Of a stretch of 26,813 nt of DNA, positions 1 to 26,813 are shown piece after piece (position 1 is the first letter of the stretch; the number at the start of each line of letters is the position of its first letter). Location of the stretch: the IMG/VR virus record IMGVR_UViG_3300015171_000027, positions 1 through 26,813 of that record, one strand, 5' to 3'. Made by a program: the position numbers and the translations under genes. The stretch is from a virus. A model generated the notes under the pieces. The model was not told the DNA's origin. It did not search any database and was given only the letters and a program-made list of their open reading frames with translations.

Positions 1-31
1 GCCAGTCTACAAGAAAGCGGTGCGCAAGTGA
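1..31 (+). CDS. 3' end of an unidentified gene (partial)
   Basis: Only the last nine codons are visible, reading in the second frame from the window start and ending in a TGA at 29-31. The residues end in KKAVRK. The stop overlaps the GTG start of the next gene in a GTGA arrangement, the junction used throughout this genome, which supports the frame. Nothing can be said about function. Confidence 0.5.
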   Translation, partial: PVYKKAVRK

Positions 32-156
32 AGTGGGTACTACTGATCGCGGCTGCAGTGATCGTGATGATCGCCGTGGCTTGCGTTGAACTAGCGGTCT
101 ACCGCGAGTGCCAGCGCACTCACCCTAACTGGTACTGTCTGGCAGGTGGTAAATGA
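28..156 (+). CDS. Tiny single-pass membrane protein
   Basis: The 42-residue product has one hydrophobic segment (about residues 3-20, rich in Val, Ile and Ala) after a short N-terminus with a single Lys. A polar tail follows with cysteines near residues 28 and 37. The GTG start at 28 overlaps the upstream TGA. The frame is also open upstream to the window edge, so a longer protein cannot be excluded. The sequence AVAC near residue 19 resembles a weak lipobox, but the -3 residue is Ala, so I do not call a lipoprotein. It opens a run of small overlapping genes. Function is unknown; accessory membrane or lysis-associated roles are possible but unsupported. Confidence 0.55.
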   Translation: MKWVLLIAAAVIVMIAVACVELAVYRECQRTHPNWYCLAGGK

Positions 157-335
157 TCACCACACGCAAGTCCGACCTGCTCGAAAGACTGGCCAACAAG
201 GTAACTGAGTTAGACCTTGCGCTGAAGGCGTTAGCTGACGAGGGCCCGACAGATTCGGGTGCCGCATACGTCGCCAGCGTCGCGCACGACATCGCCCGCA
301 TCGCCACACGACTATCGGAGAGGTGTATCAAGTGA
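153..335 (+). CDS. Small helical protein, unknown function
   Basis: The 60-residue product starts at the ATG of an ATGA overlap with the previous gene. It is mostly charged and helical, with Leu/Ala heptad-like spacing from about residue 8 to 30, and has no cysteine pairs until a single Cys near the C-terminus. No domain is recognised. Its stop overlaps the GTG of the next gene. The overlaps on both sides make translational coupling likely and are the main reason to accept so short a gene. Confidence 0.6.
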   Translation: MITTRKSDLLERLANKVTELDLALKALADEGPTDSGAAYVASVAHDIARIATRLSERCIK

Positions 336-478
336 CGTACCACTGCTTCACAAGTGTCGGCCTTCTTGCACTAATCATCGTACTTGCCGTGATAATCCGA
401 GACGCGTTCACCGTGGAAACGTGCGCAGTTACGCTCGTATTTGTTCTATGTGCTGACTGGATACAGGAGTGGCGATGA
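332..478 (+). CDS. Tiny two-pass membrane protein
   Basis: The 48-residue product starts at the GTG of a GTGA overlap and ends in a TGA that overlaps the next ATG. Two hydrophobic stretches are visible, about residues 8-22 and 31-41, separated by a short charged turn (RDAFTVE). Residues 42-48 form a charged, Trp-containing tail. The size and topology resemble small phage membrane proteins such as pinholins, but nothing in the neighbourhood (no endolysin) supports a lysis role. Function is unknown. Confidence 0.5.
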   Translation: MTYHCFTSVGLLALIIVLAVIIRDAFTVETCAVTLVFVLCADWIQEWR

Positions 479-693
479 AGAAGCTAGACGAGTTGGAAGA
501 GCGCGTGAGAACAGGGTGCTTCCAGCCACTCGCGCTGAGCCCGGACGAGGCTCGGGAACTCTTCGACGACTTGCGTGCGCTCATCGCTATCGCGCGCGCG
601 AGCTATCGGCTTCGTGAGGTCGGTGGCAACTTCGATGATGCGCAGCACGTCGCGGAGGTCGAGTGGTTCAAGGCGCTGGAGGCGCTCAAATGA
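475..693 (+). CDS. Small acidic helical protein, unknown function
   Basis: The 72-residue product has a helical, charge-rich sequence. An upstream in-frame GTG at 469 would lie inside the AGGAG motif at 465-469. The ATG at 475 sits five bases after that motif and overlaps the preceding stop as ATGA, so I chose 475. The protein begins MKKLDELEERV, and a later stretch (LSPDEARELFDDL) looks like a second helix. No family is recognised. Confidence 0.65.
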   Translation: MKKLDELEERVRTGCFQPLALSPDEARELFDDLRALIAIARASYRLREVGGNFDDAQHVAEVEWFKALEALK

Positions 694-1076
694 GCAACAT
701 CAAACCCGGCGACTGGGTTAGGCACGTGAACCATACGCGTAATGGCGTTTCCGGTGAGGTGAAGCGCGTGATGTCTGTCGAGGATGACGGATACCTGCAA
801 GTGTTTGACAACCACGGGGAGCGGTGGCCCCTTGAGAAATGCATCGCCGTCCACCCGCCGCGCGACAAGAGGTCACCGCGCAAGGTGACGTGGGCGGAGT
901 GCGTGGAGTGGCTAGAAAGCGCCAATCTCAATATGGGACCGAACTACGTCTACGTCTCCAAGCTTTGGTACCTGACCTACAACGGCAAGTCGTACTCAGC
1001 CCCGACCCGCATCGGCGTCGTGATGCAGGCCATGAAGGCCGCGAAGGCATATCTGGCGAAGGAGGTGAAGCCGTGA
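690..1076 (+). CDS. Hypothetical protein with an SH3-like N-terminus
   Basis: The 128-residue product starts at the ATG of an ATGA overlap. The N-terminal half (about residues 4-55) begins KPGDWVRHV and continues as alternating strands with a GEVKRV segment. This resembles the small SH3-like or KOW-like barrels common in phage accessory proteins, but that reading is only by pattern. The C-terminal half has aromatic residues (WYLTYNGKSY) followed by an Ala/Lys helix. No catalytic motif is seen. A regulatory or nucleic-acid-binding role is possible but unproved. Confidence 0.6.
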   Translation: MSNIKPGDWVRHVNHTRNGVSGEVKRVMSVEDDGYLQVFDNHGERWPLEKCIAVHPPRDKRSPRKVTWAECVEWLESANLNMGPNYVYVSKLWYLTYNGKSYSAPTRIGVVMQAMKAAKAYLAKEVKP

Positions 1077-1321
1077 CCGAATTCCCCATTCTATGGCCGA
1101 CGAATTCCGGCGCTCCGGCGTCGATTCCGTGGTCGGTCATCGCGCCGCACGAGAAGCAGGCGCTGAAGAATCACGGTGGACAGTCGTTGAAGCGACTCGC
1201 CGAGCGCGGCGGTCTCTCGCCGTGTAAGGCGGTTGCCGTTCTCGAAGACCGCGCATGGCTCAGGATGCCGCATGAGGCGGCGGTCGCTCGTCTCCTCGAA
1301 TTGACTGGGGGTGAGGCGTGA
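1073..1321 (+). CDS. Conserved phage hypothetical protein, 82 residues
   Basis: The product begins at a GTG that overlaps the upstream TGA as GTGA. It has an N-terminal Pro-rich segment, then PWSVIAPHEKQALKNHGG and a helical stretch around LKRLAERGGLSP. From memory this pattern recurs in small proteins of unknown function in tailed phages of proteobacteria. I know of no demonstrated role. The helix pair at residues 27-60 could be DNA- or protein-binding, but no canonical helix-turn-helix is clear. Confidence 0.65.
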   Translation: MTEFPILWPTNSGAPASIPWSVIAPHEKQALKNHGGQSLKRLAERGGLSPCKAVAVLEDRAWLRMPHEAAVARLLELTGGEA

Positions 1322-2535
1322 GCCGTATACTGACGGTGGTGGAGGCTCGAGATTGGCTGTTCAACGCATATCGTGACACCCGTGAGATGTTCGATTCCCA
1401 CGAAGCGCTCCGCGTGGAGCGGGATCGCGCGATCGCGCAACGCGACAATTGGAAGAAAGAGCACGACGGCGCGTGTGAACTAAGCGCGCGCAAGTCGGCG
1501 ATGATTGAGGATGCTCTCGGCCTCGACGCGCGGACCCATCCGGAGGAAGGGTGGCTCTTTGAGGAGTACCAGGCGGATATTCGCGCAATCAGAGCGGAGC
1601 GCGACACCCTTCGCGCCGAACGAGACGCCGCGATCGAGCGCGTCCGCATCGCCGATAACGTCGTGTGCTGGGGCGTCGCATGCGTGCACCAGGCCGCCGC
1701 ACTCGACCGCGCGATCGACCTGACGGAACGCGCCGAGAAGGCCGAAGCCGAGCGCATCGATATCCATGAGCGTCTACGGCTGGCAGAGCGCCACATCGAG
1801 CGGCTTGGCGAATACCTCGGGGAAGCCAACGACGGGCAGGATGAGGCGGAAGAAATCTGCAACGCGGCGATGTCTGTCGGGTTGGCGGAGTGTGGAGCGC
1901 TCCGCGCCGAGCGGGACGAGCTGCGGGGAAAGCAGTCGCTCCACGTAGGCAAGACGGCCGAGGAATGGGCGACGATCGCCGACGAACGTGGGTTCGCGCG
2001 GGATCGAGCAGTGCGTGAGCGGGACGCACTCGCGAAGCAACTCGACATGTACCGACCCGACGAACCTTGCAAGTGCGGGAGCGGGATCTACCCTCGCAAG
2101 TGCAGGCGCCACCCGTGGGAATACGACCTGCACATCGCCTCGATAAACTACGAGGGGGTAGTGGAAGAGAGAGACGAGCTGGAGGCGGAGCGGGACATAC
2201 TGCAAGGCATTCTGAAACAACGGGCGTCGCGATCCACGACCTTTGAAAAGCTATACGACGGGGCGGCGAAGGATCTAGACGCTGCCCGTCAGGCATCAGC
2301 CGCAGCATTCGCAGACCTCGCGACCGCGGCAAGCGCCGCCGTCATGCACGACGACGAGTACCCGCTGAAGGCGATACTGCGCGCCATTGCGGAGCGCGAC
2401 GACCTGCGCGCGCGGCTGGCGAAGGTTGTGGAATCTGGGGAGGAGTTGATGAAGTGGCCTAGCGGGTCTGTTCTTTACGTGCAGGCGAAGGGGCGATTGG
2501 CGGATGCGATCAATGCCGCGAAGGAGGACAAGTGA
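1318..2535 (+). CDS. Long coiled-coil protein with a SEC-C-like metal site
   Basis: The 405-residue product starts at GTG in a GTGA overlap. Most of it is coiled coil built on repeats such as ALRVERD, LRAERD and RERDAL, spread from about residue 30 to 380. Around residues 251-265 the sequence CKCGSGIYPRKCRRH interrupts the coil. It has the Cys-x-Cys-x8-Cys spacing and the CGSG core of SEC-C zinc motifs (C251, C253, C262, with H265 as possible fourth ligand, one residue later than usual). SEC-C motifs bind zinc and usually mediate protein contacts, as at the SecA C-terminus. The partner here is unknown. It is the largest gene of the early cluster, with no enzyme domain visible. A structural, scaffolding or host-takeover role would be inference. 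Confidence 0.75.
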   Translation: MSRILTVVEARDWLFNAYRDTREMFDSHEALRVERDRAIAQRDNWKKEHDGACELSARKSAMIEDALGLDARTHPEEGWLFEEYQADIRAIRAERDTLRAERDAAIERVRIADNVVCWGVACVHQAAALDRAIDLTERAEKAEAERIDIHERLRLAERHIERLGEYLGEANDGQDEAEEICNAAMSVGLAECGALRAERDELRGKQSLHVGKTAEEWATIADERGFARDRAVRERDALAKQLDMYRPDEPCKCGSGIYPRKCRRHPWEYDLHIASINYEGVVEERDELEAERDILQGILKQRASRSTTFEKLYDGAAKDLDAARQASAAAFADLATAASAAVMHDDEYPLKAILRAIAERDDLRARLAKVVESGEELMKWPSGSVLYVQAKGRLADAINAAKEDK

Positions 2536-2744
2536 AGTATCCGCCCTGCGAGTACTGCGGGATCGACCAGCACGGGCCGTGGGAGGACGGGCTACTCGAA
2601 TGCCGTTCACGACTCGTTGAGCAGTGTGACTGCGCGCGAGCCGAAGAGCGTGCCGCGATCGTGGCGTGGCTCCTAAAGCAGGAGGGACCGGAGACGTACC
2701 GGGACCTGGCGGACTGTATTGCGCAAGGGGAGCACCGAACGTGA
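2532..2744 (+). CDS. Small cysteine-rich, possibly zinc-binding protein
   Basis: The 70-residue product starts at GTG 2532, which overlaps the previous stop and follows an AGGAGG motif at 2522-2527. Its N-terminal half has five cysteines: C6 and C9 (CEYC), C24, and C32 and C34 (CDC), with a His at 14. This suggests a small zinc-binding fold, but the spacing matches no family I can name. The C-terminal half is a helix with REAI-type phage-like composition (EERAAIVAWLLKQEG). Function is unknown. Confidence 0.6.
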   Translation: MKYPPCEYCGIDQHGPWEDGLLECRSRLVEQCDCARAEERAAIVAWLLKQEGPETYRDLADCIAQGEHRT

Positions 2745-2980
2745 GCGTCTATCGCAAGCCGGGCGAAGTGACGGAGTACCCTCCTGTAGTGAAGCCATGG
2801 TATTACAGCGTCAGGAGCCGCGCGTGCGCCTCAGCGTTGCTGATTATCGCGTGCTCTGGCGTGCTCGGGTTGTGCATAGGTAATTGGAAGGACGGCGTGG
2901 CGGCCGTCGCTGCCGTTACGATCCTAGCGACGTGCATTGGTCTGTTTGCCATGCTCATCGACGGGAAGGACTGGCAATGA
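2741..2980 (+). CDS. Small two-pass membrane protein
   Basis: The 79-residue product starts at a GTG overlapping the upstream TGA. A 25-residue polar, Pro-containing N-terminus is followed by hydrophobic segments at about residues 28-46 and 52-72, joined by a short GNWKDG turn. The C-terminus is short and charged. Positive charges before the first segment suggest the N-terminus stays inside the cell. The topology would fit a holin-like or superinfection-exclusion protein, but no lysis gene is adjacent, so I leave function open. Confidence 0.6.
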   Translation: MSVYRKPGEVTEYPPVVKPWYYSVRSRACASALLIIACSGVLGLCIGNWKDGVAAVAAVTILATCIGLFAMLIDGKDWQ

Positions 2981-3162
2981 GCCTACCGAAGACGATGTAC
3001 ATGGTAGTGGTAATGCTGCCGCCGAAGGCGTGGCGCATAAACGACGCGCCCGTCAGGTTCCCCGGTGGCATCGTGGCCGTCGTGCCGGTGTACAGCACGC
3101 GTGAGGAGGCTGAGTCGGAGTGGCCTGGCCGAACGGTGCTCACTATCAGCGAGGAAGAATGA
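2977..3162 (+). CDS. Small hypothetical protein, 61 residues
   Basis: The product starts at the ATG of an ATGA overlap and ends in a TGA overlapping the next ATG. The sequence alternates beta-like segments (MYMVVVML, GGIVAVVPVYST) and ends in an acidic helix and EEE tail. The STREEAE segment resembles the ends of small phage proteins that take up modified ferredoxin-like or barrel folds, but no family is assigned. Acceptance rests on coupling to its neighbours and on codon usage like theirs. Confidence 0.55.
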   Translation: MSLPKTMYMVVVMLPPKAWRINDAPVRFPGGIVAVVPVYSTREEAESEWPGRTVLTISEEE

Positions 3163-3542
3163 GCCAGCCGGAGACAATACTTCGCTCCGCCATCATCGAC
3201 GCCCTCCGCGCGATGGGCATCTGGTGCAGCGCGAACAACATCGACCGGCGCTCGGGCCGACACGCCGGCCTCGGCATCGGGTCACCGGACATCATCGCGA
3301 TCGTGCCGGTGCCGTGCATCGTCAAGACGGGGCCCGGCGCCAAGGCGAGGTCTATCGGCCGGCTCGTAGGTCTCGAGTGCAAGAACGAAGTCAAGCCGGC
3401 ACCGTGGACCAAGGAGCAGCGGGCGTGGGGGCGCGACCTCGTGAGCCGAGGTGGCTTCTACGCCGTAGTCCACACTATTGACGAAGCCGTCATTGCCATC
3501 CAGGCGGCAAGAGCGGGCGAGACTGTCGAGGTGGCAGCCTAG
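3159..3542 (+). CDS. VRR-NUC-type PD-(D/E)xK nuclease
   Basis: The 127-residue product is a stand-alone nuclease domain. It has an N-terminal helix (ETILRSAIIDALRAMG), a GIGSPDIIAI strand carrying D44, a strand LVGLECKNE carrying E73 and K75, then a Gln-containing helix (WTKEQRAWG) and a final strand GGFYAVV. This order (Asp, then ExK, then a Q-bearing helix) is that of the PD-(D/E)xK fold in VRR-NUC proteins, which cut branched or structured DNA using divalent metal. Phage versions are usually single-domain and may resolve recombination or replication intermediates; the substrate here is unknown. It starts at the ATG of an ATGA overlap and ends the first overlapping gene train. It is the only nucleic-acid enzyme I recognise before the terminase. 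Confidence 0.85.
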   Translation: MSQPETILRSAIIDALRAMGIWCSANNIDRRSGRHAGLGIGSPDIIAIVPVPCIVKTGPGAKARSIGRLVGLECKNEVKPAPWTKEQRAWGRDLVSRGGFYAVVHTIDEAVIAIQAARAGETVEVAA

Positions 3543-3595
3543 TCGGAACCACGCTAAGACTCGGAAACGTTTCGGTTGTGGGAGGAGTCGAGACA
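3543..3595 (+). promoter_or_regulatory. Intergenic control region with palindrome and ribosome binding site
   Basis: This 53-base gap interrupts the overlapping gene train. It contains the perfect 10-bp palindrome GAAACGTTTC at 3564-3573 and, from 3581, GGAGGAG eight bases before the ATG at 3596. The Shine-Dalgarno position selects that ATG over the in-frame GTG at 3578. The palindrome could be an operator or part of a promoter, but I see no convincing -10/-35 pair and the site occurs once as far as I noticed. Confidence 0.35.
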
Positions 3596-4216
3596 ATGAG
3601 CAGTAGCATCGGGCCGAAGGACTTCTGGCGCGCGGAGTCCGATCTCTTGTGGTGGCACTGTTGGCAGGGCGGAGAGCTTGGGTTGAAGGCCCAGAGCTAC
3701 GACTTCGATGCGCCTCGAGTCGAGATGTCATCATCCGATGACAACATCCTCGCCATGTTCGCCCCGCGTCGGGTCAAGGCGGTACGGGCGTTCTACCGCC
3801 TCCGCCCTATTGTCGCGGAGTTTGCCGCTCGCCACCCCTACGATGCTGCCGTCATCCGCGATGCCTACACGCCGCACGGGTGGCCGACGCTGCTGCGTAC
3901 CGCGCTGTCGCTCCGCGGCAACCGCTCGTCGGTCTGCCTCGCTGGCCTGCTCTCGCTCTCGATAGTGGCGACCGAGGAGCGCAATCGCGCCTTGTCTGCG
4001 CTGAGCGTCGTCGACTATCTCGCCGAGGAACTGTCGCGCTTAGATAGCAAGGCTCGACGCGACCGAGCGGCCAAGGTGCTAGCGCGGACCGTTGAGGAAC
4101 TGACGGCCCTCCTGGACGCCGCAGTGGCCCGCTACGCGGCTATCTCCAAGGAGCACGCAGCGCAGGCCAAGGACAGCGGCGAAGCGTGGTACAGGGCGCT
4201 CGCAGGCGCAGTGTGA
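3596..4216 (+). CDS. Hypothetical protein with a Trp-rich N-terminus
   Basis: The 206-residue product starts at the ATG eight bases after GGAGGAG. The first 30 residues are unusually rich in tryptophan (FWRAESDLLWWHCW). Residues 55-130 look helical with an RRVKAVRAFYRLRP segment. The last 60 residues form long Ala/Glu/Arg helices (KVLARTVEELTALLDAAV). Its place after a regulatory gap and before a helix-turn-helix gene would suit a transcription-linked role, but I see no known DNA-binding or antiterminator motif. Function is unknown. Confidence 0.65.
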   Translation: MSSSIGPKDFWRAESDLLWWHCWQGGELGLKAQSYDFDAPRVEMSSSDDNILAMFAPRRVKAVRAFYRLRPIVAEFAARHPYDAAVIRDAYTPHGWPTLLRTALSLRGNRSSVCLAGLLSLSIVATEERNRALSALSVVDYLAEELSRLDSKARRDRAAKVLARTVEELTALLDAAVARYAAISKEHAAQAKDSGEAWYRALAGAV

Positions 4217-4569
4217 AGCCCCTACCGCGACACGACGGGATACGCACACTGGCAGAGGTCGCGAAACTGGCGGGTATCAGCCGGTACACTATCTGGCGCC
4301 ACTTTGCGGCGATGGCGGCACGCGACCGGAACGAGGGCAGAGACGCTGACTGGATGTGTCTCGCGGGACGCCGCAAGCTCGTTGTCAACATGGGCCGCCT
4401 CTACGTCGCGCACCCTGCCCTGTTCGACGTCGAGTATGCCACCAAGGACGATTGGGACGAGCATGAGGAGCGCATAGAGCACCTCGAATCCGCAGTCAGG
4501 GAGAGCGTCAAACGCATCAACGCGGTAGCATCGCGTGTAAGAGCTTTGGCTACTAAAAAGCAGGCTTAG
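4213..4569 (+). CDS. Helix-turn-helix protein with C-terminal coiled coil
   Basis: The 118-residue product starts at a GTG overlapping the upstream stop as GTGA. Residues 11-32 (RTLAEVAKLAGISRYTIWRH) match a helix-turn-helix of the excisionase/MerR or DNA-inversion type: a first helix, a Gly-Ile turn, then a recognition helix. A basic strand-like region follows (AGRRKLVVNMGRLY). Residues 83-115 form a coiled coil that could dimerise the protein. It may regulate phage transcription or act in DNA packaging or excision; the sequence does not decide. It is the last gene before a long structured gap, which it might control. Confidence 0.7.
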   Translation: MKPLPRHDGIRTLAEVAKLAGISRYTIWRHFAAMAARDRNEGRDADWMCLAGRRKLVVNMGRLYVAHPALFDVEYATKDDWDEHEERIEHLESAVRESVKRINAVASRVRALATKKQA

Positions 4570-4775
4570 GTACGAATTACGTAGCAGGCCGTAGCAGCCT
4601 GGTGCGCCGTCAACCCTATCGGGTATCAGGTAGCTACGCCTGGCTAGTTCCCCCCTCTGGCCATGGCGTAGCCGTCTGCCTACGTAAGGCGGCAGTTGAT
4701 GCGCTCCACGCTATGGCTCGTCGCGCAGATATCCCTTGCCGTGTACCTCCTGGTGCGACGTGCGAGGGACTCACG
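4570..4775 (+). other. 206-base gap with several potential stem-loops, possibly non-coding RNA
   Basis: No well-supported gene fills this gap. One frame is open from a GTG at 4602 into the following gene, but it has no ribosome binding site there, and a better start lies at 4776. The gap contains CAGGC/GCCTG near 4585-4600, ACCC/GGGT near 4613-4624, and the strong hairpin listed separately at 4633-4672. A second weak hairpin, GCCT/AGGC, lies near 4678-4690. An octamer CGTAGCAG occurs twice near the start. It could be a structured leader, a small RNA or part of a longer coding region. Confidence 0.35.
4633..4672 (+). other. Stem-loop with 12 base pairs and one bulged base
   Basis: GCTACGCC followed by TGGC (4633-4644) pairs with GCCA and GGCGTAGC (4660-4672), leaving one bulged T at 4664 and a 15-base C/T-rich loop. 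This is the strongest inverted repeat in the gap. No T-run follows, so it is not a typical terminator. The loop is a run of six C within pyrimidines, which could be single-stranded and accessible. Confidence 0.5.
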
Positions 4776-4970
4776 ATGACGCGATTACCGGGGCGCTCGG
4801 ATGACGAAGCGCCCGCCTACGACAGCGACGCGAGCCGCCTGACGAACCTCCGCAACCTGCTCGCCGAGTACGAGATGCGGAGCGTCCAGCAAGGCCGAGA
4901 GATCGCGTCGCTCCAAGGTCGCCTCAAGGCCATCGAGCAGATCCCGATCGCGATGCGTGAGTCCCGATGA
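4776..4970 (+). CDS. Small coiled-coil hypothetical protein
   Basis: The 64-residue product starts at ATG 4776, seven bases after GAGGG (4764-4768). This is the start I prefer over a longer GTG-initiated form from 4602. Residues 20-55 form a helix with coiled-coil character (LRNLLAEYEMRS, then SLQGRLKAIEQ). Its stop overlaps the next ATG as ATGA. No family is recognised. If the longer form is real, an extra 58 residues with unlike composition would precede it. Confidence 0.55.
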   Translation: MTRLPGRSDDEAPAYDSDASRLTNLRNLLAEYEMRSVQQGREIASLQGRLKAIEQIPIAMRESR

Positions 4971-5242
4971 CGGCCGCCACGAAGCCAGGCAGGTACACGC
5001 GGGACGGCATCCTGGCCTACCTCGACAGGCTAGCCGCTCGACGCCAGGCCATCAGCGCGCCCCCTACGCTCCGCGTCGTCAACGAGACCGAGCCCGCGTT
5101 CAGCCGCATCGACGACTATGCCAGCATGCATGCAGGCCGCGTCACTGAGGCGGACCACGCTCGCGAGGAGATGCGACTCCTCCTGACCCATCAGAGCGAC
5201 CAAGTGCCACCAGGCCTGGTATGCAGCGGGCGTCTGCCTTGA
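4967..5242 (+). CDS. Hypothetical protein, 91 residues
   Basis: The product starts at the ATG of an ATGA overlap. It has a basic N-terminus (KPGRYTRDGILAYLDRLAARR) that looks helical, a Pro-containing linker, and a second His- and Glu-rich helix around residues 58-78. No recognised domain or catalytic motif is present. The basic first helix could contact nucleic acid. The 3' end overlaps the next gene by 22 bases if that gene starts at 5221. Confidence 0.5.
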   Translation: MTAATKPGRYTRDGILAYLDRLAARRQAISAPPTLRVVNETEPAFSRIDDYASMHAGRVTEADHAREEMRLLLTHQSDQVPPGLVCSGRLP

Positions 5243-5439
5243 CCCGCAATAGAGCCGGGGGAAGCACCTGGACTGCGAACCTGACGCCATCCGAGGCCAG
5301 AGAGGTTCACGCCTACGACTCCGCGGCCGACGTCGTCTACATGGCGCTCTTGAAACTCGACGCCGAAGTTGTCGAGTACGATCGCGCTCTCCGCCACATG
5401 TTCAAGGGCGGGGAATGGCGCATCACTCGGAAGCTCTGA
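5221..5439 (+). CDS. Hypothetical protein, 72 residues
   Basis: The frame is open from ATG 5221, but a TTG at 5239 would give the usual four-base overlap with the previous stop, so the true start is uncertain. Neither has a good Shine-Dalgarno. From residue 20 the sequence reads LTPSEAREVHAYDSAADVV followed by a helix and a C-terminal FKGGEWRITRKL. No family is recognised. It is the last gene before a 164-base gap and so closes the early gene block. Confidence 0.5.
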   Translation: MQRASALTRNRAGGSTWTANLTPSEAREVHAYDSAADVVYMALLKLDAEVVEYDRALRHMFKGGEWRITRKL

Positions 5440-5603
5440 CGCCGCTGGCAACGTCGTAACAGGAAGCCGCGCGATTGTGCGGCACGTCAAAACAGCCTGT
5501 CAATAGAAAACTTTTGCATAGTGAAACCTTCTGGCAGAACGCCAGGTTTCAACAAATGACGCGTGAACGCGCGTTGATGTGGGTGAATGAATGAAGGCAA
5601 TCA
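5440..5603 (+). promoter_or_regulatory. Intergenic region with AT-rich patch and two hairpins, likely control region
   Basis: This 164-base gap is one of the two longest without a gene. GCCGCGC/GTGCGGC at 5466-5483 forms a 7-bp hairpin (one G-T pair, loop GATT) with no T-run. The stretch around 5497-5528 is distinctly AT-rich for this genome and includes TTGCATAGT at 5514-5522, which resembles an extended -10 element, but I find no matching -35. GAAAC/GTTTC plus CTGGC/GCCAG at 5523-5550 form a 10-bp stem with a 3-base bulge. AAGG at 5594-5597 serves the next gene. I infer a promoter for the packaging and head genes, without proof. Confidence 0.4.
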
Positions 5604-5753
5604 ATGCACGCTGACTACACGGGCATCGTCTGCCTCGTCATCATCTTCGCCGCGTCCGTCACCGGCATCGCCGCGAAGGACTGGCGAGCATGCTGCGTGA
5701 CTCTCGGAGTCGCGTTGTTCCTCCTCGTCATGATGCTCGTAGGCCATCGCTGA
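5604..5753 (+). CDS. Tiny two-pass membrane protein (holin-like size and topology)
   Basis: The 49-residue product starts at an ATG six bases after AAGG. Hydrophobic segments run at about residues 6-23 and 29-46, joined by a short AAKDWRA turn, with a short basic tail GHR. This is the size and topology of pinholin-type or class II holins. Some phages, T7 for example, carry holin near the terminase genes, and the small terminase candidate lies just downstream. No endolysin is visible, so holin remains a guess. The stop overlaps the next ATG by one base (TGATG). Confidence 0.55.
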   Translation: MHADYTGIVCLVIIFAASVTGIAAKDWRACCVTLGVALFLLVMMLVGHR

Positions 5754-5938
5754 TGGCCCGCTGCTCGCCCGGTTGCTACTCGGACCGCTACACTGAGACA
5801 GGCTACGCCCCCATGCGCGTTCCCCTCGCTCATCCAGTCAAGACTGAGACGCTCGATGGCGAACGCCATAACGGGCTCGAAGCGCTCGTCACCTCACTGG
5901 CGCTCCTCATCGCCATCTATCTAATCGGTCGGCTGTAG
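5753..5938 (+). CDS. Small C-terminally anchored membrane protein
   Basis: The 61-residue product shares one base with the previous stop. The first 40 residues are polar with two cysteines (C4, C8) and several Tyr and Arg. A single hydrophobic segment spans about residues 43-59 and ends in GRL. The arrangement is that of a tail-anchored protein with the bulk in the cytoplasm. Its pairing with another tiny membrane protein suggests the two work together, perhaps in lysis or exclusion, but there is no direct evidence. Confidence 0.55.
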   Translation: MARCSPGCYSDRYTETGYAPMRVPLAHPVKTETLDGERHNGLEALVTSLALLIAIYLIGRL

Positions 5939-5979
5939 TCGCACGTCACCATACATCCTTTTCAGTCACGTATATTGCT
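5939..5979 (+). promoter_or_regulatory. Short gap before small terminase with TATATT and no clear ribosome binding site
   Basis: The 41-base gap has TATATT at 5971-5976, only four bases before the ATG. No purine-rich Shine-Dalgarno is present at a normal distance. If TATATT were a -10 box, transcription would begin at or within the start codon, giving a leaderless message. No good -35 is visible, so this is weak. Confidence 0.2.
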
Positions 5980-6381
5980 ATGACACGAGAAGACAAGGTC
6001 CTCTACTGCATGGATATCATGCGCGAGTTGCAGTGGAAGCGCGGCAAGACTGCGCCCATCCTCGCAAAGAAGTGGGACATGACGATCAACGCCGTCGAGT
6101 CGATCAGTAGCGAGGCCTGGCGACGCGTGAAGGCGGAGATTACCGACCATGACTCGACGTCGGCCACGGTCTGCGTCGCTCTTGAGAGAGTGATGACGGA
6201 GTCATTAGAGGACGGCGACCGACGCAACGCGATCGACGCGGCGAAGACGTGGGCCACAATCGCAGGCGCGACGGCTCCGACGAAGATTCAGCTCGGCGAG
6301 TTGGAGAAGCTCTCGGATGCCGAGGTCGAAGCGCGCCGGCAAGCCCTGATTGAGCGGCTGAAGAGCGAGTCAGAGGAGTGA
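5980..6381 (+). CDS. terS: Probable small terminase subunit
   Basis: The 133-residue product has the layout of phage small terminases: an N-terminal helix-turn-helix-like region (about residues 21-50, including APILAKKWDMTINAVESI), a central helical oligomerisation region, and a C-terminal acidic helix with LSDAEVEARRQALIERL. Small terminase binds the packaging start site on phage DNA and loads the large subunit. Position two genes upstream of the large terminase supports the call. The assignment is by layout and context, as small terminases diverge strongly. The ATG lacks a Shine-Dalgarno; a later ATG at 6010 would remove ten residues. The stop overlaps the next GTG. Confidence 0.65.
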   Translation: MTREDKVLYCMDIMRELQWKRGKTAPILAKKWDMTINAVESISSEAWRRVKAEITDHDSTSATVCVALERVMTESLEDGDRRNAIDAAKTWATIAGATAPTKIQLGELEKLSDAEVEARRQALIERLKSESEE

Positions 6382-6821
6382 GCGAGGCGCTTCCCTTTGC
6401 CCTTCGCCCTGCGACCGAGGACGACACGCCGTTCATCGTAGAGACGTGGGCCAAGAGCTATCGCGGCACGGCTCGCGACAGCGGCTCGAGGATCTTCGGC
6501 GATTGGAAGATGTTTGCTCGCGCGATGGTCAAGGCATGCGCGGTCCTTGTCTGCTGTCTCGAGGATGACCCGACGTCGATTGTCGGCTTCGCGGTGACCA
6601 GGGGCAACCTCGTTGCGTACGTCTACGTTCGCGACCGGTTCCGCCAGATGGGTGTAGCGCGGGCTCTCTTGGCCCCCTACGCGCTTCGCAAGGATGTCGT
6701 TACGTGCTCGGTACCGATGGCTAGACGGTTCCTACCCGAAGGCTGGCGGTACGAGTGGCTAAGCGCCTTCAGGGCGTTGACGGAAGCCCACCAGAAGAGC
6801 GGGCAAGGAGAGACCAAGTGA
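6378..6821 (+). CDS. GNAT-family N-acetyltransferase
   Basis: The 147-residue product starts at GTG in a GTGA overlap. It begins FALRPATEDDTPFIVETW, the usual first strand and helix of GNAT enzymes. The strand NLVAYVYV is followed by RDRFRQMGVARALL, whose R89-Q-M-G92-V-A94 fits the acetyl-CoA pyrophosphate-binding motif (R/Q-x-x-G-x-G/A). The C-terminal part is short, as in many phage GNAT proteins. It would transfer an acetyl group from acetyl-CoA to an unknown amine. It lies between the terminase genes, where similar GNAT genes occur in other phages. It might modify a host or virion protein; the target is not known. Confidence 0.8.
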   Translation: MSEALPFALRPATEDDTPFIVETWAKSYRGTARDSGSRIFGDWKMFARAMVKACAVLVCCLEDDPTSIVGFAVTRGNLVAYVYVRDRFRQMGVARALLAPYALRKDVVTCSVPMARRFLPEGWRYEWLSAFRALTEAHQKSGQGETK

Positions 6822-7048
6822 AACTGAGAAGCGTGAACTTCGTGCAGGGCGTCCAGTTGCCTGGCAACGGTGGCGCGGTTGAGCGGTTCCTCGAGACCAC
6901 ACGCAACAAGTTCAGCGTGTCGCTGGACTACGCGGACGGCTTCGTGACCATTGGTCGCCCTGGCAAGGGGCGCATCCTGGTGCCGCTCGTCAACGTGCAG
7001 TGCCTTGAGCCGGACGACGACGTAGCGCCTAGCACCGTCAAGAAGTAG
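6818..7048 (+). CDS. Conserved phage hypothetical protein upstream of large terminase
   Basis: The 76-residue product starts at GTG in a GTGA overlap, seven bases after AGGAG (6806-6810). It is mostly beta-like: SVNFVQGVQLPGNGG, then SVSLDYADGFVTIGRPG and ILVPLVNVQCLEP. Small beta-rich proteins of this kind sit beside terminase genes in many phages and have no assigned role that I know. Its TAG shares one base with the terminase GTG, so the two are probably translated together. Confidence 0.65.
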   Translation: MKLRSVNFVQGVQLPGNGGAVERFLETTRNKFSVSLDYADGFVTIGRPGKGRILVPLVNVQCLEPDDDVAPSTVKK

Positions 7049-8466
7049 TGGCAGACCGTCGCCTGCTCGCCGAGTTCGAGCGGGTAGATGCGGAGTGGCG
7101 TAAGCGGCAGTCCAAGGGCGACCCGCTCTCGTTCAGCCCTCACAAGCCGACCGGCAAGCAGAAGGAATTCCTCGCCCTAGAATGCTTCGAGGCGCTCTAC
7201 GGCGGAGCGGCAGGGGGCGGCAAGAGCGATGCGCTTCTCATGGCTGCCTTGCAGTACGTGCACGTGCCAGGCTACGCGGCGCTCATCCTGCGACGCACCT
7301 ACGCGGATCTTGCGCTGCCTGGCGCCATCATGGATCGGGCCAAGGAGTGGCTCATCGCCAAGGGCGTACCCTGGAATGACCAGGAGAAGCGCTTCCGGTT
7401 CCCCTCGGGCGCTACGCTGACGTTCGGCTACCTAGATACGGAGCGTGACCGATACAGGTACCAGGGCGCCGAACTTCAGTTCATCGGCTTCGATGAGCTG
7501 ACGCAGTTCCCGGAGCAGTGGTACCGCTACCTGCTATCGCGTCTGCGACGCGTACAGGGCGCAGTTGTCCCTCTGAGAGCGCGAGGGGCCACTAACCCGG
7601 GTGGCCTGGGCCACGATTGGGTCAGGCGGCGATTCATCGACGGGGACGGCTCGAGGGCGTTCGTCCCCGCCTCTCTGTCGGACAACACGTTCCTGGACGC
7701 CGACGAATACCGGCTCGCACTGTCGCAGCTAGACTCGGGCACGAGGCGTCAACTCCTTGACGGCCTATGGGTCAGAGACTCCGGTGGCCTTGTCTATCAG
7801 TATGACGACGCCCGGAACGGCATCGACGCCGCTCCGCCACTGGAGCATCACCTGCTCGGCATCGACTACGGCGTGACGGATGCCACGGCGTTCACCGTCG
7901 TAGGCTGGCGGCTGCACGACCCTACGGTCTACGTCGTAGAGTCGTACAAGCGGACCGGCATGAGCCCGAGTGACGCGGCTGTAGAGGCTAAGGCGCTCGT
8001 CGCGAAGTACGCCCCGGTGCAGATCGTCGGCGACACGGGCGGGCTAGGCAAGGGCTTCGCGGAGGAGGCCAGGCGCCGCTTTCAGTTGCCCATTGAAGCC
8101 GCGGAGAAGACGAACAAGCGCGGCTACCAGTCGCTGCTGAATGGCGATCTCGAGGCGTCGCCCCCTCGCATTCGCGTCGTGCGGTCCACATGCAAGGAAC
8201 TGATCGACGAGTGGCACGAACTTCCTTGGGAGGAAGATCGTAGTGCCGAGTCGGAAGGCTTCGACAACCACTGCGCCGACTCTGCCCTCTATTCCTGGCG
8301 TGCGTGCATTGCCTACCCTGAGCGCGAGCGCGAAGTGCAGCCGCTGCCAGGGACCGAGGCCTTCGCCGCTGCCGAGCATGCGCGGATGCTCGAGTACCTA
8401 GAGCGCGAAGTCGAACAGGCCAAGAACGCGGACCACGTCAACGACGTCGCATCGTTTTTCGATTGA
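7048..8466 (+). CDS. terL: Large terminase subunit (ATPase-nuclease)
   Basis: The 472-residue product is the motor that packages DNA into the head and cuts it. Walker A is GGAAGGGKS at 52-60, Walker B is FIGFDE at 145-150 with E150 as the likely catalytic residue, and the coupling motif is ATNPGG at 181-186. The C-terminal RNase H-like nuclease has D273 in GIDYG, D339 in IVGDTGG, and a DNHCAD segment with D416 and D421. All key residues are present and the length is normal. It starts at a GTG overlapping the previous TAG by one base. The C-terminal 40 residues are Glu-rich and may contact the portal. Confidence 0.96.
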   Translation: MADRRLLAEFERVDAEWRKRQSKGDPLSFSPHKPTGKQKEFLALECFEALYGGAAGGGKSDALLMAALQYVHVPGYAALILRRTYADLALPGAIMDRAKEWLIAKGVPWNDQEKRFRFPSGATLTFGYLDTERDRYRYQGAELQFIGFDELTQFPEQWYRYLLSRLRRVQGAVVPLRARGATNPGGLGHDWVRRRFIDGDGSRAFVPASLSDNTFLDADEYRLALSQLDSGTRRQLLDGLWVRDSGGLVYQYDDARNGIDAAPPLEHHLLGIDYGVTDATAFTVVGWRLHDPTVYVVESYKRTGMSPSDAAVEAKALVAKYAPVQIVGDTGGLGKGFAEEARRRFQLPIEAAEKTNKRGYQSLLNGDLEASPPRIRVVRSTCKELIDEWHELPWEEDRSAESEGFDNHCADSALYSWRACIAYPEREREVQPLPGTEAFAAAEHARMLEYLEREVEQAKNADHVNDVASFFD

Positions 8467-8468
8467 GG
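8465..8468 (+). promoter_or_regulatory. Ribosome binding site that supports a CTG start at 8479
   Basis: GAGG overlaps the terminase stop codon and lies ten bases before CTG 8479. No other in-frame start in this ORF has a comparable motif, so it is the main evidence for the non-ATG start of the next gene. Confidence 0.4.
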
Positions 8469-8478
8469 CAACCGACCA

Positions 8479-8712
8479 CTGAATAAGACAGATCTGCGTC
8501 GCCTTGACGCACTGGCTGCCTGGATGCGAGAGCACGGCGCCGAACACGTTGTCCTAGAGGCCGACAGGCTCGAGGTGCGCCTAGGGCCTGCCCCGCTGCC
8601 TCCTCCTGCGCCTCCCGTGCAGATTACCGACGAGCATGTCCGGCGCTCTCTCGAGGACGCCAAGCGCGACTACGAGGCCGTGCTGTTCGCCTCGAGTGAG
8701 GGCCTCCGATGA
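8479..8712 (+). CDS. Small protein between terminase and portal, probable CTG start
   Basis: From ATG 8524 the product would be 62 residues, but the frame is open back to the terminase stop and the sequence from CTG 8479 reads LNKTDLRRLDALAAWMREHG, a helix continuous with the rest. The 77-residue form resembles short phage proteins that sit between terminase and portal and start in the same manner. The middle has a Pro-rich linker (PAPLPPPAPPV), then a helix ending in SSEGLR. GAGG at 8465-8468 precedes the CTG. The stop overlaps the portal ATG as ATGA. Function is unknown; a packaging accessory role is inference from position. Confidence 0.6.
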   Translation: MNKTDLRRLDALAAWMREHGAEHVVLEADRLEVRLGPAPLPPPAPPVQITDEHVRRSLEDAKRDYEAVLFASSEGLR

Positions 8713-10625
8713 AGGGCAGTTGGAAGGCTCAGGGCGGCAAGTCTGCTCAATGGTGGTTACCCGCGTTCGAAGATGACCGCGCCGTCGCTATCACGCAGGT
8801 CGTCAAGCGAATCCGCGACGCGCAGACGGGACTTCGTGACCGTTACCTGAAGTACGCGCGCCTCTATGGCAACGCGATGCTCGTCGGCCTGTCGCCGAGG
8901 AACTACGCGCGCACAATGGGCGGCAATAGCCGACTCGCGTTCAACGTCGTCAAGACGTGCTGCGATGCCTACGTCGCCAAGATCACGAAAGACCGCCCCA
9001 AGGTCACCTTCGTGACATCCGGTGGCGATTGGGACCTTCAGCGGCGCGCGGAGCAGAACGATAAGTTCGTCGAAGGCCAGTTCTACGAGTGCGACCTCTA
9101 CGAGAAGGACCCGCTGCTTTGCCTCGATACCGCGGTATTCGGCCAAGCATGGGCAAAGACCTACGTAAAGGGCAAGGGTAAGACTGAGCGCATCCACATC
9201 GAGCGCGTGAAGCCGTGGGAGGTAGTCGTAGACGAGGAAGAGGCCTCCGACGCGCAGCCGCGCAACCTCTATCAGTGCCGATACGTTGACCGCGCCGTAG
9301 TGCAGGCCTGGTATCCGAAGGTAGAGGGGCTCGACGGCGTCAAGGCGGAGCGCTTCGCCGAGGACGAGGCGTTCGACGTCGACACGACGAGTGACCAGCT
9401 CCTGGTCATCGAGGCGTGGCATCTGCCGAGCGGTCCTGACGAGACGGATGGGCGGTGGTGCGCTGCCGTCGGCGACGTCCTCCTGTTCGACGAGCCGTAC
9501 ACCGACGAGACGTTCCCACTCGAGCCGCTCTGGAGGCAGAAGCCGCTCAATGGGATGTACGGCATCGGGCTCGCTCAGGAGCTTGAGGGCATCCAGTACG
9601 AGATCAACATCCTACTGCAAAAGATTCAGTACTCGCACCACTTGCTGGGCGCTGGCCACTGGCTAATCCAGAAGGGCAGTACGAACAAGCAGAAGTTCGA
9701 CAACCAGATCGGCAGCATCATCGAGTACGTCGGCACCCGTCCCGAGTTGGTGACGGGCATGCTGGTCAGCCCCGAGATCTATCAGCACCTAGACCGCCTT
9801 TACGGCAAGGCCTTCGAGATCTCCGCCATCAGCCAGTTGTCGGCGCAGGGCTTGAAGCCCGCGGGACTCGACTCGGGCGAAGCGCAGCGCGTTTACCTCG
9901 ACACGCAGGCCGAGCGCTTCCAAGTCTCCTACAACGAGTACCAACATTTCCACTTGCGCCTAGCGCGTCAAGTGATGCGGGCCGCGCGGAAGATAGCCGC
10001 GCGCAACCCGTCCTTCGCGGTGAAGGCGACCGGCAAGAACCGGATGCAGAAGGTCATATTCAGTGACGTCGAACTCCAAGACGACGAGTACATCCTGAAG
10101 CTCTATCCGACGAACGCGCTGGCCAAAGACCCCGCTGCGAGGATTGCCCAGGTCACCACGTTCGCCGATGCAGGCTGGATTGACCCGAACGACGCTAAGC
10201 GGTTGCTCGACTTTCCCGATCTCGAGGCAGTCAGCAACCAGGAGAACGCCTCCTACAACCTCGTGATGGATCTGATCTCGGACATCAAAAACGAGGGCAC
10301 ATACTCGGGTCCTGAGCCGTTCATGAATCTTCAGCAGGCGCTGAAGATGTTCCAGATGGGTTACCTCCAGGCCAAGCGCGACGCTGTCCCTGAGGACCGC
10401 CTCGAGTTGATGCGCCAGTGGATGACCGAGGCCAACGACATGTTGGCTGGCGACCAAGCGCAGTTGCCGCCCGGTCCCGATGCCGGCGCTCCGCCTGGCC
10501 AACCTCCCCCTCCTGGTGCGCCCCCCGGCGCTCCGATGCCTGGCGACCCGAATGCCCCGCCAGGGCCAATGACACCTGCAATGCCGCCCCCCGATCCTAA
10601 CGGCGGCGGAGTACCCCCTCAGTGA
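8709..10625 (+). CDS. Portal protein with proline-rich C-terminal tail
   Basis: The 638-residue product forms the ring at the head vertex through which DNA enters and leaves. The N-terminal half carries typical portal features: helical start (VVKRIRDAQTGLRDRYLKYARLYG), SRLAFNVVKTCCDAYVAKI, then beta-rich wing sequence with PWEVVVDEEEA and PLWRQKPLNGMYGIG. The long stem helices (LAQELEGIQYEINILLQK, later ISAISQLSAQGLKPAG) follow. Length and order fit podovirus-like portals. Residues 586-638 are a low-complexity tail with 24 prolines in 53 residues, which I do not associate with the portal fold. ATG overlaps the upstream stop. The gene lies just after the terminase and before the scaffold, as expected. 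Confidence 0.9.
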   Translation: MKGSWKAQGGKSAQWWLPAFEDDRAVAITQVVKRIRDAQTGLRDRYLKYARLYGNAMLVGLSPRNYARTMGGNSRLAFNVVKTCCDAYVAKITKDRPKVTFVTSGGDWDLQRRAEQNDKFVEGQFYECDLYEKDPLLCLDTAVFGQAWAKTYVKGKGKTERIHIERVKPWEVVVDEEEASDAQPRNLYQCRYVDRAVVQAWYPKVEGLDGVKAERFAEDEAFDVDTTSDQLLVIEAWHLPSGPDETDGRWCAAVGDVLLFDEPYTDETFPLEPLWRQKPLNGMYGIGLAQELEGIQYEINILLQKIQYSHHLLGAGHWLIQKGSTNKQKFDNQIGSIIEYVGTRPELVTGMLVSPEIYQHLDRLYGKAFEISAISQLSAQGLKPAGLDSGEAQRVYLDTQAERFQVSYNEYQHFHLRLARQVMRAARKIAARNPSFAVKATGKNRMQKVIFSDVELQDDEYILKLYPTNALAKDPAARIAQVTTFADAGWIDPNDAKRLLDFPDLEAVSNQENASYNLVMDLISDIKNEGTYSGPEPFMNLQQALKMFQMGYLQAKRDAVPEDRLELMRQWMTEANDMLAGDQAQLPPGPDAGAPPGQPPPPGAPPGAPMPGDPNAPPGPMTPAMPPPDPNGGGVPPQ

Positions 10626-11584
10626 GCGAAGAAGCTACCGTCACCGCGCCCGCAACCGCCCCCGCTACTCCCGAGACTGCCGCACCCGTCGAGGCTACAG
10701 AGCCAGCGACGCCGGCCGAGAACGAGGCCAAGGAAGCAGCTGAGGAGAAGGCTCCTGAGCCGGTCAAGGCGAGCAACCTAGAGCGAGCCAAGGCCGCTGC
10801 GGAGCGCTTGAAGCGTGAGCGAGCAGCTAGGAACGAGTCGCAGACCGCGTATCGCCAGGCGCAGGCGGAGTTGCAGCGCCATCAGACCGAACTTGCCCAG
10901 GAGCGCGCCGAACGCGAGCGCCTCTCACGCCAGTTCGATGAGTTCAAGTCCGACCCACTAGGAACGATGGAGCGATTCGGCGTACCGGCCGAAGCCATCG
11001 CTGAGCGAGCCATCAAGAACGGCACGCCAGAGGAGATCCATGCCAGGAAGGAACGGGCGCTAGAGGAACGGCTGGCTCAATTCGAGAAGAGGGAGCAGGA
11101 GCGAGAAGCGCGTCAGGCCGAAGAGCAGAAACGGGCGCACTTCGAGAGTGCCAAGCAGAACTTTATCAAGCTGGCCGTTGACGAGACGGCTTACCCGACA
11201 ATCGCTCGTCTCGCTCAGGCGAGGCCGCAGCATCTGATTCAGGTCGCCCTCGACATCCACCGAGAGGCCAACGCCAAGGGTTACGCGTACTCAGACGCAG
11301 AGGTGCTAGCGCACCTTGAGGAGACGTACGCATCGATCTACGCAAGTCCGTCCACACCGAAAACAGGACAGACGAAGAGCAACACGCCGACGCAAGGCGC
11401 ATCCGAAAATTCATCAGGGACCGGTCAACCGAAGCCAACGACCGGCACACCGCGCACGCTGTCAAACGAGATGAGCGCTGAGAAAGCGTCTCTGCCTGCC
11501 AACTTCGAAGACCTCTCGGACAGAGAGCAGAAGAAAGCCATGGCGGAGTATCTCCGACGCAACGCGCGCGAAGCCGCGGAATAA
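10622..11584 (+). CDS. Capsid scaffolding protein
   Basis: The 320-residue product starts at GTG in a GTGA overlap with the portal. The first 50 residues are Ala/Pro/Glu/Thr-rich and disordered. Residues 52-175 are a highly charged coiled coil (LERAKAAAERLKRERAARN, later EERLAQFEKREQERE). The last 100 residues include a Ser/Thr/Gly linker and a helical end (LSDREQKKAMAEYLRRN). This composition and position directly before the major capsid gene are typical of scaffolds that direct procapsid assembly and then leave. No protease motif is seen, so the scaffold may exit intact or be degraded by a host enzyme. Confidence 0.82.
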   Translation: MSEEATVTAPATAPATPETAAPVEATEPATPAENEAKEAAEEKAPEPVKASNLERAKAAAERLKRERAARNESQTAYRQAQAELQRHQTELAQERAERERLSRQFDEFKSDPLGTMERFGVPAEAIAERAIKNGTPEEIHARKERALEERLAQFEKREQEREARQAEEQKRAHFESAKQNFIKLAVDETAYPTIARLAQARPQHLIQVALDIHREANAKGYAYSDAEVLAHLEETYASIYASPSTPKTGQTKSNTPTQGASENSSGTGQPKPTTGTPRTLSNEMSAEKASLPANFEDLSDREQKKAMAEYLRRNAREAAE

Positions 11585-11590
11585 ACGGGC

Positions 11591-11608
11591 GAGCCCAATA
11601 CCGGGCTC
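11591..11608 (+). other. 6-bp perfect hairpin between scaffold and capsid genes
   Basis: GAGCCC pairs with GGGCTC around the loop AATACC, seven bases after the scaffold stop. No T-run follows at once; the five Ts at 11636-11640 are 28 bases away and lie just before the capsid ribosome binding site (GGAG at 11641-11644). It may stabilise the capsid message or act as a processing site. It is too weak to call a terminator. Confidence 0.4.
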
Positions 11609-11654
11609 CGGTCAGTTCAGCGGCGTCCTCTGAAGTTTTTGGAGTCGCGCCATC

Positions 11655-12908
11655 ATGGGTACTAATTTCGACATCACGGCAGCAACGCCGGTTCTCAAGC
11701 AGCGGTACACGAAGAAGAAGATCCTCACCCTCGCCTATACCGATCAGCCCTTCTGGGCCGCGGTTAGCAAGAACGAGAGCGGCGGAGGCATCTCGTACAA
11801 CGTTCCGATGCGGAATGCGCTTCCGCAGACGCGGTCCGCGGCGTTCGCCAACTCGCAAGCCTCGTTCGCTCAGGCTGGCGGCAGTTCGGTCTACAACAAC
11901 TTCGCGGTCACCTACAAGGAGGACTACGCGACGGCTAACATCACGGGTCAGGCGATCGACCGCGCCAACGGCGACATGAATGCGCTCGTTGACGTCCTCA
12001 CGAACGAGATTGACGGCGCGCTGCTTACGGCGGGCCGCTCGCTCGGCATCTCGATGTTCCGCAACGGCGGCGGCGCGCGTGGCCAGATCTCGGCGGGGTC
12101 CACCGTGGGCTCTACGACGATCACGTTAGCCAATCCGACCGACGTGACGAACTTCGAGGTCGGCATGGCGCTCCAACTGTCTGCCGCGGACGGTACCAGC
12201 GGCGCGGTACGCGCTGGCCAGGTGTTCGTCCAGGCGATCGATCGCGACCTTGGTACGCTCACGGCGTCTACGACGCTCGGAGGCGCGGCGGCCAACTGGA
12301 CTGCTGGCGTCGCTGCGGCGGCTGCCTCGGACTACATCTTTCAGTACGGCGACTTCGGCGCCATGTTCACCGGCGTCGCTGGATGGGTGCCGGCTGTCGC
12401 GCCGACGTCCACGCTCTTCTTCGGCGTTGACCGCTCGACGGATGCGACTCGCCTCGGCGGCGTACGATTCCCTGGCAACGGCGCTCCGTTTGAGGAAACG
12501 CTCATCGACGCGGCGGCGCGTCTCGGCCGTGAAGGCGCGAAGGTGGACAATACGTACGTCAACCCGCTTGACTACGCGTCGCTCGTCAAGGCCCTCGGCG
12601 CGAAGGTCATCTACGACCGCTCAACGGCGTTCGACATGCCGGAGATCGGCTGGGAGGCCGTCAAACTGACCGGGCCTAAGGGGCCGATCAAGGTCATCAG
12701 CGACGTCAACGTGCCGAAGGGCACGGCGTACATGATGACGATGTCGACGTGGGAGTTCGTCTCGATGGGCGGCGCCCCGAAGATCATCAACCTCGATGGC
12801 AACAAGATGCTTCGCCAGGCGACGGCGGACGCGTACGAGGTTCGCATTGTCACGCGAGGCAACCTCACCTGCTGCGCTCCGGGCTGGAACGCGGTCATCA
12901 CGTTCTGA
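11655..12908 (+). CDS. Major capsid protein, HK97-fold, P22-coat-like
   Basis: The 417-residue product follows the scaffold gene. The N-terminal arm (FDITAATPVLKQRYTKKKIL) is followed by a region like the E-loop (SKNESGGGISYNVPMRNALP). A helix (NALVDVLTNEIDGALL) resembles the spine helix, and the C-terminal half carries the A- and P-domain strands (MPEIGWEAVKL, ISDVNVPKGTAYM). About residues 145-215 are an extra beta-rich stretch (GSTTITLANPTDVTNFEVG, then VQAIDRDLGTLTAST), in the manner of the insertion domain of P22 coat protein. No protease gene adjoins and no cleavage site is obvious. GGAG lies ten bases before the ATG. The capsid call is firm, the P22-like subtype less so. Confidence 0.88.
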   Translation: MGTNFDITAATPVLKQRYTKKKILTLAYTDQPFWAAVSKNESGGGISYNVPMRNALPQTRSAAFANSQASFAQAGGSSVYNNFAVTYKEDYATANITGQAIDRANGDMNALVDVLTNEIDGALLTAGRSLGISMFRNGGGARGQISAGSTVGSTTITLANPTDVTNFEVGMALQLSAADGTSGAVRAGQVFVQAIDRDLGTLTASTTLGGAAANWTAGVAAAAASDYIFQYGDFGAMFTGVAGWVPAVAPTSTLFFGVDRSTDATRLGGVRFPGNGAPFEETLIDAAARLGREGAKVDNTYVNPLDYASLVKALGAKVIYDRSTAFDMPEIGWEAVKLTGPKGPIKVISDVNVPKGTAYMMTMSTWEFVSMGGAPKIINLDGNKMLRQATADAYEVRIVTRGNLTCCAPGWNAVITF

Positions 12909-12929
12909 TTAGGCAAAGGATAAAACAAC

Positions 12930-13355
12930 ATGGCTAATCGAACCTTCTATCCGAGCCAGTCATACGGCTCGGGCCGCGTTTACGCGGAATTTCGGTTCAC
13001 GCCTCAGGGCGCCGCAACCTCGGTTCCTCTCACTGCCGTTACGGGTGCGGACGTTGTGTCCAGTATCTCTCACGCGGCGGGTACCAACAAGTTCACCGTG
13101 ACCCTCAAAGACACGTTCTACGACTTGATCGCGCACTCCGCTGATCTCGTCGACCCCGCGGCGCCGGTAGGTAACTACTGTACTGCTGGTAACAAGCTGA
13201 ACTTCGGCGTTCAGGGCGGGACGAGCAACACTCCGTGCACGTTCCAGGTGAACACGTTCACCGCGGCGGGTGCTGCGCTCAACGACGCGCCAAGCACGGC
13301 GGACATCGTCGTCGCGATTGCCCTCAAGAACACCGCTGGATGGGGCAGCAAGTAA
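12930..13355 (+). CDS. Capsid-adjacent beta-rich protein, possible decoration protein
   Basis: The 141-residue product begins 21 bases after the capsid stop, with a GGAT-like ribosome binding site. The sequence is beta-rich and almost free of long helices: GRVYAEFRFTPQG, KFTVTLKDTFYDLI, CTFQVNTFTAAG and ADIVVAIALKNT. Short beta proteins encoded directly after the capsid gene are often head decoration or cement proteins in tailed phages. I infer that role from position and composition, not from a motif. Two cysteines are present. The TAA shares one base with the next ATG. Confidence 0.6.
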   Translation: MANRTFYPSQSYGSGRVYAEFRFTPQGAATSVPLTAVTGADVVSSISHAAGTNKFTVTLKDTFYDLIAHSADLVDPAAPVGNYCTAGNKLNFGVQGGTSNTPCTFQVNTFTAAGAALNDAPSTADIVVAIALKNTAGWGSK

Positions 13356-13591
13356 TGGCTGACGCCAAAAAGAAGCCCTCGCTCGCCCTGCTTATCGGCA
13401 TGGGCAAGGGAAAGGGGCCTAAGGCTGTCGAGGATGCTCCGTCCGAGGAGTCTATCAACGACGAAGAGGGCTCGTCCCTCGATGCCGCGCACGCGCTGCT
13501 CGACGCGATCAAGGCGGACGACGCGGAGGGTGTGGATGCGGCTCTCAAGGCCCACTACGACCTTTGCGACGACGATTCTGCCGTAGCGTGA
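13355..13591 (+). CDS. Small acidic phage protein, 78 residues
   Basis: The product starts at the ATG of a TAATG junction. It has a basic N-terminus (ADAKKKPSLALLIGMGKGKG), an acidic middle (EDAPSEESINDEEG) and a helical end (HALLDAIKADDAEGVDAALK) that resembles short ankyrin-like helix pairs. Small proteins with the same charge pattern occur between capsid and connector genes in many phages; I know of no tested role. It is the last gene before a terminator-like hairpin, so it probably shares the capsid transcript. Confidence 0.65.
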   Translation: MADAKKKPSLALLIGMGKGKGPKAVEDAPSEESINDEEGSSLDAAHALLDAIKADDAEGVDAALKAHYDLCDDDSAVA

Positions 13592-13598
13592 CCAGAGT

Positions 13599-13640
13599 GC
13601 CGGGGCTTCTCTTCGTGAGGAGTCCCGGCGTTTCGTCTAT
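13599..13640 (+). terminator. Terminator-like hairpin after the capsid genes
   Basis: GCCGGGGCTTCTC (13599-13611) pairs along 13 positions with GAGGAGTCCCGGC (13617-13629), with two G-T pairs and a 5-base loop. TTTCGTCT follows just after, a weak T-tract. It lies in the 69-base gap between the small acidic gene and the connector gene. It would fit a partial rho-independent terminator that lowers transcription past the capsid genes and lets some read through. The imperfect T-tract makes strength uncertain. Confidence 0.65.
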
Positions 13641-13660
13641 CTGCATCTCCGAGGTACACG

Positions 13661-14359
13661 ATGAGCCGTAGCGTTTCACTGACGAATCTCATCACTCGCG
13701 TGCGGCAACGCGCGGACATCGAGAGCGACTTGCTGCGCTTTACCGACGCGGAGATCACGACGAATCTCAACGAGTCGATCGCCGAGCTCTACGACATCAT
13801 CCTTAGCGCCTACGGGCAGGACTACTTCCGCTCGACGTACGCCATCACGCTCGTCGCCGGGCAGTCGGTCTACTCGCTGCCGGTGTCGTTCCTGTCGCTC
13901 ATCAGCGTGGACATCTTCTTCGGCACGACGACGAATTGGGTACAGACGGTCGCGCCGTACATGGAGAACGAGCGCAATTGGTACAAGTTCGCTGCTGGCC
14001 TCACGATGGCCTCGCCCTCGTACTACCGTCTTCAGGGCGCAAACATCGCGTTCATCCCGGTCCCTAACGGCACATACACCGCGAGCATCAACTATATCCC
14101 GACCTCGCCTCTGCTTGTCGTGGGCTCAGACACGTTCGACGGCATCAACGGATGGGAAGAGTTCGCCGTGCTCGACGCCGCGATCAAATGCCTCCTAAAA
14201 GACGAGGAGTTCGCCACGATTACCGTGCTCGAGCAACGTAAGAGCGCCATCGCTCAGCGCATACGGGACCGTGCTACGCAGCGCGACGCAGGGCAGCCCG
14301 ACCGCGTGCACGACGTCACCTCTGGCAACCGCTACGGCTACGGGAGCGGTTGGGAATGA
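13661..14359 (+). CDS. Head-tail connector / adaptor protein
   Basis: The 232-residue product follows GAGG with a spacing of six to seven bases. It opens with a helix pair (SLTNLITRVRQRADIES, then DAEITTNLNESIAELYDII), then beta strands (YAITLVAGQSVYSLPVSFLS). These are the layout of adaptor proteins of podoviruses such as T7 gp11 and P22 gp4, which join portal to tail nozzle. The middle has strands with aromatic residues (NWYKFAAG, SYYRLQGANIAFIPV). The C-terminal helix (VLEQRKSAIAQRIRDRA) is followed by a Gly/Tyr-rich end. The assignment is by layout and context and would be firmer with a structure search. Confidence 0.6.
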   Translation: MSRSVSLTNLITRVRQRADIESDLLRFTDAEITTNLNESIAELYDIILSAYGQDYFRSTYAITLVAGQSVYSLPVSFLSLISVDIFFGTTTNWVQTVAPYMENERNWYKFAAGLTMASPSYYRLQGANIAFIPVPNGTYTASINYIPTSPLLVVGSDTFDGINGWEEFAVLDAAIKCLLKDEEFATITVLEQRKSAIAQRIRDRATQRDAGQPDRVHDVTSGNRYGYGSGWE

Positions 14360-14835
14360 CGGTCACGGTCAAGGGGACCACGTTCGTCAACGCCGGGCTG
14401 CCAGCGGCGGCTAACGGCGCGCTGACGCTGACCCGCGTGCCTACGTCGGCCTTCCGACGAGAGCGCCTTGACGAGTCTATTCCGGCCCCTGTCGCACGCG
14501 TCATCTACCAGCTCCAAGAGAACCTCCACGAAGTGTCGTCGAGCGTGCAATCTCTACCTGAGAGCGGGCCGCGCACCTACTTCAAGGACGTCGCTTTCAC
14601 GTCAGGCGTTGGCAAGGTGCTGGCTCACCTGATGGGAGTCGCGGCGAGTGCGGCCAACGCGTTCGCACCGTCTGCCTCGCCCGTGGTCAGCGACCCGACG
14701 CAGATTCGCTTCGAGGTCTTGAACCAACGCACTGCCGCGGGCTCTTGCTACCGGCAAGCAATCGACGCCAGGACGATAACGCTCGTCCCTAACGCCACCT
14801 TCACCGGCGACGTTCGCCTATTCGTGATCCCGTGA
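14356..14835 (+). CDS. Structural protein between connector and nozzle, unknown
   Basis: The 159-residue product starts at the ATG of an ATGA overlap; an upstream in-frame TTG is not preferred. The N-terminus is beta-like (TVTVKGTTFVNAG), then a helix with SFRRE-type basic residues (VARVIYQLQENLHEV). The last 60 residues are beta-rich (IRFEVLNQRTAAG, RTITLVPNATFTGDVRLFVI) and resemble a small jellyroll or fibre-like domain. It is likely part of the tail or head-tail join by position. No family is recognised. Confidence 0.55.
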   Translation: MTVTVKGTTFVNAGLPAAANGALTLTRVPTSAFRRERLDESIPAPVARVIYQLQENLHEVSSSVQSLPESGPRTYFKDVAFTSGVGKVLAHLMGVAASAANAFAPSASPVVSDPTQIRFEVLNQRTAAGSCYRQAIDARTITLVPNATFTGDVRLFVIP

Positions 14836-17800
14836 GCGGCGAGCTAGTCCAGCTGCCGTTCGGCGGCGGCATCGATGAGAGCGTTGACGACTCCCGTTGC
14901 CCTCCCGAACGCATGCGCCTCGCGCAGAACGTCGTATTCAGCGGCGGCGCGGTGTCGAAGCGCAACGGCTTCACATCGATGGCGACGGGCCTCATCGGCG
15001 GCGGCACGCTGAGCGCCATTCGCTCGCTGTCGACATTCAAGAGCGTCCCCCTAACGACGGACGCGGACAACGCCTATAGCTACGTCGCGGCGGCTGGCGC
15101 GTGGAACAACGTGGGCCGAGCGTCGCCTTGCATGGCGTCGCGCTCCGAGTTCGCGGCGAACGAGTCGCCTATCGCAGACGTCGCCGAGACTAACGGCTAC
15201 CGATGCGTCGCATACCAGCGGATTGCGCTCGCTCCGTCTGCATCGCAGGGCGCATTCTACGCGACCATCACGGATGCAACGACGGGCGCGCTAGTCAATC
15301 AATCGCAGGTGTCGCTCGCCGGCTCGTACGCCCCTGCCGGCGCGCAGATGAAGGTCATCGCGTGCGGCAACGTCTTCGTCGTCATCTACCAGAACCCGGC
15401 GCAGTCGGCCCTATACGCTCGCTCCTTCGACACCACGACGCAGACGTGGAGCGCGATTACGGCGCTATCGATCACGAGCGGGACGACGCTCATATTTGAC
15501 GCTTGCCCGATCGTGGGGTCGAGCAACTTCGCCGTCATCTGGTGCGACGTAAACACGCTCAATATTTACGTTCAGTCATTCTCTAGCGCATTCGCATTCG
15601 TCGCCGGCCCGACGCTCATCGTCGCCGCTCCGGCAGCGGCCATCCCGGCTATTAGGGCCACGGCTGGCGGCACGGCGTGGTGCGCGTGGTCTCCTACCGT
15701 GGCGGGCGCACTTCGGGTGTATGCCGCGAACCTGAACGCCAATACGCTAGCCATCACGCAAGCGGCATGGTTCGTGAGAGCAGTGGCTTCGGTGTCAGCG
15801 ATCGTGGACGCCGGATTCGTGCTTGGTATCGAGCCGTATGCTGGAACTTCCTCCTTCGCCAAGATCGTTTACTCGGTCGCGCAGAACGCCGCTCTAGGTC
15901 TAGGGCTTGCGTGGTCTAACATTTCGTCTGTAGGCACGGCTTCGTACCACTCGGACTTCATGCCCGGCTGGAGCATTGTCTCTCGGCCGTTCACGGGGCC
16001 TACGGGCGCAATCTACGTGTTGGCGCTTTGGTTTCAACAGTACCAGTCGACGCAGTGTCTTCTGGAACTGCCTGCGTCCGAGGCGTCTCACGTGCAGGCA
16101 CTGCCGATGGCAACCGTCGCGGTGCGCGCAAGCTACCCTTCGCCTTTGAGGCTCGCCAGCGGCGCGTCATACTTCCCCAACTACGGCGGCATCGGGCGGC
16201 AGAACAGCGTCACGAATCCTGGCAATCCGAGTGCCACCAAGTTCAACACGATCTGCTTCACGCTAAGCACCACGGGTACGATCGGCCAGCAGTTGGCCAC
16301 GTTCGACTTCAACCACCCCGCTCAGTGGCAGTCCGTCGAACTTGGCGGAGCTACCTACCAGGCTGGCGGAGCGCCGATGGCTTTCGACGGCGTGAAAACC
16401 GGCGAGCTTGGCTACGTGACTTCGCACCCTGACACCTCGTTTCAGTCCTCGTTCGCCGCTGGCTCTGGCCTGTACCCGCAAGTCTACCGGTACGTCGTGG
16501 TATACGCGCAGACGACGGCTACGGGCGAGGTCGTGCGCTCCGCACCGAACACGTTCGCGCCCACCGTCGTGGACATCACGGCCGGCACGGCTGGACCGAC
16601 GAATCAGGCTCGCGTCGTCGTTTGGCCGCTGAGGGCGACCCATCGCCAGAGCGTGGCTACCGGCTATACGCCGGTCACGATCGAGATCTACCGCACGCAT
16701 TGGGACGTCGCTACGTCGACGATGAGCACGACGTACTACCTATGCGGCAAGATTCCCAACGACCTGACCGTCAATACGATCACGTACGTGGACGACGTCG
16801 CGACCCAAGGCATCAACGAGGTGAACGTAGCCACCGGCACGCCGCTCTATACGACGGGTCAAGTGCTGGACAGCAACTGCCCTCCGTCGCTCCGCTTCCT
16901 CTGCGTGCATAACCAGCGCATCTTCGGCATTGGTGACGACGGGCTTACGCTCTGGTACACCACGCCGTACGTCGCGGGCGAGCAACCGAGGTGGAATGAC
17001 GCGCTTCGCATATCCGTGCCACCTGGCGGCGGTGATCTCGTCGCGCTGGCGTCGCAGGACGGCAAACTGTACGCGTTCAAGAAGGATCGCGGATACGTCA
17101 TCTACGGCGACGGTCCGAGCGACACTGGCGCTGGCGCTGACTTCTCTATCCCTCAAGAACTGCCGTTCGGCCTCGGGTGTGTCGACCCTCGCTCGATTGG
17201 AACGATGCCGCTCGGTGTCGTGCTCCTGACGGCGAAGGGCCTGTACCTGCTAGCCAGAGACGGCACGGCCTCGTGGATTGGCGACAGGGTACAGCGAACG
17301 CTCGCCACGACGCCCTACGTGACGTCGATTGACCACGTGGAGAGCGTTGGGCATGTACGCTTCGCGCTGTCATCCACGGGGCAACCTAACGCCTCTGGTG
17401 CGGTACTCGTATGGGACTATCGCCACGATACGTGGTCCACGTGGCTCGTGAGCACGACCGTAGGTGGTAGCAGTTGCGGCCCGTTCGCTGCCGCCACCGC
17501 AAGCGACGGCACCTACTACGCCGCAATTCGAGGCGCCTCCCTTGGAGCGGTATACTTCTACGACGCCACGTCATACCTAGACGACGGCGGCACGTGGGTC
17601 ACGCTCAACGTGCTGAGCGGCTGGGTCGCGCCGCAAGGGCAGCAGGGGCTCACGCGACTTCAGCGAATCCAAGTGCTGGCCACGAAGAAGAGCTCTCACG
17701 CGCTGCAACTGACACCCTACCGAGACTACGGCGGAGCGGATGCACCGTACACGTTCAGCAGCGTGGAGATTGCCGCGCTACCCGGGCGCGAACAGTTGTC

Positions 17801-17969
17801 CTTTGCCCCGCTAGTGCGCAAGATTGAGGCTATCAGCGTAGGCGTAACCGACGCCGCGCCATCGGGCACGCTCGGCACTGGTCAGGGCGTCGTCATCAAC
17901 GGACTGATGCTCGTCGTTACGCCGAAGCAACTGCCCTTCAACATCCCCTCCAGCCAGAACAAGGCCTAG
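14832..17969 (+). CDS. Large beta-propeller-type tail protein (nozzle-like)
   Basis: The 1045-residue product is the largest gene here. It starts at GTG in a GTGA overlap. The first 50 residues read LVQLPFGGGIDESVDDSRC, later GGAVSKRNGF, a start common in phage proteins that ring the tail exit. The rest is almost all beta strand, with repeated segments of the kind seen in propeller blades (VFVVIYQNPAQSALYARSFD, AVIWCDVNTLNIYVQSFS, VLVWDYRHDTWSTWLV). A tail-tube or nozzle part, comparable in place to T7 gp12 or P22 gp10, is the best reading. It is longer than those, so it may carry an extra receptor- or wall-facing part. No hydrolase motif is recognised. Confidence 0.65.
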   Translation: MSGELVQLPFGGGIDESVDDSRCPPERMRLAQNVVFSGGAVSKRNGFTSMATGLIGGGTLSAIRSLSTFKSVPLTTDADNAYSYVAAAGAWNNVGRASPCMASRSEFAANESPIADVAETNGYRCVAYQRIALAPSASQGAFYATITDATTGALVNQSQVSLAGSYAPAGAQMKVIACGNVFVVIYQNPAQSALYARSFDTTTQTWSAITALSITSGTTLIFDACPIVGSSNFAVIWCDVNTLNIYVQSFSSAFAFVAGPTLIVAAPAAAIPAIRATAGGTAWCAWSPTVAGALRVYAANLNANTLAITQAAWFVRAVASVSAIVDAGFVLGIEPYAGTSSFAKIVYSVAQNAALGLGLAWSNISSVGTASYHSDFMPGWSIVSRPFTGPTGAIYVLALWFQQYQSTQCLLELPASEASHVQALPMATVAVRASYPSPLRLASGASYFPNYGGIGRQNSVTNPGNPSATKFNTICFTLSTTGTIGQQLATFDFNHPAQWQSVELGGATYQAGGAPMAFDGVKTGELGYVTSHPDTSFQSSFAAGSGLYPQVYRYVVVYAQTTATGEVVRSAPNTFAPTVVDITAGTAGPTNQARVVVWPLRATHRQSVATGYTPVTIEIYRTHWDVATSTMSTTYYLCGKIPNDLTVNTITYVDDVATQGINEVNVATGTPLYTTGQVLDSNCPPSLRFLCVHNQRIFGIGDDGLTLWYTTPYVAGEQPRWNDALRISVPPGGGDLVALASQDGKLYAFKKDRGYVIYGDGPSDTGAGADFSIPQELPFGLGCVDPRSIGTMPLGVVLLTAKGLYLLARDGTASWIGDRVQRTLATTPYVTSIDHVESVGHVRFALSSTGQPNASGAVLVWDYRHDTWSTWLVSTTVGGSSCGPFAAATASDGTYYAAIRGASLGAVYFYDATSYLDDGGTWVTLNVLSGWVAPQGQQGLTRLQRIQVLATKKSSHALQLTPYRDYGGADAPYTFSSVEIAALPGREQLSFAPLVRKIEAISVGVTDAAPSGTLGTGQGVVINGLMLVVTPKQLPFNIPSSQNKA

Positions 17970-17971
17970 CA

Positions 17972-18907
17972 ATGCCCTATCAGCCGCAGATGAACGAAGA
18001 TCAGGCGCGCGCGGCTGCACTGGCGCGGCAACAGGCGCAGAGTGCCAGCGAGAAGGCCAACAAGGGATACCAGAGCCCGATAGACTCGAATATCAACCCG
18101 ACGGGCGGGCCAGGTGGCCTCAACTCGGTTGACTACCAGTCGGGCAATCAAGCACGGCACCGGGCAGGCCTCACATACGGCGATACCTACGGGGTCCTGA
18201 GCGGGACCGAACTCGGGGAGTACAACGGCGGGGCGAACGACATCGCCGGTCGGCTCTCGGGGATGGGGGCAAGCTTTCAGGGCCGCAGTGGGCCGCAGAT
18301 CTTCGACCGATACGCGCCGGCCAACAGGTACGCGCAAGGCCAGTCTCGAGACCAGTCGGACCAGGCGCTTGGCATGCTAGCGGGCGCGGCGAATGGCAAC
18401 GCGCCGAGCGCCGCTGCCACGCAGATGGGCATGGGCATTGACTCCTCGCTCGCGTCGCAGATGGGAGCCGCGAACGGCGTGCGAGGGCCGAACGCGGCGC
18501 TGGCCAATAGGATGTCCGCACTCCAAGGCCAGCAGGCGCAGATGCAGGGCGTCGATGCTGGCTCGAACGCGCGCGCCCAGGAGATGGCGCAGGCTCGAGG
18601 GTCGTACGGTCAGGCAGACATCGGCCAGCGAGCGCAAGATCTCCAGCTCGCTGGCTTGGACCAGAAGTCAGCGCTGGCACAAGCGGCGATTGAGAGCGGC
18701 CAGATGACGCAAAACGACCGCATGCAGGCGCAGTACGATCAGCTCGGCCTCGATGCGCAGTCGGCGCAGTTGCAGGCGCAGGCGCAGAAATACGGCGCGG
18801 ACCGAGGCGTCAACGCGGCAGACAGCGCGCAGACGTCCCAAAACATAATGAGTGCAATCGGCGCGGGCGCAGCAACGCTCGGGTCAATCGCGCTGATGGT
18901 GGCCTGA
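17972..18907 (+). CDS. Gln/Ala-rich virion protein, paralogue 1
   Basis: The 311-residue product starts two bases after the nozzle-gene stop. It is rich in Ala, Gln, Gly and Asn, largely helical, and ends in a hydrophobic Ala/Gly segment (about residues 292-311, SAIGAGAATLGSIALMVA) that could cross a membrane. Residues near 65-110 contain YGVLSGTELGEYNGGANDI, shared almost exactly with the next gene. The rest aligns at a lower level (GQADIGQRAQDLQLAGLDQ against the partner's LAQRTQDLQLSGMD). The composition and location resemble internal virion proteins that podoviruses eject into the cell envelope. Function is inferred, not shown. Confidence 0.6.
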   Translation: MPYQPQMNEDQARAAALARQQAQSASEKANKGYQSPIDSNINPTGGPGGLNSVDYQSGNQARHRAGLTYGDTYGVLSGTELGEYNGGANDIAGRLSGMGASFQGRSGPQIFDRYAPANRYAQGQSRDQSDQALGMLAGAANGNAPSAAATQMGMGIDSSLASQMGAANGVRGPNAALANRMSALQGQQAQMQGVDAGSNARAQEMAQARGSYGQADIGQRAQDLQLAGLDQKSALAQAAIESGQMTQNDRMQAQYDQLGLDAQSAQLQAQAQKYGADRGVNAADSAQTSQNIMSAIGAGAATLGSIALMVA

Positions 18908-18908
18908 T

Positions 18909-19877
18909 ATGCCGAATCTCTACGACGACTCCGGGCAAGCAGCGTACGAGGCGGAGCAGAACGCACGCAACGCCGCATATAGGGACCAGCAGGCCAAGAA
19001 GGCGCGCGAGGCGCAGAACCGCGGCTACCAGGATCCGACGAACGCGAACGTTGGGCCGAACGGCACCAATGCCGTCAACTACGGCGCTGGCAACTACGCA
19101 CGCCAGCGCGCCGGATTGACCTACGGCGACTCGTACGGCGTGCTTAGCGGTACGGAGCTAGGAGAGTACAACGGCGGCGCGAATGACATATCGAACCGAT
19201 TGTCCGGCATGGGAGCGGGCTACCAGGGGCGGCAAGGCGCGCAGATTGTCGACCCATACGACGCGCAGAACCGAGCGGCGCAAGCGTACTCTCGCCAGCA
19301 GTCTAATCAGCAGCTAGGCATGCTGGCCGACACGGCTAACGGTCTTCACCCTAGCATTGCCCAGAACCAAATGGCCAACGGTCTCAATTCCTCGTTGGCC
19401 GCTCAGCAGGCAGCGGCGAACGGTACTCGAGGCGGAGCGCAGAATCTTGCCATGGCGCAGCGACAGGCCGCGACCAACGGGCAACAGATGCAGATGCAGG
19501 GCGGCAATCAGCAGAATCTGCTCAGGGCGCAGGAGATGACGCAAGCGCGAGGCGCCTACTCGCAGGCCGCGTTGGCGCAGCGTACTCAGGATCTGCAACT
19601 GTCCGGAATGGATGCCGCTCAGGCCGCGAACCAAGCGACGATCGAGCAGGCTCAGATGGCTGAAAACGATCAGATGCAGAGCCAGTACGATACGATGGGT
19701 CTCAACGCGCAGAAGGCTCAGCTAGCCGCGAATACGTCCAAATACGGCTCCGACCTTGGTATAGCGATCCAGAGCGGCGCGCAAAACAGCGCCAACGTGG
19801 CCGCTGGCGTCGGCGCTGCCGGCGCGGCTGTCGGCACTGCCGCTAAGATCTACGGCGGTCTCGGAGAGCACGCGTGA
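18909..19877 (+). CDS. Gln/Ala-rich virion protein, paralogue 2
   Basis: The 322-residue product is a tandem paralogue of the gene just upstream, one base apart. Over a 47-residue core from RAGLTYGD to the QI ending, 40 residues are identical, while the codons of that core differ at most third positions; this marks an old duplication kept under selection. It has a longer, more basic N-terminus (YRDQQAKKAREAQNRG). The C-terminal 25 residues are Gly/Ala-rich (AAGVGAAGAAVGTAAKIYGG), again a possible membrane segment. Two related proteins of nearly equal length may form a mixed assembly or act at successive steps of DNA ejection. Its stop overlaps the GTG of the next gene. Confidence 0.6.
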   Translation: MPNLYDDSGQAAYEAEQNARNAAYRDQQAKKAREAQNRGYQDPTNANVGPNGTNAVNYGAGNYARQRAGLTYGDSYGVLSGTELGEYNGGANDISNRLSGMGAGYQGRQGAQIVDPYDAQNRAAQAYSRQQSNQQLGMLADTANGLHPSIAQNQMANGLNSSLAAQQAAANGTRGGAQNLAMAQRQAATNGQQMQMQGGNQQNLLRAQEMTQARGAYSQAALAQRTQDLQLSGMDAAQAANQATIEQAQMAENDQMQSQYDTMGLNAQKAQLAANTSKYGSDLGIAIQSGAQNSANVAAGVGAAGAAVGTAAKIYGGLGEHA

Positions 19878-20641
19878 GCAACCTGCCCAGCGGCTTAGGC
19901 CAGCGTCCCTCTATCGCTCAGATGCAGTCGATGCCGGCCCCAGCGCGCCCGCTCAGCGCGCCGACGCTGGCCCCTCGCCCCATCGCGCCGCCTGCTACGA
20001 ACGCGATGGCGTCACCGGTACAGCAGCCCTACAAGCCGAACCCGGCTGGCGCGGCGTATACGGGGCCGAGTGACCATATACTCGGCGCCGTCAACACGAA
20101 TCCAACGGGCTTCCGGCCTGCGCCCATCCCGCGGCCTGCTCCGGTGTCGACAGGCATCCCAGCGAGTCAACTAGGACCCGGAACGCTGGGACCGTCGCCA
20201 TCGAACCGAGCCCCGGTCGCGCCCATGCTTGGCGCTCCGCAGAATCCGGTGGCGACGCCGTTCGCTCCCGTTCAGCAGATGCCTCCGCCCCCTGCCGGCT
20301 TCCCCGATCCGAGCGGCTACGGCTCGATGATGCTCAGCGACGTCAACGCGAAGAGCGACGTGCGCCGCGAGTCTGCCGCCGATGGCTTCCTCGCATCGCT
20401 GACGCCGCATTCGTACCGCTACACCGATCCGAGCGACGAGCCCACGAGTGAGCCAAGCGGCGGAAGGTACCTCGGCATCCTGGCGCAGAACGTCGAGCGG
20501 AGCCCCACGGGCGACACGATCGTCAAGGATACGCCGCGAGGCAAGATGCTCGAGGGTCACGCGCTGATGAGCGCACTCGCCGCGGGTGAAGGCCGATTGC
20601 ACGAGCGGCTAAAGGCCCTCGAGACGCAGAGGAAGAAGTAA
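19874..20641 (+). CDS. Virion protein with C-terminal peptidase S74-type domain
   Basis: The 255-residue product starts at GTG in a GTGA overlap. The first 145 residues are Pro/Ala-rich and low in complexity. From about residue 150 the sequence reads MMLSDVNAKSDVRR, then SLTPHSYRYTDPS, GRYLGILAQNVERSP, IVKDTPRGKML and a final helix (GRLHERLKALE). This is the pattern of the S74-type intramolecular chaperone domain. S155 and K160 (S-D-V-N-A-K) match the Ser-Lys pair that self-cleaves in tailspike and endosialidase proteins. In those proteins the domain aids trimer assembly and is then released. Here the partner part is a disordered tail rather than a beta-helix. The TAA shares one base with the next ATG. 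Confidence 0.72.
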   Translation: MSNLPSGLGQRPSIAQMQSMPAPARPLSAPTLAPRPIAPPATNAMASPVQQPYKPNPAGAAYTGPSDHILGAVNTNPTGFRPAPIPRPAPVSTGIPASQLGPGTLGPSPSNRAPVAPMLGAPQNPVATPFAPVQQMPPPPAGFPDPSGYGSMMLSDVNAKSDVRRESAADGFLASLTPHSYRYTDPSDEPTSEPSGGRYLGILAQNVERSPTGDTIVKDTPRGKMLEGHALMSALAAGEGRLHERLKALETQRKK

Positions 20642-22350
20642 TGGCCACCTACGCCGAACAACTGCGCAACGCCTACAACTCGCGCGTGGGCGGAACTGCG
20701 CCAGAGGTGCCGTCGAACGACGCTGACGTCCTCGCTCGCCTCGAGCAGGGCAACGCGCCGGTGGCCACTCCTGCGCCACCGTCTGCGGGCTTTCCTAGCG
20801 ATCGGCCCGGAGTCGGCATGTTGGGCCGCGGAGCGCCAGGATCGCCCGAGGCGGACCCCGCAGCGTGGGGACTCAGTCCTGAGCAGGGCGCGGCCTATCA
20901 GCAGTTCTCGACGGCTCCCGCTGGCAAAGCGCCTCCGGAGGCAGTGGCGGCACTCGGCGAGAAGGTCCAGCCGATGTCTCCGCCCGCTGGCACTGCCGGC
21001 GCGATGTCGCCGGGCGATCTGACGTTCGGCGGCCGACCCGATGCGGGCGGCGTCAGTCTTCCCAAGCCGGTGACCATCGGCGCGCACGAGCAGGCGCTTG
21101 TTGACCCGAAGCGGCAGAAGGAGATCGCGTCGGCGCTCGACGCGCAGCGGACTGCCCTTGGCGACGCTCGCGCTGCGGAGACGCACGCCGCTCAGAATGC
21201 CGGCGTAGCCGCTGGCCTCAAGGCGCAGGCCCTTGACGATCAGTCGAAAGATATCACCGGCAAGGCGAACGCTCGCGCGGCCGACCAGCAGCGGATGCAG
21301 GACGCCATCGACTCGATGTCCAAGGACGTGGCGGATCAGAAGATTGACCCGGACCACTACATCAAGAACGCCAGCACGGCGAGCAAGCTCGGCTTCATCA
21401 TTGCCGCTGGCCTCGGAGGCTACGCATCGACGCGCAGCGGCGGCCCCAACGTGGCCGTTCAGATGCTGCAAAAGAGCATAGACGACGATATCGCCGCTCA
21501 GCGGAACGCCATCGAGTTGAAGAAGGGCCGCGTCGGCGACATGAAGGGCGCTCTTGCAGAGGCATATCGGCGCACGGGTAACCTAGAGCAAGCCGAGGCC
21601 GTGGCGCGAGTCGCCGTCAACAACGCGATCGACGCCAAGGCGGCGCAATACGCCGCGGGCGCGAACAGCGAGAAGGTCAACGCAAACTACGAGCAACTGA
21701 GCGCCGGTCTCCAAGCGCAGAACGCGGAGACAATGGCCAAGATGAACAAGTACGTGCCGGCGCAGACGGTCGCGGGCGGCGGCGGCATCGGCAAAGGCAG
21801 CGTCGACAATAAACTCGTCGTCCCGATGGGAGATGGGAAGGGCATTGTCGCGCGCAGCGAGCAAGAGGCGCAGAAGATCCGAGAGAAGCTTGCGGCGAAG
21901 GAGACGATCACGCAGGGACTGGCCGAACTGAAGTCAATGGATCAGGGCGCCACGTTTGCCGATCGCGCGAACCCGATGTCCGCCTTCAACCAGCAGAAAT
22001 CCGCGAAGCTCGCTCAGCTCCGCACGCGCGCTACCGTGTTCGAGGGACAGGGCGCAATGAGCAAGGGCGACGCAGACAACACGAACGAGGCGATCGGCGC
22101 GCTTACCGGCCTCGCTCAGTACACCGGCAATCAGACGAAGATCATCGACAACGCCATCCACGGATTCAACGCCTCCGTTGAGCAGGAGTTGCGCGGTCAA
22201 GACGGTCTCGTTGTGCATCAGGGTATCGCGCAGGATGCACACGGCAACATCCAGCAGACGTGGACGCCTAGCGGAGAGTCATACGGCGCGAAGGCCAAGC
22301 CAGCGAACCCTGTCGACCCTAACAAGTTCATCAAGCCTGCCGGCAAGTAG
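20641..22350 (+). CDS. Large helical virion protein, likely ejected
   Basis: The 569-residue product starts at the ATG of a TAATG junction. The N-terminal 150 residues are Pro/Gly/Ala-rich with a proline-bearing segment (PAPPSAGFPSDRPG). Residues 155-245 and 270-345 are long helices (KRQKEIASALDAQRTALG, NAIELKKGRVGDMKGAL). Between them, about residues 249-262, lies a short Gly-rich hydrophobic stretch (KLGFIIAAGLGGYAS) that could insert in a membrane. No transglycosylase motif is visible. The mix of helices and a central hydrophobic stretch resembles internal virion proteins. I infer ejection into the envelope from composition and position. Confidence 0.6.
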   Translation: MATYAEQLRNAYNSRVGGTAPEVPSNDADVLARLEQGNAPVATPAPPSAGFPSDRPGVGMLGRGAPGSPEADPAAWGLSPEQGAAYQQFSTAPAGKAPPEAVAALGEKVQPMSPPAGTAGAMSPGDLTFGGRPDAGGVSLPKPVTIGAHEQALVDPKRQKEIASALDAQRTALGDARAAETHAAQNAGVAAGLKAQALDDQSKDITGKANARAADQQRMQDAIDSMSKDVADQKIDPDHYIKNASTASKLGFIIAAGLGGYASTRSGGPNVAVQMLQKSIDDDIAAQRNAIELKKGRVGDMKGALAEAYRRTGNLEQAEAVARVAVNNAIDAKAAQYAAGANSEKVNANYEQLSAGLQAQNAETMAKMNKYVPAQTVAGGGGIGKGSVDNKLVVPMGDGKGIVARSEQEAQKIREKLAAKETITQGLAELKSMDQGATFADRANPMSAFNQQKSAKLAQLRTRATVFEGQGAMSKGDADNTNEAIGALTGLAQYTGNQTKIIDNAIHGFNASVEQELRGQDGLVVHQGIAQDAHGNIQQTWTPSGESYGAKAKPANPVDPNKFIKPAGK

Positions 22351-22356
22351 CCGACA

Positions 22357-24861
22357 TTGAAGTTTTTCGACAAGACCGGGCAACCGGTAGACGTCCCCGA
22401 TGACCAGGCGCAGGCCGCTTTTCAGAGCGGTGACTTCGGCTTGCCCAAGGGCGCGACCTTGCCCGTTGTGGGCTCGGACGGGACGGTCGGGCACGTCGAT
22501 GCCGAGCACGCGAACGACGTGTTTGACGCGGGCGGTCGACTCGCCGCGCCCGAGGAGATCCACAAGGCCGAAGCGGAGGCCAAATACGGCGGCATTGGAG
22601 GCATGGCCGCCGCGGGTGGCGAGTCCTTCGCCCGAGGCCTCACCCTTGGGCTGAGCGACCCTCTCGCCATCGGCGCGGCTGGCATATCGGGCGGCGCGCA
22701 CGGCGAAGAGGAGATGCGCGCGCATCTCGCGGGTACCAAGGAGGCCAACCCGATTACGTCGGGCGTTGGCGAGGTCGCCGGTGTCATCGCCCCCTCCCTC
22801 GTCACGGGTGGCGCGGCGGCTGGCGTCGAAGGGGTCAACGCGGCTCGCCTTGCCGGTGAGGGCGTTGCCGCGGTACGCGAGGCCTCTACGCTCGGCAGAG
22901 TGACCGAAGGCGCCAAGGCGGCCCTCTCTGTCGCCGGTAAGCCCGTGTCGATGGTCAGCGAGGCCGGCGCGCTTGCGGAGCGCGGCGTCAAGGGGCTCCT
23001 CGGCGAAGGCGCGACGTCGCTCGCTGGCAAGATGGCGCAGACCATCGCCAAGAAGGGCACGCAAGGCGCTGTCGAGGGCGCGCTCTTCAGCGTCGCGAAC
23101 GAGGTCGATGAATCTGTACTCGGCGACACCGAACTGACCGGTGAGAAGCTACTCGCGGCGGCTGGCCATGGCGCGCTACTCGGCGGCACGCTGGGCGGTG
23201 TCCTCGGCGGCGCGGGCGAGCTCGGGTCGAGCGTCCTCGGCAAACTGTCGCCGAAGCTCCAGGGCGTAGCCGAAGAGCAGGCGTTCCGCTCCGTCAACGC
23301 ACGCAAGGCGTTCACCGCGCGCGCGGCGGACATCCCCGGTGGTTCGAAGGCGCTCGGCCGCGTCCTCCTGGACAACGACCTTATTCGCGTCGGCGACACC
23401 CTCGAGACAATCGCCCCTCGCCTCGCAGCGGCGAAGGAGTCCGCCGTTGACGAGCTGACGAAGGTGGTCAGTACCGTCGAGACGAAGGGCGTTCCCCTCG
23501 CTGACACGCTGAACGCACTCGAGAAGCGAGCGAGCGAATTCGACAGAAAACTGGGGTACGAAAGCGCGGCGAACGCCGTCCGGCAACAGCGTGAGAACCT
23601 GGCTCGCGTATTCGGCGCGGTAGGCGAGGACGGCAAGATCGTTCAAGCGCTCGTTGACCACACCTCCGTGCCGCTAGGCGATCTGCTGGCCGCGCGTCGC
23701 TCGCTCGAAGGCACGATCAACTGGCAGACGGATACCGTCGTCGCGCAAGGCCGCAAGGCAGCTGGCCGTACGCTCGAAGACATCGTCACGGAGCACGGGG
23801 AGCAGGCCGCGAAGGCTAGCGGCTCAACGTTCAAGGATGCCTACGCCACCGCAAAGCTACGGTTCCGGCAACTGTCGCTGCTAGACGAAGCCGCGCAGGA
23901 CTCGCTCAATCGGGCGAACGCCAACGCGGCGCACTCGCTGACAGACAAGATATTCGGAGCTGCCGGCTTCGCCGCTGGCGCCACGCACGGGCCACTGGGC
24001 GCTGTTGGCGGTCTCGCCATGGGCCAGGCGTCGAAGTTCGTGCGCGAGCGCGGTAACGCGGCATCTGCGGTGCTACTCGACAAGCTCTCGGCCCTCAGTG
24101 GCGTCGAGCGCGCCGCGCAGAAGGTCGACAGGCAGGTTGACCGAGGCGTCGCGGGCTTCTTCAAGCCAGGCGAGCGTGCCGCGATCAAGTTGAAGCCGAA
24201 GTACGAGGCGACCGAGACGGACAAGTCCGGTGGCCCCTATCGCTCACGCGTCGAGTCGGTCGCCCGCGCCGTTGCGAACGCGGACCATCACGCCGATGCG
24301 GCAGCCGCTGCGACTGCGGACATTCAGAACCACGCGCCGCAGACCGCTAACGCTTTCCAGCGAGCCGCGCTCCGCACGACGGCCTATCTACAGTCGCAGA
24401 TACCGCAAGGCCATCGCGACCTCCAGACCATCACGCCGCAGTTCGGGCAACCTCGCGTCAGCGACGCAGAGAAGGCGCGATTCAACCGCGTCATGGATGT
24501 CACGCATGACCCCCCGAGGCTACTCGAGCACATGGCGCGAGGGGTCTTGACGTTGGACGAGGTCAAGGCGGTCAAGCATACGTCGCCATCTCTCTACAAG
24601 GAGATGGTCACTAAGGTTCAGCACGAACTCTCGGTCCTGAAAAAGCCACTCTCGTACGATCAACGCAAGCAACTCGCGGTGTTCCTCGGTCAGCCAACCG
24701 ACGCGACCCTCGCGCCCGCGTTCATCGCTTCGATGCAGAAGAATTTCAGCACGCCGACAGAGAAGCCTCAGCAAACGCCAGGCATGCCGCAAGCGCCTAA
24801 GCGAATGCTGAGCGACAGCCTGTCTACGTCGACCGCGCTGTCCGGTCAGTCACGCCAGTAG
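22357..24861 (+). CDS. Large virion protein with glycine-rich hydrophobic segments, TTG start
   Basis: The 834-residue product begins at TTG 22357; the first in-frame ATG is about 84 codons later. The extra N-terminus reads MKFFDKTGQPVDVPDDQA, a start I have seen in phage virion proteins, so the TTG is favoured. Gly/Ala-rich hydrophobic segments lie at about residues 78-113 (GGIGGMAAAGG, AIGAAGISGG), 269-292 and 532-555 (FGAAGFAAGATHGPLGAVGG). Between them are long helical regions (LAAAKESAVDELTKVVST). This resembles ejected proteins that line a channel through the cell envelope. There is no clear enzyme domain. It ends the five-gene virion block; a 48-base gap follows. Confidence 0.62.
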   Translation: MKFFDKTGQPVDVPDDQAQAAFQSGDFGLPKGATLPVVGSDGTVGHVDAEHANDVFDAGGRLAAPEEIHKAEAEAKYGGIGGMAAAGGESFARGLTLGLSDPLAIGAAGISGGAHGEEEMRAHLAGTKEANPITSGVGEVAGVIAPSLVTGGAAAGVEGVNAARLAGEGVAAVREASTLGRVTEGAKAALSVAGKPVSMVSEAGALAERGVKGLLGEGATSLAGKMAQTIAKKGTQGAVEGALFSVANEVDESVLGDTELTGEKLLAAAGHGALLGGTLGGVLGGAGELGSSVLGKLSPKLQGVAEEQAFRSVNARKAFTARAADIPGGSKALGRVLLDNDLIRVGDTLETIAPRLAAAKESAVDELTKVVSTVETKGVPLADTLNALEKRASEFDRKLGYESAANAVRQQRENLARVFGAVGEDGKIVQALVDHTSVPLGDLLAARRSLEGTINWQTDTVVAQGRKAAGRTLEDIVTEHGEQAAKASGSTFKDAYATAKLRFRQLSLLDEAAQDSLNRANANAAHSLTDKIFGAAGFAAGATHGPLGAVGGLAMGQASKFVRERGNAASAVLLDKLSALSGVERAAQKVDRQVDRGVAGFFKPGERAAIKLKPKYEATETDKSGGPYRSRVESVARAVANADHHADAAAAATADIQNHAPQTANAFQRAALRTTAYLQSQIPQGHRDLQTITPQFGQPRVSDAEKARFNRVMDVTHDPPRLLEHMARGVLTLDEVKAVKHTSPSLYKEMVTKVQHELSVLKKPLSYDQRKQLAVFLGQPTDATLAPAFIASMQKNFSTPTEKPQQTPGMPQAPKRMLSDSLSTSTALSGQSRQ

Positions 24862-24909
24862 TCCGCGCCACATCACAACGGATACGCGCCACGGCGCGGA
24901 GGTACATCT
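24862..24909 (+). promoter_or_regulatory. Hairpin overlapping the ribosome binding site of the next gene
   Basis: TCCGCGCC (24862-24869) pairs perfectly with GGCGCGGA (24893-24900) across a 23-base loop. The Shine-Dalgarno GGAGG spans 24898-24902, seven bases before ATG 24910, so three of its five bases lie in the stem. A competing hairpin, GCGC/GCGC around CACG (24886-24897), would free the Shine-Dalgarno. The two cannot form at once. This would allow translational control of the next gene. Confidence 0.45.
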
Positions 24910-25323
24910 ATGAGCACTGAGGAACTTCAGGCGGCCAACATCATCCCGCCGCGCGCCGGTCAACTCTACGCCGTCGCCGTCTCAACGACGCCAGGCAGCG
25001 TGGACATGTCGACCATCGGCCCCACGGTCACCAACATGGGCGCGAGCGGCACCAGTAGCACCGGCTGCCTCAATCGGTACGTGACGATCTTCGCCGAGGG
25101 CGGTGACCTGTACGTGGTGACCGGCCCTTCGTCTGCATCGGTGACCGGCGCCAACGCACCTGTCGCCGCGACGAACGGAAAGAACGCCGCGGGCGTCGCG
25201 TGGAAGATCGCGAGCGGCACCTATCAGTCTTTCCGCTTCACGGGCGGGTATGACAACTGGCTCGGCTTCGTCGCCTCGGGTGCCGGTCAGATGCGCGTCG
25301 CCCCCTCGAGTCACATCCCGTGA
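24910..25323 (+). CDS. Small beta-rich structural protein
   Basis: The 137-residue product follows GGAGG and starts at ATG. It begins STEELQAANIIPPRAGQLYA and continues as strands (LYAVAVSTTP, RYVTIFAEGGDLYVVTGPS, SYQSFRF-like end). The last 30 residues read GYDNWLGFVASGAGQMRV, a pattern I associate with small capsid- or tail-surface proteins but cannot place in a family. Its position before two tail-type genes suggests a virion part. Its stop overlaps the next GTG, so it is coupled to the LamG protein. Confidence 0.6.
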   Translation: MSTEELQAANIIPPRAGQLYAVAVSTTPGSVDMSTIGPTVTNMGASGTSSTGCLNRYVTIFAEGGDLYVVTGPSSASVTGANAPVAATNGKNAAGVAWKIASGTYQSFRFTGGYDNWLGFVASGAGQMRVAPSSHIP

Positions 25324-26090
25324 TTAGTCGGCGCACGTTCAGCCAGTGCCGGCGCGTATCGCAAGGCAAGGGCCTGGCGGTCTTCAGTCCGGCGAACATC
25401 GCCAACATGACGCTTTGGTTGCGCGGTGACATGGGCATCACGCAGGGCAGCGGCACCGTCAGCGCGTGGGCGGACCAGAGCGGAGCGGGTAACAACTTCT
25501 CGCAAGCGGTAGGCAACAAGCAACCCACGTACGTGGCGAGCGCAATCAACAGCCTACCTGGCATGACGTTCGACGGCATACTGAACCAACTAGACGGCCC
25601 GGCGCTGTCTGCGCTTATCGCCAACAACGCGTACACGCTCTTCGTCGCGCTAAAGCCGGTGACCATCACGAATTCAAGCGGCACATCGTACACGAATGAC
25701 TGCATCTTCGGTGAGCCTGGCGGCTACGGTATGGCCTACCTCGATGCGGGCGCAGGTACGCCGAAGGCTGTCGCGGGCAACTACGTCGCGGCGGATACCA
25801 TCGTCGAACAGAACCTCGTGGCCACGACGAACGCGTATATCCACGCGCAGAGGCACACGGCCGGCAACCTCTTCGTAGCCGTGAACAACACCGCAGAATC
25901 ATCCGTCGCGTCGGGCAACACCGGCTCACTTGCGGGCGTATCGTCGATCGCGCGCGGTAACGGCTCGGGCCATTACGGAAACATCACGGTCGCGGAGATC
26001 ATCATCTACAAGGTCGACCTCGATACGCAGAACACGGGCGATCGGGCGCTAGTCCTGAACTACCTCAGAACCAAGTACGGAACGCCGTAA
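25320..26090 (+). CDS. LamG/jellyroll-domain protein, likely tail adhesin
   Basis: The 256-residue product starts at GTG in a GTGA overlap. After a basic 20-residue start, the sequence MTLWLRGDMGI, GTVSAWADQSGAGNNFSQ and LPGMTFDG gives the signature of a concanavalin-like LamG fold: a Trp strand, W-x-D-x-SG-x-GN, then P-G-M-x-F-D-G. The end reads NITVAEIIIYKVDLD, the usual last strand. Such domains bind sugars or proteins on surfaces. In a phage tail region it is likely to help bind the host. The ligand cannot be read from the sequence. Confidence 0.78.
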   Translation: MISRRTFSQCRRVSQGKGLAVFSPANIANMTLWLRGDMGITQGSGTVSAWADQSGAGNNFSQAVGNKQPTYVASAINSLPGMTFDGILNQLDGPALSALIANNAYTLFVALKPVTITNSSGTSYTNDCIFGEPGGYGMAYLDAGAGTPKAVAGNYVAADTIVEQNLVATTNAYIHAQRHTAGNLFVAVNNTAESSVASGNTGSLAGVSSIARGNGSGHYGNITVAEIIIYKVDLDTQNTGDRALVLNYLRTKYGTP

Positions 26091-26813
26091 ATGCCCGCTA
26101 GCTACGATATCAATTTCACCGCGATCCTTCACGTCGCGTCGACGAACATCGTCAAGGGCACCGCGGTAATCCCCGCGGCTGGCGCTACGTCGTACATGCC
26201 GGCAACCCTGGCCAACATGACCGCGCAAGGCGTGACCGTCGTTGGAGGCGTTGCGCTGACGGATGGCTCTCCTGCCGTCCCGTTCTCGATTCAGCAGGGC
26301 GGCATCATCCCGTCATCGGTCACCGGACTAGGCGCAGGGGCAAAGTCCTACGTCACGGCCGACCCGACGACGGCGAGACTGGTCCGCACGGCTTCGCCCG
26401 TCTCGAGTGACGCAATCGTGGGGTACGCCAACGAATTTGGCGACGTGACGCTGTCCCTCGGCACGCCTGTCACCGGTGGCGGAGGCGGTGGCGGAACCAC
26501 GACGCTAACGCTCTCCGCTTCGAGCTCCAACGCGGTGAAGGGCCAAGCCTACTGCGCCAAGTCAGGCACCACGGACGTCACGCTGGCCACTGCCGCTGCG
26601 ATGGCTGCGCTTGGGACCTCTGCGGCCTACGCTGGCGTGTTCCCCGCCGCAGTCACGGCAGGAGGCACGTTCTCGCCTACCGAGACCGTCACGGGCGTTC
26701 TCGCCGCTGGCGTCGCGGCCGTGCTCTCTTTCGACGCGTCGGCTAATCCCGTCCGCCTCACGCAACCGACAGGCTCCGAGCGCACTGGCGGCTACGTGCT
26801 CGCCTCCGGTGAC
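26091..26813 (+). CDS. Tail-type protein with two repeated beta modules (partial, 3' end outside window)
   Basis: The frame is open from ATG 26091 to the window edge, 241 codons with no stop, so the protein is truncated by the window. Two copies of one module are visible: copy 1 at about residues 19-121 and copy 2 from residue 147, joined by a linker with seven glycines (130 region). Shared landmarks are NIVKGTAV / NAVKGQAY, ATLANMTAQGV / ATAAAMAALGT, and a GYANEFGDV / GYVLASGD end. The modules are beta-rich and rich in Ala, Thr and Val. Repeated beta modules with flexible linkers suit a tail fibre or surface-exposed virion protein. The three bases between this gene and the LamG stop suggest co-translation. 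Confidence 0.7.
   Translation, partial: MPASYDINFTAILHVASTNIVKGTAVIPAAGATSYMPATLANMTAQGVTVVGGVALTDGSPAVPFSIQQGGIIPSSVTGLGAGAKSYVTADPTTARLVRTASPVSSDAIVGYANEFGDVTLSLGTPVTGGGGGGGTTTLTLSASSSNAVKGQAYCAKSGTTDVTLATAAAMAALGTSAAYAGVFPAAVTAGGTFSPTETVTGVLAAGVAAVLSFDASANPVRLTQPTGSERTGGYVLASGD

Follow-up and report, generated by a model that had tools for sequence, protein, structure and literature searches.

S74/ICA domains (PF13884) have been described as folding sensors of tailspikes, fibres and neck appendages, with MyRF as the exception. Self-cleavage requires a trimer, in which a Lys activates the Ser, and the cut precedes this Ser (PMC8326128; PMC3742443; PMC4690869). Cleavage of the T5 fibre relies on an Arg that a neighbouring chain contributes from its upstream fibre fold (PMC4690869), and in MyRF cleavage proceeds with hardly any contact to the stalk (PMC8326128). 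A second point of comparison is the ejection cassette of T7- and P22-type phages, with genes clustered in the order gp14-gp15-gp16 (PMC8954989). The gp14/gp7-type families diverge to approximately 8-12% identity, and homologues of T7 gp14 are predicted to have 2-5 transmembrane helices; the review of ejection proteins mentions no S74 for gp14-type proteins (PMC8954989). Our literature search for S74 on ejection or internal virion proteins, incomplete in coverage, found no report, and to our knowledge no ejection-type protein with S74 has been described.

Here, we analysed an entire IMG/VR record of 26,813 bases (the window; 64% GC), a contig with an incomplete right end, in which two tandem genes, A and B, are followed by an open reading frame (ORF) with an S74 domain (table 1). 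This domain shares its fold with those of the K1F endosialidase, the GA-1 neck appendage, the T5 L-shaped fibre and MyRF, and has the same Ser-Lys spacing (S155/K160 in the window, S911/K916 in endoNF, S587/K592 in MyRF; PMC8326128). It also shares, as predicted, the long C-terminal helix which makes up the core of the trimer in solved S74/ICA structures (PMC8326128). Unlike known S74 proteins, however, it follows no triple beta-helix, spike or fibre; S74 is preceded by a helical Ala/Gln-rich protein in relatives and by a Pro-rich arm, on its own ORF, in the window. A and B, on the other hand, resemble the T7 gp14/P22 gp7-type proteins in lying between a nozzle gene and two larger conserved genes, the latter equated with gp15 and gp16 by position only, and in being Ala/Gln-rich and helical with a hydrophobic segment. 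They differ in exceeding the gp14-type range of 181-240 aa (PMC8954989), in having fewer hydrophobic segments (one hydrophobic end in A, SAIGAGAATLGSIALMVA, and a weak one in B, with hydropathy taken over the C-terminal part only) and in giving no sequence or fold match to named ejection proteins when searched against Pfam, PHROGs and PDB sequences and with Foldseek. The third relevant system is the Kuravirus SU10, with which the window shares an SU10-type adaptor, a marginal match to the major capsid protein and a nozzle-type protein adjoining the cassette. Yet the nozzle-like protein of the window has no direct SU10 match, and nothing was found that ties the five ejection proteins of SU10 to A and B. 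Moreover, SU10 is an isolate, whereas the cassette proteins of the window lineage have no match among 50,697 phage records.

Gene order and the tandem pair

Table 1. Coordinates of the features in the window and in the proteins A, B and S74 ORF
Feature	Position	Strand	Remark
Terminase	7048-8466		
Portal	8709-10625		
SU10-type capsid match	11655-12908		Marginal
SU10-type adaptor	13661-14359	+	PF24175, E 1.5e-18
161-aa ORF	14350-14835		Between adaptor and nozzle-like gene
Nozzle-like protein	14832-17969	+	1045 aa; directly upstream of A
Protein A	17972-18907	+	311 aa; helical Ala/Gln-rich, ejection-type; copy 1
Conserved core of A	18143-18283	+	Residues 58-104; common only to A and B
Family domain of A	18260-18841	+	Residues 97-290; common to relatives
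GNAPSAAATQ	18395-18424	+	Within family domain of A
Hydrophobic C-terminus of A	18842-18904	+	Matches segment just before catalytic Ser of fused homologues
Protein B	18909-19877	+	322 aa; tandem paralogue of A
Conserved core of B	19089-19229	+	
Family domain of B	19206-19790	+	
S74 ORF	19874-20641	+	255 aa; separate gene; GTG start
Pro-rich arm	19874-20335	+	Residues 1-154
GQRPSIAQMQ	19898-19927	+	Residues 9-18 of S74 ORF; A/B family signature motif
S74/ICA domain	20336-20638	+	Residues 155-255; long C-terminal helix
SDVNAK	20336-20353	+	Ser155, Lys160
569-aa protein	20641-22350	+	Conserved cassette protein; position of T7 gp15
834-aa protein	22357-24861	+	Conserved cassette protein; position of T7 gp16

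The genes of this region are closely packed. The nozzle-like gene and A are 2 nt apart, A and B 1 nt, B overlaps the S74 ORF by 4 nt (GTGA), and the S74 ORF overlaps the 569-aa gene by 1 nt; the ORF coordinates thus bear out an earlier reading of the sequence alone, that the three genes at 17972-20641 overlap or abut. The 1045-aa protein, named nozzle-like for its position, matches a PHROG named internal virion protein. The 161-aa ORF had no relative among the loci fetched in the first set, and no fibre gene was identified within the contig. Further downstream, a 256-aa protein at 25320-26090 matches PHROG 10356 (virion structural protein, E 1.2e-13).

The sequence-only reading had also drawn attention to a core of 47 residues with 40 identities in A and B, to codons of this core differing mostly at third positions, and to an old duplication under protein-level selection. 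The core (A58-104/B61-107) is exactly as described, although the claim was understated: A and B are homologous over their full length, with 165 identities in 283 positions (58%; BLASTP E 4e-91). Among the 39 identical non-Met codons of the core, 26 have changed synonymously, and the values of pS and pN (0.84 and 0.10 in the core, 0.70 and 0.31 over the whole gene, with synonymous sites saturated) indicate that the duplication is old and the core held by selection on the protein. Gene conversion as the source of the conserved core was ruled out, since pS is higher there than elsewhere (0.67). A tree of 44 related domains groups A and B as sisters (support 100/98), in agreement with the proposed duplication. 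A single ancient duplication common to all tandem loci was likewise ruled out, given this sister relationship and the rejection of a grouping of the first copies of the window and of the contigs L109, L143 and L178 (AU p 2e-6). Judged from the tree, duplication arose more than once, the A/B pair being specific to the window lineage and L143 and L178 sharing an older event.

Single-sequence searches of viral contigs with A and B returned no relatives. Profile matches of the family fall in the gp14-type slot (first searched set, approximately 7,900 ORFs), and this slot specificity argues against a low-complexity artefact; the profile search placed a domain homologous to A and B in the module of the relatives, often fused to S74. 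The best-conserved positions of the family domain are G..PS.A, followed by R.QE. The AlphaFold2 model of A (mean pLDDT 71) consists of helices only, with a very long one at 175-310 and a region of low confidence at 32-87, the core being mostly without confident structure; a fold search with this model gave nothing meaningful. B has a marginal match to DUF6685 (E 0.014), and Pfam VirionAssem_T7 matches one homologue (E 0.007).

The S74 ORF and its fused relatives

The S74/ICA domain of the window is genuine. On its own, the window protein had no match to PF13884 at E<=0.1; its matches to homologues, however, reach E 2.4e-18, and 20 of 21 homologues match PF13884 (best 8.4e-11). The Ser-Lys pair of SDxxxK is nearly invariant in the 21 sequences, and the alignment of the profile to 3gud, the domain of the GA-1 neck appendage, begins at its first residue (SDERHK). 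In the AlphaFold2 model of the domain (pLDDT 80) the C-terminal helix occupies model residues 94-120, and the top four VIA-align hits are all known ICA structures (3gw6, Z 7.5; 7dc3, 7.3; 3gud, 6.3; 4uw8, 6.2; alignments spanning 77-91 residues), the next and unrelated hit scoring 3.3. The arm is unique in the set: Pro makes up 25% of the 150 residues preceding S74, where S74 proteins of the set have a median of 2%. An S74-type domain with its Ser-Lys pair, carried on a disordered arm in place of a tailspike, had been proposed from the letters of the DNA, and both elements hold.

Using the capsid, adaptor, nozzle-like and 834-aa proteins, the only queries that led to relatives, we fetched 122 non-redundant loci of related uncultivated podoviruses, so that the counts below depend on these queries; a portal search found no match. 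The module is conserved as a nozzle-like gene, one gene (at times with a small gene before it) and homologues of the 569-aa and 834-aa proteins. The single gene fuses the helical Ala/Gln-rich domain to a C-terminal S74 in 51 of the 122 loci, and 49 have the helical domain with no S74 detected, so S74 is dispensable for this slot. S74 without a detectable helical domain is found in 10 loci, a helical plus a fused gene in three and two helical genes in two, while six are cut by contig ends; two helical genes followed by a separate S74 are seen only in the window. The fused gene sits where A, B and the S74 ORF lie in the window, with the nozzle-like gene on one side and the two conserved large genes on the other, and the same parts encoded as one gene in the same place argue that the three genes of the window are one unit, as the sequence-only reading had supposed. 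It had also taken the grouping of the three genes as a point on which the idea could fail: in relatives the parts are linked more tightly, by fusion, and not less. The tandem arrangement fares less well, as most relatives carry a single copy, but copies in tandem do occur in five other contigs (L109, L143, L178, L133 and L210), the second bearing S74 in three. The contig nearest by summed scores, L084, has a fused gene, and the closest S74 domain to that of the window belongs to the fused L161/L177 (42% identity over 116 aa). In searches of the 50,697 records of isolated phages, neither A, the S74 ORF, the 1045-aa and 834-aa proteins nor the fused homologues of L084, L060, L178 and L029 had a match, and the isolates HTVC115P and CRP-3, which share only the terminase with the window, have neither the helical domain nor S74.

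Two features may be traces of a split. In most fused homologues a hydrophobic Gly/Ala-rich segment stands immediately N-terminal of SDxxxK (e.g. GALGTAAGVMLM directly before SDK), and the similar end of A suggests that A stops about where the predicted cleaved product would end. Additionally, the S74 ORF opens with the family signature motif GQRPSIAQMQ. It is found in 50 of 94 family members against 57 of 13,057 ORFs overall, and arises in 0.28% of shuffles of this stretch; the S74 ORF was itself part of the alignment in which the motif was first spotted, and the counts came afterwards. The motif is probably a relic of a fused ancestor, and it suggests that the ORF descends from a fused gene and that erosion of the helical portion left the Pro-rich arm. 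As the parts are fused in relatives, the comparison suggests that the window phage encodes separately what self-cleavage may yield there. In three of the tandem contigs (L109:14340-15317, L143:13063-14226 and L178:11457-12662) copy 1 ends in a stub which keeps SDxRxK and 15-30 further residues, the rest of S74 being missing.

Two further observations concern the same slot. A small gene resembling GNAT acetyltransferases lies between the nozzle-like and S74-bearing genes in L022 (16089-16421), L060 (13759-14088) and L086 (13901-14287), which in T7 is the position of gene 13, presumably itself GNAT-like. In L100 (13584-15425), a protein of the helical family has an extra C-terminal region, CFPAGTPISMMDGSTTPIEDIEIGD, in place of S74, which by eye resembles a self-processing domain of the Hint/intein type.

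Proposed mechanism and rival explanations

Our best reading, to which we assign a probability of roughly 0.6, is that A and B are duplicate copies of an internal protein of the ejection type, placed where T7 has gp14, and that the self-cleaving chaperone of this protein is now a separate gene, with virion content, injection, trimerisation and cleavage as its putative elements. The region would be the "gp14 slot" in an ejection cassette of the podovirus type, running from the adaptor and the nozzle-like protein through A, B and S74 to the 569-aa and 834-aa proteins. Like T7 gp14, A and B would probably be carried in the head and injected, and would help to build the envelope channel. In most of the S74-bearing relatives the helical protein carries a C-terminal S74/ICA domain. 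If the known S74 mechanism applies, this domain would trimerise the protein while it assembles and would then release itself by a cut directly N-terminal of the Ser of SDxxxK, so that the mature protein has a hydrophobic end. In the window, A and B already end near the predicted cut point, and the S74, on its own ORF with the Pro-rich arm, may serve in trans as a trimeric factor for assembly or may process its own arm only. There is no counterpart of the upstream T5 Arg here, so cleavage is uncertain and could have been lost. Against this reading stand the lack of a sequence or fold match of A and B to named ejection proteins and the 49 relatives in which S74 was undetected.

Given that approximately 40% of relatives manage without S74, and that the part upstream of it has degraded to an arm seen nowhere else in the set, the S74 ORF might be a decaying, functionless remnant, shrinking after A and B duplicated and lost the need for it. 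We consider this unlikely for a gene which has an intact frame with a coding-type GC pattern (weaker in residues 76-150), retains Ser155, Lys160, the AQxxE region and the C-terminal helix, and is tightly coupled to B by the overlap. Equally improbable in our view is that A and B are minor tail, plug or scaffolding components below the nozzle, trimerised by S74 as fibres are. The phage S74 cases described do trimerise external fibre or spike proteins (PMC8326128; PMC3742443; PMC4690869), and A lies directly 3' of the nozzle-like gene; yet the model of A is all-helical, Ala/Gln-rich and without a beta-structured fibre domain, and the slot lies ahead of two large genes that are conserved, the arrangement of gp14-gp15-gp16 cassettes.

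The incomplete right end and the lack of an identified fibre gene leave some room for an S74 ORF that serves another protein, such as a tail fibre encoded off the contig, its adjacency to A and B being accidental; the covalent joining of S74 to an A/B-type protein in the same slot in more than 50 relatives makes this very improbable. As for an assembly or sequencing error, B and the S74 ORF do lie in different frames across their overlap, as if a frameshift had split a single B-S74 gene, but a stop closes the S74 frame about 10 codons upstream of its start, and the ORF opens with the signature motif and not with a continuation of the B C-terminus. We rejected this explanation, which we regard as having almost no chance of being correct.

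The fusion of S74 to a helical ejection-cassette protein in more than 50 distinct loci suggests that podoviruses may also use S74 to oligomerise internal proteins and to time their maturation. Such a role, if so, would bear on how ejection proteins assemble and stay soluble, and the gradation seen in nature, with fused, stub-bearing and split forms, offers a way into the role of cleavage.

Extra SDxxxK motifs in the linkers

Across 56 fused homologues, the linkers before the S74 start contain 64 extra SDxxxK motifs, against 2.5 expected by shuffles, with at least one in 30 proteins; in 400 other ORFs, taken as a control, 45 were counted against 41.8 expected. The enrichment is strong, and the motifs may be additional sites of processing or remnants left by repeated starts of the domain. 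A bolder proposal, which we hold as tentative and on balance doubtful, is that an uncultivated, widespread podovirus lineage uses S74 to build and mature an internal injected protein instead of a spike, that the extra motifs would be multiple cut sites excising the linker, and that the window phage would have replaced cleavage by separate genes. Arrays of extra motifs are seen in the linkers of L022, L010, L062, L109, L119, L138, L147, L155, L162 and L163.
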